A stretch of 64,000 bases of DNA, from contig NZ_VNIP01000006.1 of NCBI RefSeq assembly GCF_008370325.1, positions 744,001 to 808,000 on the forward strand. The letters run 5' to 3'. Origin of the DNA: Martinezella tropici (GTDB lineage Bacteria; Pseudomonadota; Alphaproteobacteria; Rhizobiales; Rhizobiaceae). The position numbers were made by a program, and so were the translations under genes. The notes below the pieces were generated by a model. That model did no database searches and was not told the DNA's origin. It saw only the letters and a program-made list of their open reading frames with translations. This document shows positions 1 to 64,000 of the stretch, in pieces (position 1 is the stretch's first letter; each line of letters begins with the position of its first letter).

Positions 1-242
1 TCGTCACCCATGGCGATGCCTGCCTTCCGAACTTCATGGCCGATGGCGATAGATTCAGCGGTTTTATCGATTGCGGCCGTCTCGGTATTGCGGATCGTCA
101 TCAGGATATTGCGCTTGTCTGTGGCAGCATCGAATACAATTTCGGGGAAGAATTGGTTGCCGAGTTTTTGAAGGTCTATGGCAATTTTGAACCGAAAGCC
201 GAAAAGATGGCTTACTATCGGCTATTGGACGAATTCTTCTAA
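1..242 (+). CDS. APH(3')-type aminoglycoside/small-molecule phosphotransferase, C-terminal part
   Basis: The reading frame is already open at the window edge, so the N-terminal part lies upstream. The visible piece holds the two catalytic hallmarks of the APH kinase family. HGDACLPN is the catalytic loop, with the Asp as base and the Asn as metal ligand. [18 protein letters not shown] carries the Mg-binding Asp. The protein ends in YRLLDEFF, as APH(3') enzymes do. These enzymes transfer phosphate from ATP to a hydroxyl of an aminoglycoside; chromosomal versions in soil bacteria may have another natural substrate. The family call is firm and the drug specificity is not. Confidence 0.85.
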
Positions 243-478
243 CGGTGGATGCGCAGGCTTTCGCGCTATGCGATCACACAGGTTTGTTTTTGCGCCATTG
301 CGGATCGCGCGGCGGCCTGACAAGTTCGATTTCGACAGATGCCTCTTTCGCGGCGCGTGGTCGGGTACCATATGTCAGCGACCGAAAAGTCTTCTGATCT
401 GTTTGCCAGTAAGGATCGAATGAATCGATGCGTTGTTTTCGCCTGATTGCTTTCGCTTCGCGAGCCTTCCGCTGAACG

Positions 479-2038
479 ATGGAAAAGGCTGCGGAAAAAC
501 GGGATAGGGAAATAAGGCCGGGCTTTGTCCTGTCGATCCTTCTGCACGTCCTGTTTGTCGCGATTTTTCTGCTGCCGCTGCTGCCTGCACCGCCGGAGGC
601 GAAGCCCGAGCAGAGCGTCAATGTCGAGCTGGTGCCGCAGCAGGAGGAAAAGCAGGAGCTTGCGACGAAGGCGAACGAGAAGCCTGATCAGCCTCCGAAG
701 CCGATGCCGAAACCTGACGAGAAGCCGGCGGAGCAGGCGGCCGAAACCCAACAGGAGCCGCAGCAGCCGCAGGGAAAGAAAGCGGACGAACAGCCGCCAA
801 AACAATCCGATCCTCAGGGCAAGGAAGCTGCGGAAAAGCCTCCAGCCAAACTCGACGAAGCGAAGGCCGACAAGCCGGTGGAGCAGGTGGAGAAGCCTGC
901 ACCCAAGCCTGACGATCCCGGCGCTGACAAGCCCGTCGATAAGGCTGAGCAGCAGGCTTCGGCTACGGAGACGCCGCCCGAAGCAAAGGAAAAACCTCTC
1001 GAACCGAGGCCGTCGGATCCTGATCCCAAGCAAAAGGGGGCTAATTCCGAGGACGAAGATCTGAATAAAGAGGATTCGTCTTCGGCATCTAAAGTGGAGA
1101 ACGCAACTCTATCGCCTAAAATAAATGATAGCCAACCGCTGAAGGAATCTCAGACATCTGCCGCTGCTGGCGACAAAGATTCGCCAGTTGCCGCGCAAGC
1201 GACCGAGAATCCTACAACTTCGGAGTCTGAGATTCCGCAGTCGACTACAGCCGATTCCAACTCTCAACTGCAAAATTCTGAGCCTTCGGAACGAGGCGAG
1301 CCCAATGAATCGGGTATGGGTTCCTTAAACTCCGACCAGCCAAGCCAGTCGGCATCTATATCTACACCGCAAGTGCTTGCCACAGATTCGTCGTCGGACA
1401 CTAAAGTTGATCCATCCGATGAGCTTCAGTCCAGGAAGGATGCCGCAAACGTGACTGTTCCAGGCGTCATGGCATCCGGACAACCGAAAACGGGCGAGGC
1501 GAAAAATTCGCCCGGCAACTCGCCAACGGAGGGTGGCACAGGGCTCGTGATCGAGCCAACGCTGGAGCAACGCGGGCAGACCTCTCCGTCCAAGCCCACA
1601 GAGGGAGAGCAAAAGGCGAGCGCCGCTGCGTCTCCAAAAGCGGGTTTCGCCGCTTCTGCCGGGCAGTTTGTTCAAGCCAAGCGATTGTACTCAGCGGATG
1701 AGCTTTCTCGACTTCCAAAGGGCTTTTTAGCGCAATGGAAGCAACTTTCCGCACAAATGCGGATAAGTCAACTTTGCAACTCCGAGGGTGCGGCTCAACT
1801 TAACGCCGCTGGGTTACATATACTGCGTTTTGGTTTGCCGCATTCTTCCGAGAGCCGAAGCGCCAGCCGGAGTATAGAGACGGACAAGGCGGTGTATCGA
1901 ACGTCCGATGGCTATCACTATGTTGGGGTGAAATGTAACGTCGATAGCGGTGCGATGAAAGTGGTATCCTTTGCGTATCGCCTTGGCGCCCCCATACCAC
2001 AAGATCAATGGAAAAACCTCAATCTTCCAACGAACTAA
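479..2038 (+). CDS. TolA/TonB-like membrane-anchored protein with C-terminal DUF930 domain
   Basis: 519 aa. A single N-terminal membrane segment (about residues 14-36, rich in L/V/F) is followed by a long Pro/Lys/Glu/Gln-rich stretch (about 40-190). A Ser/Thr/Asn-rich linker follows (about 200-390). A compact C-terminal domain (about 395-519) contains YSADELSRLPKGFLAQWKQL and two cysteines and resembles DUF930 proteins of Rhizobiales. The layout is that of TolA or TonB: inner-membrane anchor, periplasm-spanning arm and folded tip. The linker section is less GC-rich than the rest. The partner and the role are unknown; an envelope function is inferred. The ATG at 479 lacks a strong ribosome site. 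Confidence 0.7.
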   Translation: MEKAAEKRDREIRPGFVLSILLHVLFVAIFLLPLLPAPPEAKPEQSVNVELVPQQEEKQELATKANEKPDQPPKPMPKPDEKPAEQAAETQQEPQQPQGKKADEQPPKQSDPQGKEAAEKPPAKLDEAKADKPVEQVEKPAPKPDDPGADKPVDKAEQQASATETPPEAKEKPLEPRPSDPDPKQKGANSEDEDLNKEDSSSASKVENATLSPKINDSQPLKESQTSAAAGDKDSPVAAQATENPTTSESEIPQSTTADSNSQLQNSEPSERGEPNESGMGSLNSDQPSQSASISTPQVLATDSSSDTKVDPSDELQSRKDAANVTVPGVMASGQPKTGEAKNSPGNSPTEGGTGLVIEPTLEQRGQTSPSKPTEGEQKASAAASPKAGFAASAGQFVQAKRLYSADELSRLPKGFLAQWKQLSAQMRISQLCNSEGAAQLNAAGLHILRFGLPHSSESRSASRSIETDKAVYRTSDGYHYVGVKCNVDSGAMKVVSFAYRLGAPIPQDQWKNLNLPTN

Positions 2039-2173
2039 TCCGCCAAGCAGCTTATCTGATGTGTCTGAAACAATAGTTTATTCCCAGCCAATCGAAATTC
2101 AGCTCATTTCATCATATAATTGCCTGTATCTACCTGATTCAGTGTCCTCCCATCGCACTTTCCAACGATTCCG

Positions 2174-3151
2174 ATGTCCTCGATTACAGTCGATTCCAGT
2201 TCCGCGGCCGCTGGCCGCTCCACCCTGCGTGGTGTCCTTGTGGCATTCGCGTCCTATGGCGTCTTCGCCTTCAGCGATGCCTCGATCAAAATCCTGCATG
2301 GGGTCATTCCTTCCTATCAGGTCGCCTTCATCGGCGCGCTGTTCGGCTTTGCCGCGGTGCCTTTCCTGAAGCGGCGGGAGGACGAGTGGCTTGACATAGT
2401 GCGGACGTCGAACCGTCCCTTGTGGCTGCTGCGCTTCGTCTGCGGCGCGACCGGCGCCATCTGCTCCGTCATCGCCTTCACCAAGCTGCCGATGGCGGAA
2501 GCCTTTGCACTGCTGTTTCTGCTGCCGTCTTTCGTCACCATTCTCTCGGTGATCTTTCTCAAGGAAGATGTGCGCTGGCAGCGCTGGACGGCCGTCATTC
2601 TCGGTTTTGTAGGCGTATTGATCGTTTTGCGTCCCGGTTTCCGCGAACTTTCCGTCGGCCATCTCTGCGCGGCGATCGGCGGCCTCGCCGCAGCAATCTC
2701 CATCGTCATCAATCGCGCCCTCGGCACGAAGGAGAAGCGCATCTCGCTCTATGGTGCAGGCCTTTTCGGAACGTTTATCGTCAGCGGCCTCCTCATGCTT
2801 TCGGAGGTCACCTTACCGACGCCGACCCAATGGATTTTTCTGGCGAGTTACGGCCTGCTTGGCGCGTTCGGTAGCGTCTTGCTTTTGACCGCCGCGCAGA
2901 TGGCGCCCGCCAATCTGGTCGCGCCGCCGCAATATAGTCAGATGCTGTGGGCGATCGCCTTCGGCTACCTGCTGTTCAACGACAGCATCGACATGGCGAT
3001 GGCCGTCGGCATCGTCCTCATCATCTTTTCCGGCCTGCTGACACTGGCGCGAGAGCGCAAGCGCGGCACGCCGCTGCCGACCGCGGTTGCCGGCAACACG
3101 CAGGCGGCACTGGTGACGGCGGAAGACGACAGGGCGGCCGGAGGCGCTTGA
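2174..3151 (+). CDS. EamA-family (DMT superfamily) transporter
   Basis: 325 aa with ten hydrophobic segments arranged as two EamA repeats, about residues 14-145 and 158-295. The first repeat ends in the typical FLKEDVRWQRWTAVILGFVGVLIVLRPG signature region (before residue 160). EamA proteins export or import amino acids, purines or other small metabolites across the inner membrane; the substrate here cannot be read. A divergent or regulatory partner is not obvious, but an AraC regulator starts 107 bp downstream on the same strand. A second DMT transporter lies near the right end of the window. Confidence 0.85.
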   Translation: MSSITVDSSSAAAGRSTLRGVLVAFASYGVFAFSDASIKILHGVIPSYQVAFIGALFGFAAVPFLKRREDEWLDIVRTSNRPLWLLRFVCGATGAICSVIAFTKLPMAEAFALLFLLPSFVTILSVIFLKEDVRWQRWTAVILGFVGVLIVLRPGFRELSVGHLCAAIGGLAAAISIVINRALGTKEKRISLYGAGLFGTFIVSGLLMLSEVTLPTPTQWIFLASYGLLGAFGSVLLLTAAQMAPANLVAPPQYSQMLWAIAFGYLLFNDSIDMAMAVGIVLIIFSGLLTLARERKRGTPLPTAVAGNTQAALVTAEDDRAAGGA

Positions 3152-3257
3152 ACCTTGCTTCCCGATCGCGGGCGCGCGACATTACCGTCTAAAAGCGATG
3201 CTGGGCGCCGCTGCCATCGCTGGCGCAGCGATATTGGCGGGATAGGAGACGGTGCGG

Positions 3258-4064
3258 ATGAGGTCCTCTCAGTTTAAGATATATCGCTCCGATGTCGCCG
3301 GCATCGAGGCTGTCAGGGCTGAAACGGACCACAGCTTTCCCAAGCATACGCATGATCAGTTCGGAATCGGCATTATCGAGGCCGGCGCACAGGCATCGCT
3401 CAGCGGGCGAGGGATGGTACGGGCCGAAGCCGGGGACGTCATCAGCGTCAACCCGAACGAGGTGCATGACGGCATGCCCGTCGGCGAGAGCCGCGCCTGG
3501 TCCATGCTTTATTTCGATCCTCTCCTCATCGGCGATCTGATGCGCGACATCGGGGAAGGCCGGTTTGGAGCGGCGGAGTTCCCGTCGCCCGTCATCCGCA
3601 ACAGCGAGATGGCTGCATGTTTCAAAACCTTGTTTCCGCTCGTCATAAGCAACGCACCGCAGGACGTGCTCTTGCGGGATGGTTTGCTGCTCTTGCTCGT
3701 CGCTGCCGTGATGCGCGAGGGGACAGGCGGCTCGCGTGACGCCGCAGTTCCAGCGGCCATCAGCCGGGCGCGTGATCTGATCGATGACGATCCTGCCGCT
3801 CCTTTGACCCTTGCCGAACTCGCCGGCTTGTGCGGGTTGAGTCACTTCCAATTCCTGCGCGCCTTCACCAACGCAACCGGGCTCACACCTCACGCCTATC
3901 TCCTGCAACGTCGGATTCAGGAAGCCCGGCGTTTGATTGCCGCGGGCACGTCCCTGGCAGAAGCGGCCTTTGCCAGCGGCTTTGCCGATCAGAGTCACAT
4001 GACGCGCCTTTTCGTCCGCAACTTCGGCCTTTCGCCAGGTGCCTATGCCGCGGCTATTGGCTGA
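3258..4064 (+). CDS. AraC family transcriptional regulator
   Basis: 268 aa. The N-terminal half looks like a cupin sensor domain (HTHDQFGIGIIEAG near residue 30). The last 100 residues form the double helix-turn-helix of AraC/XylS proteins, with LAELAGLCGLSHFQFLRAF and a second helix set around ASGFADQSHMTRLFVRNFG. The ATG at 3258 was chosen because AGGAG at 3244-3248 sits nine bases before it; a GTG at 3252 is too close. The target and inducer are unknown. The EamA gene upstream and the B3/B4 protein gene downstream are co-directional and are natural candidates for control. Confidence 0.88.
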   Translation: MRSSQFKIYRSDVAGIEAVRAETDHSFPKHTHDQFGIGIIEAGAQASLSGRGMVRAEAGDVISVNPNEVHDGMPVGESRAWSMLYFDPLLIGDLMRDIGEGRFGAAEFPSPVIRNSEMAACFKTLFPLVISNAPQDVLLRDGLLLLLVAAVMREGTGGSRDAAVPAAISRARDLIDDDPAAPLTLAELAGLCGLSHFQFLRAFTNATGLTPHAYLLQRRIQEARRLIAAGTSLAEAAFASGFADQSHMTRLFVRNFGLSPGAYAAAIG

Positions 4065-4148
4065 GACCTCCGCAATTTTATTCAAGACCTGATAGTGACG
4101 ACGGGGTTTTCTGCGGCGCCAAGCAAAAATATGCAGAAGGAGATGCCC

Positions 4149-4880
4149 ATGTTTTTCCGCCATTCGAACGAGATGTGGAGCGAGTTTCCCGAACTGGTTC
4201 CCGGCGTGCTGTTCGCCGAGGGGATCGGTTCCGATGTCGATGTTACGGATCGCATCGCTGGATATCATACGATCGCCGCCGAGCGGCTGGCGCAGGGTAG
4301 CGAAAGCGAGATGCCAGAAATACAGGCCTGGCGGCGGACGTTTTCGAAGATGGGATTGAAGCCGACGCAATATCGCTGTGCGTCCGAGGCGCTGCTTCGC
4401 CGGTTTCGCCAGGAGGGATCGTTGCCGCAGCTACACCCGCTCGTCGATCTCTGCAATGCCATTTCGATTGCCTTTGCCATTCCCGTCGCCGCTCTGGATC
4501 TCGCGAAAATATCTGGTGATCTCGAAGTGCGGCATGCCGACGGCAGCGAAAGTTATCTGACCTTTTCCGGCGAGACGGAGCGCCCGGAACCGAAAGAGGT
4601 GATTTTTGCGGATGCGGTGGGGCAGGCGCATGCCCGGCGCTGGACCAATCGGCAAAGCGGCCTGTCTGCAGTGCGCGACGACACGCGCTCCGTGCTGATC
4701 GTCGCCGAGGCGATGCACGACGAGGCGCGCAGCGACATTCCAAGGCTGGTCGATGCAATTGCGGCGGAGCTGGCCGCCATCTGGTCGATCACGGCCACAC
4801 AGGGGCTTCTCAGCCCTTCTTCACCGCGATTTGATCTGACATCTGCAACGAATTCGCAACGACGGCAAAAACCTGGTTGA
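4149..4880 (+). CDS. B3/B4 domain-containing protein
   Basis: 243 aa, resembling the B3/B4 (tRNA-binding) module of the phenylalanyl-tRNA synthetase beta chain found as a stand-alone protein. Typical stretches are EIQAWRRTFSKMGLKPTQYR, LPQLHPLVDLCNAISI and a central FADAVGQAHARRWTNRQSG. The stand-alone proteins may bind or edit aminoacyl-tRNA, but their role is not settled. The start at 4149 is set by AAGGAG at 4137-4142, six bases upstream. The gene lies 84 bp behind the AraC regulator and may be co-transcribed with it. Confidence 0.8.
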   Translation: MFFRHSNEMWSEFPELVPGVLFAEGIGSDVDVTDRIAGYHTIAAERLAQGSESEMPEIQAWRRTFSKMGLKPTQYRCASEALLRRFRQEGSLPQLHPLVDLCNAISIAFAIPVAALDLAKISGDLEVRHADGSESYLTFSGETERPEPKEVIFADAVGQAHARRWTNRQSGLSAVRDDTRSVLIVAEAMHDEARSDIPRLVDAIAAELAAIWSITATQGLLSPSSPRFDLTSATNSQRRQKPG

Positions 4881-4976
4881 CAAGCCGCTTGTTCAGGCAG
4901 AGCAGGGGCTTCGATAGATTTCGAACGATTGAAAAGCAAGTCTCCGCGCATCCGCGCAGGCGGACGAAGAAGGCCG

Positions 4977-6206
4977 ATGGATACCCTGCAGACTCAAGAC
5001 CGGCCGAGCGTGCTCGGGCACTCTGGTTACCGTTCCTTTGCGGCATCGCGCGTTTTTTCCTCGATAGGCTTTCAATCCGTGACCGTCGCCATGGGCTGGA
5101 TGATCTATGACCAGACCCACAGCGCCTTTTTCCTCGGGCTCGTCGGCTTGTGCCAATTCCTGCCCATGGTCATCCTGACCTTCGTGGTCGGTCATGTCGC
5201 CGATCGGTTCGATCGGCGACGCATCGGTCTTGCCTGCCAATTGATCGAAGCGCTGACCGCACTGGTGCTGGCCGTGGCCGTCTGGCAGCGCTGGATAAGT
5301 CCCGCCGGGATCCTGGCGGCCGTCGCCGTCATGGGGGCGGCAACGGCCTTCGAGCGTCCCACAATGGCGGCGCTACTGCCCAACATCGTGCCGTCCTCGC
5401 TGCTGCAGGTGGCCATCGCCACCTCCACCTCGATGATGCAGACGGCCTTCATCATCGGTCCGTCGCTCGGCGGCCTGCTCTATGGCGTCAGCCCTGTTGC
5501 GCCCTTTGCCGCTTCCGCCGGGCTATATGTCATTGCCAGCATCAATGTCATCTCGATCCGCCTTGAGCAGCGACAGGCTCCATCTCGCGAACCGATGACG
5601 CTGAGCTCCGTTTTTGCCGGTGTCTCCTTCATCAAAAGCCGGCCGGTCATGCTGGGGACGATCTCGCTCGATCTCTTCGCCGTCCTGCTTGGCGGTGCAA
5701 CGGCGCTGTTGCCGATGTTTGCGCGCGATATCCTGCATGCAGGGCCGTGGGGACTTGGCCTCCTGCGCGCCGCGCCAGCGATCGGGGCGCTGGCCATGTC
5801 GATCTGGCTGGCACGCCGGCCACTGCAGACGGATGTCGGCAAGAAGATGCTGTTCGCGGTGCTGATTTTCGGCGTTGCCACCGTCGTCTTCGCGCTCTCG
5901 AGCAATATCATGCTATCCGTCGCCGCGCTCTTTGTCGTCGGTGCATCTGATACCGTCAGTGTCGTCGTGCGGAGCTCGCTCGTGCAGCTTCTCACGCCGG
6001 ATGCCATGCGCGGCCGCGTCAATGCTGTGAATTCACTTTTCATCGGCACGTCCAACCAGCTTGGCGAATTCGAGTCCGGCATGCTTGCGAGCGTGCTTGG
6101 GCCGGTCTTGACCGGCATTGTCGGCGGCCTCGGCACCATATTCGTGGTGCTGCTCTGGATGCGGCTTTTCCCGGATCTGACCAAGGTGAAGACGCTCAGG
6201 GGCTAA
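4977..6206 (+). CDS. MFS transporter (EntS/MFS_3-like exporter)
   Basis: 409 aa with about twelve membrane segments. The loop between segments 2 and 3 reads GHVADRFDRRRIG, the MFS motif A. The general look, with an N-terminal GYRSFAASRVFSSIGFQSVTV segment, matches the MFS_3 group that includes the enterobactin exporter EntS and macrolide exporters. It would use the proton gradient to expel a small molecule. The ATG at 4977 has AGAAGG three bases before it, which is tight; an upstream ATG at 4929 would add 16 basic residues and looks less likely. The substrate is unknown. Confidence 0.85.
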   Translation: MDTLQTQDRPSVLGHSGYRSFAASRVFSSIGFQSVTVAMGWMIYDQTHSAFFLGLVGLCQFLPMVILTFVVGHVADRFDRRRIGLACQLIEALTALVLAVAVWQRWISPAGILAAVAVMGAATAFERPTMAALLPNIVPSSLLQVAIATSTSMMQTAFIIGPSLGGLLYGVSPVAPFAASAGLYVIASINVISIRLEQRQAPSREPMTLSSVFAGVSFIKSRPVMLGTISLDLFAVLLGGATALLPMFARDILHAGPWGLGLLRAAPAIGALAMSIWLARRPLQTDVGKKMLFAVLIFGVATVVFALSSNIMLSVAALFVVGASDTVSVVVRSSLVQLLTPDAMRGRVNAVNSLFIGTSNQLGEFESGMLASVLGPVLTGIVGGLGTIFVVLLWMRLFPDLTKVKTLRG

Positions 6207-6493
6207 CGGCCTTCATCGCCCCGATGCACTTGTGCAAGGCTGTCCAGCCCGACATCTCGTAGCAAATGCCTGTTTGCCAAAGGCAATACGTCCCGCTTGC
6301 CGTTGCCTTTCGCATGCGGCCATTTTTCACCGTTGCTTTGTCGAAACAGAAGCCGCGTTATCCATGACTTGGCGCGGTAATCATGAAGGATATTCATCTG
6401 ATCTCGACCTAAATGCTCTCGAGAATAGACATATGCCCCTAAAATAACGTGGTGTATAATGAAGCGTTGCGCTCCAATGTATGCGAGATTTTC

Positions 6494-7420
6494 ATGGGAA
6501 AGAGACCGCTTCCACCGCTATCCGTGCTGCAGACATTCTGCGCGATCGCTGAAACCGGCGGCTTCGGTCGCGCCGCGGAACGGATCGGGCAGACGCAGAC
6601 GGCCGTCAGCCATCAGCTTGCTCAGCTCGAAGGATGGATCGGAGGGCGGTTATTCGACCGAGGCCGAAACGGCGCAAGACTGACGCCATTGGGTGCGCGC
6701 CTGCATCCGGCAGTCGTTGGAACGATTGCCGAACTGGAGGCAGCACTTTACCAGGCGCGCGCGAGCGTCTCGGTTCGCAGCATCGCCGTTTCGGTCACTC
6801 CGGAATTTTCGAGCCAGTGGCTGGCGACACGCCTGCCGGATTTCTGCCAGCGTCATCCGGAAATCGAAGTGAAAATGGCCGTCGGTTATCAGCGCCCCGA
6901 TTTCCAGCCTGGCGGTGCCGATCTGGCAATCTGGCTTGGCCGTGCCGAGGCAGGCCTCACGCAGGAGGAACTGCTGACGGACGAGGAGTTCGTCGTCAGT
7001 TCGCCGCAGCTATCGGAACGATTGCCGCCACGCGAGGGCATAAGGGCCGCGCCGCTGCTGCGTTATGCCGGCATGCGGCATACGATACTGGATTGGCAAC
7101 GCTGGTACGAGCAGATCACCGGCGGGAACAATGGCGAGGCAATTCCGCGTTTTGACATCGCGCGGGCGGTGGAGGAGGCGCCGTTGTTCGATTCCTTCGC
7201 CGCCATGCTTGAAGCCTGCCGGCAAGGCCGTGGTTTCGCTCTTGTTCGCAGCTCGCTGGTCGCTCGCGATCTCGCCGAGAAGACGCTGGTTCGGTGTTTC
7301 GTCGAGGTGCAGCCGGCCGCCGTCAGCTACAATCTTCTTTATCCACCGAACGCCTTGCTGAATCCAGCGGCAGTGCTGTTTCGCAATTGGTTGCTTTCGC
7401 AAATCCGCTCGTCGGATTAG
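6494..7420 (+). CDS. LysR family transcriptional regulator
   Basis: 308 aa. The winged helix-turn-helix lies in residues 8-65, with FCAIAETGGFGRAAERIGQT and AVSHQLAQLEGWIGGRLFDR. The remainder is a periplasmic-binding-like effector domain. It resembles GcvA-type LysR proteins. The start is uncertain: the ATG at 6494 begins directly before the conserved PLPPLSVLQTF segment, while a GTG at 6449 would add 15 residues without family character. The regulated gene is not evident, because the upstream MFS gene is co-directional and the downstream gene is convergent. Confidence 0.85.
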   Translation: MGKRPLPPLSVLQTFCAIAETGGFGRAAERIGQTQTAVSHQLAQLEGWIGGRLFDRGRNGARLTPLGARLHPAVVGTIAELEAALYQARASVSVRSIAVSVTPEFSSQWLATRLPDFCQRHPEIEVKMAVGYQRPDFQPGGADLAIWLGRAEAGLTQEELLTDEEFVVSSPQLSERLPPREGIRAAPLLRYAGMRHTILDWQRWYEQITGGNNGEAIPRFDIARAVEEAPLFDSFAAMLEACRQGRGFALVRSSLVARDLAEKTLVRCFVEVQPAAVSYNLLYPPNALLNPAAVLFRNWLLSQIRSSD

Positions 7421-7430
7421 GGCGCCTGCC

Positions 7431-7823
7431 TCAATCGCGCAATCTTATCAGGCCGGCCTCGGTGGAGGCGAAACCAAGTTTTCGATAAAAGCCGGTAAGG
7501 TGTGGTTCGAAATCGACATGCAGCCATTCAGCGCCGCCCTCGCGAGCCAGGATTTTCGCCCGCTCGACCAAGGAGCTCGCAATGCCCTGTCGCCGAAATG
7601 CAGGATCGACGCAGGTGTCGAGAATGAAAGCGTGAATGCCGCCATCCCAAGCGACATTGACGAAACCGACCAGCCTCGCGTCGGCGAATGCGCCGACATG
7701 GGCGAGGTTTCTGGAAAAGATCGGTTGGAAATCCCGCGCGGAGGAGGCCTCCCAGGCAGATGCCCATAGGGCATTGAGCGCCTCATTTCCGAGATTTGGA
7801 TTGTCGCTATATTCTATCTCCAT
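7431..7823 (-). CDS. GNAT family N-acetyltransferase
   Basis: 130 aa, a compact single GNAT domain. Motif A, which binds acetyl-CoA, is visible as DPAFRRQGIASSLVERAKIL, and the fold ends with HLTGFYRKLGF, the usual FYxKxGF strand. Such enzymes acetylate amines of small molecules or proteins; the substrate cannot be told. The start at 7823 was preferred because GAAGGG precedes it at the right distance; an upstream ATG at 7877 would add 18 untypical residues. It converges on the LysR gene and is divergent from the DUF1428 gene. Confidence 0.85.
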   Translation of the reverse strand: MEIEYSDNPNLGNEALNALWASAWEASSARDFQPIFSRNLAHVGAFADARLVGFVNVAWDGGIHAFILDTCVDPAFRRQGIASSLVERAKILAREGGAEWLHVDFEPHLTGFYRKLGFASTEAGLIRLRD

Positions 7824-7980
7824 TGACGTCCCTTCGGATGGGTACTGTGCGAATTCTTGTCCGTCCGATCTGATCAAATCGAAGGCGAAAAGCGCTGAAT
7901 CGAAAAAGTGCTGAACCTATGTCGGATCCGGTCATTCTCGATCGTCCTTCAAAGGTGAGCATAAAACAAAGGAGGCAAAA

Positions 7981-8334
7981 ATGTCCTATGTCGATGGTTT
8001 TGTTGTTGCCGTGCCGAAAGACAAGATCGAGGCCTATAAGGCATTGGCGCGCAAAGGCGGAGAGGTCTGGCGCGAATATGGTGCGCTCAGCTATGTCGAG
8101 GCGATAGGGGACGACGTGCCCTATGGCGAACTCACCTCCTTCCCGCGTGCGGTGCAGGCGACGGAAGACGAGGTCGTGGTGTTTTCGTGGATCACCTATG
8201 AATCGCGGGAGAGCCGCGACGCGATCATGGCAAAGGTCATGGCCGATCCGCGTTTGGAGCATGAAATGAAAAACATGCCCTTCGATGGCAAGCGCATGAT
8301 CTATGGCGGCTTCAAAATCGCCGTTGCACTATAG
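7981..8334 (+). CDS. DUF1428 family protein (YbaA-like)
   Basis: 117 aa. It begins MSYVDGFVVAVPKDKIEAY and continues through YGALSYVEAIGDD and a VVFSWITYESRE segment, the DUF1428/YbaA pattern with a dimeric alpha-beta barrel (ferredoxin-like) fold. The biochemical role is not established in the family. A strong AAAGGAGG ribosome site lies five bases before the ATG. The gene is divergent from the GNAT gene and 83 bp before yjbQ, so transcription with yjbQ is possible. Confidence 0.85.
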   Translation: MSYVDGFVVAVPKDKIEAYKALARKGGEVWREYGALSYVEAIGDDVPYGELTSFPRAVQATEDEVVVFSWITYESRESRDAIMAKVMADPRLEHEMKNMPFDGKRMIYGGFKIAVAL

Positions 8335-8417
8335 GCGGTAGGCAGTGGCCGGACTTGACATTCCGGCCACTGCGCCCGACCTGATGCGGAGTGCCATCGC
8401 CACGTCAGGGAAATGCC

Positions 8418-8843
8418 ATGCCGCAAACCGTTGTTACGCTCGCCACCCACGGGCAGGGGCTCTACGAATTCACCGAGGAGGCGGCGGAATTCGTTCGGAC
8501 AGTGGCGGGCGGCGGCGAGGGGCTCTTGACCGTCTTCGTGCGCCATACGTCCTGTTCCCTTCTCATTCAGGAGAATGCCGATCCCGATGTGAAGACGGAT
8601 CTCAAGGCTTTCTTCAGCCGGCTCGTGCCGCCATCCTCCGATCCTTCGATGCGCTGGATCGTGCATACGCTGGAGGGGCCGGACGATATGCCGGCGCATA
8701 TCAAGGCGGCGCTGACTCAGGTTTCGATCGGAATTCCGGTAATGGCCGGCCGGCTGGCACTCGGCACCTGGCAAGGGATCTATCTTTTCGAGCACCGCGA
8801 CCGGCCGCACCGGCGTGAAATCGTGCTGCATTTTTCTGCCTGA
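8418..8843 (+). CDS. YjbQ family protein (secondary thiamine-phosphate synthase enzyme family)
   Basis: 141 aa. It carries the family signatures TVFVRHTSCSLLIQENADPDV and, near the end, LGTWQGIYLFEHRDRPHRREIV. YjbQ/UPF0047 proteins show weak thiamine-phosphate synthase activity when overproduced in Escherichia coli; the true cell role is open. The length is the usual one. The ATG at 8418 follows a CAGGGAAA sequence. Neighbours give no pathway hint. Confidence 0.88.
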   Translation: MPQTVVTLATHGQGLYEFTEEAAEFVRTVAGGGEGLLTVFVRHTSCSLLIQENADPDVKTDLKAFFSRLVPPSSDPSMRWIVHTLEGPDDMPAHIKAALTQVSIGIPVMAGRLALGTWQGIYLFEHRDRPHRREIVLHFSA

Positions 8844-9024
8844 GCCCTTTGCATACCTCGCGTCAACCGGTTGTTAAGCGTCCTGAATACAATCTGAACG
8901 GCCAATTCGCGTTCGGTTCAGCTTGGCTGACCTAACGTGCCCTCAATCCCAAAGGTGTCGGTCATTAACCGGCCCGATAACGGGATTGCAACGATCCGCA
9001 GCAAGGATTTGAAGGAGAAACACC

Positions 9025-9330
9025 ATGACCAATCTTTTCGCCAAGGCAGGTATTGCAGCCCTCATCGCTCTCGGCGCCATCTCCGCAACGGCCGTCACCG
9101 CATCGGCTAACGATTTCCATCCCGGCATCCAGCAGGCACGCTATGACCACTATCGCGGCCGCAGCTGCTCGCCGGGCCTCGCCGTTCAGAAGGCACGCGA
9201 CATGGGCCTGCGCCGCGCCCGCATCGACAACATCACGCCGCGCCGCGTCGTGGTCGAAGGGTTCGGCCGCCGTGGTCCGGATCGCGTCGTCTTCGCAAAC
9301 GTGCGCGGTTGCCCGCTGATCCGCCGCTGA
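9025..9330 (+). CDS. Small secreted protein, first of two tandem paralogues
   Basis: 101 aa with a clear signal peptide (hydrophobic residues 8-28, predicted cut near ASA-ND). The mature part is short, basic and holds two cysteines. Its core GLRRARIDNITPRRVVVEGF and FANVRGCPL recur nearly unchanged in the gene at 9574. A GAAGGAG ribosome site sits close before the ATG. No known domain was recognised. Because it has only two Cys and a signal peptide, a disulfide-held periplasmic or secreted protein is inferred. A hairpin terminator follows at 9372. Confidence 0.75.
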   Translation: MTNLFAKAGIAALIALGAISATAVTASANDFHPGIQQARYDHYRGRSCSPGLAVQKARDMGLRRARIDNITPRRVVVEGFGRRGPDRVVFANVRGCPLIRR

Positions 9331-9371
9331 TCGCAGCGCACCGAAGTTTTCCACATCTATTCGACGGATTC

Positions 9372-9403
9372 GAAGCCGCCGCCGAAAGGCAGGCGGCTTT
9401 ATT
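9372..9403 (+). terminator. Hairpin terminator after the first small secreted protein gene
   Basis: AAGCCGCC pairs with GGCGGCTT across an 11-base loop and is followed by a short T/A-rich run. It stands 42 bases after the stop codon, so the two paralogues are probably separate transcripts. Confidence 0.6.
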
Positions 9404-9573
9404 ATTTACGTTGTGCTATTATTGGCCATCTGGTGTCATTTTAGCGTTCATTGTAGCTGAATATTGGATGAGTGGCTGATTCTGAGCTCGTTCAGTGTCG
9501 CATCGTTACCTCTTGCTCGTTCGCTCGGCAAATACTGCGGAGATGAGGGCGGTTTTGATTTACGGAGTACATA

Positions 9574-9912
9574 ATGAAACAAATGCTGGCAAAGCTGGGG
9601 GTCACCCTTGCGGTCGCAGTGACTGCTCTGTCGGGCACGGCGGATTTTGCTGCCGCGCAGGGCGTTGATATCTATGTCGGTCCCGGCCGGCATCGCCCGC
9701 CACCGCCAGACTATGATCGGCCGCCGCCGCGTTTCGACCGCCGCGGCTGCGACCCGCGTCAGGCTATCGACGTTGCCCGCAGCTACGGTCTGCGTCGTGC
9801 CCGCGTCGTGGATGTGACGCCGCGCCGCGTCATCGTCGATGGCTTCGGTCGCCGCGGTCCGGATACGATGATGTTTGCCAATGTTCGCGGCTGCCCGCTG
9901 CTTGGCCGCTGA
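9574..9912 (+). CDS. Small secreted protein, second tandem paralogue
   Basis: 112 aa with a signal peptide (cut likely after AAAQ or AAA near residue 28). A proline-rich segment (RHRPPPPDYDRPPPRF) lies between the signal and the conserved domain and is absent from the neighbour at 9025. The shared domain runs from RRGCDPRQAIDVARSYGLRR to the C-terminus and ends RGCPLLGR, keeping both cysteines. The function is unknown. The pair probably arose by local duplication, with later gain or loss of the proline-rich linker. A GC-rich hairpin follows at 9921. Confidence 0.75.
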   Translation: MKQMLAKLGVTLAVAVTALSGTADFAAAQGVDIYVGPGRHRPPPPDYDRPPPRFDRRGCDPRQAIDVARSYGLRRARVVDVTPRRVIVDGFGRRGPDTMMFANVRGCPLLGR

Positions 9913-9920
9913 TAAGCATT

Positions 9921-9945
9921 GCGGGCGCGCAAGGCGCCCGCTCTT
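9921..9945 (+). terminator. Perfect 8-bp hairpin, probable terminator
   Basis: GCGGGCGC and GCGCCCGC pair across a five-base loop nine bases after the stop codon of the second paralogue. The T run behind it is weak (TCTTCATGTT), so termination strength is uncertain. Confidence 0.5.
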
Positions 9946-10041
9946 CATGTTGACCTTTTCGCCTTTTTTGGCGGGGGCCGCGAAACCGTCCTTTGCTCGG
10001 TCCGAAATGGATTTGAGCGAAGGGCGGTTTTGTTTTGATCA

Positions 10042-10141
10042 AGAGCGGTTCAGCTTTTCACGGAATCTCTGATCCGCTCTATCTCTTTGTTGTCTAGCAA
10101 TTCCGGACGGAAAACCGCTCAGCACTTTTCCTGGAATTGCT
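10042..10141. repeat. Intergenic palindromic repeat element (REP/RIME-like)
   Basis: Two nested inverted repeats fill the gap before the SIMPL gene end: AGAGCGG (10042) with CCGCTCT (10074), and AGCAATTCC (10096) with GGAATTGCT (10133). The form, together with the phrase CTTTTCACGGAATC between the arms, recalls dispersed palindromic elements common in Rhizobium intergenic space. Copy number cannot be judged from one copy in this window. It may also act as a terminator for the SIMPL gene, which ends at 10142 on the minus strand. Confidence 0.5.
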
Positions 10142-10885
10142 CTATTGCTGGATCGCGTAGGTGATGCTCACCGAAGCGTTGTACTCGTTCTCACCGGTTG
10201 CGACCGGAACAGCCTTATCCATCGGCGCTGCTGCGGCCATGCTGCGCATGTAGGGCTGCGGCGGAGCAGCGACCCCACCCTCATGGATCGCGATGACGCG
10301 GCCAAGCTTGACGCCGGCGGCATCCGTCAGGGTCTTCGCCTTGGCGGCGGCATCGGCGACGGCCTTCTTACGGGCTTCTTCAAGAACCGTATCCGGCTTG
10401 TCGTTGGTGAATTGAATATCGCCGCCCTGGTTGATGCCGAGCTTGACTGCCTGGTCAAGCAGGCCGCCGAGCTTCGAGAGGTCACGCACACGAACGGTCA
10501 GGCCGTTCGTCACCTGATAGCCGGTCAGGACCGGCGGCTGGCCACGGCCGTCCTTGTCGTTCGGATAGGTATATTGCGGCTGGATCGAAAAGCCCGAGGT
10601 CTGCAGATCGCGTTCGGCAATACCGCTCTCCTTCAGCGTCGTCAGTACGGCGCCCATGGCCTTGCTGTTTTGGTCGAGCGCATCCTGAGCTGCCTTCGCC
10701 TGCTGGACGACCGACAGCGTTACAACGGCCATATCCGGCGCAATGGCCGCATGTCCTTCACCAGTGACGGTGATGACGGCTTCCCGCGGCTTGGCGTCTT
10801 CGGCAAAGGCTGCAGCCGCAGGCACGAAGAAAGCGGCGCTCACAAGAGCGGCAAGAGCAAAATCTCTGGTTTTCGTCAGAAGCAT
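10142..10885 (-). CDS. SIMPL domain-containing periplasmic protein (DUF541)
   Basis: 247 aa. A signal peptide (residues 1-28, cut near AFAED) is followed by a SIMPL/DUF541 domain with VITVTGEGHAAIAPDMAVV, the ARKKAVADAAAKAKTLTDAAG helix and a terminal VSITYAI strand. The homologues BP26 of Brucella and YggE of E. coli form periplasmic rings and are linked to stress tolerance; BP26 is a known Brucella antigen. AAGGA lies before the start. The gene is divergent from the tRNA gene and ends inside the repeat element. Confidence 0.88.
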   Translation of the reverse strand: MLLTKTRDFALAALVSAAFFVPAAAAFAEDAKPREAVITVTGEGHAAIAPDMAVVTLSVVQQAKAAQDALDQNSKAMGAVLTTLKESGIAERDLQTSGFSIQPQYTYPNDKDGRGQPPVLTGYQVTNGLTVRVRDLSKLGGLLDQAVKLGINQGGDIQFTNDKPDTVLEEARKKAVADAAAKAKTLTDAAGVKLGRVIAIHEGGVAAPPQPYMRSMAAAAPMDKAVPVATGENEYNASVSITYAIQQ

Positions 10886-11046
10886 GGTTCGTTCCTTGGT
10901 TGATAATTCCTCGGGATTCGCTTTTGCGGATTGATTGTGAAGCTATTACGGCAGTCCCTTGTCCGAAAAGAGAAATTGGGTTAGAGCCAAGTCGGCTGCG
11001 GGGAACCATTGCTCCGGAGTCGCAAGCGCGAAGTTTTTGTCGCGCC

Positions 11047-11122
11047 GGGCCTGTAGCTCAATGGTTAGAGCCGGCGGCTCATAACCGCTTGGTTGGGGGT
11101 TCGAGTCCCTCCGGGCCCACCA
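11047..11122 (+). tRNA. tRNA-Ile2 with anticodon CAU (lysidine type)
   Basis: A full cloverleaf can be drawn. The acceptor GGGCCTG pairs with CGGGCCC, the D arm is TAGCTCAATGGTTAGAGC, the anticodon stem is GGCGGCTCATAACCGC with CAT in the loop, and the T arm is GGGGGTTCGAGTCCCTC; an encoded ACCA ends the molecule. The anticodon arm and the variable region closely match bacterial tRNA-Ile2, whose C34 is changed to lysidine to read AUA, more than elongator tRNA-Met. Automatic tools may label it Met. An accessory region begins right behind it. Confidence 0.92.
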
Positions 11123-11374
11123 TTTCTTTCAATGGCTTACATGGAAAATTGCTGAAATATCGCGTGATGCGATCACCACTTCCATTTTAACCTCCTGTGT
11201 TGGAGCGTTGTGGGTGAATTGGCTTGTCGTTACGCTATGGTCAAAGATACTTATTGACCAACGGGGCATCATGATGATTTTGACCGCTCAGCTTTCTAAT
11301 TGTGTGCAATTCTCGCGCGAATATGTTTCCCCATAGGCAAAGCCATCCTGTGGGCTGCAAGGTCGATATGATAG

Positions 11375-12037
11375 TCAGCTCTGTGGTAGCGAGAAGACGA
11401 GCACCACAGTAACGAAAGCTACAATTACAACTAGAAGTGATAGTTGGAACGAGCGGTTTATTATCGCGAACGACCTGCCGATCCTTGCGCGGGCGATCGA
11501 AACGAGGAGAACACAAATGATGATTGTGACAGCTAGTGCTGCCAACAGCATTGAAAGCTCGTTTCCGATATCGGCCAGCCCTGTATCCAAAAGCCCGCGG
11601 ATCACGGGTCTTTGTAAGGAAGGTACCTTCGCTGCTACTTGATCGGTCAGACGCAAAAGCCGTTGCTTGAGCGTCCACGACTCGAAAATCAAAAAGCCGA
11701 CGGCAAGTATAAAGGCAGCGTTGGCTACGCCATTGACATTGAAATAGAGATGTTCAGCCGTAGAAAATTTGGGGTTTTCTGCCATGCTTTCAATTTGACG
11801 TGCCCTCTCAGCGGCAGTCTCCCTTACTTCGGCAATTTCCTCCTTTAGTTCGTCGATATCTTCTCCATCTCGTGGAGGTATCACGGGCGTTGGACTGGCT
11901 GCCGGCATCGGCTTGCGAATTGAAAGAAATGTCGTCAAGACGAGAACAACGACACCCAGAATCGCGGCGCTGATCTTTGGATTAACGTTCTCAAGGTTCT
12001 GGGCAATGAATTGGATGATGGGAATAATAGCTTCCAC
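11375..12037 (-). CDS. Hypothetical multi-pass membrane protein with coiled coil
   Basis: 220 aa, no family recognised. Hydrophobic segments lie near residues 21-40, 104-122, 160-185 and 196-217. A charged stretch after the first segment (DELKEEIAEVRETAAERARQ) should form a coiled coil. The GTG start at 12037 is supported by GAGGAG six bases before it. The base content is poorer in GC than in the flanking genes, and the gene stands alone between the tRNA and a GNAT gene. This agrees with an acquired origin but does not prove it. Confidence 0.55.
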   Translation of the reverse strand: MEAIIPIIQFIAQNLENVNPKISAAILGVVVLVLTTFLSIRKPMPAASPTPVIPPRDGEDIDELKEEIAEVRETAAERARQIESMAENPKFSTAEHLYFNVNGVANAAFILAVGFLIFESWTLKQRLLRLTDQVAAKVPSLQRPVIRGLLDTGLADIGNELSMLLAALAVTIIICVLLVSIARARIGRSFAIINRSFQLSLLVVIVAFVTVVLVFSLPQS

Positions 12038-12301
12038 GGTCCGCTCCTCATTCAGAGGCTGTAATTTACACTAGATTGGCATCCGCCCTTTACCTATGCG
12101 AGTGCGCAATTGGTGTAATCGTCCCATTAATTCGTATATTATCGTGCTGGATTGCGAGGCTTTACCAACTCAATAGAGCCAAGTCCCTTTCAGGGCGGTG
12201 CCATGAGCGGCCCATCGCCATTTGGGGGCTCTTCAATGACCTGTGGTCTTCATCGGGCGAATTGCCTGTTTCGGGCGGACGCCATGTGGCAGCCGACTGC
12301 T

Positions 12302-12889
12302 CTATGCCGCATCGAATCCGGCGTGATATGCGACCGCGCCGGTTGGCGCAGCTCCCTCGAATACGATGCGCTGAAAATATTCGGCGGGCACGTCGGCGTA
12401 GCGCAGGGCAGGGTCGCTCGTGAAGCCGAAGCGGGCGTAGTAGCGGGGATCGCCGAGGACGACGCAGCCATTGGCGCCGTGCTCTTTCAGGCGGGCCAGT
12501 CCTGTCTCTATCAGCGCCTTTCCAATGCCGTGGCCCTGCCGGTCGGGCCGGACAGAGACCGGGCCGAGGCCGTACCATTTTTCGGCTCCGGATTCGATGG
12601 CGACGGGCGAAAAGGCCACATGCCCGACGATCTGGTCATTCTCCATGGCGACGAGTGAAACCGTCAGCGCTCCCGCGTTTCGTAAGGTATCCACGATTGC
12701 GGCCTCCGTGCCGGAACTATGCTCCGCGCCGTCGAAGGCGGCGATGGTGACTTTGCGGATGGCGTCAATATCCTCCGGCTTTTCTGCGCGTAATTCGGTC
12801 AACGATAGGGTCTTCCATGTTGATGGTTTGGTTGCGTATTCTCTAAACGCAATGGCTTGTCTCGAATGGAGTACAGAGGAAATGTTCAT
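12302..12889 (-). CDS. GNAT family N-acetyltransferase (YhbS-like)
   Basis: 195 aa from the chosen ATG. The GNAT core starts near LRAEKPEDIDAIRKVTIAAF; motif A is VRPDRQGHGIGKALIETGL, and the C-terminal part GDPRYYARFGFTSDPALRYA is the pattern of YhbS-type acetyltransferases. The true start is unclear: ATGs lie at 12889, 12895 and 12913 without a good ribosome site, and the conserved domain begins about 30 residues later, near a TTG codon. The substrate is unknown. Confidence 0.8.
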   Translation of the reverse strand: MNISSVLHSRQAIAFREYATKPSTWKTLSLTELRAEKPEDIDAIRKVTIAAFDGAEHSSGTEAAIVDTLRNAGALTVSLVAMENDQIVGHVAFSPVAIESGAEKWYGLGPVSVRPDRQGHGIGKALIETGLARLKEHGANGCVVLGDPRYYARFGFTSDPALRYADVPAEYFQRIVFEGAAPTGAVAYHAGFDAA

Positions 12890-13017
12890 GCGCATTATGG
12901 TGCCGAATGGCATTCGCAGCCAGAGCAGAAGCTTTAGCGTCGACTACTGCCTATATGGAAGCCGCATCGACGGAGCAGGTGGGTGTATTGAAGCGCAGGT
13001 CATACAATTTGCCGGCT

Positions 13018-13413
13018 TCAGTCATCCGGCATTGTCGGCGTGCCTTGATGAAATATCATCTGCCATCGACCATCGATGCGCTGCCAAATCGAACTTCGCA
13101 GGACATGTCGGGCAGGTTTGTCTCCTTCTGCAGATCGAACGCTTCGATATGTGACGAGGACGGCGTCAGGGGAAATCGACCGAAAGGTATAATCGCGCGC
13201 CATGACGGGCTGTGAGGGCGGTTCTGTTTTTTCCGCCGCTAGATGCATGATGAGCTCGTCCCTATCATCGTAGATCGTTCCCGAACTCCCGAATTCGACA
13301 AAGCCTTTCGCGAGGAGGCTTGCCACCGTGCGTGCGGATTGCCGAATTTCAGGACGATGCAATTCTTCCTCAAGCCGGCGGATTTGTTCGAACTCGCTTT
13401 GTGAGATTTCCAT
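13018..13413 (-). CDS. DUF4440/SnoaL-like (NTF2-fold) protein
   Basis: 131 aa. An N-terminal helix (EFEQIRRLEEELHRPEIRQS) leads to a cone-shaped NTF2-type fold, with LLAKGFVEFGSSGTIYDDRDELI, a YRS strand and the closing SSIWQRIDGRWQMIFHQGTP. This is the common DUF4440 arrangement. Members are small enzymes or ligand-binding proteins of mostly unknown role. No partner is visible; it shares its strand with the unknown gene 45 bp upstream. Confidence 0.8.
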   Translation of the reverse strand: MEISQSEFEQIRRLEEELHRPEIRQSARTVASLLAKGFVEFGSSGTIYDDRDELIMHLAAEKTEPPSQPVMARDYTFRSISPDAVLVTYRSVRSAEGDKPARHVLRSSIWQRIDGRWQMIFHQGTPTMPDD

Positions 13414-13457
13414 CTATGACCCCGCGCGGTCTGGTTGCGATTGTCACATGCTTCCGG

Positions 13458-13847
13458 TTACATCAGTTGTTCGAGAATTCGCTCTTGCTCAAGCTTGCGG
13501 GGCTCATCATGATCGATTTGCCGGCATTGCTCCAGCTCATTGGCAAAAAGCTCTGCGGCGTGGCGGCCGGCATGCGTCCTGTCATCTTCGATGACCGCAG
13601 CGATCCGTCGAAATAGCTCCATTTCGAAGCTGCTGGCAGCGTTCGAAAGGCTCGGTCTCGCCAATCTCGCGCCACCATCGAGGCGGATAGCCGAGACGTA
13701 AAATTCGTCTTCATAATCATCTCCGGCAGAGGTCAATTCAGCGCGGCCATAGAGCAACAGCCCGGTTTCCCAGCGATCGCAGAGGCGAATGCTGAGCTCG
13801 TCGAATGAATATTCGCAGGAGAAGGCGGGGCTGGCTTGCATGATCAT
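13458..13847 (-). CDS. Hypothetical protein, possibly under repressor control
   Basis: 129 aa, not recognised. It is acidic, with a DDYEDEFYVSAIRLDGG strand-like stretch and a C-terminal helical part rich in E/Q/R. Its start ATG overlaps the stop of the small frame at 13844-14032 in an ATGA arrangement, which suggests translational coupling. A 17-bp palindrome identical in arms to the one in front of the S24 repressor lies upstream at 14113. A link with that regulator is inferred from this alone. Confidence 0.55.
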   Translation of the reverse strand: MIMQASPAFSCEYSFDELSIRLCDRWETGLLLYGRAELTSAGDDYEDEFYVSAIRLDGGARLARPSLSNAASSFEMELFRRIAAVIEDDRTHAGRHAAELFANELEQCRQIDHDEPRKLEQERILEQLM

Positions 13848-14032
13848 ACCTCCATTTGCGCAATCGATGCAGGGAAGGCGTTTGCTTCCTGAAAATCAGC
13901 GGCTTTCGAAGTCCCGGCTGACCCCGGCGAGATATGAAGCGGTGCTCCGAGCATTACGGCAATCTCCTTTCGATATTTCTTCGGATCGAATATCGATACC
14001 GTGGCCTGTCCGGTTTCGCTGACTTCGCGCAA
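13844..14032 (-). CDS. Putative small protein, coupled to the downstream unknown gene
   Basis: 62 aa if begun at the TTG at 14032; no ATG or GTG start is available at that end. The content (FDPKKYRKEIAVMLGAPLHI) is protein-like, and the stop overlaps the next start (ATGA). The upstream 80-130 bases hold the repressor-type palindrome. It has no known relatives that I recognise. The call rests on coupling and position, so confidence is low. Confidence 0.35.
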   Translation of the reverse strand: MREVSETGQATVSIFDPKKYRKEIAVMLGAPLHISPGSAGTSKAADFQEANAFPASIAQMEV

Positions 14033-14097
14033 GCTTTACGTCTTGCGCGGGCTCAATCCTTTCAGGGCCGACGGCACTTGATATGGATACTGCACAT

Positions 14098-14129
14098 AAA
14101 CATAATACGTGTCAACATTATTTATGTTG
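14098..14129. promoter_or_regulatory. Operator-like palindrome pair behind the S24 repressor gene
   Basis: CAACAT-N5-ATGTTG at 14113-14129 is a perfect 17-bp palindrome. A weaker copy (AAACAT-N5-GTGTCA) lies 15 bases to the left at 14098. The same perfect element stands in front of the repressor at 14990. It sits upstream of the minus-strand unknown genes that end at 13458, so these could be a second repressor target. Confidence 0.55.
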
Positions 14130-14178
14130 TTTCAATTAAGGACGACACCAAAAGTGTTTCTAAGTCTATGCGGATTAG

Positions 14179-14967
14179 CTACTTGCGGGCAATGTGTCCG
14201 CAAATGCGGCCGATGACTGTCAGTCGCTCGAGCTCGACGGTGAACGTCTCAAGGGCAGGATTGTCCGAAATGATCTTCACTTGGCTGGGGTGGGTGAAGG
14301 GCACGCGCTGAAGGCGCTTGATCTGCGGTTCGGAATAGCCGTCGCTGATGGCGTAGACGGTATCCGTCGTCATTTGGTTCTGGGAGAGGTCGACGATGAC
14401 GCGATCACCCGGCATGTAGGTCGGCTGCATGGAATCGCCGACGACTTCCATGATGATGGTATGGTTCGGCGAGGCCTTTGCCTCGTTCCTCAAATAGCCT
14501 GTGGGAATAAGCCATTCCGCGACGATTTTATGCCCCGCGACGTTACCGGAGCCGACAGGAAGGTTGATGACTTCGCCAATAATGCCGCTTCCGGCTCCCA
14601 ATTTGACATCGACTTCCGGCATCGCGCCTGCGATCTGCGGCGTCCAATGCTCGCGGCTATAGCTGTGCTCTTCGCCATCTTCGGCAAATCCGTCCTGATC
14701 CTGCACGTCGGGATCGAATGAGGTGACGATGGTCGGCGCCACACGCGCCACCGTGCGCGGCCCTTCTCCTGTCAGGAGATAGCCGGCAGATGTCCCGAAT
14801 TTCTTGGCGTAGCGATTGGCGATTTCTGCATTGAACTCGTTCTGCCCGTTCTCGTGCGCGCGATAGGTGGACAGGCTCACGCCGAGCGCTTCCGCTGCCT
14901 TCGTGGCTGATGGATAATTTGCGGCTTCGCGGGCCGCCTTCAGTCGTTCGCCCATGGATTTTTGCAT
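14179..14967 (-). CDS. XRE family repressor with S24 (LexA-like) peptidase domain
   Basis: 262 aa. The N-terminal helix-turn-helix (residues 5-58) reads MGERLKAAREAANYPSATKA followed by EALGVSLSTYRAHENGQNEF. The C-terminal half is an S24 domain with the Ser nucleophile at about 179 (VVGDSMQPTYMPGDRVIVD) and the partner Lys at about 217 (QIKRLQR). An Ala-Gly pair at 113-114 could be a self-cleavage site. This is the design of phage CI/C2-type repressors that respond to DNA damage. Palindromes lie on both sides of the gene. No integrase or structural phage genes are seen, so it may be a remnant or a domesticated switch. Confidence 0.85.
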   Translation of the reverse strand: MQKSMGERLKAAREAANYPSATKAAEALGVSLSTYRAHENGQNEFNAEIANRYAKKFGTSAGYLLTGEGPRTVARVAPTIVTSFDPDVQDQDGFAEDGEEHSYSREHWTPQIAGAMPEVDVKLGAGSGIIGEVINLPVGSGNVAGHKIVAEWLIPTGYLRNEAKASPNHTIIMEVVGDSMQPTYMPGDRVIVDLSQNQMTTDTVYAISDGYSEPQIKRLQRVPFTHPSQVKIISDNPALETFTVELERLTVIGRICGHIARK

Positions 14968-14989
14968 TTTTCGACCCTTGCAAAATTTA

Positions 14990-15039
14990 CAACATAAATC
15001 ATGTTGACATCATCTTTATTATCAACATAATTGGTGTTT
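14990..15039. promoter_or_regulatory. Operator region between the S24 repressor and the rightward small-gene cassette
   Basis: A perfect CAACAT-N5-ATGTTG palindrome lies at 14990-15006 and a degenerate one (CAACAT-N5-GTGTTT) at 15023-15039, in an AT-rich gap between divergent genes. The perfect copy has the same arms and spacer length as the one at 14113. Autoregulation of the repressor and control of the genes from 15115 rightward is the simplest reading. Confidence 0.6.
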
Positions 15040-15114
15040 ATCAAGGGGCCTGCGGCGTAAGCTGCTGCGGACCGATCCGCGGATTTTAGGCCGGATGTAT
15101 TGAAAGGTGACGGT

Positions 15115-15321
15115 ATGACCACAGGCAGAAGGGGTAGAAGGGCATCGTCCCGCGCGGGATATTTCGACTGCTTCTTGGGCTGCCCCGGTTGCCGGCGCAT
15201 CCTGTCGATTGCGGAAGTTATCGAACTGCATTGCGAGAACTGCGATCTCGCGATCGTGCCATTGGAAATAGCCCTTGGCGAGCCAGTCAATGAAGCGCCG
15301 GATCTGGGAAGATTGTCATGA
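15115..15321 (+). CDS. Small protein with a possible zinc ribbon
   Basis: 68 aa. Two CxxC pairs (GCPGCRR and HCENC, about 20 residues apart) suggest a zinc ribbon. The N-terminus is basic. GAAAGGTGA lies before the ATG. The stop overlaps the next start (ATGA). It is the first gene rightward of the operator region, so it may be the first under repressor control. No function is known. Confidence 0.55.
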   Translation: MTTGRRGRRASSRAGYFDCFLGCPGCRRILSIAEVIELHCENCDLAIVPLEIALGEPVNEAPDLGRLS

Positions 15322-15536
15322 GCGAATTGCTTCAGGGCTTCCTGGCTTGCGTGGGCGCAGCATTTTTCTTCGGCACCATGCTGGTAGCGGTAAAATCAAT
15401 CATCAGCAGATCGTCATGCTCATATGGCGAGAATGAAGATTGTGGTGCGCCGGAAGGGGATCAGATCCACTTTCGGGTCGCTGAAGACGAAAATACTCGT
15501 GCCGAGAAATCGGCACGTCTCGTCGAAATGGGCTGA
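15318..15536 (+). CDS. Small putative membrane protein
   Basis: 72 aa. One hydrophobic segment (residues 6-29, FLACVGAAFFFGTMLVAVKSII) is followed by a short acidic tail. It begins four bases inside the preceding gene (ATGA), which suggests translational coupling. Not recognised as a family. The overlap and the segment support it being real, but its small size leaves doubt. Confidence 0.4.
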   Translation: MSELLQGFLACVGAAFFFGTMLVAVKSIISRSSCSYGENEDCGAPEGDQIHFRVAEDENTRAEKSARLVEMG

Positions 15537-15614
15537 CGATCACCAACGCTTCCCATCGAAACCCAACAGAACACTCAACAGACAGATCCGGTCCGTCGGC
15601 CGGAGGAGGTTGCT

Positions 15615-15887
15615 ATGAACGAATTTCAAATCGGAACTGAAGCCGTTGCCGACGGTCATCACGGTTGGATCCGCAAGGTGCATCGAGCGACAAACGAGAT
15701 AGTCCGCGATAGTCGCGGCGAGCCGATCGTTTTTGCGACGCAGGATGCAGCGAAGGCTGCCGCCGGCGAGGCGATGGTCGCCTATCTCAATACGCCGATG
15801 CTGCGAGATGGGGCGAGGGTCGAGGCAATTTTCAAGGCGGAAGCCTTCTTCAAACCGAAGCCTGCCACTGCCGCGGGCGTTGCCTGA
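15615..15887 (+). CDS. Small hypothetical protein
   Basis: 90 aa with a very strong GGAGGAGG ribosome site. It contains HHGWIRKVHRATNEIVRDSRGEPIVF followed by an Ala-rich helix and a C-terminal FKPKP tail. No family recognised. It lies in the co-directional cassette behind the S24 repressor. Confidence 0.55.
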   Translation: MNEFQIGTEAVADGHHGWIRKVHRATNEIVRDSRGEPIVFATQDAAKAAAGEAMVAYLNTPMLRDGARVEAIFKAEAFFKPKPATAAGVA

Positions 15888-15944
15888 TCCGTTTGCTGGA
15901 ATGGGAAAAGCATCAAATTCAGTGAGGAAAGGAGTTAAGCTGTC

Positions 15945-16361
15945 ATGACCAAAGGCAGGCTGGATCTTCTTCTCGATGGGCTCGGCATCAAGCTGGTTCC
16001 GGTCCATCGGCGACGCGCCCCCGCGGAAAGTCACGCGCGCGGGACGATGCAGGAAATCCGGGGTCGCTATGGCGATGGCCATCTGGTTTTCGTCTTGCGG
16101 TGCATCCGGCAGACCGGGAGCAATCGGGACGAACTCTGGTCGGACACGATCGGTGCGGTGTCCGATGTCCTTGCGCAGCGCCAGGATTGGGCGCTGCAGC
16201 GTCCGGGCGATCTACTAGGCGCCTTCGACGATATCGCACTTGCTTCCTTGCGCACGGATGCGGTCGCACGACGGCCTTGGCCTATTCGCGCGACGTTGCG
16301 CACGCTGATCTATCAGGAATTGGAGAAACGACTTGATGCACCGATTTGCCTTGCAGTTTGA
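15945..16361 (+). CDS. Hypothetical protein of the repressor-linked cassette
   Basis: 138 aa. GGAAAGGAG lies before the ATG at the proper distance. Features are an N-terminal GRLDLLLDGLGIKLVPVHRRR and a later GHLVFVLRCIRQTGSNRDEL stretch. It is basic and has no membrane segment. It overlaps the following gene by about 26 bases, which supports co-translation. No family was recognised, and a nucleic-acid-related role cannot be shown. Confidence 0.55.
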   Translation: MTKGRLDLLLDGLGIKLVPVHRRRAPAESHARGTMQEIRGRYGDGHLVFVLRCIRQTGSNRDELWSDTIGAVSDVLAQRQDWALQRPGDLLGAFDDIALASLRTDAVARRPWPIRATLRTLIYQELEKRLDAPICLAV

Positions 16362-17001
16362 TGACCTGTCCAGTTACGCGGCCGAGATCGCTGATTTGAG
16401 CCTGATCGTCCGTGCCCGCTTCGTCGAGGCTGCCGACACGATGGTCCATCTCGATGTGCGAGGCGTTCGCCCTGACCGGATGCGGACGCTTTGGCCGGAG
16501 GTTTTGCCAGAGCCGACGGACCATGCCGATATCCGCATCCGCTATCGTCCGAGTGCCGCGGCGATCAGCCGGGCGGAGGAGGTCTTGCAGGAATGGCTGC
16601 GCATTCACGTACAGGACGAGGAGCGGCGCATCCTGCTTTCGCGCTGGTCTATTTGCCTTGCTGCGCCGCATATTGCCGGATCCTTCCGGGATTTCTGCGC
16701 GCGGACGGGGCGGGTGCGCCGCACGGCCGAGCGGCGCATTCAGAGCGAATTCCAGAATCTTGCCAGCGCGCTTCTCGCCGGCTCACCGATATTGCAGGAG
16801 CCGGATTGGTCGCGCATATCCCCGATGATGCCGAATGCGCCTGGTCGGCTCGATCGGGTAAGACCGCAAGCACCCAAGCATGAAAACCACTGGCTGCCGG
16901 ATGATGCGCGGCCTGTCTTCGATGCGGCAAGCCCGGAACTTGCCGAACTGGCCAAACGACTGGAGCGCGGAAACCGCAGGCGCGCCAAGATGAACGCCTG
17001 A
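16336..17001 (+). CDS. Hypothetical protein (possible DUF6362-type, phage-related)
   Basis: 221 aa from the ATG at 16336. A central helical part (SFRDFCARTGRVRRTAERRIQSEFQNLA) looks like a helix-turn-helix, and the C-terminal third is rich in Pro, Arg and Lys. It may belong to the DUF6362 group found near phage and repressor genes, but this is from memory of gene context and is not certain. It is the last gene of the cassette; the next gene is convergent. Confidence 0.5.
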   Translation: MHRFALQFDDLSSYAAEIADLSLIVRARFVEAADTMVHLDVRGVRPDRMRTLWPEVLPEPTDHADIRIRYRPSAAAISRAEEVLQEWLRIHVQDEERRILLSRWSICLAAPHIAGSFRDFCARTGRVRRTAERRIQSEFQNLASALLAGSPILQEPDWSRISPMMPNAPGRLDRVRPQAPKHENHWLPDDARPVFDAASPELAELAKRLERGNRRRAKMNA

Positions 17002-17075
17002 TTTGCAGCGACGATTGCGGTCCGAACCCGCATAATCGTTGCGATGCATCAATATCTCTGCTCGGTGACTTGTGG

Positions 17076-17714
17076 TCACTCGAATGCAAAGACGCCGGCC
17101 GGGCACGTCCTTGTGGTGTCCTCGCCGAAATCCTGGACTGCATATTCCGCCAAAAGCCGAAGTCGCGATTTCGGCAGATGCGCGCGCCAGGGATCACCGA
17201 TCAAGATGTCAATTCCCTGTGCCAGGCAGTGATCCAGAAACGCTATGACTTTCTCGGCAAGAGCCGCTTCATAGAAAAGATCTCCGACGCATATGACATC
17301 GACTTCGGGCGGTTCGCCTTGCGTCAAGTCCGCGAGCATCGTGTTGATCGCTACACCATTGAGTGCCGCATTGAGCTCGATCGTCGCTATGGCATAGGGA
17401 TCGATGTCGGCGGCATGGACTGTCGCGGCCCCTGCTTTTGCGGCTGCAATCCCGACGATTCCCGAGCCGGCCCCCAGATCCAGCGCGCGACGGCCGGCCA
17501 CGCTTTCCGGCCTGTCGAGAAGGTAATGCGCCAGAACCAGGCCTCCTCCCCAATAATGCGCCCAATAGGGTGAACCGAATTGCGGATCCCGCTCGGCGAG
17601 GCGTCGCAACCCGCTTTGCGGGCCTGCTTTATGCAGACGAATGTCCGTAATGCGGGGAACGGGCAGGACTGGAAGGTTGGCGACGATAAATTGCCGAATC
17701 CACTCGTTGTTCAT
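17076..17714 (-). CDS. Class I SAM-dependent methyltransferase (ETFB-lysine methyltransferase-like)
   Basis: 212 aa from the ATG at 17714, which begins NNEWIRQFIVANLPVLPVPR as in rhizobial homologues. The frame stays open upstream to 17852, but that extension is basic and untypical. Motif I is ALDLGAGSGIVGIAAAKAGA, and motif II follows as HAADIDPYA. YWAHYWGGGLVLAHYLL before motif I is characteristic of the METTL20/protein-lysine methyltransferase group, so the target is probably a protein. Its stop faces the cassette genes. Confidence 0.8.
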   Translation of the reverse strand: MNNEWIRQFIVANLPVLPVPRITDIRLHKAGPQSGLRRLAERDPQFGSPYWAHYWGGGLVLAHYLLDRPESVAGRRALDLGAGSGIVGIAAAKAGAATVHAADIDPYAIATIELNAALNGVAINTMLADLTQGEPPEVDVICVGDLFYEAALAEKVIAFLDHCLAQGIDILIGDPWRAHLPKSRLRLLAEYAVQDFGEDTTRTCPAGVFAFE

Positions 17715-17967
17715 TGCATCGTCCGAACCGCGATATCGTTGCCGCAGCGAACTCGTGCGCATCAGCTTGAGCTTTTCCTTCGATTGAATTCTATCGTCCA
17801 TGGCAGCGGTTCTTTGAGGTCCAAGCAGGTGGATTGAGGTTATCCGCTTCAATTCGTCGGACTGCAGAGTGCAATATTTTCCTGTGATTTCAATCTATTA
17901 TTTGTAATCTCCGTCAAAACTCGCATTCCTTGCGCGGCAAGCGCTCTTCAAGGGTGTCGCCAATTGA

Positions 17968-18336
17968 GCCGAAAACTGGTTTGATCTCTTACCAAGCCCG
18001 GCGGAGGTCAACCAACTTCTTGATGCATTGGACGGCAAGGTCGGTCTCAACGGGGACTTCGGCAATTGGGAGCGTGCCGGAAAATACGATGATCTCGCGA
18101 GGATCATGGGTCGCGCCGAGCTTTGCCACGCAAAGGGGCGTTATTCCGCAGCTGGCCTTGATGCCGAGGATTATATTCGTTGTGTCAAGCTTTCCACCGC
18201 CGCCGGCTACGAGGGGCCTTTTACGCTAATATATGATTCGGCATACCGTCGGGACGAATGGTCCGGCATCCTTGAAGAGCGGGACTGCATCGCCAATGTT
18301 TTGAAAGATGAGACGGTAGCTCAGAACTTGCTGTAA
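17968..18336 (+). pseudogene. C-terminal remnant of a sugar phosphate isomerase/epimerase (TIM barrel)
   Basis: An open stretch of about 122 codons reads like the last half of a xylose-isomerase-like TIM barrel protein. It includes ENWFDLLPSPAEVNQLL, LDGKVGLNGDFGNW, CHAKGRYSA and GPFTLIYDSAY. A stop codon (TGA at 17965) cuts it off directly upstream, and no N-terminal barrel half, ATG or ribosome site is present. Family members are normally 260-300 aa. It is therefore best read as a decayed gene end left by a deletion. Confidence 0.65.
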
Positions 18337-18417
18337 CTGAAACGGTACCACCGTTCTGTTCGATATAGATCGTCCTATATCGCGATTTTTAGGATGGATG
18401 GGTGCTGGACCTGATCA

Positions 18418-18624
18418 TCAATGAAACTCATGGTCGTACAGAGCGCCCAGAAGCTGGTCCTGGGTTTGATAACCGGCATTGTAGAGATCGATAGCCACGT
18501 TGGCCGCGGACAGGCCCTCCTGACTTTGCAGTCTTATACTGCGCTCCGCGCACCAGGCGAAGAGTGCGCCTGCGAGGACATCAATGTCGTCAGGGTAAAG
18601 CGGCGCGTTGACCATCATAGACAT
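18418..18624 (-). CDS. Small hypothetical protein
   Basis: 68 aa, acidic, with an internal helical pattern (DDIDVLAGALFAWCAERSIRLQ and NVAIDLYNAGYQTQDQLLGALY). No family recognised and no membrane segment. The ATG at 18624 has no clear ribosome site. Composition speaks for a real protein; neighbours give no clue. Confidence 0.45.
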   Translation of the reverse strand: MSMMVNAPLYPDDIDVLAGALFAWCAERSIRLQSQEGLSAANVAIDLYNAGYQTQDQLLGALYDHEFH

Positions 18625-18786
18625 TCGCTACACCATTCATTGTTGGAGCTGAGATCAGTTTGGGGTGAAGCAAACACTGCTTTGGTTTTGGAAATTTGCA
18701 ACCGCCTTCATTGCTCGACGTTAACGTCAGCCTGATATGGAACAGGTAGCGTGTCTCTTAATGTGACAAGGGTTCTTTACGGCACA

Positions 18787-18930
18787 TCATTGCAGAGTCT
18801 GATGCTCAGGCCGGGCTGTTGGATGTGTAAGCCTGTCCTTTATGCCGTGTGGCGCAACAAACAAAAGGACGCCGAGCGTAATTGCCAGCGCCACTAGAAG
18901 GGATAATGCGAGCTTCGGTCTGGAAGGCAT
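18787..18930 (-). CDS. Very small membrane protein, coupled to the upstream gene
   Basis: 47 aa (MPSRPKLALSLLVALAITLG opening), with one membrane segment at about residues 7-26 and a short polar tail. Its ATG shares one base with the stop of the gene before it (TAATG), a classic coupling arrangement. Not recognised. The frame remains open upstream to 19035, but that part overlaps the strong 98-aa gene. Confidence 0.4.
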   Translation of the reverse strand: MPSRPKLALSLLVALAITLGVLLFVAPHGIKDRLTHPTARPEHQTLQ

Positions 18931-19226
18931 TATTGGTGAATTGGATAGGACGCCCTGACTGCGGCCTCGATCAACTCCTCGGCATACGAAAGTGCCGATG
19001 CCGTGTCTTCTCCGTCGAGTTTCAGTTCCTTGCACTTGTGATGCATGGCTCTGCGAATTTGTGCGAGCAATGCAGCGTCAATATCGACTTCTCCTTCGTC
19101 AAAGACGTGCGTCAACGCAGATTGAGCAACAATTTCCAGAACTGCGACCCTACCTTCGATTTCACCGAGGGATGGTATTGCATTCCTCTTCACGTGCTGT
19201 TTGCAGTCGCGATGGGTAGTAAGCAT
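18930..19226 (-). CDS. Small hypothetical protein with a strong ribosome site
   Basis: 98 aa from the ATG at 19226, chosen because AAGGAGGTGA stands six bases before it. The sequence has two helical parts (LGEIEGRVAVLEIVAQSALTHV and LLAQIRRAMHHKCKELKLDG). It has the look of small rhizobial cytosolic proteins of unknown role. It is followed by the overlapping 47-aa membrane protein gene, so both are probably made together. Confidence 0.55.
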   Translation of the reverse strand: MLTTHRDCKQHVKRNAIPSLGEIEGRVAVLEIVAQSALTHVFDEGEVDIDAALLAQIRRAMHHKCKELKLDGEDTASALSYAEELIEAAVRASYPIHQ

Positions 19227-19359
19227 TTCGGTCACCTCCTTCACGAAAGAAGATAACTAACGAAAGGAGAAAAAGTTCGGCGGAATTTGCTAAAAAAGCG
19301 ATTTTTGCAGCGTTCACCAGCGACGTTTATCAACGATGGGAGTGCCTTCATCTATCATC

Positions 19360-20328
19360 TCACTTCATGGGGCACAGACCGGGGTTCGACAATACATCAG
19401 CGCAATGCGGTGAACGGCGAAAATCATCATAATAGAGAGTCCAAACCGTAGTATCGGCGGCGCGATATGGGCCAAATTTAAAGTATTGATTCTTTCCAAG
19501 CCCGTGGTCTGCATGTCCTATGTGGCCGGTAACCGATACGATCCATTTATTGTTAGCGAATATTTCGATATGACCCGAGCCATCCGGGCCGGGTTTGCTG
19601 TAGATGGCGAAGTCGATCCAGCCGGAAGAAGGAGTTGGTAGCTTGTTGCCGCGATTTATTACCTTGATTGCGTTGGTGCAACTGGTGAATTCTCCACCGT
19701 CGCCGTCATTCCAATTATCATCCGTCGCGACCAAGGCACGCATCTGATTGGTGTCCGGCCGGAACCAAACAGGCGTTTCGCCGTCACCACAAATTTCACC
19801 ATCGCCCTTGGATTTGCCGTTCCTGGTCGGTGCGACGTAGTTGGTTTCCACTGTGGCGAAAAGCTTGCCGTTGTTCAGCCGCAGGGCCAGGAAGGGGCTG
19901 AAATCTCCCTCTGCCTTCGGCCCGATTTCCCGTTTCCATTGCGCAATGAGATAACGATGATCGCCGGACGGGATGGGATCGGCAAATTTCACGGCAAAGC
20001 CGTACCAAACTCCCTCATCGTAGGGTACGCGATATTTGGTACGCTCCCAGATCTCCGCTCTTTCGCTGCAATTCGCTTTACCGGGCGGGCAGAATGGTTT
20101 GACACTCAGCTTCAGCGCGCCGGCGCCGGTCCGCTTGACCTCCGATTGAAATTCAATCGCCCCCGCTTTCTGCTCGAAGTTATCGCGATAATAAAGATGA
20201 CCGGACGGCGCGAAATCCGTACCGTCGAAGCCGTCGTGCAGGACCATCTGCGCCGGGTTGTCAGCCAGAGTTGGCGTTGCTGCGCAGGTGCAGGCCAGGA
20301 TGGCGGGCAGTGCGTATTTTGCATTCAT
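19360..20328 (-). CDS. Polysaccharide lyase, heparin lyase I-like
   Basis: 322 aa with a signal peptide (residues 1-22, cut near TLA-DN). The mature part is a jelly-roll lyase/lectin domain of the heparin lyase I type, with GVWYGFAVKFADPIPSGDHRYLIAQW, SPFLALRLNNGKLF and a closing YYDDFRRS. Such enzymes cut uronic-acid-containing polysaccharides by beta-elimination outside the cytoplasm. GAGGAA stands about ten bases before the ATG at 20328. Beside surface-polymer genes it could trim or release the cell's own polysaccharide; glucuronan or heparin-like specificity is not shown. Confidence 0.75.
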   Translation of the reverse strand: MNAKYALPAILACTCAATPTLADNPAQMVLHDGFDGTDFAPSGHLYYRDNFEQKAGAIEFQSEVKRTGAGALKLSVKPFCPPGKANCSERAEIWERTKYRVPYDEGVWYGFAVKFADPIPSGDHRYLIAQWKREIGPKAEGDFSPFLALRLNNGKLFATVETNYVAPTRNGKSKGDGEICGDGETPVWFRPDTNQMRALVATDDNWNDGDGGEFTSCTNAIKVINRGNKLPTPSSGWIDFAIYSKPGPDGSGHIEIFANNKWIVSVTGHIGHADHGLGKNQYFKFGPYRAADTTVWTLYYDDFRRSPHCADVLSNPGLCPMK

Positions 20329-20660
20329 GCAGGAGTATTCCTCTGGCGGGACATTCATACAGCTTTATCAATGACCTGTTCGCTTCTTGCAGGCAAGCGA
20401 GAGCTTGCGCGACCTAAAGGCAGATCGATGGTTCGTGAATCAAATCTGATCAAATCCACGAGAACCACAACCTATTAATGTGTTGATTGATGGTGCTACT
20501 TTAACCGCCTGTTAGACGCTTTGCGGTTCATATCCCCATGGATTGGGCTTGGTTGCGGCTATCAGCGCCCCGGACATGATTGTTCGTCGCCGCAACTTCA
20601 ACGACGTTTTGATGTCGGTCATGAGACAAACCGGCGAAAGGTCGCTGTTGGGGACCGCCT
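20329..20660. other. Divergent promoter gap between the lyase and glycosyltransferase genes
   Basis: About 330 bases without a credible gene. It should hold promoters for both flanking genes. I see no strong inverted repeat or terminator in it. Confidence 0.4.
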
Positions 20661-21812
20661 TTGGCAAATGGGGATACAGAGCTGGCCATAAGCGAGGCCA
20701 AGCAACGACGGAAGATCGTGATTCTAACGTCGCACGCGTTTCTGCGCGGCTACCGCAAGGCGTCGATCCACTTCATCGCGTCCTGCTGGGCCGAACAGGG
20801 AGATAAGGTCGATTTTGTTACTATAGGACATAGCTGGCTGACCCTGTTGAAGGATCGCTCACGCTTTCGCGCGCTGTCCCAAGACCAGGCGAACCGATTT
20901 CAAGTTATCGCTGCTAACTTGAGAGCAGGTGCTTATCTTCCTCCGTTCCATGCCTTCAGCTCCAGCAACCGCTTTCTGAATGTAACAAATGCAGCATTCT
21001 TTCGGCTCTATGGCAGCTATCTCCCGACTTTTGCGCGGCGCGCAATCGCCGATGCAGATCTGGTCGTGATCGAAAGTGGTTCGGCACTCGCATTCTTTAA
21101 CAAGGTTAAAAGGCTGAATTCGAGAGCTCGCACCTTGTATTTTTGCCGCGACCTGCTGCGCAGCATAGGCGCAGCACCAGTGCTGCAAGAGATTCAGGCC
21201 GCTCAGATTGGATGCTTCGACACGGTTTGCGTTCCTTCGGAAAGGTTGGGGGCGATGCTGCCACCGGGGGGGCGTGTGTGTGTCATTCCTCAAGGTGTCG
21301 ACGCCGCACTGTTTGATCGCGAGCAGCCGTCACCATATCAACCCGGCAGCCGCAATGCGATTTCCATCGGCAATATGCTCTTTGATCAGGCTTCCGTCGC
21401 TGCCGTGGCGGCGGCTGCTCCTGATGTGAATTTTCACGTTTTCGGCGCAGCATGGAGCGGCTGGGCTCAACCAAATATCACGATCTACGGCGAGCGGGAC
21501 TTTGAAAGCATCGTTCCTTATCTGCAGCATGCGGATTTTGGCATTGCGCCTTATCGGCTCACAGCCGATGAGGTTTATCTCGCTGAATCAAGCCTGAAGC
21601 TCGCACAGTACAGCTATTGCGGCTTGCCGATCCTGCTGCCTGATCTTGTTCCCTTTAAACGTGCCAACGGCATTCCATATCGTCTTCACGGCGAGGTTGC
21701 CTGGCGAGAGAAGATCGACGCGGCACTGGCGATGCGACGTTCGACGGCTTTCCGCGATGGAATAATGACCTGGGACGAGGTTGCCCGGCAGACTTTGGCC
21801 GCCGTCTTTTAA
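20661..21812 (+). CDS. Glycosyltransferase (GumK-like, GT-B fold)
   Basis: 383 aa if begun at the TTG at 20661; a GTG near 20718 is another possible start, and no clear ribosome site decides it. The order of elements is that of a GT-B enzyme: an N-terminal acceptor domain (VILTSHAFLRGYRKASIHFIA), a middle VCVIPQGVDAALFDREQP hinge and a C-terminal nucleotide-sugar domain with FGIAPYRLTADEVYLAESSLKL. It resembles GumK, the membrane-associated glucuronosyltransferase of xanthan synthesis, so addition of a uronic acid to a lipid-linked sugar is a fair guess. Confidence 0.75.
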   Translation: MANGDTELAISEAKQRRKIVILTSHAFLRGYRKASIHFIASCWAEQGDKVDFVTIGHSWLTLLKDRSRFRALSQDQANRFQVIAANLRAGAYLPPFHAFSSSNRFLNVTNAAFFRLYGSYLPTFARRAIADADLVVIESGSALAFFNKVKRLNSRARTLYFCRDLLRSIGAAPVLQEIQAAQIGCFDTVCVPSERLGAMLPPGGRVCVIPQGVDAALFDREQPSPYQPGSRNAISIGNMLFDQASVAAVAAAAPDVNFHVFGAAWSGWAQPNITIYGERDFESIVPYLQHADFGIAPYRLTADEVYLAESSLKLAQYSYCGLPILLPDLVPFKRANGIPYRLHGEVAWREKIDAALAMRRSTAFRDGIMTWDEVARQTLAAVF

Positions 21813-21825
21813 GCACAGTGATCTA

Positions 21826-23334
21826 TTAGCTCGGAGCGAGGAAATTGAGCAGTCTGTCGGCGAATGGACGTGATGCTCTCGGCAACTTCGCCGCCGCCGT
21901 ATCCATCAAAATCTGCACGTCTTCGGGTGTAACCAAGCGCAAAAAGCGGATTGCTAGCATGTAGGTGATTGCTCCGGCGGGAATGGCGACTACAAGCGCC
22001 GCAAGTCCGTCGAGGCTGTAAACGCCGAGACCTGCGGCGCTCGCGCAAAGAAGAGCTGCGAGCATCGTTTTTGCCAAGGCCGCGATAGGGACAGCAACGC
22101 GGACATATTTCCAAGCCATCAAGCCAAGCAGCGTAAACGTCAATATGACGATCATCGCCCGAGCTAGAGCAGCACCCTCGAGTCCAAGCAGAGGCACAAG
22201 AGCGGTCAGCAACACTATCGTCGATATGCCGCTTGCGATCTGTATGCGCAACAAAACAGCGCTGCGACCGGAAGCGCCGATTATACCCCACGGGATTACG
22301 GACATGCCGGCAAGCGAGACAAAAGCCAGTAGGGTAGCCGCTGCGGGAATGGCAGGCTCGAAGGCGTCGCCGAAGATCAGCGGCAAAAGTTCGGGCATGA
22401 TGGTTGCGCCGCCAAGGCTGATCGGCAGCATGATCAGGGCGACGATACGGATAACACGTTGATACGCCGCATCAAGCGCCTGCTGGTCATTTCGCGCATG
22501 TGCCTCGGTGAAATTGACGATCAATGCCGGCGATATCTGGAGCATGGCCTGTTCAATGAGTCCGGCCAGGCCGAGGCCCGCCGCGAAGTAGCCAATGCTG
22601 GTCGGAGAGAGAAAGATACCGAGAAAAAGGAACTCTATGCGCGAGAGGACGAGGATCTCGATGAGATCGCTAAGCCACATGTACCGGCCATAGCGCAACA
22701 TTTCCGGTGTGAGCGCGTTCCGCGAGTATTTTGAAGCGGGATCAATATAGCCTCGCAATTTCAACGCCTGCGGCAGATATCGGGCGACATAGCCGATCAA
22801 GGCGCCAGTCGGGCCTAGCAGCCAGGCTCCGGCGAAGACAAGCGGAACTTGCATCGTTCCGCCCAGTAAAGTCGTGCGGGCCGTTTGCCCGAAGCGGTTT
22901 CTTCCACGTGCCACGGCGGTCGAGAATACATGGAACGCATAGCTCAGGAACAAGAGCCCGGTGACCAGCCAGAACCAGGCATGCCATGCATCGCGGTGAA
23001 CGTAAGTAATTGCGGTAAAGAGAAGAATAACCGCGGTAATCATGCCGACGGATATGAGAAAGCTGCGCAGCGCCGTACGGACCAATATTTTCCATGCGTC
23101 GCCATTGCCCGAAAGGCTCCCTGCATTGCGCAGCAAGGTTTGGGGCAGGCCCATGTCTGCCAGCGCTGCGGCCGCCGTCGCAACCCATAATGCATAGGCG
23201 ACTTTGCCCGATCCGGCAGGGCCGAGCAGGCGGGCGGCGATGATGCTACTCGCGAAGCCTGCTACCAGCGAAATGGATGTTGCTGCCAGGCTTATCAGTG
23301 AGCTTCTAAGAAGATTGGATGCAGACGTGCTCAT
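21826..23334 (-). CDS. Oligosaccharide flippase family protein (Wzx/MATE-like)
   Basis: 502 aa with about twelve to fourteen membrane segments and the early signature GFASSIIAARLLGPAGSGKVAYALW of polysaccharide flippases. These move lipid-linked oligosaccharide units across the inner membrane. It converges tail to tail with the glycosyltransferase and is divergent from the TupA-like gene. Start is at 23334 or 23340 (two close ATGs, no clear ribosome site). The lyase, glycosyltransferase and flippase suggest one small surface-polymer locus. Confidence 0.85.
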   Translation of the reverse strand: MSTSASNLLRSSLISLAATSISLVAGFASSIIAARLLGPAGSGKVAYALWVATAAAALADMGLPQTLLRNAGSLSGNGDAWKILVRTALRSFLISVGMITAVILLFTAITYVHRDAWHAWFWLVTGLLFLSYAFHVFSTAVARGRNRFGQTARTTLLGGTMQVPLVFAGAWLLGPTGALIGYVARYLPQALKLRGYIDPASKYSRNALTPEMLRYGRYMWLSDLIEILVLSRIEFLFLGIFLSPTSIGYFAAGLGLAGLIEQAMLQISPALIVNFTEAHARNDQQALDAAYQRVIRIVALIMLPISLGGATIMPELLPLIFGDAFEPAIPAAATLLAFVSLAGMSVIPWGIIGASGRSAVLLRIQIASGISTIVLLTALVPLLGLEGAALARAMIVILTFTLLGLMAWKYVRVAVPIAALAKTMLAALLCASAAGLGVYSLDGLAALVVAIPAGAITYMLAIRFLRLVTPEDVQILMDTAAAKLPRASRPFADRLLNFLAPS

Positions 23335-23418
23335 GGTCATCTATCTTGAAGGCCGACGCATAACCTTGTGTTAAAGGCGGCCTGATAGTTTTCACTTGCG
23401 TTCTAGTTGAAATTCAAG

Positions 23419-24366
23419 ATGGCTGCTATGACAGATCGAGCTGCTGAGGGGGATGGATTTCTCATTCCGGGATATCTGCAGAAGGGATTGCGCGAGCGGA
23501 TGCACAATCTCCTGTGGCGGCTTATGTCGCCTTTGCCGGACAGGGCTTATTGTGCTCTGAAATATCGTACCATCCGTGGCAAATTCCCCAATTTGACATC
23601 ACCTCAAACCTTTACCGATAAGGTGCAGGCGCGGAAACTCTACGATCGCAATCCTCTCTTTTCACGCTTCGTGGACAAGGCCGACGCCAAGCTGCTGATT
23701 GCGGAACGGGTTGGCAGCCAATATGTCATTCCCACGCTTTGGGTCGGGACCAACCTGGCTTCCGTGGATTGGGCGGAAATTTCTTTGCCTGCCGTTGTCA
23801 AGCCGACCCATGCGAGTGGGGTGGGACGATTTCTTTATGGAGAGGCGGATGTGGACCGGCTTCTCAAGAATGATCCCTCGGCTGAGTGGCTATTGATCGA
23901 TCATGCTTCCTACAACAGGGAGTGGGCTTACAGCCAATTGAAGCGCCGCATTCTTATAGAAAGCATGCTGCTCGTCGATGGCAGAGTTCCCTGGGATTAT
24001 CGGCTCTTTACCTTCAACGGCAAGGTTTCTCATATCGAGATCGACATACGTGAGAATGGTCGAGGCTATTCCTGCAACTATACGCCCGACTGGCAGAAAC
24101 TGCCGTTTTACGATCGGGATTATCTTGGTCTTTATCCAGGCGAAGTTGCGCGACCGCCGCGGCTGGATGAAATGATCCATGTCGCTGAAACCGTGGCGCA
24201 TGATATCGATTTCGTTCGTGTCGATCTCTATGCATCGGCGGAGTGGGTCCGTGTCGGCGAATTGACCTTCTATCCCGGCGGAGGCTTCGAGGCGTTCGAG
24301 CCGGAAGAGTATGATCTCTTCATCGGTCAAAAATGGCGGCTTGGTTTCGAAGTCCCGAAGAGATAG
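23419..24366 (+). CDS. TupA-like ATP-grasp protein
   Basis: 315 aa. It shows the TupA-like pattern: LKYRTIRGKFPNLTSPQTFTDKVQARKL near residue 50, ADAKLLIAERVGSQYVIPTL, VVKPTHASG (ATP-binding Lys), and the metal-site region VRVDLYASAEWVRVGELTFYPGGGFE near the end. ATP-grasp enzymes join an acid to an amine or thiol; TupA is tied to teichuronopeptide synthesis in Bacillus. Its place beside a flippase and a uronosyl-type transferase suggests addition of an amino-acid-like group to a surface sugar. ATGs at 23419 and 23428 are both possible starts. Confidence 0.8.
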   Translation: MAAMTDRAAEGDGFLIPGYLQKGLRERMHNLLWRLMSPLPDRAYCALKYRTIRGKFPNLTSPQTFTDKVQARKLYDRNPLFSRFVDKADAKLLIAERVGSQYVIPTLWVGTNLASVDWAEISLPAVVKPTHASGVGRFLYGEADVDRLLKNDPSAEWLLIDHASYNREWAYSQLKRRILIESMLLVDGRVPWDYRLFTFNGKVSHIEIDIRENGRGYSCNYTPDWQKLPFYDRDYLGLYPGEVARPPRLDEMIHVAETVAHDIDFVRVDLYASAEWVRVGELTFYPGGGFEAFEPEEYDLFIGQKWRLGFEVPKR

Positions 24367-24425
24367 GTGGACAAATCACTTTCTCCACGTTTGATAGGCC
24401 GATCCATTTTTAGGAAAGGCTTTCC

Positions 24426-24914
24426 ATGACGATCGATCAGGACCTTGCTCGTATCGAGCTGCAAGAGGAAACGCTGCGCTTCGACGCTTTCGATCTTTCG
24501 ACCGCCTGGGTGCTCGGCAAGCTGCTGCGTGACCTGGCCAGCGAGCGTAATCTGGGCGTCGCCATCGATATTACGCTGCATTCGATGCCGGTTTTCTACA
24601 TTGCGTTACCCGGCTCCACCCCGGACAATTCCAATTGGATTCGCCGGAAACGCAACATGGTTTTGCGCTATTTCCGCAGCAGCTATGCCAGCACTTTGCG
24701 GCTGCAGCAGCAGGGGAAAACGATCGAGGACAATGGGCTTTCAAGCGCCGAATATGCCGCATCCGGCGGCAGCTTCCCTATTTTCGTCAATGGCACCGGC
24801 TGCATCGGCGCAGTTACCGTTTCTGGCCTTCCGCAGCGTGAAGACCATAATCTCGTTGTCGAGGCATTGGCTCTGACGCTTGGTCACGAGCTTCACAACC
24901 TCAATCTCGCATAG
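24426..24914 (+). CDS. Heme-degrading-domain protein, HbpS/UPF0303 family
   Basis: 162 aa. The family marks are TIDQDLARIELQEETLRFD, NLGVAIDITLHSMPVFYIALPG, NSNWIRRKRNMVLRYFRSS and a GTGCIGAVTVSGLPQREDH loop. UPF0303/YBR137W-like proteins share a fold with the heme-binding HbpS of Streptomyces and with GlcG. The role in rhizobia is not known. AGGAAAGG lies before the ATG. It is co-directional with the ATP-grasp gene 59 bp upstream and convergent with the epimerase gene. Confidence 0.82.
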   Translation: MTIDQDLARIELQEETLRFDAFDLSTAWVLGKLLRDLASERNLGVAIDITLHSMPVFYIALPGSTPDNSNWIRRKRNMVLRYFRSSYASTLRLQQQGKTIEDNGLSSAEYAASGGSFPIFVNGTGCIGAVTVSGLPQREDHNLVVEALALTLGHELHNLNLA

Positions 24915-24959
24915 AAGGCTGAGGCGGCGCCGGGTTTGGATCGGGCGCCGCCGTCAATC

Positions 24960-26216
24960 TCAGATTTTGCCGCCAGCCTCGGCGATGACCTTGGTGAGAC
25001 TGCCAGTTGCCGGGAAGAGGGGGATCAGGCATGCCTGCAAGGCGTGGTAAATATCCCCCTTGCCCGGGAACAGCGTGTGGGCCGGAACGAGACCCTCTGT
25101 CAGCTCTTCATGCCAGCCGCCATTGGTGTGATCTATGAACGCCCGGCCGATCACGCTCCAAATCTTGCGATAGCTTTCTTCGTGGAAGTCGCTCGGAACG
25201 TGTTCATTCAGATAGTGAGCGGCGCCTGCACCTTCGCAGGCAGGCCACCAGAGCTTGTTGCGTTTGGCCGGCGTATCTTCCCAGTCGAGCGTATAGAAGA
25301 AGCCGCTTTTATCATTGTCCCAACCCAGGGACATGGATTGCGAGAAGAGGCCCTTGGCGGCGTCCGGCATCCAGTCGTGACGTTTCTCCCCCAGCGACCA
25401 AAGCTGCAGGATAAGTCGCGCCCATTCCAGCCAATGCCCCGGTGTCGTGCCCGACGGCCGGAACATCTCATTGCCGCGATAATTCTTGTCGAGCACCCAA
25501 TCGGCGTTAAAGTGCTCGGCAACACGCCAGCCAACAGATCCAGCCGAACGCCGGATAACGAGATCCGCGATGCTTTCGGCCTTGTCGAGATATGCCTTTT
25601 CGCCTGTGACCTCGAAGGCGGCCATCAGCGCTTCCGTCAAATGCATGTTGGAATTCTGGCCGCGATAGCTGCCGCCGTCGATCAGCGACCAGTCCTGGTT
25701 GAATTCCTCGGCAATTGCCCCATGCTTTGCTTCCCAGAACTTCGTATTCAGAATTTCCGTGACATCCGCGAGCATGCCGTCGGCCAGCGGGTGTCCGATT
25801 GTCTTGGCAGAAGACGCCGCAAGCAGCACGAAAGCGTGACCATAACCCTGCTTGCTGGAATCGACCGGGCCGTCATTGTTCAGGGACCAGACATAGCCAC
25901 CATGTTTCGTGTCACGATGATGGTTCCATAGATAATTCATTCCATTGTCGACAATCTCGTTTGCGCCGGGACGACCAAGCAGCGACCCGATCGAGAAGCA
26001 ATGCACCATGCGCGCCGTCGAGTGGATACCGCGTACGGGATTGGCCTTATCCAGCGGTTTGCCGGCATCGTCCATCTCATAGAATCCGCCCTTGGGATTG
26101 ACGGCGCGATACTGGAAGAAATTGAAAAGCGCATCGGCCTGATCGAGCAGCCAGCGCCTGTGGTAGGCGCGGGTGCTCCAGTTTCCGAGCGTTGCGGGTT
26201 CAACCTGTATGTTCAT
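24960..26216 (-). CDS. AGE family epimerase/isomerase (mannose isomerase or N-acylglucosamine 2-epimerase type)
   Basis: 418 aa, usual for the (alpha/alpha)6-barrel AGE family. Conserved stretches include GGFYEMDDAGKP, a HSTARMVHCFSIG active-site region, KHGGYVWSLNNDGPVD, GTTPGHWLEWARL and WWPACEG. Members interconvert mannose and fructose, or GlcNAc and ManNAc, or cellobiose and its epimer; the residues visible do not separate these for certain. The ATG at 26216 is set by AAGGAGG just upstream; a longer frame to 26363 lacks family character. It is divergent from metH. Confidence 0.85.
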   Translation of the reverse strand: MNIQVEPATLGNWSTRAYHRRWLLDQADALFNFFQYRAVNPKGGFYEMDDAGKPLDKANPVRGIHSTARMVHCFSIGSLLGRPGANEIVDNGMNYLWNHHRDTKHGGYVWSLNNDGPVDSSKQGYGHAFVLLAASSAKTIGHPLADGMLADVTEILNTKFWEAKHGAIAEEFNQDWSLIDGGSYRGQNSNMHLTEALMAAFEVTGEKAYLDKAESIADLVIRRSAGSVGWRVAEHFNADWVLDKNYRGNEMFRPSGTTPGHWLEWARLILQLWSLGEKRHDWMPDAAKGLFSQSMSLGWDNDKSGFFYTLDWEDTPAKRNKLWWPACEGAGAAHYLNEHVPSDFHEESYRKIWSVIGRAFIDHTNGGWHEELTEGLVPAHTLFPGKGDIYHALQACLIPLFPATGSLTKVIAEAGGKI

Positions 26217-26416
26217 GCCGTCCTCCTTGGATTCTTTTCCAGAAGCCGTATAGCGCCGCCCGAAAGCGCTGTCATGGCGTATGGGATGAAACTGTGTCGT
26301 TACCCTCGCGTTGTCCATGGTCGGGCCCCAATTCGTCCGGTCTGTCTTTTCCTGAAAGAACACAACTATAGAAGAGGCGTGCTTGCACTACATCGAACAT
26401 GAGCGTAGATATGTTG

Positions 26417-26436
26417 ACATAAAGATATCTTTATGT
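26417..26436. promoter_or_regulatory. Perfect 20-bp palindrome in front of metH (SahR-type operator candidate)
   Basis: ACATAAAGATATCTTTATGT is identical on both strands and lies 42 bases before the metH start. Palindromes with a GATATC centre are reported for SahR, the ArsR-type regulator of methionine-cycle genes in Proteobacteria; the exact Rhizobiales consensus is from memory. A regulator sensing S-adenosylhomocysteine would fit metH. Confidence 0.65.
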
Positions 26437-26478
26437 GATCTGGTTGCGGAGTCGCAATCAGGCCAGAGGAATTCGCTT

Positions 26479-29400
26479 ATGTTTGACACTCTTTTTGGTT
26501 CCGAGACGGCGAAGCGCAATGGCGGCGAGATTTTCGAAGCCTTGCGAAATGCGGCGAGCGAACGGATACTCGTGCTTGATGGCGCCATGGGCACGCAGAT
26601 CCAGGGTCTCGGCTTTGACGAGGATCAGTTTCGCGGCCATCGATTCATCGGTTGCGCGTGCCACCAGAAGGGCAATAACGACCTCCTCATCCTGACCCAG
26701 CCCGATGCGATTGAAGATATTCATTATCGCTATGCCAAAGCCGGTGCGGATATCCTCGAGACCAACACCTTCTCCTCCACCCGCATTGCGCAGGCGGACT
26801 ACCAGATGGAAGGTGCGGTCTACGACCTCAACAAGGAGGGCGCCGAGATCGTCCGCCGCGCGGCGATCCGCGCGGAGCGAGAAGACGGCAAGCGCCGTTT
26901 CGTTGCCGGTGCCATCGGCCCGACCAATCGTACGGCCTCGATCTCGCCCGACGTCAACAATCCCGGCTATCGTGCTGTCAGCTTTGATGATTTGCGCCTG
27001 GCCTATGGCGAGCAGATCGACGGTCTGATCGATGGCGGCGCCGATATCATTCTGATTGAGACGATTTTCGATACGCTGAACGCCAAGGCTGCGATCTTCG
27101 CCTGTGAGGAGCGCTTCGAGGCCAAGGGCATCCATTTGCCTGTTATGATTTCAGGCACGATCACCGATCTTTCCGGCCGTACGTTGTCAGGTCAGACCCC
27201 TTCAGCGTTCTGGAATTCCGTGCGCCATGCCAGCCCCTTTACTGTCGGCCTTAATTGTGCGCTCGGCGCCAATGCCATGCGGCCGCATCTGCAGGAGCTT
27301 TCGGCAGCTGCGGATACCTTCATCTGCGCCTATCCGAATGCCGGTTTGCCGAACGAATTCGGTCGGTACGATGAAACGCCCGAGATGATGGCGGCTCAGG
27401 TCGAAGAGTTTGCGCGCGAAGGACTCGTCAATATCGTTGGCGGCTGCTGCGGTTCGACGCCTGAGCATATCGCCGCGATCGCTCAGGCGGTTTCCAAGTA
27501 TCCACCGCGCAAGCTCGCCGAGCATCGTCCCTTCATGGCGCTTTCCGGCCTGGAGCCTTTCGAGCTCAGCAAGGACATTCCTTTCGTCAACGTCGGCGAG
27601 CGCACGAACGTTACCGGCTCGGCGAAATTCCGCAAGCTGATCACTAACGCCGACTATGCGGCAGCACTTGTCGTTGCCCGCGATCAGGTCGAGAACGGTG
27701 CGCAGGTGATCGACATCAACATGGATGAGGGCCTGATCGATTCAGAGAAGGCGATGGTGGAATTCCTCAATCTCATCGCGGCTGAACCGGATATCGCGCG
27801 TGTTCCCGTGATGATCGACAGTTCCAAGTTTTCGATCATCGAGGCCGGCCTGAAATGCGTGCAGGGCAAGCCTATCGTCAATTCGATCTCCTTGAAGGAA
27901 GGCGAAGAGAACTTCCTCAAGCAGGCTCGATTGATGCGGATGTACGGCGCGGCCGTCATCGTGATGGCGTTCGATGAACAGGGGCAGGCAGACAGCTATG
28001 AGCGCAAGGTTGGGATCTGCTCGCGTGCCTACAAGCTGCTGACGGAAGTGGCGGGCCTGCCACCGGAAGATATCATCTTTGATCCGAATATCTTCGCGGT
28101 CGCGACTGGCATCGAAGAACACAATAATTACGGCGTCGACTTTATCGAAGCGACGAGGACGATCCGGAAGACCATGCCGCTGGTTCATATTTCCGGTGGC
28201 GTGTCGAACCTGTCCTTCTCGTTTCGCGGCAATGAACCTGTCCGCGAGGCCATGCATGCCGTGTTCCTCTACCACGCCATCCAGGCGGGCATGGACATGG
28301 GCATCGTCAATGCCGGTCAGCTTGCGGTCTACGACAATATCGACCCCGAATTGCGAGAGGCCTGCGAGGACGTCGTGCTCAACCGCCGGCCTGACAGTAC
28401 GGAGCGCCTGCTTGAAATTGCCGAGCGCTTCCGTGGTGCTGGCGGCAAGGAGGCCAAGGCGCAGGATCTTTCCTGGCGAGAATGGCCGGTCGAGAAGCGG
28501 CTCGAGCATGCGCTGGTCAATGGCATTACCGAATATATCGAAGCCGATACCGAGGAAGCACGTCAGGCCGCCGAGCGGCCGCTGCATGTGATCGAAGGGC
28601 CTTTGATGGCCGGTATGAATGTCGTTGGCGACCTTTTCGGTTCGGGCAAGATGTTCCTACCGCAAGTGGTAAAGTCTGCCCGCGTCATGAAGCAGGCCGT
28701 TGCCGTGCTGCTGCCTTATATGGAAGCCGAAAAGCTTGCCAATGGCGGTGGTGGTGAACGGCACTCGGCCGGCAAGGTACTGATGGCGACCGTCAAGGGC
28801 GATGTGCACGACATCGGCAAGAACATCGTCGGCGTCGTTCTCGCCTGCAACAATTACGAAATCATCGATCTCGGCGTCATGGTGCCGGCGACGAAGATCC
28901 TGGAAATCGCTGTCGCCAAAAAAGTCGATATCATCGGTCTATCTGGATTGATCACGCCGTCCCTGGACGAGATGGTGCATGTTGCCTCGGAAATGGAGCG
29001 GCAGGGATTCGATATTCCGCTGCTGATCGGTGGTGCCACCACCAGCCGCGTTCATACGGCGGTGAAGATTCATCCGAGCTATCATCGCGGGCAGACGGTC
29101 TATGTCACGGACGCCAGCCGCGCCGTCGGTGTCGTATCGGCCTTGCTGTCATCCGAAGCGCGCCAGGGCTATGTCGATACTGTCCGAGCCGAATATTCCA
29201 AGGTCGCTGCCGCGCATGCGCGCAGCGAGGCCGAGAAGGTGCGTCTGCCGATCGCAAGGGCGCGCGAGAATGCCGAGAAGGTGGATTGGTCGAGCTACAA
29301 GCCCGTCAGGCCGCAGTTCTTCGGCACCAAGGTGTTCGAGAGCTACGATCTTGCCGAGCTGGCGAAATATATCGACTGGACGCCGTTCTTCCAGACCTGG

Positions 29401-30255
29401 GAGCTCAAGGGTCGTTTCCCAGCCATTCTGGAGGATGAGAAGCAGGGCGAGGCGGCACGGCAGCTTTACAGCGATGCGCAAGCGATGCTGGAAAAGATCA
29501 TCGCGGAGAACTGGTTCCGCCCGCGCGCGGTCATCGGCTTCTGGCCGGCGGGTGCGTTCGGCGACGATATCAAGCTGTTTATGGATGAAAGCCGCAGTGA
29601 GGAGTTTGGGACTTTCTACACGCTGCGCCAGCAGCTGTCGAAGCGGGATGGCCGACCGAATGTGGCTCTGTCGGACTTCGTGGCGCCGGTTTCAAGCGGT
29701 GTGGGCGATTATGTCGGCGGCTTCGTCGTCACTGCCGGCATCGAGGAAGTGGCCATCGCCGAGCGTTTCGAACGGGCGAATGACGATTATTCATCGATCC
29801 TCGTCAAGGCGCTGGCCGATCGCTTTGCCGAGGCCTTTGCCGAGCGGATGCATGAGCGCGTGCGGCGGGAATTCTGGGGTTATGCTACGGACGAAAACTT
29901 CTCGAGCGAAGAACTCGTTCTTGAAGCCTATGCCGGCATTCGCCCGGCGCCTGGCTATCCAGCGCAGCCTGATCATACCGAGAAAGATACGCTTTTCCGT
30001 TTGCTCGATGCCGAAGCGGCAACGGGCGTGACCCTTACGGAAAGCTATGCAATGTGGCCGGGCTCATCCGTCTCTGGCATCTACATTGGTCATCCGTCGT
30101 CCTATTATTTCGGTGTAGCCAAGGTCGAACGCGATCAGGTGGAAGATTATGCCGCCCGCAAGGGCATGCCTGTTGCCGAGGTGGAACGTTGGCTAGGCCC
30201 CGTTCTCAACTATGTGCCTGAAAAGCGCGACGCAGACGTGGACGACGCGGCCTGA
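26479..30255 (+). CDS. metH: Methionine synthase, cobalamin-dependent
   Basis: 1258 aa, the full four-module enzyme. The homocysteine-binding barrel comes first, with Zn ligands Cys260 (VGLNCALGA) and Cys323/Cys324 (GGCCGST). The methyl-tetrahydrofolate (pterin) domain follows ([16 protein letters not shown]). The B12 domain has [12 protein letters not shown] with the cobalt-coordinating His777, and the AdoMet reactivation domain closes the protein ([19 protein letters not shown]). It transfers the methyl group of 5-methyl-THF to homocysteine in the cytosol. The ATG at 26479 is placed by AGAGGA eight bases upstream. The upstream palindrome suggests control by methionine-cycle state, and a strong terminator follows. 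Confidence 0.97.
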
Positions 30256-30308
30256 TTTCGAGTCCTTTCAAAGGCTTGACCTGTTTCGCTTAGAATGTGA
30301 TTCCGCAT

Positions 30309-30351
30309 AAAAACGCCGCCTCGGCTGCTCAAGCTGGGGCGGCGTTTTTTT
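30309..30351 (+). terminator. Strong hairpin terminator after metH
   Basis: AAAAACGCCGCC pairs with GGCGGCGTTTTTT around a GC-rich loop and is flanked by A and T runs, so it may end transcription from both sides: metH on the left and the minus-strand gntR operon on the right. Confidence 0.85.
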
Positions 30352-30386
30352 GATTCCAGAAGTTCTTTCTGCTTCGCAGATTTGCG

Positions 30387-31151
30387 CTAGTTCGCGCCTA
30401 TCGTCAGCTCCGCGACGAAATCATAGGCGTCACCGCGATAAAGCGATCGCGTGAATTCGACTGCCCGGCCGGAGCCGAGATAGGAGATGCGTTCGATCGA
30501 GAGGCCTGCGGCTCCCACGGGGACGCCGAGCAGCTCGGCATCGGCCTCTTTCATATTGGTTGCGGATATGCGCTGAACGGCGCGAACCGGGCGCACCTGC
30601 CGCTTTTCCAGTTCCGCATAGAGCGATGTCGTTACCACCGACGGATCCGGCAGGAACTCACCGGAGACGCTGGCGTGTTCGATCGCGAGTGGCTGATCGT
30701 CGGCAATGCGCAGGCGGCTCAGCCGCGATACCTTCGTGTCGGCCGCAAGGCCGAGAATCATCATCTCGTCCGGAGAGGGTGTGTGCACGCCCTTGTGCAG
30801 CCATTCGGAACGAGCGGTCATCCCGCGTCGGGCCATGTCCTCCGTGAATGACGTCAGCTGCGACAGCCGCTGCTCCACCTTGGAAACTGGTTTTGCGACG
30901 AAGGTACCGGAACCATGGCGGCGGACGAGGATGCCTTCGGCGACGAGATCGTCGATTGCCTTGCGCACGGTGACGCGGCTGACCGCGGCGAATTCGGCGA
31001 TGTCGCGCTCCGGCGGAAGTGCGTCACCTTGTTTCAGCCTTCCGATCTTCACTGCCTCTTCGAGCGTGCGCCGCAGCTTGACATACAGCGGACCCGTGCC
31101 GCCTCCCGAAAGGCGCTCCGGCGAGAAGATCGCGCTCAAATCTTCGGTCAT
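30387..31151 (-). CDS. GntR family regulator with UTRA domain (NagR/HutC type)
   Basis: 254 aa. A winged helix-turn-helix fills about residues 22-90 (LPPERDIAEFAAVSRVTVRK and the wing GTFVAKP). A UTRA effector domain follows from about 110, with LRIADDQPLAIEHASVSGE. UTRA regulators of this subgroup often sense phosphorylated amino sugars. It overlaps the kinase gene by four bases (ATGA), so both are made from one message. The divergent gap at 32033-32575 has TGGTA half-sites that could be its operator. The amino-sugar reading is inferred from neighbours. Confidence 0.88.
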   Translation of the reverse strand: MTEDLSAIFSPERLSGGGTGPLYVKLRRTLEEAVKIGRLKQGDALPPERDIAEFAAVSRVTVRKAIDDLVAEGILVRRHGSGTFVAKPVSKVEQRLSQLTSFTEDMARRGMTARSEWLHKGVHTPSPDEMMILGLAADTKVSRLSRLRIADDQPLAIEHASVSGEFLPDPSVVTTSLYAELEKRQVRPVRAVQRISATNMKEADAELLGVPVGAAGLSIERISYLGSGRAVEFTRSLYRGDAYDFVAELTIGAN

Positions 31152-32032
31152 GCCCTGGATCCTTCTCCACCCTGCAGCAATTTTGCTGCCAGCTCCACGG
31201 CGCCGCGCAAGACATCGCCCTTGGGTTCGGCGAGAATCACCTTGTGCCGTTCATCAAGCCAGGGACGATAGGCTTGGGCAAGGCCGCCAAGAAGGCAGAT
31301 CGAAGGGCATCCCGGCCAAAGCAATGCGTCAAGGCTCTCGGTTATGGATCTCGCCGCCATCTTGACGATATCGATGGCGACGACATCCTCCAGGCCGGCA
31401 TATTCGAACACGATTGGAGCGTAGCGTGCGAAATCCTTGGGCTTCGATACGTGAGCAAATTCGACGATCCGTTCCGGATCGTTGCCATATTCAGCCATAA
31501 TCGATGCCGTCAGCGCCGAGCCCGTCATCACCCCATCATGCGCGAGAAGAACTCGTTCGAGCAGGTCGCGGCCAAGGCGTGCGCCGCTGGCTTGATCGCC
31601 GATGATAAAGCCCCAACCGCCAATCCCCCAGCTCTTGCCATCGCGCCGGGCATTGTAGACGGAGCCGGTGCCGAAGGCGCCGATGATCCCGTCGGCGTCG
31701 CCGAGCGCACCTTGAAGCGCAATCGTCGCATCGGTGACCACGCGAGTGCTTGCAAAGGGCAGGGCGCCTTCGACCCGTTTGCCATAATTTCCGACATTGG
31801 CTCCGGCGGTTCCGATGACCGCAGGTAGTTTCCCTAGCAGTTCAGGGTCCAGCTTTGCATCGATCAGTGCTTGCTTTGCCGAGGCGACGATGTGGATTAA
31901 CGAGTTTTCCAGGTCGGAAAGGATATTGGCCGCGCCGGCCTTGCCGGTGCCGAGTACTTGTCCGGTGCCGTCTATAATCGCTGCCCGGCAACTTGTCCCG
32001 CCGCCGTCGATACCAATTGCAAACTGCCCCAT
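31148..32032 (-). CDS. BadF/BadG-type N-acetylglucosamine kinase-like ATPase
   Basis: 294 aa. It is an ASKHA-fold kinase: the phosphate-1 loop GIDGGGTSCRAAIIDG lies at residues 6-22, the adenosine-side motif IGAFGTGSVYNARRDGK follows, and GGWGFIIGDQASGARLGRDLL is the family mark of BadF-type GlcNAc kinases. It would phosphorylate an imported amino sugar in the cytosol. GGAGG four bases before the ATG at 32032 supports the start; the frame is open further up to 32134. It is coupled to the GntR gene and divergent from the ABC operon. Confidence 0.85.
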   Translation of the reverse strand: MGQFAIGIDGGGTSCRAAIIDGTGQVLGTGKAGAANILSDLENSLIHIVASAKQALIDAKLDPELLGKLPAVIGTAGANVGNYGKRVEGALPFASTRVVTDATIALQGALGDADGIIGAFGTGSVYNARRDGKSWGIGGWGFIIGDQASGARLGRDLLERVLLAHDGVMTGSALTASIMAEYGNDPERIVEFAHVSKPKDFARYAPIVFEYAGLEDVVAIDIVKMAARSITESLDALLWPGCPSICLLGGLAQAYRPWLDERHKVILAEPKGDVLRGAVELAAKLLQGGEGSRA

Positions 32033-32575
32033 CATGCCTCCGGATGCCGCATGTTCCCCGCTTTTCAATACAATACCAAAAAAATACCATTTACCAATAG
32101 GTGGCGTGCTCATTTTTACTGGCTCGTATCCCACTGAAATACATGGGATAATTTGTTTCCGTCGATATTTTTGTATGTGAAAGTTAAAATCGGCTGGACA
32201 ATTGGTATTTTTTTGGCCTTAATTCGCAACAAGGGAACAATGCGAACGGACGTCGGCAAAGCCGCCAAAAGAACAGCAGCCGGTAGGTGGGCATCAAAGG
32301 CGTGCATCTCGTCGTTGTCCCTACCGTTCGGATCAGGAGGATCTCGCTTCGGCGTTCGTCGTGAATTTCCCGCATGGTTCTTGCAGCGTCTCCGCCCGGG
32401 TGGCGGCGGGCGGCAATCGATCCGGCTGATCGGGCAGAGCGCCCCTGAAGCCTTTGCATGAGGGGTCGGCAATATTGGCGATCCCAATGGGGCGCTGACC
32501 GTTTCCTCGGACAGGCCAGCGGATTTTCAGATCGAGAACAGCGCCTTGCTATGGCGTGGAAAACAGGAGAGGGAA
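32033..32575. other. Long divergent regulatory gap between the kinase and ABC operons
   Basis: About 540 bases without a credible gene. It holds an inverted pair of the 14-mer TGGTATTTTTTTGG (minus strand at 32076, plus strand at 32203) and several further TGGTA half-sites; the rest, to 32560, shows nothing that I can name. Confidence 0.5.
32074..32216. promoter_or_regulatory. TGGTA half-site cluster, candidate GntR/NagR operator
   Basis: Read on the minus strand, TGGTA occurs at 32074-32078, 32085-32089 and 32092-32096. The 14-mer TGGTATTTTTTTGG occurs there and again on the plus strand at 32203-32216. TGGT-type half-sites are known for HutC/NagR/YvoA regulators (for example ATTGGTATAGACCAAT in Bacillus). 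The direct-repeat layout here is not the standard palindrome, so the assignment is tentative. Confidence 0.4.
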
Positions 32576-33835
32576 ATGAAAACCAATGTTCTGAAAGGCT
32601 TGCTTCTTGCATCGAGCCTGCTGACCTCGGTCAGCCTAGCGCATGCAGCCGATGTGACGCTGACGGTTGAAAGTTGGCGTAACGACGACCTGCAGATCTG
32701 GCAGGAAAAAATCATCCCGGCTTTCGAAGCGAAGAATCCGGGCATCAAGATCGTCTTCTCGCCGACGGCTCCGACCGAATACAATGCATCGCTGAACGCC
32801 AAGCTCGACGCCGGCTCCGCAGGCGACATCATCACCTGCCGTCCGTTCGACGCCTCGCTCGACCTTTTCAACAAGAAGCATCTTGCCGATCTGACGAGCC
32901 TGAAGGGCTTGGAAAACTTCTCTGCCGTCGCCAAGGCCGCCTGGTCCACCGACGATGGAAAGTCGACCTTCTGCGTGCCGATGGCGTCCGTCATCCACGG
33001 CTTCATCTACAATAAAGATGCCTTCGACAAGCTCGGCCTGAAGGTCCCGGCGACACGCGACGAGTTTTTTGCTGTTCTTGATAAGATCAAGGCCGACGGC
33101 ACCTACATCCCGATGGCCATGGGCACGAAGGATCTCTGGGAAGCCGCAACCATGGGCTATCAGAACATTGGCCCGAACTACTGGAAGGGCGAAGACGGCC
33201 GCAAGGCGCTGATATCAGGCAAGGAAAAGCTGACGGACGCGCCGTGGGTCGATCCTTACAAGGAACTGGCCAAGTGGAAACCCTACCTCGGCGACGGCTT
33301 CGAAGCTCAGGGCTATGCTGACAGTCAGAACCTCTTCACGCTCGGCAAAGCTGCGATCTATCCGGCCGGCTCCTGGGAAATTGCTCTCTTCAACACCCAG
33401 GCGCAGTTCAAGATGAGCGCATTCCCGCCGCCGGTCGCAAAGGCTGGCGACACCGCCTATATCTCCGACCATCCGGACATCGGCGTCGGCTTGAACACGA
33501 AGAGCAAGCATCAGGAAGAAGCCAAGAAGTTCTTGAGCTGGGTCGCTTCCGACGAGTTTGCCAACATCTATGCCAACTCGCTACCTGGCTTCTTCAGCCT
33601 GAACTCGCATCCGGTAAAGATGAGTGATGCACTAGCGCAGGAATTCGTTTCCTGGCGTGACAATCACAAGTCGACCGTTCGGTCCACCTATCAGATCCTG
33701 TCGCGCGGTAAGCCGAATCTGGAAAATGAAACCTGGACCGAATCCGCAAACGTGATCAACGGCACGGATACACCGGACGATGCTGCCAAGAAGCTTCAGA
33801 AGGGCCTCGACAGCTGGTACAAGCCCGGCAAGTAA
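32576..33835 (+). CDS. Sugar ABC transporter substrate-binding protein
   Basis: 419 aa. A signal peptide (residues 1-24, cut at AHA-AD) is followed by a family 1 solute-binding fold with VTLTVESWRNDDLQIWQEKI, KIVFSPTAPTEYNASLNAKL, GSAGDIITCRPFD and AIYPAGSWEI. It captures a carbohydrate in the periplasm for the two permeases downstream. GGAGAGGGAA stands before the ATG. A hairpin follows the gene at 33851, probably raising its yield over the permeases. With the amino-sugar kinase next door, GlcNAc or a chito-oligosaccharide is a reasonable but unproven ligand. Confidence 0.88.
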   Translation: MKTNVLKGLLLASSLLTSVSLAHAADVTLTVESWRNDDLQIWQEKIIPAFEAKNPGIKIVFSPTAPTEYNASLNAKLDAGSAGDIITCRPFDASLDLFNKKHLADLTSLKGLENFSAVAKAAWSTDDGKSTFCVPMASVIHGFIYNKDAFDKLGLKVPATRDEFFAVLDKIKADGTYIPMAMGTKDLWEAATMGYQNIGPNYWKGEDGRKALISGKEKLTDAPWVDPYKELAKWKPYLGDGFEAQGYADSQNLFTLGKAAIYPAGSWEIALFNTQAQFKMSAFPPPVAKAGDTAYISDHPDIGVGLNTKSKHQEEAKKFLSWVASDEFANIYANSLPGFFSLNSHPVKMSDALAQEFVSWRDNHKSTVRSTYQILSRGKPNLENETWTESANVINGTDTPDDAAKKLQKGLDSWYKPGK

Positions 33836-33850
33836 ATAGTTGCCTCATGC

Positions 33851-33883
33851 GGGCGAGGGACCTTACGGGCTCCTCGCCCTTTT
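33851..33883 (+). terminator. Intercistronic hairpin after the binding-protein gene
   Basis: GGGCGAGG pairs with CCTCGCCC and is followed by TTTTC. It stands between the binding protein and the permease genes, where partial termination or 3' end protection is common in ABC operons. Confidence 0.6.
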
Positions 33884-34035
33884 CATGGTTTCGATAATCG
33901 AGCCGGCGATCGCCTCGCCTTTGCATTCGACGCACCCGATGCCGTTTCACTTCGGCCATAAGCCGTAACTGCGGGTGGATTTGAACCTTAGAGCTGCTGC
34001 GTCGGCATGCAGCCAAGAAAAACAGGCAGAAAGCC

Positions 34036-34989
34036 ATGAGCGACGCTGCGACATCAGATGCCATTGAGGTTATGCCGATCAGGCGCTCCAAGCGCTGGCA
34101 CATCCTCGTCTTCTTATTCCCGGCCTTTGTCGTCTATACGGCGGTCATGATCCTGCCGCTGATCGAGACCTTGCGGCTGTCGCTTTACAATGTCGTCGAC
34201 AATCAGTCCGTCTTCGTCGGGCTGAACAATTTCAAGGTTTTGTTCGGCGACGAACGCTGGTCGCATGATTTCTGGAATGCGCTGCGCAACAACCTGATCT
34301 TCTTCGTCATTCACATGTGCGTGCAGAATCCGATCGGTGTGGCTTTGGCTGCACTCCTGTCTTTGCCGAAGCTGCGCTTTGTCGCCTTCTACCGCACGGC
34401 CATCTTCCTGCCGACGCTGCTTTCCTTCGTTGTCGTCGGCTTCATCTGGAAGCTGATCCTCTCGCCACTCTGGGGTGTTGCGCCCGAGCTTCTGAATATC
34501 ATAGGTCTGAAATCGTTCTTCGCCCCGTGGCTCGGCAGGCCGAGCACGGCGCTGATTACCGTCGCGCTGATCTCGGTCTGGCAATATGTCGGCATCCCGA
34601 TGATGCTGATCTATGCCGCACTGCTCAATATCCCCGAAGAGGTCATCGAGGCGGCCGAATGCGATGGTATCACCGGCTGGAGCCAGTTCTGGAAAATCAA
34701 GCTGCCGCTAGTATTGCCGGCGATCGGCATCATCTCGATCCTGACATTCGTCGGCAATTTCAACGCGTTCGATCTGGTTTATACCGTGCAGGGCGCCTTG
34801 GCGGGGCCGGATGGGTCCACCGATATTCTCGGGACGCTGCTTTACCGCGTCTTCTTCGGTTTCCAGCTTCAGCTGGGTGACCGCTCGATGGGTGCGACGA
34901 TCGCGACGGTGATGTTCCTCATCATTCTGGCCGGCGTTTCGTTCTATCTTTTCATCGTGCAGCGGCGCATCCGCCGCTATCAGTTCTGA
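34036..34989 (+). CDS. Sugar ABC transporter permease (MalF/UgpA type)
   Basis: 317 aa with six membrane segments. The cytoplasmic EAA loop, which docks to the ATPase, reads EEVIEAAECDGITGWSQFWKIKLPL (residues about 199-223). The N-terminal 25 residues are cytosolic and basic. It pairs with the permease that starts 11 bases behind it to form the channel for the sugar. The length and the six-segment layout are typical. Confidence 0.92.
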   Translation: MSDAATSDAIEVMPIRRSKRWHILVFLFPAFVVYTAVMILPLIETLRLSLYNVVDNQSVFVGLNNFKVLFGDERWSHDFWNALRNNLIFFVIHMCVQNPIGVALAALLSLPKLRFVAFYRTAIFLPTLLSFVVVGFIWKLILSPLWGVAPELLNIIGLKSFFAPWLGRPSTALITVALISVWQYVGIPMMLIYAALLNIPEEVIEAAECDGITGWSQFWKIKLPLVLPAIGIISILTFVGNFNAFDLVYTVQGALAGPDGSTDILGTLLYRVFFGFQLQLGDRSMGATIATVMFLIILAGVSFYLFIVQRRIRRYQF

Positions 34990-35000
34990 GGAGCGCGACC

Positions 35001-35840
35001 ATGTCCAAGGCACGCACGTCCCTTGTCCGCACCGGCCTCGTGCACCTGGCGCTCATCGCCTATACGCTGGTTGCCATCTTTCCGGTGTTCCTGACCGTCA
35101 TCAACTCCTTCAAGGATCGCGCCTCGATCTTCCGCGCGCCCTTGAGCGTCCCGACGCCATCCTCCTTCAGCATGATCGGCTATGACACCGTTCTGAAACA
35201 GGGGGATTTCCTGACCTATTTCCAGAACAGCTTCATAGTGACGATCGTTTCGATCATTTTCACTCTGCTGTTCGGCGCCATGGCCGCCTTCGCGCTGTCG
35301 GAATATCGTTTCCGCGGCAATACGGTCATGGGGCTTTATCTGGCAATCGGCATCATGATCCCGATCCGGCTCGGCACGGTCGCGATCCTGCAGGGCATGG
35401 TTGCCGCCGGTCTCGTCAACACGCTGACGGCGCTGATCCTCGTCTATACCGCGCAAGGCCTGCCGCTGGCGATCTTCATCTTGTCCGAGTTCATGCGGAC
35501 GGTTTCCGACGATTTGAAGAATGCCGGCCGCATTGATGGCCTCAGCGAATATGCCATCTTCTTCCGTCTGGTCCTGCCGCTCGTCCGCCCGGCCATGGCA
35601 ACGGTCGCCGTCTTCACCATGATCCCGATCTGGAACGATCTTTGGTTCCCGCTGATCCTGGCTCCGAGCGAGGCAACCAAGACGGTGACGCTCGGATCGC
35701 AGATCTTCATCGGCCAGTTCGTCACCAACTGGAATGCGGTGCTAGCGGCGCTGACGCTCGCGATCCTGCCGATCCTCATCCTCTACGTTATCTTTTCACG
35801 CCAACTCATTCGCGGCATTACCTCCGGAGCAGTCAAGTGA
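35001..35840 (+). CDS. Sugar ABC transporter permease (MalG/UgpE type)
   Basis: 279 aa, six membrane segments, with the EAA loop DDLKNAGRIDGLSEYAIFFRLVLPL near residue 175-199. It is the second channel subunit. A GAGGAGCG ribosome site overlaps the end region of the preceding permease. Its stop overlaps the start of the next gene (GTGA), showing tight operon structure. Confidence 0.92.
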   Translation: MSKARTSLVRTGLVHLALIAYTLVAIFPVFLTVINSFKDRASIFRAPLSVPTPSSFSMIGYDTVLKQGDFLTYFQNSFIVTIVSIIFTLLFGAMAAFALSEYRFRGNTVMGLYLAIGIMIPIRLGTVAILQGMVAAGLVNTLTALILVYTAQGLPLAIFILSEFMRTVSDDLKNAGRIDGLSEYAIFFRLVLPLVRPAMATVAVFTMIPIWNDLWFPLILAPSEATKTVTLGSQIFIGQFVTNWNAVLAALTLAILPILILYVIFSRQLIRGITSGAVK

Positions 35841-36901
35841 ACTCATCCGAAAAGCCGATCCGCGTTCTCGTTGCCGGCCTTGGCAACATGGGCCGCAGCC
35901 ACGCGCTGGCCTATCACAACAATCCGGGCTTCGAGATCGTCGGCCTCGTCAACCGCTCCAGGCCGGAGCTGCCTGAGGAACTGCGAGGATATACGATCCA
36001 TCCGGATTTCGAGGCGGCATTGAAGGAGCTGAAGCCGGATCTCTGCTCCATCAATACCTATTCCGACAGCCATGCCGATTTCGCCGTCATGGCCTTCGAA
36101 GCCGGCTGCCATGTCTTCGTAGAGAAGCCGCTGGCGACCACGGTCGAAGATGCCGAGCGCGTCGTCGCGGCAGCGCGGAAGGCCAACAAGAAGCTGGCGA
36201 TCGGCTATATCCTGCGCCACCATCCCTCATGGATGCGGCTGATCGCCGAAGCGCGCAAGCTCGGCGGTCCCTATGTCTTCCGTATGAACCTCAATCAGCA
36301 ATCGAGCGGCCCGACTTGGGAGACGCACAAGGCATTGATGCGCACGACCTCGCCGATCGTCGATTGCGGCGTGCATTATGTCGATGTCATGTGCCAGATC
36401 ACCGACGCTAAGCCCGTCGAGGTGCGTGGCATGGGCCTGCGGCTGTCACAAGAGATTAAGCCGGATATGTATAATTACGGCCATCTGCAGGTGATCTTCG
36501 AGGACGGCTCGGTTGGTTGGTACGAGGCCGGTTGGGGGCCGATGATTTCGGAGACGGCCTTCTTCGTGAAGGACGTGATGTCGCCGAACGGATCGGTGTC
36601 GATCGTCATGGATCAAAACGCCAAGTCCGACGATATCGATATGCATACGAAGACCTCGGTCATCCGGCTGCATAGCGCCGAGACAGGGCCGAACGGCCAG
36701 TTCATCCGGCCGGATCAGGACCTGCACATGGATGGCGAACCGGGCCACCAGGAGCTCTGCGACTTCGAGCAGGCCTTCATGCTGAAGGCTATCCGCGAGG
36801 ATCTCGACCTCAATCGCCATATGGCCGATGCCGTTCAATCGCTGCGCATATGCCTCGCCGCCGATGAGAGCGTGCGCACGGGCAAGCCTGTTTATCTATA
36901 A
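35837..36901 (+). CDS. Gfo/Idh/MocA family oxidoreductase
   Basis: 354 aa from the GTG at 35837, which overlaps the permease stop by four bases (GTGA). The Rossmann nucleotide loop is VAGLGNMGRSHALAYHNNPG (residues 11-30). EKPLATTVEDAERVVAAARK is the family EKP motif, and the C-terminal sheet domain holds DCGVHYVDVMCQ. Such enzymes oxidise or reduce sugars and inositols with NAD(P). Placed inside the transport operon, it probably acts on the imported sugar or its derivative, which suggests a substrate needing redox change. Confidence 0.9.
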   Translation: MNSSEKPIRVLVAGLGNMGRSHALAYHNNPGFEIVGLVNRSRPELPEELRGYTIHPDFEAALKELKPDLCSINTYSDSHADFAVMAFEAGCHVFVEKPLATTVEDAERVVAAARKANKKLAIGYILRHHPSWMRLIAEARKLGGPYVFRMNLNQQSSGPTWETHKALMRTTSPIVDCGVHYVDVMCQITDAKPVEVRGMGLRLSQEIKPDMYNYGHLQVIFEDGSVGWYEAGWGPMISETAFFVKDVMSPNGSVSIVMDQNAKSDDIDMHTKTSVIRLHSAETGPNGQFIRPDQDLHMDGEPGHQELCDFEQAFMLKAIREDLDLNRHMADAVQSLRICLAADESVRTGKPVYL

Positions 36902-36913
36902 GGACAAAAGACT

Positions 36914-37918
36914 GTGGGATCGCTTCAACTGAAATCCATCCGCAAGGCCTACGGCTCGCACGACGTGCTGAAGGGCATCGACCTCGAGGTGAAGGACGGG
37001 GAGTTCGTCATCTTCGTCGGTCCTTCCGGCTGCGGCAAGTCGACCCTTCTGCGCAGCATTGCCGGCCTTGAGGACGTGACCTCCGGTGCCGTGCTGATCA
37101 ATGGCAAGGATGTGACCGTGACGCCGCCCGCCAAGCGTGGCATCTCGATGGTTTTCCAGTCCTATGCGCTTTATCCGCACCTGACCGTCAAGGATAATAT
37201 GGGCTTGGGGCTCAAACAGGCCGGCACTGCGAAGGCCGAGATCGACAGCCGCGTCGAGAAGGCTTCAAGCATGCTGTCGCTTGCACCCTATCTCGCCCGC
37301 CGGCCATCGGAGCTTTCCGGTGGCCAGCGCCAGCGCGTCGCCATCGGCCGCGCCATCGTTCGGGAGCCCGAGCTTTTCCTCTTCGACGAGCCGCTGTCGA
37401 ACCTCGACGCGGCACTGCGCGTCCAGACCCGTCTCGAAATCGCCCGCCTGCATCGCAGCCTCAAGGCGACGATGATCTATGTCACCCACGATCAGGTGGA
37501 GGCAATGACGCTTGCCGACAAGATCGTCGTGCTCAACGCCGGCGCGATCGAGCAGATCGGTTCACCGATGGAACTTTACAATCGCCCGGCCAACACCTTC
37601 GTTGCCGGCTTCATCGGCTCACCGCAGATGAACTTCATTGCGGCCGAGCGTCTGGGCCAAAGCGGCGCCAAGACCGTCGGCATCCGTCCCGAGCATATCA
37701 CGCTGTCGCGCGATCAGGGCTCATGGGCCGCCAAGGTCATCCACGTCGAGCATCTCGGTGCCGACACGATCATCTATCTCGAATCCGAGACCACCGGCCT
37801 TCTCACTACGCGTCTCTTCGGGGAACATCAATACGAGCCGGACGAGATGGTTTATGCAACGCCGGATGCAAACCAGATGCATCGTTTCGACGCGAACGAC
37901 AAGGCGATCCGCGCGTAA
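36914..37918 (+). CDS. Sugar ABC transporter ATP-binding protein (UgpC/MalK type)
   Basis: 334 aa. Walker [10 protein letters not shown] is at residues 36-44, the signature [15 protein letters not shown] and Walker [13 protein letters not shown] follow, and the H-loop is [15 protein letters not shown]. The C-terminal part is the TOBE/MalK regulatory domain ([10 protein letters not shown]). It hydrolyses ATP to drive import through the two permeases. Start is the GTG at 36914, 12 bases behind the oxidoreductase. It closes the five-gene operon. Confidence 0.93.
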
Positions 37919-37987
37919 ATGGCCCTGCCAAGACGGAGCGATAAGCTTCGTCTCGGCTGCCTCCTGCCGCATGCATGTCGCGATCGG

Positions 37988-38593
37988 TCATTCGCCGTGC
38001 GGCTTGGAGGGATTTCCTATTGCCAATGCAGCCCGCTCTATGACTTGGCCGATATGGCTGGAAAGGGCGGGATCTGAGACTGCGCGAGCAATGGTGACGC
38101 CGCCGCTGAGCGTTGCGAGGAGAAGAATCGCACGATCCTCCGGCGTTAATTCGGCAGAGCTCGTGTTTTCTGGCAATCCGGCGGCGACATCCGCGATCAA
38201 TTTTCTCAATTCCGCCGTATAGGCGTCGCGCGTTTCCTCGTCGGCGCGCATGACATCGGGGGAAAGGCTCGGCAGCGTGCAGCTGTCGCCAAGATCGCAG
38301 GTCCGTTTGTAGCCTAGATAGAAGCTGGCAAGCGCTTTCAACCAATCTTTCGGCTGGTTTTCCCTAAGCGCCAAGATTCCTTGGCGCAACTCCTCCAAGC
38401 CTTCCACGACGGCTGTGCGAAACGCTTCGCTCTTGGACTTGAAGTGTCCGTAGAAGGCGCCGTTGGTAACGCCGGCTGCCTTGGTCAGAGCATCGATGCC
38501 CGCGCCGCCGTAACCTTCCTTTCGAAATACCTGCCCTGCAGCCGCGACCACCCGTGTTCGGGTTTCCTGTTTGTGTTCGGCGCTGTAGCGCAT
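37988..38593 (-). CDS. TetR family transcriptional regulator
   Basis: 201 aa. The N-terminal helix-turn-helix reads TRVVAAAGQVFRKEGYGGAGIDALTKAAG followed by VTNGAFYGHFKSK (residues about 10-55). The C-terminal domain is all-helical and senses an unknown ligand. TGGAGG five bases before the ATG at 38593 sets the start; another ATG lies at 38605. It is divergent from a tautomerase-like gene, and the gap holds repeated AGAGTGATC elements that may be its operators. Confidence 0.9.
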   Translation of the reverse strand: MRYSAEHKQETRTRVVAAAGQVFRKEGYGGAGIDALTKAAGVTNGAFYGHFKSKSEAFRTAVVEGLEELRQGILALRENQPKDWLKALASFYLGYKRTCDLGDSCTLPSLSPDVMRADEETRDAYTAELRKLIADVAAGLPENTSSAELTPEDRAILLLATLSGGVTIARAVSDPALSSHIGQVIERAALAIGNPSKPHGE

Positions 38594-38607
38594 CGCTGCC
38601 TCCATTA

Positions 38608-38682
38608 AGAGTGATCTCTCTTTATTGCTTGCATAGAGAGTGATCGGTGTGTATCGTTAAAGAGTGATCGGTATATATCATT
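38608..38682. promoter_or_regulatory. AGAGTGATC repeats between the tetR and tautomerase genes
   Basis: Two near-identical 22-base direct copies (AGAGTGATCGGT plus a TATC tail) lie at 38637-38658 and 38661-38682, 24 bases apart. A third partial copy (AGAGTGATCTCTCT) is at 38608-38621, right before the TetR start. Position and repetition point to TetR binding and autoregulation. Confidence 0.6.
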
Positions 38683-38713
38683 TGCCATCACAGGTCCAAC
38701 AAGGAGATATTCC

Positions 38714-39139
38714 ATGCCCATTACGCTTACCGTACCCGAAGGTCTGCTTTCCCCGGAAGCACAGGCGAGAGCTTTTGCCGGATTGAAGGATGCAGTCCTC
38801 GATGTTGCCGGATTGACCGGGAATGAATTCATGACGGCCAATGTCGTTGGTTCGATCAATGTGCTTCCGGCTGGGCACGTGCTGGCGGCCGGAAAACCTG
38901 TTGCCGCGGCCTTCATCGAACTCAAACTGCCTGAAATCGCACTCGCGACCGCCGAAGCCAAGCGTGCCTTCATTGCAAGGGCGACCGATGTCGTTGAGCA
39001 GGCGGCCGAAGGGCGGATCAAGCGTGAACATATCTGGTCGAATATAGTCTATGCGCCGGAGGGCGCCTGGGGCATTGCGGGACAGAGCTATAGCAACGCG
39101 GACCTGGTCGGCGCCATTCAGGGTGCTGCAGCTGCCTAA
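38714..39139 (+). CDS. Tautomerase family protein
   Basis: 141 aa. After removal of Met1 the chain starts with Pro, the catalytic residue of the 4-oxalocrotonate tautomerase superfamily (MPITLTVPEGLLSPEAQARA). The length, with an internal long helix (ATAEAKRAFIARATDVVEQA), is that of the double-size members rather than the 60-70 aa forms. CAAGGAGAT lies before the ATG. It is divergent from a TetR gene and probably induced by whatever that senses; a role in handling reactive carbonyl or aromatic compounds is possible. Confidence 0.75.
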   Translation: MPITLTVPEGLLSPEAQARAFAGLKDAVLDVAGLTGNEFMTANVVGSINVLPAGHVLAAGKPVAAAFIELKLPEIALATAEAKRAFIARATDVVEQAAEGRIKREHIWSNIVYAPEGAWGIAGQSYSNADLVGAIQGAAAA

Positions 39140-39238
39140 GCGCTCCGGATGTTTACCGCCGTCTTCTACGGCAGCTTCATATCGATGACGGGCCGGCGCA
39201 CGAACTATCTTTAATCCGAAACAAAAGGAAGGCAGGAC

Positions 39239-39634
39239 ATGCAACTCGCCAATTATCTATTTTTTACGACGCATTGCGAGGAAGCGCTTGCCTTCTACAC
39301 TGCCTGTGAGCTTGGCCAAGTCACGCTTTTGCTGCGGCACGGCGCGAATGGGATCCCGCTTGTTGATGATACGATGCAAGGCAGGGTGATGCATGCGCGG
39401 TTCGAGGGGCCGGGCGTGCTGTTCTTCGCCTCCGACAACCACGACGCGGAGCCGATGCGCGGGTCTGCCCATATGCTTGTCATGGATGATCGCGGCAGTA
39501 CCGACAGGATTTTTGCGCGATTGGCTGAAGGCGGCAACGTGACGACACCGCTCGCCGTCCAGCCATGGGGGAGCTATTACGGCAAGCTGACGGATCGGTT
39601 TGGCGTGCAATGGATGGTGGATTGCGCGCAGTAG
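39239..39634 (+). CDS. VOC family protein, PhnB/glyoxalase-like
   Basis: 131 aa. It begins QLANYLFFTTHCEEALAFYTAC and ends with PWGSYYGKLTDRFGVQWMVD, the usual frame of PhnB-like vicinal-oxygen-chelate proteins. AAAAGGAAGGCAGGAC precedes the ATG. The fold often binds a metal and a small ligand; most PhnB-like members have no known reaction. It may be co-transcribed with the tautomerase 100 bp upstream, which would place it under the TetR regulator. Confidence 0.85.
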   Translation: MQLANYLFFTTHCEEALAFYTACELGQVTLLLRHGANGIPLVDDTMQGRVMHARFEGPGVLFFASDNHDAEPMRGSAHMLVMDDRGSTDRIFARLAEGGNVTTPLAVQPWGSYYGKLTDRFGVQWMVDCAQ

Positions 39635-39748
39635 TGGGATCGATTGGCATGAAGCGTGAAATAATACTCCAGTCGTCCGGACGAATTCATGCCGATGTCA
39701 TGAAGCTGTGCTATCTCAAGCTCAGTCCACTCCAACAGCGAGCACATC

Positions 39749-40435
39749 ATGGCAAACGCAGCAACGACTTATGCCACGTGGCACAAGGATCCGCAGGGCG
39801 ATACGAAAATGGCGGAATCGCACAGCCCCTATTGGCGGCACTTCATCGAGACAGTGCCGGAGCGGGATTTCTCCTCGAAGACCGTCCTGGATTTCGGCTG
39901 CAACCGCGGCGGCTTCCTGCGTTTGCTTTATGGCATGCGGCCGTTCCGACGCGGCGTCGGTATCGATATCGCTTCGGAGTCCGTGGCTGCTGCGGTCGCT
40001 GCCGTCGGCAACATGCCGCTGCAGTTTCATGTGACGACGGACCTGTCGCCCTTCGCCGACAGCTTCGATGTCGCCTTCAGCTATGAGGTGATCTATCTGC
40101 TGCCGGAGCTGGAACAGCATGCCGAACAGATGTTCCAGATCATGCGGAATGGCGGCGTCTACTATGCTGTGACCGGTTGCCACAATGAAATGCCGCTCTG
40201 GCCTAAGTGGCTCGAACTCATCGGCAATAACAGCAATGCGCCGATGCAGGATCGGTCCCCACAGGATTATATCGATACCTTCGTTGCGGCTGGCTTCGAC
40301 GTATCCGTCAAGCGTTTCGGTTATGACGGCTTCGTGCATGCATCGAAGGATCGGAAATATTATCCGAGCATTCTCGATGCCTTGAGTTATCCGGCCGAAT
40401 ACAAGCTTTTGTTCCGGCTCGAGAAGCGTGTCTGA
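39749..40435 (+). CDS. Class I SAM-dependent methyltransferase
   Basis: 228 aa. Motif I is KTVLDFGCNRGGFLRLLY, followed by an acidic GIDIASES end of strand 2 and DVAFSYEVIYLLPELEQHAE (motif IV region). The target is unknown. The next gene, a GntR regulator, starts at or just before its end, so the two form a pair. A relation to phosphonate use is suggested only by the type of that regulator. Confidence 0.82.
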   Translation: MANAATTYATWHKDPQGDTKMAESHSPYWRHFIETVPERDFSSKTVLDFGCNRGGFLRLLYGMRPFRRGVGIDIASESVAAAVAAVGNMPLQFHVTTDLSPFADSFDVAFSYEVIYLLPELEQHAEQMFQIMRNGGVYYAVTGCHNEMPLWPKWLELIGNNSNAPMQDRSPQDYIDTFVAAGFDVSVKRFGYDGFVHASKDRKYYPSILDALSYPAEYKLLFRLEKRV

Positions 40436-40436
40436 C

Positions 40437-41165
40437 ATGGAGACGATCGATAGAAAGGGCGGCAGCGCGCTCTGGCATCAGATCGGTGAAATCCTGGCGG
40501 CTGATATTGCCGCCGGGACTTTTGCCCCAGGAGCGAAATTGCCGGCCGAGCCGGAGCTGATGCAGCGCTTCGGCGTCAGCCGCTTTACCGTGCGCCAGGC
40601 GCTGGGGCATCTGGAACAGCGGGGGTTGGTCCGCGCCGAGCAGGGGCGAGGGACATTCGTCCATAGGGGTGTGCTCGACTATACGCTGTCTAAGCGTACT
40701 CGCTTTCATAAAAATCTGATCGAGCAAGGCTTCGAGCCGGGCGGCGAATTGCTCGTTCACGAGATCGTAGCGGCAACGGAGCGCGTCGCTGCCTATTTGA
40801 AGCTGGCGATTGGCTCATCGGTCATTCATCGACGCGGTGTAATGACGGCTGATGGCGTGCCCATAGAATTAGGGGATTCTTACTACCCGGCCGAGCGCTT
40901 TCCCGATTTCGACAAGGCCCGCTTGCAACACCCAACGATCTCCGCAGCACTTGCCAGCTACGGCGTCACCGACTACGAGCGACTGTCGACGGAGATCGAG
41001 GCGCGGATGCCAACGGCGGAAGAGGCGCGGCTTCTCCGGCAGCCGAAATCCGTGCCGCTGCTCATCACCCGCAAGCTGGATGCGGATGCGGACGACGTGC
41101 CGATTACCTATTCGGAGTCGATGTGGTCGGCGGAGCGGATCACCTTCAATGTGGATCTGCGGTAA
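40437..41165 (+). CDS. GntR family regulator, PhnF/HutC-like with UTRA domain
   Basis: 242 aa. The winged helix-turn-helix is LPAEPELMQRFGVSRFTVRQALGHLEQRGLVRAEQGRGTF (residues about 36-76). The UTRA part has HKNLIEQGFEPGGELLVHEI, which resembles PhnF proteins. No C-P lyase (phnGHIJKL) genes occur in the window, so the symbol phnF is withheld. Either the GTG at 40428 or the ATG at 40437 may start it, touching the methyltransferase end. The ligand is unknown. Confidence 0.85.
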   Translation: METIDRKGGSALWHQIGEILAADIAAGTFAPGAKLPAEPELMQRFGVSRFTVRQALGHLEQRGLVRAEQGRGTFVHRGVLDYTLSKRTRFHKNLIEQGFEPGGELLVHEIVAATERVAAYLKLAIGSSVIHRRGVMTADGVPIELGDSYYPAERFPDFDKARLQHPTISAALASYGVTDYERLSTEIEARMPTAEEARLLRQPKSVPLLITRKLDADADDVPITYSESMWSAERITFNVDLR

Positions 41166-41219
41166 CAGTTCAAGCAGGCTTGGCGCATATTGGGGCCAAA
41201 GTGGCTCGCCATCTTCGCC

Positions 41220-41570
41220 TTAGCGATGAGAGAGGATATTGACCACCTTGCCGAAGGGGTCACGGACGTAGAAGCGGCGAACGCCCCAAGGCTCGTCCGT
41301 CAGGTCATACAATATGCCGAAGCCCAAGGATGTGGCGCGTTGATAAAGCGCATCGACATCGTCGACTTCAATCGAGAGATCGGGAACGATCGTGCCGGAG
41401 CCGCCTTCGCTTGCGATGCTGATCTGCGGCACGGTTGCCGCTTCGGAGGCGAAGGTGAGGATCCAGCCGTGATCCATGACGATGTCGAGGCCGAGCAGGT
41501 CATGGTAGAAAAGGCGGGCCGTGTCGGGATCGGCGGCGGGCAGGTTTGGGATGATGCGTAGGACGGTCAC
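41220..41570 (-). CDS. VOC family protein (glyoxalase/bleomycin-resistance-like)
   Basis: 116 aa. It contains the two half-barrel pattern of the family: LRIIPNLPAADPDTARLFYHDLLGLDI and, near the end, PWGVRRFYVRDPFGKVVNIL. A metal-ligand Glu is expected in the second half but cannot be fixed by eye. The substrate is unknown. It lies in the same direction as ribH but behind it, after about 60 bases for ribH's reading direction, so read-through from the riboswitch transcript is possible. Confidence 0.85.
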   Translation of the reverse strand: MTVLRIIPNLPAADPDTARLFYHDLLGLDIVMDHGWILTFASEAATVPQISIASEGGSGTIVPDLSIEVDDVDALYQRATSLGFGILYDLTDEPWGVRRFYVRDPFGKVVNILSHR

Positions 41571-41630
41571 TGACGTTTCTCCCTTGTGGATATGGAGGCG
41601 GGCCTCAGCCGCGCCTCCACCAATGCTGGT

Positions 41631-42131
<501 letters not shown>

Positions 42132-42198
42132 TCAATTATCCCTTGGGCGAACACGCATGAACGCAACGCTCCCCGCGCGGAGGAGGTGCGACCCTGCT

Positions 42199-42340
42199 TG
42201 CTCTCTTCCATCCGGACTATACCGTCGGCTCCGGCATCTCACCGGATCTGCTGACCCTTCCGAAAACCGGAAGGCGCTCGCGGGCTCGAGGAAACTCCCC
42301 ATACCGCCGGTGGGGAATTGCACCCCGCCCTGAGAACGCG
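42199..42340 (-). promoter_or_regulatory. FMN riboswitch (RFN element) upstream of ribH
   Basis: Read on the minus strand, the conserved blocks appear in order: TTCTCAGGGCGGGGTG, CAATTCCCCACCGGCGGT, GAGCCCGCGAGCG, a GATCCGGTGAGA block, GCCGGAGCCGACGGTATAG and the closing GTCCGGATGGAAGAGAGC. Together they form the multi-stem FMN aptamer. About 90 bases remain before the ribH start, room for a switch that hides the ribosome site or ends transcription when FMN is plentiful. Confidence 0.95.
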
Positions 42341-42375
42341 TGGACTATAGATGTTTTCACTCGTGGAAATCAAAG

Positions 42376-42404
42376 AAAAACGCCGGGCTTTTGACCCGGC
42401 GTTT
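42376..42404 (-). terminator. Hairpin terminator of the leftward ABC operon
   Basis: AAACGCCGGG and CCCGGCGTTT pair across a short loop at 42378-42403, 43 bases beyond the ATPase stop. T-rich sequence follows on the minus strand (TTTTTCTTTG), and the other side is also T-rich. Confidence 0.75.
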
Positions 42405-42446
42405 GCGAATAATTTTTCAAAGTTCCCCTGCGGCGCAGAGGCGTGC

Positions 42447-43508
42447 TCAATCCTGAATGACGAGCAGGTCGGAAGAGGCGAAGCGCAGCGTCACCTTTTC
42501 GCCGACGCTCGGAGGCATCATTCCGGGGCTGTTGAACATGTCGAAGGAAATCGTGTTGCCGGCGACGTTCATACGTGTGCGGATGACCGAACCCAGGAAG
42601 TGCGCCGAGGAGACTTCGCCCGTCAAAGCGGTATCGCCCTTGGCCGATTCGGCCAGCGAGCCGGCCTCCGGACGCAGAGCGAGCGATACCGTATCGCCCG
42701 GCTTGTAGGCCGTAACCGACTGCTTCAAGGTCACGCCCTGGTCGCCGATCATGATGCGGTTGCTGACGGGATCGACGACCTTGCCTTCAATGAGATTCAG
42801 CGTGCCGACGAACGAGGCGACGAAGCGGGTTGCCGGCGTGTTGTAGATCTCGAACGGCGTGCCGATCTGGTCGGCGCGGCCTGCATTCATGACGACGATG
42901 CGATCGGAGATCGACAGGGCCTCTTCCTGGTCGTGGGTCACGAAAACGGTGGTGATGCCGAGCTGCTGCTGGATGGCGCGGATTTCCTCGCGCAGCGAAA
43001 CGCGGATCTTTGCATCAAGGGCCGAGAGCGGCTCGTCGAGCAGGAGGACCTGCGGCTTGACGGCGATGGCGCGGGCCAGTGCCACGCGCTGCTGCTGGCC
43101 GCCGGACATCTGATAGGGGTAGCGGCCGGCGAGATGATCGAGCTTGATGAGCGCAAGCATTTCCTTGACGCGTTTGTCGATGTCGGGCTTCGCCATGCCG
43201 GCGACCTTGAGGCCGAAGGCGACGTTGTCATGGACCGTCATGTTCGGGAACAGCGCATAGGCCTGGAAGACCATACCGATGTTGCGCTGGTTTGGCTTCA
43301 AGTGGCGTTGATCCTTGCCGTTGATCGTCAAGCTGCCGGCGGTAGGGGTCTCGAAGCCGGCAATCATGCGCAGTACGGTCGTCTTGCCGCAGCCCGACGG
43401 TCCGAGGAAGGAGATGAATTCTCCCTTCTCGATTTGCATATTGAAATCATGGACGACGTGAATATCGCCGAAGGACTTCTTGATGTGGGTAAGTTCGAGA
43501 AAAGCCAT
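42447..43508 (-). CDS. ABC transporter ATP-binding protein (PotA/FbpC/PhnT type)
   Basis: 353 aa. Walker A GPSGCGKTT is at 36-44; the signature region is YQMSGGQQQRVALARAI, Walker B is VLLLDEPLSALD and the switch is VFVTHDQEEALSISDR. A TOBE domain follows from about residue 280. The overall look is that of ATPases serving polyamine, iron(III) or 2-aminoethylphosphonate importers. It is the last gene of a leftward operon behind two permeases and a binding protein. Confidence 0.92.
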   Translation of the reverse strand: MAFLELTHIKKSFGDIHVVHDFNMQIEKGEFISFLGPSGCGKTTVLRMIAGFETPTAGSLTINGKDQRHLKPNQRNIGMVFQAYALFPNMTVHDNVAFGLKVAGMAKPDIDKRVKEMLALIKLDHLAGRYPYQMSGGQQQRVALARAIAVKPQVLLLDEPLSALDAKIRVSLREEIRAIQQQLGITTVFVTHDQEEALSISDRIVVMNAGRADQIGTPFEIYNTPATRFVASFVGTLNLIEGKVVDPVSNRIMIGDQGVTLKQSVTAYKPGDTVSLALRPEAGSLAESAKGDTALTGEVSSAHFLGSVIRTRMNVAGNTISFDMFNSPGMMPPSVGEKVTLRFASSDLLVIQD

Positions 43509-43517
43509 AGCGGGACC

Positions 43518-44315
43518 TTACGCCTTAATCGGAGCGGATTTTGAGAAACGGGAGACCAACTGGAGAAGAGCCATGCTGAGCCAAGTCACAGCGAGCGCGA
43601 TGATCGCCAACGCTGACGGCTCATAGGCCTTGTTGGCGCCGACGAGCTGCATATAGGGCCCGAACGCCGGACGGTTGAGCAGCGACGCCATGGTGAATTC
43701 ACCCATGACGATCGCAAGGGTGATGAACGCTCCGGAAAGCACACCGCTCATGACATTTGGAAAGATGCATTTGAACATGATGGTTGTCCATTTTGCACCA
43801 AGGCTTTCGGCTGCTTCCGTCAGCGTGCCGATATCGATGGTACGCATCGCCGTATCGACCGAACGATACATATAGGGCAGGGATAAAACAATGTAGGAAC
43901 AGACAAGCAGAATGTTCGTCGTGGAATTATAGCCCGTCAGCGGCAGGATCGACGACGAATTATAGAGGCGAAGGTAACCAAAAACGATGACGATGGCGGG
44001 AATGACCAGCGGCATCAGTGTGATGAATTCAACAAGGGGGCGAAGTTGCGGCAGCCGCAATCTCACCCAATATGCGGTTGGCACGACGAGAAGCATGCCG
44101 AAGATGATGGTCAGAAGTGCCATCAACATCGAGAAGCCGAAGGCGGTCAGGAAGGTGAAATCCGAAAAGACCGAAGCATAGGCATCGAAGCTGTAGGCGC
44201 CGCGCCGCATGCGCAGCGAGAATTCCAACGTACCGATGAGCGGCACCAGGAAATAGATGAGGCCGATGGCAACCGCGATCCAGGCAAAGAGTTTTTGCAG
44301 CTTCATTTTTGCCAC
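43518..44315 (-). CDS. ABC transporter permease (PotC-like)
   Basis: 265 aa, six membrane segments. The EAA loop is RTIDIGTLTEAAESLGAKWTTIMFKCIFP (about residues 165-193). It overlaps the first permease gene by 13 bases, which supports joint translation. Together the two form the import channel of a polyamine/iron/AEP-type system. Confidence 0.9.
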   Translation of the reverse strand: MAKMKLQKLFAWIAVAIGLIYFLVPLIGTLEFSLRMRRGAYSFDAYASVFSDFTFLTAFGFSMLMALLTIIFGMLLVVPTAYWVRLRLPQLRPLVEFITLMPLVIPAIVIVFGYLRLYNSSSILPLTGYNSTTNILLVCSYIVLSLPYMYRSVDTAMRTIDIGTLTEAAESLGAKWTTIMFKCIFPNVMSGVLSGAFITLAIVMGEFTMASLLNRPAFGPYMQLVGANKAYEPSALAIIALAVTWLSMALLQLVSRFSKSAPIKA

Positions 44316-45193
44316 CGTTCAGCGCGCATGCGCATCAAGATATAGATGATGTTTGATATGCCCGTGATAACGATCATGCCGAGTGCCAGCGCATAGCCGA
44401 GATTGGCGTTGTGCAGCACGTCGCCGCGGATCTGCGCATAGAGCACGATCGGAACGATATTCAGCGAGCTGCCGGTGAGCGCAATTGCGGTCGCGATGGC
44501 GCCGAAAGAATTGGCGAATAGCAGCAGCGTCGTGCCCAGCAGGCTAGGCCACAGGATCGGCAAGGCGACCATCAGCCAATATTGACTGTTGGTTGCACCG
44601 AGAATGGAGGCAGCTTCGCGCCATTCCTTCTTCATGCCATCAAGTGCTGGCGTGATGATCAGTACCATCAAGGGAATCTGGAAGTACATATAAGTGATGG
44701 TAAGGCCGAGGAAGCTCAAAAGATTGAAGCCGGTCGAATAAAGGTTCAAACCGAAATGAGCGAGCAATATGGTGACTAGGCCCTGGCGGCCTAGCGTCGC
44801 GATAAACGAGAAGGCCAGCGGCACGCCGGCGAAATTCGATGCCACGCCCGAGAAGGTCAGGAAGGCGTGGCGGATCCAGGGAGGAAGGCCGCCAAGCACG
44901 AGCGCCCAGGCAAGGTAAAAACCTATGATCGCACCGCCGAGCGCCGAAGCGACCGAGATTTTGATACTGATCAAATAGGCGCTCATGATCGTCGGCGTGA
45001 ACAGGTCGGCGATATTCTTGAGCGTAAAGCTCCCATCCGGCGTCAGAAAAGCGCCGGCGACGAGGTAGATCGTCGGCATAATCAGAAACAGCAGCGCGAA
45101 GATCAAGAAGGGCGCGATACCCAGCCAGTCGACAACCACGCGTCTGTTGATCATGGGGGTGGAACTGACCGTTGATGTTGTGACGGTGCTCAT
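44303..45193 (-). CDS. ABC transporter permease (PotB-like)
   Basis: 296 aa from the ATG at 45193 (an ATG at 45217 would add eight residues). Six membrane segments follow a polar N-terminal tail (MSTVTTSTVSSTPMINRR). The EAA loop is MKKEWREAASILGATNSQYWLMVALPIL, near residues 190-217. It is the first channel subunit after the binding protein; a GC-rich hairpin lies in the gap before it. Confidence 0.9.
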   Translation of the reverse strand: MSTVTTSTVSSTPMINRRVVVDWLGIAPFLIFALLFLIMPTIYLVAGAFLTPDGSFTLKNIADLFTPTIMSAYLISIKISVASALGGAIIGFYLAWALVLGGLPPWIRHAFLTFSGVASNFAGVPLAFSFIATLGRQGLVTILLAHFGLNLYSTGFNLLSFLGLTITYMYFQIPLMVLIITPALDGMKKEWREAASILGATNSQYWLMVALPILWPSLLGTTLLLFANSFGAIATAIALTGSSLNIVPIVLYAQIRGDVLHNANLGYALALGMIVITGISNIIYILMRMRAERWQK

Positions 45194-45228
45194 GATTGGC
45201 CCAATCCGCGGCGTCAAAAAATGGAAAA

Positions 45229-45250
45229 CCTCCCCGCCGAAGCGGGGAGG
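45229..45250 (-). terminator. Intercistronic hairpin behind the binding-protein gene
   Basis: CCTCCCCGC and GCGGGGAGG pair perfectly across a CGAA tetraloop; on the minus strand it is followed by TTTTCCATTTTTT. It lies between the binding-protein stop and the first permease, matching the hairpin in the same place of the sugar operon at 33851. Confidence 0.7.
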
Positions 45251-45265
45251 TCAAGTCAGCTGTGA

Positions 45266-46369
45266 TTACTGTACGTTCGAACCGACGACAGAGTCCCACT
45301 TGGTGGTGATGGCGGTCTTGCCGGCGGCCTGCTCGTCGAGCGTCGGGAAGATAGCCTTTTCATAAGCGGCAGCCGGCGGCAGCTTGTCGAGAAGTTCCTG
45401 CGGGACCTTCTTGTTCTTTGCCAGGTCGTTGAACCGGATCGGGTGGCAATAGCCCTTCAGCCAGCCGATCTGGCCTTCGTCGGAATAGAGGAACTCCATC
45501 CAGAGCTTAGCAGCGTTCGGATGCGGAGCAAAAGCCGAGATCGCCTGGACGTAGACGCCTGCGATAACGCCCGAAGCTGGAACGGTGACGTCAACCGGCG
45601 GGTTGCCGTTCAGGCTGTCGCGCCAAGAGAGACCGTTGTAGTCCCAAGCAACGACGATCGGGGTTGCACCCTGAGCCAGCGAAGCGGACTTGCCGATGAC
45701 CGGAACGAAGTTGCCGGCTTTGTTCAGCTTGGCGAAGTAGTCGAGACCGGCGGCGCCGACCTCGGCGGCATCCTTTTCACCGGCAGCGAGACCAGCGGCA
45801 TAAACGGCCTGAACGGCCTGGTTCGAGGTGCGCGGGTCGCCAGCGAGCGAAACGGTGTTGGCGTATTCCGACTTCTGCAGATCAGCCCAGTCCTTCGGCG
45901 GGTTCTTCACGACATCCTTGTTGGTGACGAAGGAGAGAACACCGTAATAGTCGCCGTACCAGAAGCCGTCGGCATCCTTGGCGCTGTCCGGAATGGAAGC
46001 CCAGGTGGAGACCTTGTAAGGCTGCAGCAGGCCTTCCTTCTTGGCGGTCGGGCCGAAGGAGAGACCGACGTCGATCACATCAGGAGCCTGCGGGCCAGTG
46101 TTGCCCTTGTTGGCGCGGATTGCTTCAACTTCATCGCCCGAACCAGCATCCGGATTCAGTTCGTTGACTTCGATGCCGTATTTCGCCTTGAACGCAGCGA
46201 TCAGATCGCCGTAACCGCACCAGTTGTGGGGCAGAGCGATGGTGGTCAGCGTGCCTTCCTTCTTGGCGGCAGCGATGAGATCGGCGCTCGGTTCCGCGGC
46301 GGCAATAGCCGTCGAAGCGACGAGCATCGCTGTGGAGATGGTCAGAAGACGATGAATTTTCGAGATCAC
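45266..46369 (-). CDS. ABC transporter substrate-binding protein (family 1, iron/polyamine/AEP type)
   Basis: 367 aa from the GTG at 46369, placed by AAGGAGGAAA just upstream; the longer frame up to 46513 has no family character. A signal peptide covers residues 1-25 (TAIAAAEP). The mature part has LIAAAKKEGTLTTIALPHNW, NELNPDAGSGDEVEAIRANK and DVIDVGLSFGPTAKKEGLL, a pattern of Fe(III), polyamine and phosphonate binding proteins. It delivers an unidentified ligand to the permeases downstream. The RpiR regulator is encoded right in front. Confidence 0.87.
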   Translation of the reverse strand: MISKIHRLLTISTAMLVASTAIAAAEPSADLIAAAKKEGTLTTIALPHNWCGYGDLIAAFKAKYGIEVNELNPDAGSGDEVEAIRANKGNTGPQAPDVIDVGLSFGPTAKKEGLLQPYKVSTWASIPDSAKDADGFWYGDYYGVLSFVTNKDVVKNPPKDWADLQKSEYANTVSLAGDPRTSNQAVQAVYAAGLAAGEKDAAEVGAAGLDYFAKLNKAGNFVPVIGKSASLAQGATPIVVAWDYNGLSWRDSLNGNPPVDVTVPASGVIAGVYVQAISAFAPHPNAAKLWMEFLYSDEGQIGWLKGYCHPIRFNDLAKNKKVPQELLDKLPPAAAYEKAIFPTLDEQAAGKTAITTKWDSVVGSNVQ

Positions 46370-46556
46370 TGTATTTCCTCCTTTTGGGTTTTCAGTGCCT
46401 GGCGTTGCTGTTAATGACGTAACATGAAGGTTGTGTGACGGCTTCAAAGCGTTGCGTTTACTGAAAACGCGGTTGATTTTGCTTCTAATCGACAAGTGTG
46501 ACAGTCGCTGCATTTCACACTGCTCCTTTCCGCCTATTTTATAGTTTCATTCCCCT

Positions 46557-47429
46557 TTAGCTCAGCTTGCGAAACAGCTTGGTTTGTTCGAAAAGGCCTT
46601 CGAGCGTTTTCATGCGCTCGCTCGTCTCGTCCCATGTCGAGCTCTGCACTGCTTCGATCAGGGCTTCGACGATGAAGAGGGTGACAACCGACGAATCCCA
46701 GGCAGAGGGCGCCTCGATCTGCACGCGAAACGTGTGCTTGGCGTGTTTGGCAGCGGGCGTCGCCCACTGATCGGTGAAGACGATGATTTCGGCGCCGCGC
46801 CGGCGGGCGGCGGCTGCCAGATTGACCATTTCCTGTTCGTAGCGCCTGATGTCGAAGATAACGAGCAGATCGCCGGGATTCATGTTCAGGACATATTGCG
46901 GCCAGGTGCTGGAATTGGAGGAGAGCAGCGTCGTATTGGGGCGGATGACCTGCATGTGGGTGAAGAAATATTCGGCAAGCGCGCCGGTGATGCGTCCGCC
47001 GACGAAATAGAGCCCGCGCTTTCTTTCGGACAGCAGGCTCGCGACACCGTCGAATGTCGCGGTATCGATATCCGAAAGCGTCTGGCGAAGATTGCTTATG
47101 ATGGCATCGGCGAAGCGATTGAGGATATGCGTGCCCGGCGCGTTCGATGCCCAGCGATCGTGCTTCGTCAGCGGGTTGGAGATGGTCGCCTCGACCTCTT
47201 GATGAAGATGGGCCTGGAAGTCCGGGTAGCCCTTGTAGCCGAGTTTCTGCACCATGCGCGCGACCGTTGGCGTCGAAACGCGCGCATTTTCGGCAACCGT
47301 CGTGATGCTGCCAAGCCCCGAAACGGGATAGTTGTCGAGCAGGCTCTTAGCCAGCTGCTTTTCGGCGCGCGTCAGTGTCTCGAAGCGCGCGTTGATCACG
47401 TCAGAAACTGTCTTTGACGCAGTGTTCAC
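46557..47429 (-). CDS. MurR/RpiR family transcriptional regulator
   Basis: 290 aa. The N-terminal helix-turn-helix (residues about 14-90) reads LTRAEKQLAKSLLDNYPVSG and ARVSTPTVARMVQKLGYKGYPDF. The C-terminal SIS domain (about 125-265) contains KRGLYFVGGRITGALAEYFF and GDLLVIFDIRRYEQEMVNLA. RpiR proteins sense phosphorylated sugars or related small molecules. The gene lies between the ABC importer (same strand) and the amidohydrolase/permease genes (opposite strand), so it may control both. Palindromes in the divergent gap support this. Confidence 0.88.
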   Translation of the reverse strand: MNTASKTVSDVINARFETLTRAEKQLAKSLLDNYPVSGLGSITTVAENARVSTPTVARMVQKLGYKGYPDFQAHLHQEVEATISNPLTKHDRWASNAPGTHILNRFADAIISNLRQTLSDIDTATFDGVASLLSERKRGLYFVGGRITGALAEYFFTHMQVIRPNTTLLSSNSSTWPQYVLNMNPGDLLVIFDIRRYEQEMVNLAAAARRRGAEIIVFTDQWATPAAKHAKHTFRVQIEAPSAWDSSVVTLFIVEALIEAVQSSTWDETSERMKTLEGLFEQTKLFRKLS

Positions 47430-47514
47430 TCGATTTTTGCTCCCCGGAACGGTCTTATGCCGCTTTCCTGCAAGGATATAACAACGCTGTCATATTTCGA
47501 GTCAATGTCACAAA

Positions 47515-47571
47515 TGAAGAAATAATTTCAGTTTTCGATTGACAGCGGCGAAAACCTGAAGAATTCTTTTC
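47515..47571. promoter_or_regulatory. Two palindromes in the rpiR-amidohydrolase gap
   Basis: TGAAGAAATAATTTCA (47515-47530) and GAAGAATTCTTTTC (47558-47571) are imperfect palindromes sharing the TGAAGAA phrase. A TTGACA lies between them at 47539. They are candidates for RpiR binding in a divergent promoter. Confidence 0.4.
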
Positions 47572-47609
47572 TTATAAAGATTTTATTGATCGGCAATGGG
47601 GCGTCTCCG

Positions 47610-48377
47610 ATGCTTGCGCAGCAAGGCATTCTGACGAAGGCGGATGGCGATTGTGTCGCGGTCGAGAGGCCGGATGGAAGCAGCGCGATTTTGCTTGTCT
47701 GCGAGCACGCTTCCCGCGATTTGCCGGAACAGTTCGGGGATCTCGGGCTTTCCGCCGAGGCGCTTTCCAGTCATATTGCCTGGGATCCGGGCGCACTGGC
47801 GGTTGCAAGAAGAATGTCCGCCAGCCTGGATGCGACGCTGGTTTTTCAGCGTTTCTCGCGCCTGATCTACGATTGCAATCGGCCGCCGGAAAGTGCCGGC
47901 GCGATGCCGGAAACGAGCGAAATCTATACGATTCCCGGCAACCAGCACCTGGCCGAGGCAGACAGGCGGGCACGCACGCAAGGCCTCTACATACCGTTTC
48001 ATGACAGGATCAGGACCCTGTTGAAAGACAGGGCTGCGCGCGGACAGAAAGCCGTGATCGTGACGATCCACAGCTTCACGCCGGTCTATAATGGCAAGCC
48101 TCGGGCGGTGGAGCTCGGCATTCTGCATGACGAGGACCGTTGGCTGGCCGATCGCATGCTGGATGCGGCGGCCGAAGCGCCGCTCTACCGGACCGAACGC
48201 AACCAGCCTTACGGGCCTGAAGACGGCGTCACCCATACGCTGAAGCTGCATGGGATCGCCAACAGCCTGCATAATGTAATGATCGAGGTCCGCAACGACC
48301 TCATTCGAGATGACGTCGGCCAAGGGGTCGTGGCCGATTATCTGACAGGGCTTATCCAGAACAGTCTGGAAGCCTGA
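47610..48377 (+). CDS. N-formylglutamate amidohydrolase family protein
   Basis: 255 aa from the ATG at 47610. The zinc-site motif is LLVCEHASRDLPEQF, followed by HIAWDPGALAVARRMS, RLIYDCNRPP and VTIHSFTPVYNG, the pattern of the N-formylglutamate deformylase (HutG-like) superfamily. No other histidine-degradation genes are here. Its neighbours are an APC permease, a glutamine-synthetase-like ligase and two dehydrogenases, so it may split a glutamate amide made in that pathway. That reaction is inferred. Confidence 0.85.
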   Translation: MLAQQGILTKADGDCVAVERPDGSSAILLVCEHASRDLPEQFGDLGLSAEALSSHIAWDPGALAVARRMSASLDATLVFQRFSRLIYDCNRPPESAGAMPETSEIYTIPGNQHLAEADRRARTQGLYIPFHDRIRTLLKDRAARGQKAVIVTIHSFTPVYNGKPRAVELGILHDEDRWLADRMLDAAAEAPLYRTERNQPYGPEDGVTHTLKLHGIANSLHNVMIEVRNDLIRDDVGQGVVADYLTGLIQNSLEA

Positions 48378-48502
48378 GCATAAAAGAAAAAGACCCCGGG
48401 GAGCAGTTCAACTGCGATCGGGCCGCATGGCAAGAGCCAGCGGCTCATGTGACACATGGTTCTCCGCAATCCCGCGGACGACCCGGCTTTAGGGGGAATG
48501 GC

Positions 48503-50074
48503 ATGTCTGATTACACAGAGTTAGACAAGAAGCAGGATGTTCATATCCTGCACTCCATGGGCTACGCCCAGGAGCTGGAACGGCGCATGAGTTCATTCTC
48601 GAATTTCGCCATTTCCTTCTCCATCATCTGCATCCTGTCAGGCGGCATCAACTCGCTCGCGCAGGCCACATCGGGCGCAGGCGGTGCTGCAATCGGTATC
48701 GGTTGGCCGCTCGGCTGCCTGATCTCCGGCGTCTTCGCGCTCTCCATGGCGCAGATTTCCTCTGCCTATCCCACGGCCGGCGGGCTTTATCACTGGGGCT
48801 CGATCCTCGGCAACCGGTTCACCGGCTGGCTGACGGCATGGCTCAATCTTCTCGGCCTGATCACCGTGCTCGGCGCGATCAATGTCGGCACCTGGGGCTT
48901 CTTCAGCGGTTCCATCGCCGGCTGGTTCGGCATTGCCGTTGACACCAGTACCCCGGCCGGGTTTGCCAACCAGATCATTTTCGTCGCCATCATCACAGGC
49001 CTGCAGGCGCTGATCAATCACTTCGGCATCAAGCTTACGGCAAAGCTGACAGATATGTCCGGCTACCTGATCTTCGCCGCCGCGATCGCGCTGACCATCG
49101 TCTGCCTCATCGGCGTGAAGGACTGGGATATCAGCCGCATCTGGACCTTCACCAATTATTCCGGCACGCCGGAAGGCGATTCCTCGGTTTGGCCGAAGAC
49201 GGACAATGTGTGGTACATCTTCGCGCTCGGTCTGTTGCTGCCGATCTACACGATTACCGGTTATGACGCATCGGCGCATACGTCCGAAGAGACAGTCAAG
49301 GCATCTAGCTCGGTGCCCCGCGGTATGGTTTCCTCGGTCTGGTGGTCGTCGCTATTCGGCTACATCATGCTGCTTGCCTTCCTGCTGGCTATCCCGGACA
49401 TGAATGAGGCGTCGAAACAGGGCTGGAATGTCTTCTTCTGGACGATCAACAGCATCACTAATCCTGTCGTCGCCAATATACTCTACGTCGCGATCTTCAT
49501 TTCGCAGCTTCTATGCGGCCTTGCGACCGTGACATCGGCGTCGCGCATGATCTATGCTTTCTCGCGCGACGGCGGTCTCCCGTTCTCGAAATCGCTCGCG
49601 AGCGTCAGCCCCACGTTTCGCACGCCTTCCATCGCCATCTGGACGGCCGCGATCCTTGCTGTCCTATTCGTCTGGGGCGCTTCGCTGGTTACGATTGCCG
49701 GCTCGTCGGCCTACACCATCGTCGTGTCGTGCACGGTCATCTTCCTTTTCCTCTCCTTCACCGTGCCGATCGTCCTCGGCATCAAGGCGATCGGAACTGC
49801 GAAATGGCCGAAGATGGGTCCGTGGAACATGGGGATCGGCGTCTATAAGTTCGTTTCGGTTCTGGTGATCATCGCCATGGCGATCATCTTCGTCATCGGC
49901 GTGCAACCGCCGAACGAGTGGGCGCTTTATATCACCATCGGCTTCCTGGTTCTGACTGCAATCATTTGGTTCGCGTTTGAAAGGCGCCGTTTCCAGGGGC
50001 CGCCGATCGGTGACGTGATCGCCAAGCGTCAGGCTGACATCGCCGCCGCCGAGCGGGCCGTCGGCGAGGTGTGA
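48503..50074 (+). CDS. APC superfamily amino acid/amine permease
   Basis: 523 aa from the ATG at 48503, behind AGGGGGA. About twelve membrane segments begin after a polar N-terminus with the APC opening SSFSNFAISFSIICILSGGI. The helix 1 break GGINSLAQATSGAGGAA and the YDASAHTSEETVKAS segment are typical of the amino acid/choline permease group that takes up GABA, ethanolamine, choline or polyamines. It likely brings in the amine handled by the ligase 125 bp downstream. Confidence 0.88.
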   Translation: MSDYTELDKKQDVHILHSMGYAQELERRMSSFSNFAISFSIICILSGGINSLAQATSGAGGAAIGIGWPLGCLISGVFALSMAQISSAYPTAGGLYHWGSILGNRFTGWLTAWLNLLGLITVLGAINVGTWGFFSGSIAGWFGIAVDTSTPAGFANQIIFVAIITGLQALINHFGIKLTAKLTDMSGYLIFAAAIALTIVCLIGVKDWDISRIWTFTNYSGTPEGDSSVWPKTDNVWYIFALGLLLPIYTITGYDASAHTSEETVKASSSVPRGMVSSVWWSSLFGYIMLLAFLLAIPDMNEASKQGWNVFFWTINSITNPVVANILYVAIFISQLLCGLATVTSASRMIYAFSRDGGLPFSKSLASVSPTFRTPSIAIWTAAILAVLFVWGASLVTIAGSSAYTIVVSCTVIFLFLSFTVPIVLGIKAIGTAKWPKMGPWNMGIGVYKFVSVLVIIAMAIIFVIGVQPPNEWALYITIGFLVLTAIIWFAFERRRFQGPPIGDVIAKRQADIAAAERAVGEV

Positions 50075-50097
50075 TCCTCATTCATCTCAATCCCACA

Positions 50098-50117
50098 GGG
50101 GCCGCAGGCGCGGCCCC
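50098..50117 (+). terminator. Hairpin between the permease and ligase genes
   Basis: GGGGCCGC pairs with GCGGCCCC across a four-base loop. No long T run follows, so it may shape message ends rather than stop all transcription. Confidence 0.5.
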
Positions 50118-50199
50118 TCCAACTCGACGAGTGGTTTCGGGTTAGTGCCCGACAGGGCCGCTGGCCAATCACTCTTCTATCTTTCAGGCGGACCAAATC

Positions 50200-51570
50200 A
50201 TGAGCACTAGCTATACGTTCGACGACCTCAAACAGGATGTGGCCGAAGGGCGCATCGATACGGTTCTGGCATGTCAGGTCGACATGCAGGGCCGGTTGAT
50301 GGGCAAGCGCTTCCAGGCGGAATTCTTTATCGAAAGCGCCTGGAAGGAAACGCATAGCTGCAACTATCTGCAGGCGACCGATATAGAGATGGAAACGGTT
50401 TCCGGCTACAAGTCGACAAGCTGGGAGAAGGGCTACGGCGACTATACGATGAAGCCCGATCTCGCGACGCTGCGCCGCATTCCCTGGCTGGAGGGTACAG
50501 CGCTCGTCCTCTGCGATGTGCTCGACCACCATACCCATGAGGAGGTGCCGCATTCTCCGCGCGCCATCCTGAAGAAGCAGGTGAAGCGATTGGAAGCCAT
50601 GGGCCTCAAGGCCTACATGGCTTCGGAGCTCGAATTCTTCCTGTTCGACCAGAGTTATGACAGCGCGCGCGAAGCCGGCTATCGCAACATGAAGCTCGCC
50701 AGCGGCTATAACGAGGATTACCACATCTTCCAGACCACCAAGGAAGAAGAGGTAATGCGGGCGATCCGCACCGGCCTGCAAGGGGCGGGCATACCGGTGG
50801 AGAATTCGAAGGGCGAGGCTTCGGCGGGGCAGGAGGAAATCAACGTCCGCTACGCCGATGCGCTAACCATGGCCGACCGCCACGCCGTCATCAAGAATGG
50901 CTGCAAGGAAATCGCCTGGTCGAAGGGCAAGGCGATCACCTTCCTGGCGAAATGGAACTATAGCGCTGCCGGCAGCTCCTCGCATATCCATCAGTCGCTG
51001 TGGAGTGTCGACGGCAAGAGCCCAATGTTCTTCGAAGAGGGCGGCAAATACGGCATGTCGCCGATGATGAAGCACTATGTCGCGGGGCTTCTGACCCATG
51101 CCAGCGAGATCACCTATTTCCTGGCGCCCTATATCAACTCCTACAAGCGCTTCATGGCCGGCACCTTTGCGCCGACCAAGGCGATCTGGAGCAAGGACAA
51201 TCGCACGGCCGGTTACCGCCTCTGCGGCGAAGATACCAAGTCGATCCGCATCGAGTGCCGCGTCGGCGGCTCGGACCTCAATCCCTATCTGGCTTTCGCG
51301 GCCCTGATTGCGGCCGGAATCGACGGGATCGAAAACAAGCTCGAGCTCGAAGCACCGTTCGTCGGCGATGCCTATGGCGCGCGTGAAGTCCGCGAGATAC
51401 CGCGCACCTTGCGCGATGCCGCCACGGCCCTGACCACTTCGAAGATGCTGCGCGCGGCTTTCGGCGACGATGTCATCGATCATTATACCCGCGCTGCCGA
51501 ATGGGAGCAGGAGGAGTACGATCGTCGCGTCACCGATTGGGAAGTGGCGCGCGGATTCGAAAGAGCGTAA
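50200..51570 (+). CDS. Glutamine synthetase-like protein (gamma-glutamyl amine ligase, PuuA/IpuC type)
   Basis: 456 aa, the type I-like glutamine synthetase fold. The metal-site Glu-containing stretches are MASELEFFLFDQ and GEASAGQEEINVRYADAL; GSSSHIHQSLW is the ATP-side His loop, and RLCGEDTKSIRIECRVGGSDLNPYLA binds glutamate and ATP. The tyrosine loop used for adenylylation of true GlnA is not seen. Such proteins often join glutamate to an amine other than ammonia (putrescine, isopropylamine, ethanolamine). The adjacent permease and dehydrogenases favour this role. Confidence 0.85.
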   Translation: MSTSYTFDDLKQDVAEGRIDTVLACQVDMQGRLMGKRFQAEFFIESAWKETHSCNYLQATDIEMETVSGYKSTSWEKGYGDYTMKPDLATLRRIPWLEGTALVLCDVLDHHTHEEVPHSPRAILKKQVKRLEAMGLKAYMASELEFFLFDQSYDSAREAGYRNMKLASGYNEDYHIFQTTKEEEVMRAIRTGLQGAGIPVENSKGEASAGQEEINVRYADALTMADRHAVIKNGCKEIAWSKGKAITFLAKWNYSAAGSSSHIHQSLWSVDGKSPMFFEEGGKYGMSPMMKHYVAGLLTHASEITYFLAPYINSYKRFMAGTFAPTKAIWSKDNRTAGYRLCGEDTKSIRIECRVGGSDLNPYLAFAALIAAGIDGIENKLELEAPFVGDAYGAREVREIPRTLRDAATALTTSKMLRAAFGDDVIDHYTRAAEWEQEEYDRRVTDWEVARGFERA

Positions 51571-51692
51571 GGCTTTTGCGATCTGCCCCGTGCCCGATTT
51601 CCATTCTATGATCGGGCGGGGCGCCTGGATGTTTTTGCCGGCGGCGGGACATTCGGCAATCCATTGATAATGAAGAAAGCAGGAATTCGATC

Positions 51693-53078
51693 ATGACCAT
51701 GATCACATGCGTCTCCCCCGTGAACGGAGAGGTTTATGCCGAACGTTCGGCGTTGTCGCTGGATGCTGCCAAGGACGTCGTGGCACGCGCCCGTAAAGCG
51801 CAGAGGGATTGGGCTCGCCGCCCGCTGGAAGATCGTGTCCAGCTCGTGCTGAAGGGCGTCGCCCGGCTCAATGATATGGCCGACGTGGTCGTGCCGGAGC
51901 TTGCCTGGCAGATGGGCCGCCCGATCAAGTATGGCGGCGAGTATCGCGGCTTCAACGAACGCTCGAACTATGTCGCGTCGATCGCCGCCGATGCGCTGGC
52001 ACCCTTGGTTGTCGAGGATAGCGCGAATTTTGCGCGCCGCATCGAGCGTGAGCCGCATGGCGTCGTCTTCGTCATCGCGCCGTGGAACTATCCCTATATG
52101 ACCGCGATCAACACGGTCGCGCCGGCGCTGATGGCCGGCAATACCGTTATTCTCAAGCATGCAAGTCAGACCCTGCTCGTCGGCGAGCGGCTGGTGCAGG
52201 CTTTCGTCGAGGCCGGCGTTCCCGCCGACGTCTTCCAGAATGTCTTCCTCGATCATGAAACGACCTCGGCGCTGATTGCGGCCGGCAGTTTCAACTTCGT
52301 CAATTTCACCGGCTCCGTCGAAGGCGGCCGGTCGATCGAGCGTGCCGCTGCCGGCACCTTCACCAGCCTTGGGCTGGAGCTTGGCGGCAAGGATCCGGGC
52401 TATGTGATGGAGGACGCCGATCTCGATGCTGCCGTCGACACGCTGATGGATGGGGCGACCTATAATTCCGGCCAGTGCTGCTGCGGCATCGAGCGCATCT
52501 ATGTGCATGAATCGCTCTACGACGCCTTCGTCGAAAAGTCCGTCGCCTGGGTTTCGAACTACAAGCTCGGCAACCCACTTGATCCTGAGACGTCGCTCGG
52601 GCCGATGGCGCACAAGCGCTTCGCCAAGGTGGTGCGCGAACAGATTGCCGATGCCGTCGCCAAGGGTGCCAAGGCGCTGGTCGACCCGAAGCTGTTCCCG
52701 GCCGACGACGGCGGCGCCTATCTGGCTCCGCGAATCCTCGTCAATGTCGATCATTCCATGGCCTTCATGCGCGAAGAAACCTTCGGTCCGGCCGTCGGCA
52801 TCATGAAGGTGAAGAGCGATGCGGAAGCGCTGGAATTGATGAACGACAGCCCTTACGGCCTGACGGCATCGCTCTGGACCAAGGATGTCGAGCGTGCCTC
52901 GCGCATTGGCCGCGAGATTGAAACCGGCACCGTCTTCATGAACCGCGCCGATTATCTCGATCCGGCTCTGTGCTGGACCGGCGTCAAGGAAACCGGCCGG
53001 GGCGGCTCGCTCTCGATCATCGGCTTCCACAATCTGACGCGTCCGAAATCCTATCACCTGAAGAAAGTAACAGCATGA
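51693..53078 (+). CDS. NAD(P)-dependent aldehyde dehydrogenase
   Basis: 461 aa. The catalytic Cys lies in NSGQCCCGIERIYVH (Cys263 by alignment; three cysteines stand in a row). The general base Glu is in LGLELGGKDPGYV, the cofactor region is VIAPWNYPYMTAINTVAPAL, and EETFGPAVGIMKV follows. It oxidises an aldehyde to an acid. The stop overlaps the alcohol dehydrogenase start (ATGA), so the two enzymes are made together and probably act in sequence on one substrate. Confidence 0.92.
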   Translation: MTMITCVSPVNGEVYAERSALSLDAAKDVVARARKAQRDWARRPLEDRVQLVLKGVARLNDMADVVVPELAWQMGRPIKYGGEYRGFNERSNYVASIAADALAPLVVEDSANFARRIEREPHGVVFVIAPWNYPYMTAINTVAPALMAGNTVILKHASQTLLVGERLVQAFVEAGVPADVFQNVFLDHETTSALIAAGSFNFVNFTGSVEGGRSIERAAAGTFTSLGLELGGKDPGYVMEDADLDAAVDTLMDGATYNSGQCCCGIERIYVHESLYDAFVEKSVAWVSNYKLGNPLDPETSLGPMAHKRFAKVVREQIADAVAKGAKALVDPKLFPADDGGAYLAPRILVNVDHSMAFMREETFGPAVGIMKVKSDAEALELMNDSPYGLTASLWTKDVERASRIGREIETGTVFMNRADYLDPALCWTGVKETGRGGSLSIIGFHNLTRPKSYHLKKVTA

Positions 53079-54223
53079 GCACTATCTCAGCCAATTGGAG
53101 CTATCCGAACGCCTTCAAGCTCGGCCGCGGCCGCATTAAGGAGCTCGCGGACGCCTGCAAGAGCCTGGGCATGAAGAAGCCACTGCTGGTCACCGATCGG
53201 GGACTTGCCTCGATGGCGATCACCAAGACGGCCCTGGATATTCTGGAAGATGCAGGCCTCGGACGGGCTCTGTTTGCCGATGTCGACCCGAACCCGAATG
53301 AGAAGAACCTCGAAGCCGGCGTCAAGGCTTTCAAGGATGGTGGTCACGATGGTGTCGTCGCCTTCGGCGGCGGCTCCGGCCTTGATCTCGGCAAGTGCGT
53401 CGCCTTCATGGCCGGCCAGAGTCGGCCGGTCTGGGATTTCGAAGATATCGGCGACTGGTGGACCCGCGCCAGCGTCGAAGGCATTGCGCCGATCGTCGCG
53501 GTGCCGACGACCGCCGGTACCGGCTCGGAAGTCGGCCGTGCCAGCGTCATCACCAATTCCGCAACGCATGTGAAGAAGATCATTTTCCATCCGAAGTTCC
53601 TGCCCGGCGTCGTCATCGCCGATCCCGAGCTAACCGTCGGCATGCCGAAGGTCATCACCGCCGGCACCGGCATGGATGCGTTTGCTCATTGCCTGGAAGC
53701 CTATTCCTCGCCGTTCTACCATCCGATGTCGGCCGGCATCGCGTTGGAAGGCATGCGGCTGGTCAAGGAATTCCTGCCGCGTGCCTATCGCGAGGGGACG
53801 GATCTTGAAGCGCGCGCCAATATGATGAGTGCCGCCGCCATGGGCGCCGTCGCTTTCCAAAAAGGTCTCGGCGCCATCCACGCACTGTCGCATCCGATCG
53901 GCGCCGTCTACAACACGCATCACGGCATGACCAATGCCGTCGTCATGCCGGCCGTCCTGCGCTTCAACCGCAAGGTCATCGAGGACAAGATCGCGCGCGC
54001 CGCAGCCTATCTCGGAATTTCGGGCGGTTTCGACGGCTTCTATGACTATGTGCTGCAGTTGCGCGCGGAACTCGGCGTGCCGGAAAGTCTGTCTGCCATG
54101 GGCATCGCGCCTGACCGGATCGACGAACTCTCCGCCATGGCAATCGAAGATCCGAGCGCCGGCGGTAATCCAGTGGCAATGACCTTAGAAAATACCAAGG
54201 CGCTGTTCAGGGATTGTTTCTAA
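53075..54223 (+). CDS. Iron-containing alcohol dehydrogenase
   Basis: 382 aa. The nucleotide loop is AFGGGSGLDLGKCVAFM (about 97-113), PTTAGTGSEVGRASVIT follows, and the metal ligands Asp201, His205, His269 and His283 are all present (GMDAFAHCLEAY; GAIHALSHPIGAVYNTHHG). It turns an alcohol into an aldehyde, the substrate for the ALDH encoded just before it. Overlapping start and stop (ATGA) link the two genes. An amino-alcohol or its glutamyl derivative would fit the cluster. Confidence 0.92.
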   Translation: MSTISANWSYPNAFKLGRGRIKELADACKSLGMKKPLLVTDRGLASMAITKTALDILEDAGLGRALFADVDPNPNEKNLEAGVKAFKDGGHDGVVAFGGGSGLDLGKCVAFMAGQSRPVWDFEDIGDWWTRASVEGIAPIVAVPTTAGTGSEVGRASVITNSATHVKKIIFHPKFLPGVVIADPELTVGMPKVITAGTGMDAFAHCLEAYSSPFYHPMSAGIALEGMRLVKEFLPRAYREGTDLEARANMMSAAAMGAVAFQKGLGAIHALSHPIGAVYNTHHGMTNAVVMPAVLRFNRKVIEDKIARAAAYLGISGGFDGFYDYVLQLRAELGVPESLSAMGIAPDRIDELSAMAIEDPSAGGNPVAMTLENTKALFRDCF

Positions 54224-54290
54224 TACGCTGCCCGCCTTCTCTTCGCGATGGATGCAAGCAGGAGCGCGTCGGGCACTTTAAGACAAACAA

Positions 54291-54325
54291 AAAAAAGCCG
54301 CCGAGTGTCACCCGGCGGCTTTTTT
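54291..54325. terminator. Bidirectional terminator
   Basis: GCCGCCG pairs with CGGCGGC across a nine-base loop; an A run precedes and a T run follows. It serves the dehydrogenase operon from the left and the L,D-transpeptidase gene from the right. Confidence 0.88.
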
Positions 54326-54346
54326 CATTGAAGCCCGGTCTGGTAA

Positions 54347-55792
54347 TCAATCCACGAACTCGACGACGACGCCAGGCTTGACCATCTTGGCGAGTTCGGT
54401 CGCATCCCAGTTGGTGAGGCGCACGCAACCATGGCTCTGCGTCTTGCCGATCCGCGAAGGATCTGGCGTGCCGTGAATACCGTAGGTTGGCTTCGACAGG
54501 GCCATCCAGACCGTACCAACCGGGCCGTTCGGGCCAGGTGGGATGTTGAGGATCTTGTCGTTTCCAGCTTGTTGGAAGTTGATCTTCGGATTGTAGGTAT
54601 AGCCCGGATTGAAGGCGACGCGCTCGACCGTGACCGTGCCGGAGGGCGAGGGCGTGTCGGCGGAACCGATGCTGGCCGGATAGGCTGCGATCAAGGTGCC
54701 GTTGGCGTCGTAGGCGAAAACCTGCTTGCGGCCTTTGTCCGCCAGGATCTTGGCGACCGCTCCCGTCTTGCTGGGACCCGTATTGACAACCTTGATGGTG
54801 CTGCCCGGCACGGTGAAATCGACACCGGGATTGAGCGCCTTCAGGTAGCCTTCATCCATATGAAAGCGCTCCGCCAGCATCTCGGTCGTCGACGTGTAGC
54901 CGAGGGAAGGCATCTGGGACTTCGCGGCATAATCTTCCGGGATCGACGCAACATAGGGGCCGGCGGCGTCGGCAGCCGTAATCGTGTAGTTGATGATCGG
55001 CATGCCACCGGACATGCGCAGCTGCTCGAGGATTGCGTCGGTATTGTTCGGATCGAGAGTCTGGCCGGTCATCTGCTGATAGGCATAGATCGCCTTGGTG
55101 ACGTTGGCGCCCATGCGGCCGTCGATGGCGCCGGGTGAAATCCCCTGCCGCGAGAGGAAGACCTCAAGCGCGGTGATCTCCATCTTCGACTTGCCCTTGA
55201 GCGTGATGACGGGCTCGGCCGGCGGCTTGTTGACGATATCCGGTGCGCCCTGCTGTGGATCTATCGAAGCATAATCGCTGCCGCTTTGGTTCGTCTGGCC
55301 CTGGTTCTTGCCCGGCAGGGGCTGATTGTCGAGCGGCTGACGCTGAATATCGCCATCGCGCGGAATTCCGCCGGTCACTACGCCGCGATCCTGTTGGTCG
55401 CCGCTGTCGTAGCTGTCGGTGCGATACTGGCGATAATCCTGGTACCCGCCGTTGCTGGAGAGTTGGGTGTCGCCATAGCGGCCGCCGTTGTCGTACCCAT
55501 TATCATTATAGGTCTCGCGAGCAGGCGCGCGAGGATAATAGGTGCTTGCCTTCATCTCCGTGGCGACGACGTTGCCGTAGGCGTCGATCAGAACCCGTCG
55601 GCCGCGCCCGTCGCGCGCCATGGAATAGCCGCCGCCGTAAGGGTATTGATCGAGGATCCGGCCGTCGGGAGTGACGAGAACCGTGTTGCTGTTTCCGCTG
55701 CGATAGTATTGTGCCTGCGCATTGGTGAGCGCAAGCATGGACACAGTGGCAGTCATTGCCAGGGCAAAACTCAATTTTACAAAGCGGTTCAC
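54347..55792 (-). CDS. L,D-transpeptidase with peptidoglycan-binding and LysM-like domains
   Basis: 481 aa from the GTG at 55792 (GAGGA precedes it); the frame is open further up, to 55840. A signal peptide (residues 1-28) leads to a Tyr/Asn/Gln/Gly-rich low-complexity part (about 30-200). A peptidoglycan-binding helix bundle follows (MEITALEVFLSRQGISPGAIDG), then a LysM-like stretch (AERFHMDEGYLKALNPGVDF) and the YkuD domain. Its active site reads HGTPDPSRIGKTQSHGCVRL, with Cys456 as nucleophile. It makes 3-3 cross-links or attaches proteins to the wall in the periplasm. Confidence 0.93.
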   Translation of the reverse strand: MNRFVKLSFALAMTATVSMLALTNAQAQYYRSGNSNTVLVTPDGRILDQYPYGGGYSMARDGRGRRVLIDAYGNVVATEMKASTYYPRAPARETYNDNGYDNGGRYGDTQLSSNGGYQDYRQYRTDSYDSGDQQDRGVVTGGIPRDGDIQRQPLDNQPLPGKNQGQTNQSGSDYASIDPQQGAPDIVNKPPAEPVITLKGKSKMEITALEVFLSRQGISPGAIDGRMGANVTKAIYAYQQMTGQTLDPNNTDAILEQLRMSGGMPIINYTITAADAAGPYVASIPEDYAAKSQMPSLGYTSTTEMLAERFHMDEGYLKALNPGVDFTVPGSTIKVVNTGPSKTGAVAKILADKGRKQVFAYDANGTLIAAYPASIGSADTPSPSGTVTVERVAFNPGYTYNPKINFQQAGNDKILNIPPGPNGPVGTVWMALSKPTYGIHGTPDPSRIGKTQSHGCVRLTNWDATELAKMVKPGVVVEFVD

Positions 55793-56008
55793 GTCTGTCG
55801 AATCCTCGGGGTAGTCGTTCGGCTGACACACACATGGCAATTTTGACGCCAGTATGGAAATTTAGATTATCATGCTGAATAAAATATAAAAATTTCTGTG
55901 ATCAAGGCTTCAAGTTAACATTCGGTAAGCCAAATCACCGTTTATTTCAGCGGCGCTCCATCGCGGGACAATGCTCGTCGGCAGCGCAAGTCATGGAGGA
56001 TGCTGGAG

Positions 56009-56848
56009 ATGATGGATTTTTCGGCGGCCAAGGGGCCGAAACTGACGCTGGACGAGGGCTCTGTCCTGGATATCGGCGCCTGCATCGTCGAGGGCAACAA
56101 TCTTGCCCCCGGAGGCGCCGTTCCCGATGATGGCGATCCGCGCATCAGTCATTCCGTGCAAGGCTTCCTCTTCACCTGCGGGCCGGATCATATCCGCCAT
56201 CCCGAGCCGATGACGGGAGCCTTCGAAGGAGGGCGCTATCCGCTTCATGGATCCTTTTCCTCTCATCCGGCCAAAATTCTCTGGACCAAATTCGAGAACG
56301 GCAATGCGGAATGCCGCGCCGATATCGATGTCATAACCGCTGAACGCCGCACCGCAAGGCTGGAACGCCTTTGGCAGATCGACGGCGCAACCGGCGAGGT
56401 CTCGCTTGCCGACCGCATCGTCAATACGAGTACGGAGGCGATGCCAGTCTTCCTGATGTACCACATGAACATCGGCGGCAAATGGTTCGATAGCGGCACG
56501 CGCCTCACCGGGCAGATGCTGGAGAATGGCGGCTTTCCATGGACCTTTGGCGAAGAGGGCGGCGATATCTTCTGCGTGCCGGCGCAGGACAAGGGGGAGG
56601 ACTGGGCCGAAATCAGCCTAGGCCCCATCGCGGCCATCGGCGGCAAGTCTTTGAGGGTGCGCTTTGGTACCGACACGCTGCCGTTCCTGCAGGTCTGGCG
56701 CAACCAGCGCGCGCCTGCGCATGTGCTCGGTATCGAGCCGGTTTCTCATCGGTGGGTCTCGCGCGCGGAGCTTGAGGAGGTGGACGAATTCAATATTCTC
56801 CAGCCAGGCGAAGCCCGCAATTTCATGCTCAACTTTGCCTTCGTTTGA
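56009..56848 (+). CDS. DUF4432 family protein (aldose 1-epimerase-like)
   Basis: 279 aa. It shows the beta-sandwich pattern of galactose-mutarotase-like proteins, with GRYPLHGSFSSHPAKI, LERLWQIDGATGEVSLADRI, VFLMYHMNIGGKWFD and a GIEPVSHR active-site-like turn. DUF4432 proteins probably act on free sugars or sugar derivatives. The ATG at 56009 is preferred because GGAGG (55995) stands nine bases before it; ATGs at 56000 and 56012 also fit. It opens a rightward group with the two small genes behind it. Confidence 0.8.
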   Translation: MMDFSAAKGPKLTLDEGSVLDIGACIVEGNNLAPGGAVPDDGDPRISHSVQGFLFTCGPDHIRHPEPMTGAFEGGRYPLHGSFSSHPAKILWTKFENGNAECRADIDVITAERRTARLERLWQIDGATGEVSLADRIVNTSTEAMPVFLMYHMNIGGKWFDSGTRLTGQMLENGGFPWTFGEEGGDIFCVPAQDKGEDWAEISLGPIAAIGGKSLRVRFGTDTLPFLQVWRNQRAPAHVLGIEPVSHRWVSRAELEEVDEFNILQPGEARNFMLNFAFV

Positions 56849-56920
56849 GAGTGCCTCGCGGTTGACGCTCGCCTTGTCGCGGCGTAGATCAAGGCCACGG
56901 TTTTAGAGAGGACATAAACC

Positions 56921-57259
56921 ATGGATATCCGCCCGATCGACGATGAATACTCGGTGTCCGGCCAGATCACCGTAGAGGATCTCGACCAGATCAAGGCTCT
57001 GGGGTTCAAGTCCATCGTCTGCCATCGTCCCGATGGTGAGAGCCCGGATCAGACGTCGTTTGGCGTCATCGAAGCCCGCGCCAAGGAACTCGGCCTGGAA
57101 ATCACCCAGGTGCCCGTCGGCCCCATGGGCGTCACCGAGGAAGCCGTGCAGGGCATGGTCGATGCGCTCGACGAGTTTCCGCGCCCGATGCTCGGCTATT
57201 GCCGCTCCGGCGCACGCTCGACCGCGATCTATCAGAAGACGCATCACATTCGCGGCTGA
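56921..57259 (+). CDS. TIGR01244 family protein (DUF442, phosphatase-like)
   Basis: 112 aa, a single small domain. The active loop GYCRSGARS (Cys94, Arg99) has the CX4-5R form of cysteine phosphatases and related sulfurtransferase-like proteins. The start MDIRPIDDEYSVSGQI is typical. Homologues are sometimes fused to beta-lactamase-like sulfur dioxygenase domains (Blh), pointing to sulfide chemistry. Here it is alone, so the role is open. Confidence 0.85.
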   Translation: MDIRPIDDEYSVSGQITVEDLDQIKALGFKSIVCHRPDGESPDQTSFGVIEARAKELGLEITQVPVGPMGVTEEAVQGMVDALDEFPRPMLGYCRSGARSTAIYQKTHHIRG

Positions 57260-57285
57260 ACGGGTCTTTACCCGGCCTTTTGATT

Positions 57286-57313
57286 ACAGGGCAGACCGCA
57301 GGCCGTGCCCTGT
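57286..57313 (+). repeat. Hairpin in the gap before ridA
   Basis: ACAGGGCA pairs with TGCCCTGT across a 12-base loop and is followed by TTA. A smaller hairpin (CGGGT/ACCCG plus CCTTTT) sits just upstream at 57261. They could end the preceding message. Confidence 0.45.
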
Positions 57314-57346
57314 TTACCTGTCGAAGAACAACATCAGGAGAAGACC

Positions 57347-57691
57347 ATGAGCATCAAGCGTATCGACGTTGGCGCCCGTATGAGCGGCGCCGTCATCCAC
57401 GGCAACACCGTCTATCTCGCCGGCCAGGTTGGCGAAGGCGAAAGCGTCACGGATCAGTGCAAGTCGGCACTGGCCGAAGTCGACCGCCTGCTGGGTGCCG
57501 CCGGCACTAACAAGTCGAAGATCCTGCAGACGCTCATCTACCTCTCGGACATCTCCTACTTCGCCGAAATGAACGCCGCCTGGGAAGCCTGGGTCGATCC
57601 GGCCCACACGCCGGCCCGTGCGACCAGCGAAGCCAAGCTCGCAGCGCCGAAGTACAAGGTCGAATTCATCGTGACCGCAGCTCTCGATTAA
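57347..57691 (+). CDS. RidA family protein
   Basis: 114 aa. It follows the Rid pattern: VYLAGQVGEGESVTDQCKSALAEVDRLL, ILQTLIYLSDISYFAEMNAAWEAWV and PARATSEAKLAAPKYKVEFIVTAAL, with the Arg that binds the substrate carboxylate. Rid proteins hydrolyse reactive enamine/imine intermediates made by PLP enzymes. AGGAG six bases before the ATG at 57347 sets the start. It is a Rid subgroup member rather than a certain RidA, because the N-terminal part is shorter. Confidence 0.87.
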   Translation: MSIKRIDVGARMSGAVIHGNTVYLAGQVGEGESVTDQCKSALAEVDRLLGAAGTNKSKILQTLIYLSDISYFAEMNAAWEAWVDPAHTPARATSEAKLAAPKYKVEFIVTAALD

Positions 57692-57711
57692 GTCGGTTCC
57701 ACATATTGTTG

Positions 57712-57744
57712 AAAGGCCGGTGGGCTCGCGCTCATCGGCCTTTT
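57712..57744. terminator. Bidirectional terminator overlapping the ThDP-enzyme stop codon
   Basis: AAAGGCCG pairs with CGGCCTTT around a 16-base loop. The stop codon of the minus-strand ThDP enzyme (57732) lies in the loop. It serves ridA from the left and the leftward operon from the right. Confidence 0.75.
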
Positions 57745-59390
57745 GTCTGGGCGATTTCCGTCAGGGTGCGGGAGGGCGTGATCGCTTCCGGATCGAGTGC
57801 GATCTCGATGATTGCCGGTTTGCCGCTCGCACGCGCCCGCTCGAACGCCGGGCCGAATTCTTCCGTCACCTTCACTGTTTCGCCATGACCGCCATAGGCG
57901 CGGGCAAGGGCCGCGAAATCCGGATTGTCGAGCGCCGTGGCGCTGACGCGGCCGGGATATTCCCGCTCCTGGTGCATGCGGATCGTGCCGTACATGCCGT
58001 TGTTGATGACCAAAGCGATCAGCGGCAGGCCGTATTGGACGGCGGTCGCGAATTCCTGGCCATGCATCATGAAACAGCCGTCACCCGCAAAGCAGACCAC
58101 CTCACGCTCGGGAAACAGCTGCTTTGCCGCCACCGCCGCCGGCAGGCCATAGCCCATCGAGCCCGATGTCGGAGCCGCTTGCGTGTTGAAGCGACGGAAG
58201 CGATGGAAGCGGTGCAGCCAAGTGGCATAATTGCCGGCGCCATTGGTGAAGATCGCATCATCAGCCGTGTTGGTTTCGATCCAATCCATGATGCGGCCCA
58301 TGTGAACCGCGCCGGGGCTGTTTTCAGGTGTCTTCGACCAGGCAAGATAGGCGGTGTGCATGCGCTCGGTCCGCTCTGCCCAGCGCGTCTCGGTTGGCGT
58401 GTCGAGGTCCGCCAGTGCCGCCACGAAATCCGCCGGACTTGCACAGATTGCCAGGTCCGGGCGATAGACGCGGCCGAGTTCTGAGGGATCGGGATGGATG
58501 TGGACGAGTTGTTGGCGCGGGTAGGGGATATCGACCAGCGTATAGCCGGAGGACGGCATTTCGGAGAGACGTCCACCAAGCAGGATCAGCAGATCCGCTT
58601 CCTTGATTTCCTTTGCCAGCGCCGGGTTGATGCCGATGCCGACATCGCCGGCGTAGCTTGGATGCAGATGGTCAAACAGCATCTGCCGGCGGAAGGAGCA
58701 GCCGACCGACAGCTTGAAACGTTCGGCAAATTGCCTGATGCCGGCAACCGCTTCTTCGTTCCAGCGTGTGCCGCCGAGAATGACCATTGGTTGCTGTGCG
58801 GCGGCGAGGCGCTGGCCAAGGTCCGCAAGCTGGCTGCGGCCCGGATGAGCGGCAACCGGGGCATAGGGCAGCGCTTCCGGCGCCTCGACCTCATCGCGCA
58901 GCATATCCTCAGGCAGGGTCAGCACGACCGGACCGGGGCGCCCCGATGTCGCGACCGCGAAGGCGCGGGTGACGAATTCCGGAATACGGGCGGCATCGTC
59001 GATCTCGCCGACCCATTTGGCAAATTCGGTAAAGGCGCGACGGAATTCTACCTCCTGAAAGGCTTCGCGTTCGCGGGCATCGCGCTGGACCTGGCCGATA
59101 AACAGGATCATCGGGATCGAATCCTGCCGCGCGATATGAAGGCCGGCGGATGCATTGGTGGCGCCGGGGCCGCGGGTGACCATGCAGATGCCCGGTTCGC
59201 CGGTCAAACGCCCCCAGGTGTCCGCCATCATCGCAGCACCACCTTCCTGGCGGCAGACGAGCACCTCGATATCGCTATCATGCAGCGCGTCGAGCACGGC
59301 AAGAAAGCTCTCGCCCGGCACGCAGGACATGCGCCGCACGCCATTTGCGTTCAAAGCCTCGACGATGAGTTGCCCGCCCGTTCGCTTCAT
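57732..59390 (-). CDS. Thiamine-diphosphate-dependent enzyme (acetolactate synthase/oxalyl-CoA decarboxylase-like)
   Basis: 552 aa in three ThDP domains. The activating Glu49 lies in VCRQEGGAAMMADTWGR, GPGATNASAGLHIA follows, and the ThDP-binding motif is CFAGDGCFMMHGQEFATAVQ ending at VINNGMYG. The FAD-dependent features of true acetolactate synthase cannot be judged. The start at 59390 overlaps the stop of the CoA-transferase gene (ATGA). That pairing recalls oxalate or other acyl-CoA decarboxylation pathways, but the substrate is not shown. Confidence 0.9.
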   Translation of the reverse strand: MKRTGGQLIVEALNANGVRRMSCVPGESFLAVLDALHDSDIEVLVCRQEGGAAMMADTWGRLTGEPGICMVTRGPGATNASAGLHIARQDSIPMILFIGQVQRDAREREAFQEVEFRRAFTEFAKWVGEIDDAARIPEFVTRAFAVATSGRPGPVVLTLPEDMLRDEVEAPEALPYAPVAAHPGRSQLADLGQRLAAAQQPMVILGGTRWNEEAVAGIRQFAERFKLSVGCSFRRQMLFDHLHPSYAGDVGIGINPALAKEIKEADLLILLGGRLSEMPSSGYTLVDIPYPRQQLVHIHPDPSELGRVYRPDLAICASPADFVAALADLDTPTETRWAERTERMHTAYLAWSKTPENSPGAVHMGRIMDWIETNTADDAIFTNGAGNYATWLHRFHRFRRFNTQAAPTSGSMGYGLPAAVAAKQLFPEREVVCFAGDGCFMMHGQEFATAVQYGLPLIALVINNGMYGTIRMHQEREYPGRVSATALDNPDFAALARAYGGHGETVKVTEEFGPAFERARASGKPAIIEIALDPEAITPSRTLTEIAQTKGR

Positions 59391-60589
59391 GTCTTCGCCT
59401 TTCCCTCCAGTTCGGCCAATTCGGCCAGAACTTCCTCCTGATGTTCGCCGAGACGCGGGCTCGGCCGCGTATAGACCAACGGCGTTTCCGACAGCACGAT
59501 CGGCGTACGCACGCTCGGAATGACGGTGCCTGCGCCGTCCTCGAGATCGATTCTTAGGCCGCGCGCCACAATCTGCGGATCGGCGAACATGTCCTCGATC
59601 GTATTGATGGCGCCGGCCGGCACGGCATTGTCCTCGCAGGCTTTCAGCAAGTCCGCCTTGTTCCACTTCAGCGTTTCCGCCGAGACGAAGGCGCGCACCT
59701 CGTTGCGATTGGCGACGCGGGCCTTGTTGGTCGCATAGCGTTCGTCGTCGGCATTGGTCTCCATGCCGAGAATGGCGCAGAGGCGCCGGAACTGCCCGTC
59801 ATTGCCGACGGCAAGGATAAGATAGCCGTCGGCGGTGGGCACGACCTCATAGGGCGAGATATTCGGATGGGCATTGCCGAGGCGCACGGGCGGTTTGCCC
59901 GAGATCAGATAGTTCATGTTCTGATTGGCAAGTACGGCCGATTGCACATCGAGCAGTGCCATGTCGATGAGCTGTCCTTCGCCGGTCTTCAGCGCATGGA
60001 TCAGGGCCGCCTCGATCGCGGAAACCGCGTAGATGCCGGTGAAAATATCGGCGATCGCGACGCCCGCCTTCATCGGCTGGCCATCCGGTTCGCCTGTTAT
60101 CGACATGAAGCCGGACATACCCTGAACGATATAGTCATAGCCTGCGAGGTTGGCATAGGGGCCGGTCTGCCCGAAGCCGGTGATCGAGCAATAGACGATG
60201 CGGGGATTGATCGTTGTCAGGCTTTCATAATCCAGCCCGTACTTCACCAAACCGCCGAGCTTGAAATTCTCGATCACCACGTCGGCTGTCTTCACCAGCC
60301 GGCGTACCAGCTCTTGTCCCTCCTCGGTCTTGAGGTCGGCGGTGATGGAGCGCTTGCCGCGATTGGCGGAATGATAATAGGCGGCGGAGAGATTTTCCCC
60401 ATCCTTGCCCTCGACGAAAGGCGGCCCCCATTGGCGCGTGTCGTCGCCGCCGTCGGGGTTTTCCACCTTGATGACATCGGCGCCGAGATCGGCCAGCATT
60501 TGTCCGGCCCATGGGCCTGCGAGCACGCGGGCAAGCTCGATGACACGAATACCGAAAAGCGGAGGTTTCCTGGTCTTTTGCTCTGTCAT
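59387..60589 (-). CDS. CaiB/BaiF family CoA-transferase
   Basis: 400 aa. Family III CoA-transferase marks are IRVIELARVLAGPWAGQMLADLGADVIKVE, NRGKRSITADLKTEEGQEL, the catalytic Asp181 (VAIADIFTG) and NAHPNISPYEVVPTADGYL. It moves CoA between two carboxylic acids in the cytosol. It overlaps the ThDP enzyme start by four bases, so the two act together, for example CoA activation followed by decarboxylation or ligation. It is preceded by an EamA transporter on the same strand. Confidence 0.93.
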   Translation of the reverse strand: MTEQKTRKPPLFGIRVIELARVLAGPWAGQMLADLGADVIKVENPDGGDDTRQWGPPFVEGKDGENLSAAYYHSANRGKRSITADLKTEEGQELVRRLVKTADVVIENFKLGGLVKYGLDYESLTTINPRIVYCSITGFGQTGPYANLAGYDYIVQGMSGFMSITGEPDGQPMKAGVAIADIFTGIYAVSAIEAALIHALKTGEGQLIDMALLDVQSAVLANQNMNYLISGKPPVRLGNAHPNISPYEVVPTADGYLILAVGNDGQFRRLCAILGMETNADDERYATNKARVANRNEVRAFVSAETLKWNKADLLKACEDNAVPAGAINTIEDMFADPQIVARGLRIDLEDGAGTVIPSVRTPIVLSETPLVYTRPSPRLGEHQEEVLAELAELEGKAKT

Positions 60590-60607
60590 GTCGGTCCGCT
60601 CTCCCGC

Positions 60608-61567
60608 TCAGGGCGTGAATGCTGTTTCAGATGTATCGGATACAGGCTTGGAAGCAAAGCGCCGCTCGCGCCAGAGAATATACAGGCCGGAGCCGATGAT
60701 GATGAGGATACCGAGCCACTTGATCGCATCCGGAAAGTTGTCGAAGACGAGCCAGCCGAAGATCGTGGCGGAGACGATCTCGAAATACTGCAGCGGTGCG
60801 AGCGTGGAGGCCGGCACGGCGCGATAGGCATGCACCGTGAAGATGCCGGAAGCCGCCGCGGTGGCCCCAACGCCGAGCAGGTAGAGCGTGGCAACCAGAT
60901 CCGGCATGACCGGATCGAGGATTGCGGATTCCGTCACCCGGCCTATGGCGAGCAGGATCAGGCTGAAGCCGATGCCCCAAAGGCCGGTCTGGAACTGCAT
61001 TGACCAGGCATCCTCGCTATGAGAGACGACGCGCGTGATCATGACGTAGACGGCAATGCAGAGCGCGGTGACGACGGGCAGCAGGGCGATGAAGCCGACT
61101 TCCTGAAAGCTCGGCTGGATGATCAGCATCGCGCCGAAAAAGCCGACGGCACAGGCGGTGTAGCGCCGCCAGCCAATGGTTTCCTTGAGGAAGATGCTGC
61201 TCAAAATGGTCAGCATCATCGGCTCGACGAAAAAGATGGCAATGGCATCGGCCACTTCCATCACCTGCAGCGTGGATACGAACGACACCATGGACAGCGT
61301 CAGCACCGCGGCACGAATGGCATGGACGCCGCTGCGCTGCCATGTCCACACGCCCCATTGCCCGCGCATCACCATCATCGGCAGCGCAAAGAGCGACTGA
61401 AGGATGAAGCGGGCGGCGGTGACTTCCGCAGGCGGGATCGTGGTTGCGGCGAGCTTGGAGAAGATGTCGATGATCGGCGCGAGGACGACGGAGAGAAACA
61501 TCATCGACAAGCCGAAGGTCAGCTCGGATTGCGGCAATCGGATCGAGGAGCCGCTGGAGGTGTTCAT
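60608..61567 (-). CDS. EamA-family (DMT) transporter
   Basis: 319 aa, ten membrane segments in two EamA repeats (about residues 18-145 and 160-295), with FLKETIGWRRYTACAVGFFG at the end of the first repeat. It lies 18 bases before the CoA-transferase gene in the same direction and 19 bases behind the hydrolase gene, so it belongs to the same leftward operon. It may move the substrate or product of these enzymes. Confidence 0.88.
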   Translation of the reverse strand: MNTSSGSSIRLPQSELTFGLSMMFLSVVLAPIIDIFSKLAATTIPPAEVTAARFILQSLFALPMMVMRGQWGVWTWQRSGVHAIRAAVLTLSMVSFVSTLQVMEVADAIAIFFVEPMMLTILSSIFLKETIGWRRYTACAVGFFGAMLIIQPSFQEVGFIALLPVVTALCIAVYVMITRVVSHSEDAWSMQFQTGLWGIGFSLILLAIGRVTESAILDPVMPDLVATLYLLGVGATAAASGIFTVHAYRAVPASTLAPLQYFEIVSATIFGWLVFDNFPDAIKWLGILIIIGSGLYILWRERRFASKPVSDTSETAFTP

Positions 61568-61586
61568 TGCAGAATTCCCATGAGAA

Positions 61587-62519
61587 TCAGATGTTTGCCG
61601 TCACCTCTTTGCACCAATCGGCAAAGCGGGAAATGGCTTCATCGGCGCCGATCTCGTTAAGCGTCTCGTGCCGCATGTCGGGATGGATCTCGGTTGTAAT
61701 ATGAGAGAAACCGGCACTTTTCAAATGGTTTGCCAGCCAGGAGATCGCTTTCGCATTATCGGTTGCCGGATCCTTGGCGCCTCCGACGAGATGGATGGGC
61801 ATATCGCGTCGAAGCCGGTCGAGATAGATCTTTTGCGGTGCCCGGAAGGTAAGCTCCAATATGTCGAGCCAGAGCGAGACGGAAGCATCGAAGCCGCAAA
61901 GCGGATCGGCGATGTATCTGTCCACATGCTCGGGAATGCGCGAAAGCCAGTCGAAGTCGGTGCGGCGATTTGCGATCGACCGGCCCCAGGCGCCGAAGGT
62001 CAGCTTCGGCAAAGGGCCGCTTGGAACATCCGATCCCTTGAACATGCGCTCCGTCTTGAGGATGAGCTGGGCGGTGCGGCCCGCAAGGCCCGCATTGAAA
62101 TTGGAATTCCACACGGCGACGGCATCGAACTTGTCCGGATGCGTGACGACCGTGTTGAGGCTGATCAATCCACCCATGGAGTGGCCGAACAGGATGATCG
62201 GCAGTCCGGGATGAGCGCTTGCGGCAAGCTCGCGCATGGCGAGCACATCAGCGATGACATGGTCCACTCCACCTCTTCGCGCGAAGCGGCCGATAGGCGC
62301 TTCATGGGCAACGGTCTCGCCGTGGCCGCGATGATCGTGAGCGTAGACATGGAAGCCTTGGCTGGCCATCGCATCAGCAAAGGCTTCGTAGCGGCGGGAG
62401 TGTTCGGCAAGACCATGCGATATCAGCAGGATGCCACGTGCTTCTCCCGTTGCCGGCACGTGATGATAGGCAATCTTCGCGCCCGTCGGGCTATTCAGGC
62501 GCTGCGTATCCGCGAACAT
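61587..62519 (-). CDS. Alpha/beta hydrolase, monoacylglycerol lipase/lysophospholipase-like
   Basis: 310 aa. The nucleophile is Ser114 in LFGHSMGGLIS; ILLISHGLAEHSRRYEAFADAMASQGFHVYAHDHRGHG is the typical front part with the oxyanion HG, and the last His is in HPDMRHETLNE with an Asp in GGAKDPAT. The protein has no signal peptide and belongs to the serine aminopeptidase S33/monoglyceride lipase group. It is the first gene of the leftward operon 62519-57732; a promoter is expected in the gap before RNase T2. Confidence 0.88.
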   Translation of the reverse strand: MFADTQRLNSPTGAKIAYHHVPATGEARGILLISHGLAEHSRRYEAFADAMASQGFHVYAHDHRGHGETVAHEAPIGRFARRGGVDHVIADVLAMRELAASAHPGLPIILFGHSMGGLISLNTVVTHPDKFDAVAVWNSNFNAGLAGRTAQLILKTERMFKGSDVPSGPLPKLTFGAWGRSIANRRTDFDWLSRIPEHVDRYIADPLCGFDASVSLWLDILELTFRAPQKIYLDRLRRDMPIHLVGGAKDPATDNAKAISWLANHLKSAGFSHITTEIHPDMRHETLNEIGADEAISRFADWCKEVTANI

Positions 62520-62684
62520 GCATTCGGTCCTCCCTATTCGGACGAAAGGTTATCATCCCGCCGATTGCAATGGATAGGTGCCGAAGCACACAGAAATAAA
62601 TCTTTCCGAGTGCTACGATTCAGGATTGCGTCCGCTCAATCAAACTGCTTATTTGTTCCTATAATGTTCTTATTGGAGGCAGAA

Positions 62685-63431
62685 ATGAAGCAGTTGCTTC
62701 GGGTATTTGCAGTTGTATTTCTTTCGGTCGGGACGGCCGCGAGCGCCATGGCGCAGGAGCATAGCCGCGGGCGAACACGCTTTATCCTGGCGGCAAGCTG
62801 GGAGCCGGCATTTTGCGCGACGAACCAGAAGAAGGCGGAGTGCCGGAACCAGTCGTCGAACGATTACGATGCCAAGAACTTCTCGCTGCATGGTCTCTGG
62901 CCGATGCGGCAGGAATATTGCGATGTTTCGGAGGATTTGAAGCAGGCGGATCGCGGCCGCGACTGGAAGGATCTGCCGGCGGTGGAGCTGTCGCAGGATG
63001 TCAAGGCGAAGCTGGACAAGGCAATGCCGGGCACGCAATCCGGCCTCGAGCGGCATGAATGGATCAAGCACGGCACCTGCACGAAGCTCAGCGCCGACAA
63101 ATATTTTTCCATCGCCGCCGGTCTGATCGCCGAGCTCAATGCGTCGTCCGTGCGCGATCTTTTCGCGGAGAATATCGGCAAGGAACTCGATGCCGAAAGC
63201 ATCAAGGCTGCCTTCGACCAGAGCTTCGGCGAGGGCGCCAATGCGCGCATCAAGATGAGCTGCCGCCGTGTCGGCGATGTCAGGATGATTTCGGAACTCA
63301 CCATCGGCCTCTCGGAGGATGCGATCGAACCCCAGCAAGGTAACGAGCCGCGGCTCGCCAAACTGATCCAAAGCGCAGGCAGCACTGCCTTCGGCTGCGA
63401 CCGCGGCGTGGTGGACGCCGCCGGTTTCTAA
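62685..63431 (+). CDS. Secreted ribonuclease T2 family protein
   Basis: 248 aa. A signal peptide (residues 1-23, cut SAMA-QE) precedes the T2 fold. Both catalytic segments are intact: CAS I is FSLHGLWP (His69) and CAS II is HEWIKHGTC (His124, Glu125, His129). Cysteines at 44 and 53 and others fit the usual disulfides. It should cut RNA in the periplasm or outside to nucleotides, perhaps for phosphate gain. GGAGG five bases before the ATG sets the start; the frame reads through upstream to 61668 by chance. Confidence 0.93.
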   Translation: MKQLLRVFAVVFLSVGTAASAMAQEHSRGRTRFILAASWEPAFCATNQKKAECRNQSSNDYDAKNFSLHGLWPMRQEYCDVSEDLKQADRGRDWKDLPAVELSQDVKAKLDKAMPGTQSGLERHEWIKHGTCTKLSADKYFSIAAGLIAELNASSVRDLFAENIGKELDAESIKAAFDQSFGEGANARIKMSCRRVGDVRMISELTIGLSEDAIEPQQGNEPRLAKLIQSAGSTAFGCDRGVVDAAGF

Positions 63432-63460
63432 GCTTTTCCGGGTTTTGTGACGCGGATAAT

Positions 63461-63502
63461 GCCCTCGGACAAGGTTTCGCCGTTGCCCGAGGGCGGGGTT
63501 TC
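63461..63502 (+). terminator. Hairpin after the RNase T2 gene
   Basis: GCCCTCGG and CCGAGGGC pair perfectly with an 18-base loop, followed by GGGGTTTC. It is a weak terminator candidate because the T run is only three bases long. Confidence 0.45.
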
Positions 63503-63556
63503 GCCTACATAGCGGCACAATTCGCAATGTTATCCGCCCGTGGAGTAACCCAAGCT

Positions 63557-64000
63557 ATGGCACGTCAGTTTATTTATCATATGGCCGGACTGAATAAGTC
63601 CTATGGCGCCAAGAAGATCCTCGAGAACATCCATCTTTCCTTCTACCCCGACGCCAAGATCGGTATTCTCGGCCCGAACGGCGCGGGTAAGTCGACGGTG
63701 CTGCGCATCATGGCCGGTCTTGACAAGGAATATACCGGCGAAGCCTGGCTGGCCGAAGGCGCCACCATCGGCTACCTGGCGCAGGAGCCTCAGCTCGATC
63801 CCAACAAGACGGTGTTCGAAAACGTCATGGAAGGCGTCGCCAAGAAAACCGAAATCCTCAATCGCTACAACGAATTGATGATGAACTATTCCGACGAGAC
63901 TGCGGAAGAGGCCGCCAAGCTCCAGGATATCATCGACAGCCAGAATCTTTGGGATCTGGAAAGCCAGGTCGAGATGGCGATGGAAGCGTTGTGCTGCCCG
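63557..64000 (+). CDS. ettA: Energy-dependent translational throttle protein EttA, N-terminal part
   Basis: The frame runs off the window; 148 residues are seen. It starts MARQFIYHMAGLNKSYGAKK and has the first Walker A GPNGAGKST (39-47). It continues with EGATIGYLAQEPQLD and the arm-linker helix region (VMEGVAKKTEILNRYNELM). This is the EttA pattern of ABC-F ATPases that bind the ribosomal E site and gate elongation by the ATP/ADP ratio. The full protein should be about 550 aa. Confidence 0.93.
   Translation, partial: MARQFIYHMAGLNKSYGAKKILENIHLSFYPDAKIGILGPNGAGKSTVLRIMAGLDKEYTGEAWLAEGATIGYLAQEPQLDPNKTVFENVMEGVAKKTEILNRYNELMMNYSDETAEEAAKLQDIIDSQNLWDLESQVEMAMEALCCP

Follow-up and report, generated by a model that had tools for sequence, protein, structure and literature searches.

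A repressor gene between two sets of palindromes

In the window, by which we mean the whole stretch of 64,000 nucleotides analysed, a gene for a CI-like repressor of the S24 type is flanked on both sides by the palindrome CAACAT-N5-ATGTTG. The earlier note had called the gene an S24 repressor, and this identity was borne out by Pfam (PF00717, E = 1.9e-15, together with an HTH) and by PHROG, in which the best match was phrog_4, a transcriptional repressor family (8e-40). The exact palindromes claimed at 14113-14129 and 14990-15006 were confirmed, as was a degenerate copy near each of them, at 15023-15039 on the right and at 14098-14114 on the left, the latter being weak in this strain. Since the repressor gene (CI) runs leftward, from 14967 to 14182, the 14990 site lies at its 5' end; the 14113 site starts 53 bases beyond its last sense codon. 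The features of this part of the window are as follows.

14098-14114, no strand: OL2, left operator, degenerate, overlapping OL1 by two bases (assigned by eye)
14110-14115, minus strand: TTGACA that may be the -35 of a leftward promoter PL and shares three bases with the end of OL1
14113-14129, no strand: OL1, left operator, exact palindrome CAACATTATTTATGTTG (predicted; sequence match)
14182-14967 (stop codon 14179-14181), minus strand: CI-like S24 repressor, 262 aa, with HTH and Peptidase_S24 domains
14990-15006, no strand: OR1, right operator, exact palindrome CAACATAAATCATGTTG (predicted; sequence match)
15004-15031, plus strand: rightward promoter PR (predicted by promoter scan), TTGACA-N16-CATAAT, matching the consensus at 11 of 12 positions
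15023-15039, no strand: OR2, right operator, degenerate palindrome with 2 mismatches (predicted; pattern search)

When up to 2 mismatches were allowed, 6 matches to the pattern were found in the window, compared with 1.73 (sd 1.25) in shuffled sequences, and 0 of 100 shuffles reached 6; three of the 6 are the sites at 14113-14129, 14990-15006 and, degenerate, 15023-15039. Across the 34 contigs of the genome, which total 6,290,748 bases, 3 places carry the exact pattern, two of which are the sites described here, and a reversed control pattern occurred at 0 places in the same sequence. From base composition, 0.10-0.24 exact places per genome were expected; a chance origin of the palindromes was rejected on this comparison and on the shuffles. 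Many copies scattered at random would, according to the earlier note, have spoken against its reading, and only 3 exact places in 6.29 Mb were found. The third exact palindrome (G000:C34:132333-132349, locus L003) overlaps only an 80-aa frame.

A search of 148 genomes of the genus for the repressor gave matches at E <= 0.001 in 93, most of them weak; full-length matches with at least 85% identity were present in 39 of the 148, including our own genome. Named matches include R. tropici, R. lusitanum, R. freirei, R. hainanense, R. multihospitium, R. leucaenae and R. rhizogenes. Sites were counted over 30 loci, i.e. our own and those of 29 relatives. OR1 stands at -39 of the CI start in 30/30 loci, with 0 (7 loci), 1 (17) or 2 (6) mismatches, and OR2 at -72, likewise in all 30, with 2 (19) or 3 (11). 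The -35 of PR overlaps the end of OR1 and its -10 lies inside OR2. The TTGACA was found at the same place in our genome and 37 of 38 relatives, TTGACG being present in the other one; the -10 reads CATAAT in our genome and 30/38 relatives, and CATATT or CATATC in 8. Over the 100 bases before CI in 39 loci, column agreement was 0.928 in the operator columns versus 0.788 outside them.

On the left, the best downstream site within 250 bases had 0 (3 loci), 1 (18), 2 (5) or 3 (4) mismatches in the 30 loci, and exact copies on both sides at once were rare (2/30, our own locus and L007). Left sites tend to be most degenerate in the R. leucaenae/R. mayense branch (loci L030-L033 and L061-L072). OL2 stands 15 bases on from OL1; it has 4 mismatches in this strain, as counted by eye, and is better in many relatives (TGACATATATCATGTTG and similar). 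The left TTGACA overlaps OL1 in the same geometry as that seen at OR1, and it is conserved in 37/39 orthologous loci (37/40 if L074, a 70% relative in another context, is included). With a pattern of 15 positions comprising the left site and TTGACA, 38/39 orthologous loci scored at least 12 and one scored 11; among 800 stretches taken at random from these loci, 25 also scored at least 12, some of which may overlap real sites. The -10 of PL is weak, so that only the -35 is convincing on the left, and the promoter scan listed no leftward promoter at OL1. The distance from OR1 to OL1 ranges from 856 to 952 bp with no constant helical phase, and looping by fixed helical phase was unsupported.

A 19-base block, GAAGTCAGCGAAACCGGAC, lies in the presumed leftward leader (window 14008-14026, minus strand) and is the same or nearly so in most rows of an alignment of 15 rows, 14 of them readable; the surrounding reading frame is not kept. 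Its first 17 bases occur in the genome once exactly and once with one mismatch, and they belong to no Rfam family. No Rfam match for a structured RNA was obtained up to E = 1 across 13.4-17.9 kb.

Among 17 aligned repressors, Ser179 and Lys217 were invariant (17/17), and Ala125-Gly126, a candidate scissile bond only, was conserved in 16. Because of the invariant Ser-Lys dyad, self-cleavage of CI after DNA damage is possible. The median dN/dS of CI was 0.057.

Operators were also compared at 13 more distant repressor loci, one of which (L106) was uninformative upstream, the match starting inside the gene. A plasmid prophage of Pseudochrobactrum sp. XF203 (L035), with a CI of 67% identity, carries the identical operator CAACATGATTTATGTTG at -36 and, at -61, another palindrome, and an IMG/VR contig (L140, CI 70% identical) carries TCAACATGATTTGTGTTGA; no such site was found in these two in the 300 bases past the CI match. 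Repressors of 54-59% identity (phi2LM21-type) are accompanied by another type of palindrome with TACGC or TACGT halves, which are candidate operators. Locus L150 has the same palindrome on both sides and L142 has related ones; in L034 (Sinorhizobium phage phi2LM21) a palindrome is clear only downstream, with upstream half-sites recognised by eye. No two-sided palindrome pair was found at the remaining distant repressor loci.

Neighbouring genes and the particle block of relatives

The earlier note had described two gene sets, one on each side of the repressor, and no other phage genes. The arrangement stood, since the same type of operator is present on both sides and genes lead away on both sides. 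The statement about phage genes did not: three rightward genes have PHROG matches, 15615 to PHROG 32205, 15945 to 22699 and 16333 to 6836, and relatives have head and tail genes at the same locus. The genes and gene remnants concerned are listed below.

13458-13847, minus strand: first conserved gene on the leftward side, 129-aa product of no known family, present in 37/38 close relatives
15106-15321, plus strand: rightward gene 1, 71 aa; contains two CxxC pairs and evolves fast (dN/dS 0.307)
15318-15536, plus strand: rightward gene 2, 72 aa, fast evolving (dN/dS 0.293)
15615-15887, plus strand: rightward gene 3, 90 aa, PHROG 32205 (6.1e-6; dN/dS 0.109)
15945-16361, plus strand: rightward gene 4, 138 aa, PHROG 22699 (8.8e-10; dN/dS 0.063)
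16333-17001, plus strand: rightward gene 5, 222 aa, DUF6362 / PHROG 6836 (dN/dS 0.095)
17853-17974, no strand: methyltransferase gene flank, with homology (77% identity) to the flank that precedes terminase in R. hainanense
17974-18315, plus strand: remnant of a 285-aa gene, about residues 170-284 left; full-length beyond the block in several relatives

The leftward gene at 13458-13847 (dN/dS 0.118) is preceded by a short frame, and this first frame of the presumed leftward transcript is poorly conserved. Among the rightward genes, no HTH or Cro family match was obtained at E up to 0.1 in the search for a cro opposite the repressor. The 138-aa protein had no Pfam match and rightward gene 5 matched only DUF6362, a family for which no mention was found in the open-licence PMC papers searched. 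Their predicted structures were all helical for the 138-aa protein (pLDDT 67) and unusable for DUF6362 (mean pLDDT 41). Of 297 genomes sampled across the family, 16 had homologues of the 15945 gene. This gene and the DUF6362 gene are paired in some other prophages; in the Pseudochrobactrum prophage, the 15945 and 16333 homologues are adjacent and lie between genes for a DnaB-type helicase and terminase. By their position, both genes of the pair are candidate late-gene regulators.

In close relatives, the order 13458 - CI - 15106 - 15318 - 15615 - 15945 - DUF6362 - methyltransferase is maintained with nearly fixed spacing. CI, the 15945 gene, DUF6362 and the methyltransferase gene were present in 38/38 close relatives and the other genes of the module in 37/38, the exception being L073; this count leaves out L074, the thirty-ninth locus. 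The methyltransferase gene (17076-17852, minus strand; PrmA/lysine-methyltransferase-like) follows DUF6362 in all 38 and is oriented opposite to the phage genes. In 28/39 genomes, CI and the two host genes that flank it (10142-10885 and 19360-20358) are on a single contig; the CI contig carries one flank only in 8/39 and neither in 3/39.

In R. hainanense (G026; L091), the switch is followed by a block of approximately 24 kb. The head part comprises the terminase large subunit, portal, head protease, cement and major capsid proteins and connectors, and the tail part comprises tail tube, tape measure, distal tail, fibre and endolysin. Annotation of the entire block was confined to this genome, and its distribution was followed by individual genes in a clade of 40 genomes, our own included, whose 10142-10885 gene is at least 78% identical to ours. 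At the locus, CI was found in 39/40 and terminase (TerL) in 34/40. The major capsid gene was found in 23/40 clade genomes, in 22 of them on the CI contig, and a tail gene also in 23/40, in three of them on a contig other than that of CI. Genome G111, which is fragmented and without the 10142-10885 flank gene, was not counted; it has the 15945 gene and part of terminase. The capsid is of the PF09950 type, with 8hdt_A as the nearest solved chain; to our knowledge, PF09950 is not the capsid family of RcGTA.

In our own genome, no terminase, capsid or tail gene was detected at the search thresholds used. The scar of the lost block lies at approximately 17974, where homology to the R. hainanense flank ends and the remnant of the 285-aa gene, which we take to be a sugar isomerase gene, starts. 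In six relatives (L036, L048, L051, L052, L057 and L063), the portal gene breaks off at residue 325-354, and the 285-aa gene starts at residue 170. In the window and in L038, L053 and L171, the methyltransferase flank joins the 285-aa gene, at residue 151-156 by tblastn; after subtraction of the flank homology, the junction in the window falls at about residue 170. The shared junction point may be due to one ancestral deletion, to exchange, or to recurrence at a microhomology. By its sequence, then, this strain has lost the particle genes and kept the switch. Terminase stays open in the six relatives with a cut portal, and its dN/dS was 0.063 among nine block-truncated genomes.

Losses of the switch or of genes beside it were also seen. 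In G051, which is within the clade, CI and its neighbours are deleted, residue 168 of DUF6362 being joined to residue 100 of a DUF4440 gene. G012 is without the 13458, 15106 and 15318 genes and has only a fragment of the 15615 gene. These losses indicate that the switch is dispensable at times.

Inheritance and selection

Four outgroup genomes, G090, G144 and G145 over the whole interval between the flanks and G064 over part of it, carry the flanking host genes but no module gene. For seven genes, distances between genomes track those of recA, with Spearman coefficients of 0.43-0.63 and 0/999 permutations as high. In the CI and recA trees, several groups agree and others conflict, including the placement of the nearest relative of our genome. 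Median dN/dS was 0.041 for the capsid (21 loci), 0.061 for terminase and 0.070 for the portal, compared with 0.020 for recA; the portal gene contains stops in two loci and is truncated in several. Pairs synonymously too close or too far were dropped from these calculations (716 of 741 pairs used for CI and 266 of 703 for the 13458 gene), and the set for the module genes included the outlier L074 and not our own genome.

No tyrosine integrase (PF00589) was found in or beside the locus in 6/6 block-bearing genomes or in our own; the nearest PF00589 match was approximately 66 kb from CI, in G141. Attachment repeats were looked for in 12-20.5 kb, where no convincing repeat of the end of tRNA-Met was present (best, 11 bases). 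This tRNA-Met gene (11047-11122) is beside the left flank and is kept in outgroup G090. In G141, an integrase (C1:2469919-2470341) lies near a homologue (2472635) of the host gene adjoining tRNA-Met, and the tRNA-Met region may be an integration spot for islands.

The synteny, the empty sites of the outgroups and the purifying selection suggest one old insertion in an ancestor of the R. tropici group, which would since have been inherited vertically. According to parts of PMC9662315, vertical inheritance and co-diversification with the host is a criterion for gene transfer agents (GTAs) as viriforms; such inheritance was observed here, with some conflict between trees. Particle genes under purifying selection with no integrase would be a further mark of a GTA, and here the signs are mixed: relatives show the low capsid dN/dS and, in the six genomes searched, no PF00589 match close by, but also damaged portal genes, and this strain has none of the particle genes.

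Interpretation and comparison with known systems

Because the sites stand on two sides, overlap a promoter, and recur as the same operator in a prophage whose CI is 67% identical, the locus was read as a lambda-type immunity region. We hold with considerable confidence that it derives from an old temperate phage, of which it is the immunity region (lysis-lysogeny control); the repressor would bind on both sides, and this strain has kept the switch after the loss of the particle genes. The CI-like S24 repressor, presumably as a dimer, would bind OR1 and OR2 and shut PR, and through the OR sites it would probably also tune its own leftward promoter. Past the 3' end of its own gene, it would bind OL1 and OL2 and shut the leftward promoter. 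The last pair of the rightward operon (the 138-aa protein and DUF6362), which precedes terminase in relatives, probably turns on the late genes. Once the repressor is removed, possibly as a result of DNA damage, the rightward operon would make these late regulators and, in relatives, the particle. The phage would have entered the chromosome of the R. tropici group's ancestor and been inherited with it, no integrase being seen now.

Against this reading, most relatives have sites with mismatches, the -10 on the left is poor, and OL2 is degenerate here; the varying OR1-OL1 distance, the poorly conserved first leftward frame, the lack of a downstream site in L035 and L140 within 300 bases and of a recognised Cro-like gene opposite CI also count against it. 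The left palindrome might instead be an auxiliary operator that aids repression on the right, by looping or by raising the local concentration of repressor, with no regulated leftward transcript. This would fit the weak left -10 and the unconserved first leftward frame, and lambda CI is described as joining its two operator sets via a loop; however, TTGACA overlaps OL1 as it does at OR1 and is kept in 37/39 loci, the leftward gene 13458-13847 is kept in 37/38 close relatives, and the spacing and phase between OR1 and OL1 vary. We consider the auxiliary role rather unlikely. Somewhat better are the chances, though still well short of even, that the switch is a relic without present use in this strain and not yet deleted, which is compatible with the immunity-region reading. 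The particle genes are gone here, and the cases of G051 and G012 show what can be lost; against a relic, the genes have no stops, and between G000 and G094, both without the block although a joint loss is unsure, dN/dS was 0.049 for CI and 0.074 for the 15945 gene.

Palindromes of this size would fit many HTH regulators, and the sites could in principle belong to a regulator of the host, such as LexA or a different HTH protein, and not to the adjacent repressor. Two of the three genomic copies flank the repressor, however, and the sites also accompany the 67% relative in the Pseudochrobactrum prophage. The alphaproteobacterial LexA box is GTTC-N7-GTTC; no exact copy of it is present in 13-18 kb, thus none in the element, and matches with at most 1 mismatch numbered 40 in the window versus 45.16 in shuffles, so that a LexA box was rejected. 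A host regulator is the most improbable of the explanations considered. Ordinary prophage remnants that entered many species by independent insertions are also highly improbable. Related TerL, capsid and repressor genes do occur elsewhere in some genomes, and the CI and recA trees conflict in places; yet the flanking host genes are the same, order and spacing are shared by 37-38 of 38 close relatives, distances track recA, no tyrosine integrase is nearby, and the outgroups are without the module. The immunity region of one old, vertically inherited phage thus remains our preferred reading. An extension of it, to which we give only tentative credence, is that the R. tropici group has an undescribed domesticated particle with the PF09950 capsid, either GTA-like or a PBSX-like killer, under a two-sided CI switch, and that the switch outlived the particle here and in a few other strains, where it would run a small retained regulon.

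The two-sided repressor-operator architecture is of a known, textbook kind. In lambda, the CI repressor gene lies between two operator sets, OL and OR, and the operators overlap an early promoter. The present locus resembles it in having an S24-type repressor gene flanked by two operator sets, with operators overlapping the early promoter. It differs in having two right operators rather than three, sets less than 1 kb apart rather than 2.3 kb, and no recognised cro or rex; the operator sequence is presumably unrelated to that of lambda. In Rhizobium phage 16-3, the operators are likewise placed around the repressor gene. According to parts of PMC12429752, the C repressor of 16-3 has operators oL1, oL2, oR1 and oR2, so that this rhizobial phage resembles the present locus in its two left and two right operators. 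The likeness concerns operator layout; unlike the present locus, 16-3 has int and xis genes and is infectious, as described in parts of PMC10460002. Likenesses in sequence are offered by the Pseudochrobactrum prophage, with its 67% identical CI, identical operator and pair of 138-aa and DUF6362 genes, and phi2LM21, with a CI of 59% identity. These two differ from the locus in that replication and other early genes are present, phi2LM21 having in addition an integrase and other palindromes.

Two domesticated systems offer parallels, which are likenesses and not homology. The rhizoviticin locus of Allorhizobium vitis, an F-type tailocin, is described in parts of PMC10811719 as having five early genes needed for late-gene expression and a LexA-family CI-like repressor gene that could not be deleted. 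It is thus an alphaproteobacterial domesticated prophage with a repressor of this kind and early genes driving late expression, as is supposed here; it has no head genes, whereas the R. hainanense locus has terminase, portal, protease and capsid. A tailocin, i.e. a tail without a head, was accordingly rejected for this locus, with head genes in R. hainanense and a capsid gene in 23/40 clade genomes. In Caulobacter, the gene transfer agent is activated by gafYZ, which RogA represses (according to parts of PMC11150451), and the likeness is that of a repressor of a two-gene activator operon switching on a particle cluster. No homology to GafY or GafZ was shown, the 138-aa protein having no Pfam match and its partner matching DUF6362 only, and the capsid here is of the PF09950 type.

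No description of the element was found in titles and abstract openings of the open-licence PMC papers searched, and one may exist in print elsewhere; the main text of PMC3557214, on R. tropici CIAT 899 and PRF 81, contains no word beginning with phage or prophage. What is new is the setting: across a Rhizobium clade, the phage switch occupies a single locus, and 23/40 genomes have capsid and tail genes. An old, apparently integrase-free and vertically inherited phage locus with capsid genes conserved in about half of a clade is unusual. In phiLM21-like prophages, lambda-like and 16-3-like operators are reported absent in parts of PMC12429752. The palindromes around the phi2LM21-type repressors may help with these prophages; phi2LM21 being a different phage, this is no more than a lead. 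The clade includes species such as R. tropici and R. freirei. The production of particles that carry DNA or kill becomes directly testable, and strains with the switch and without the block, such as this one, are natural controls.
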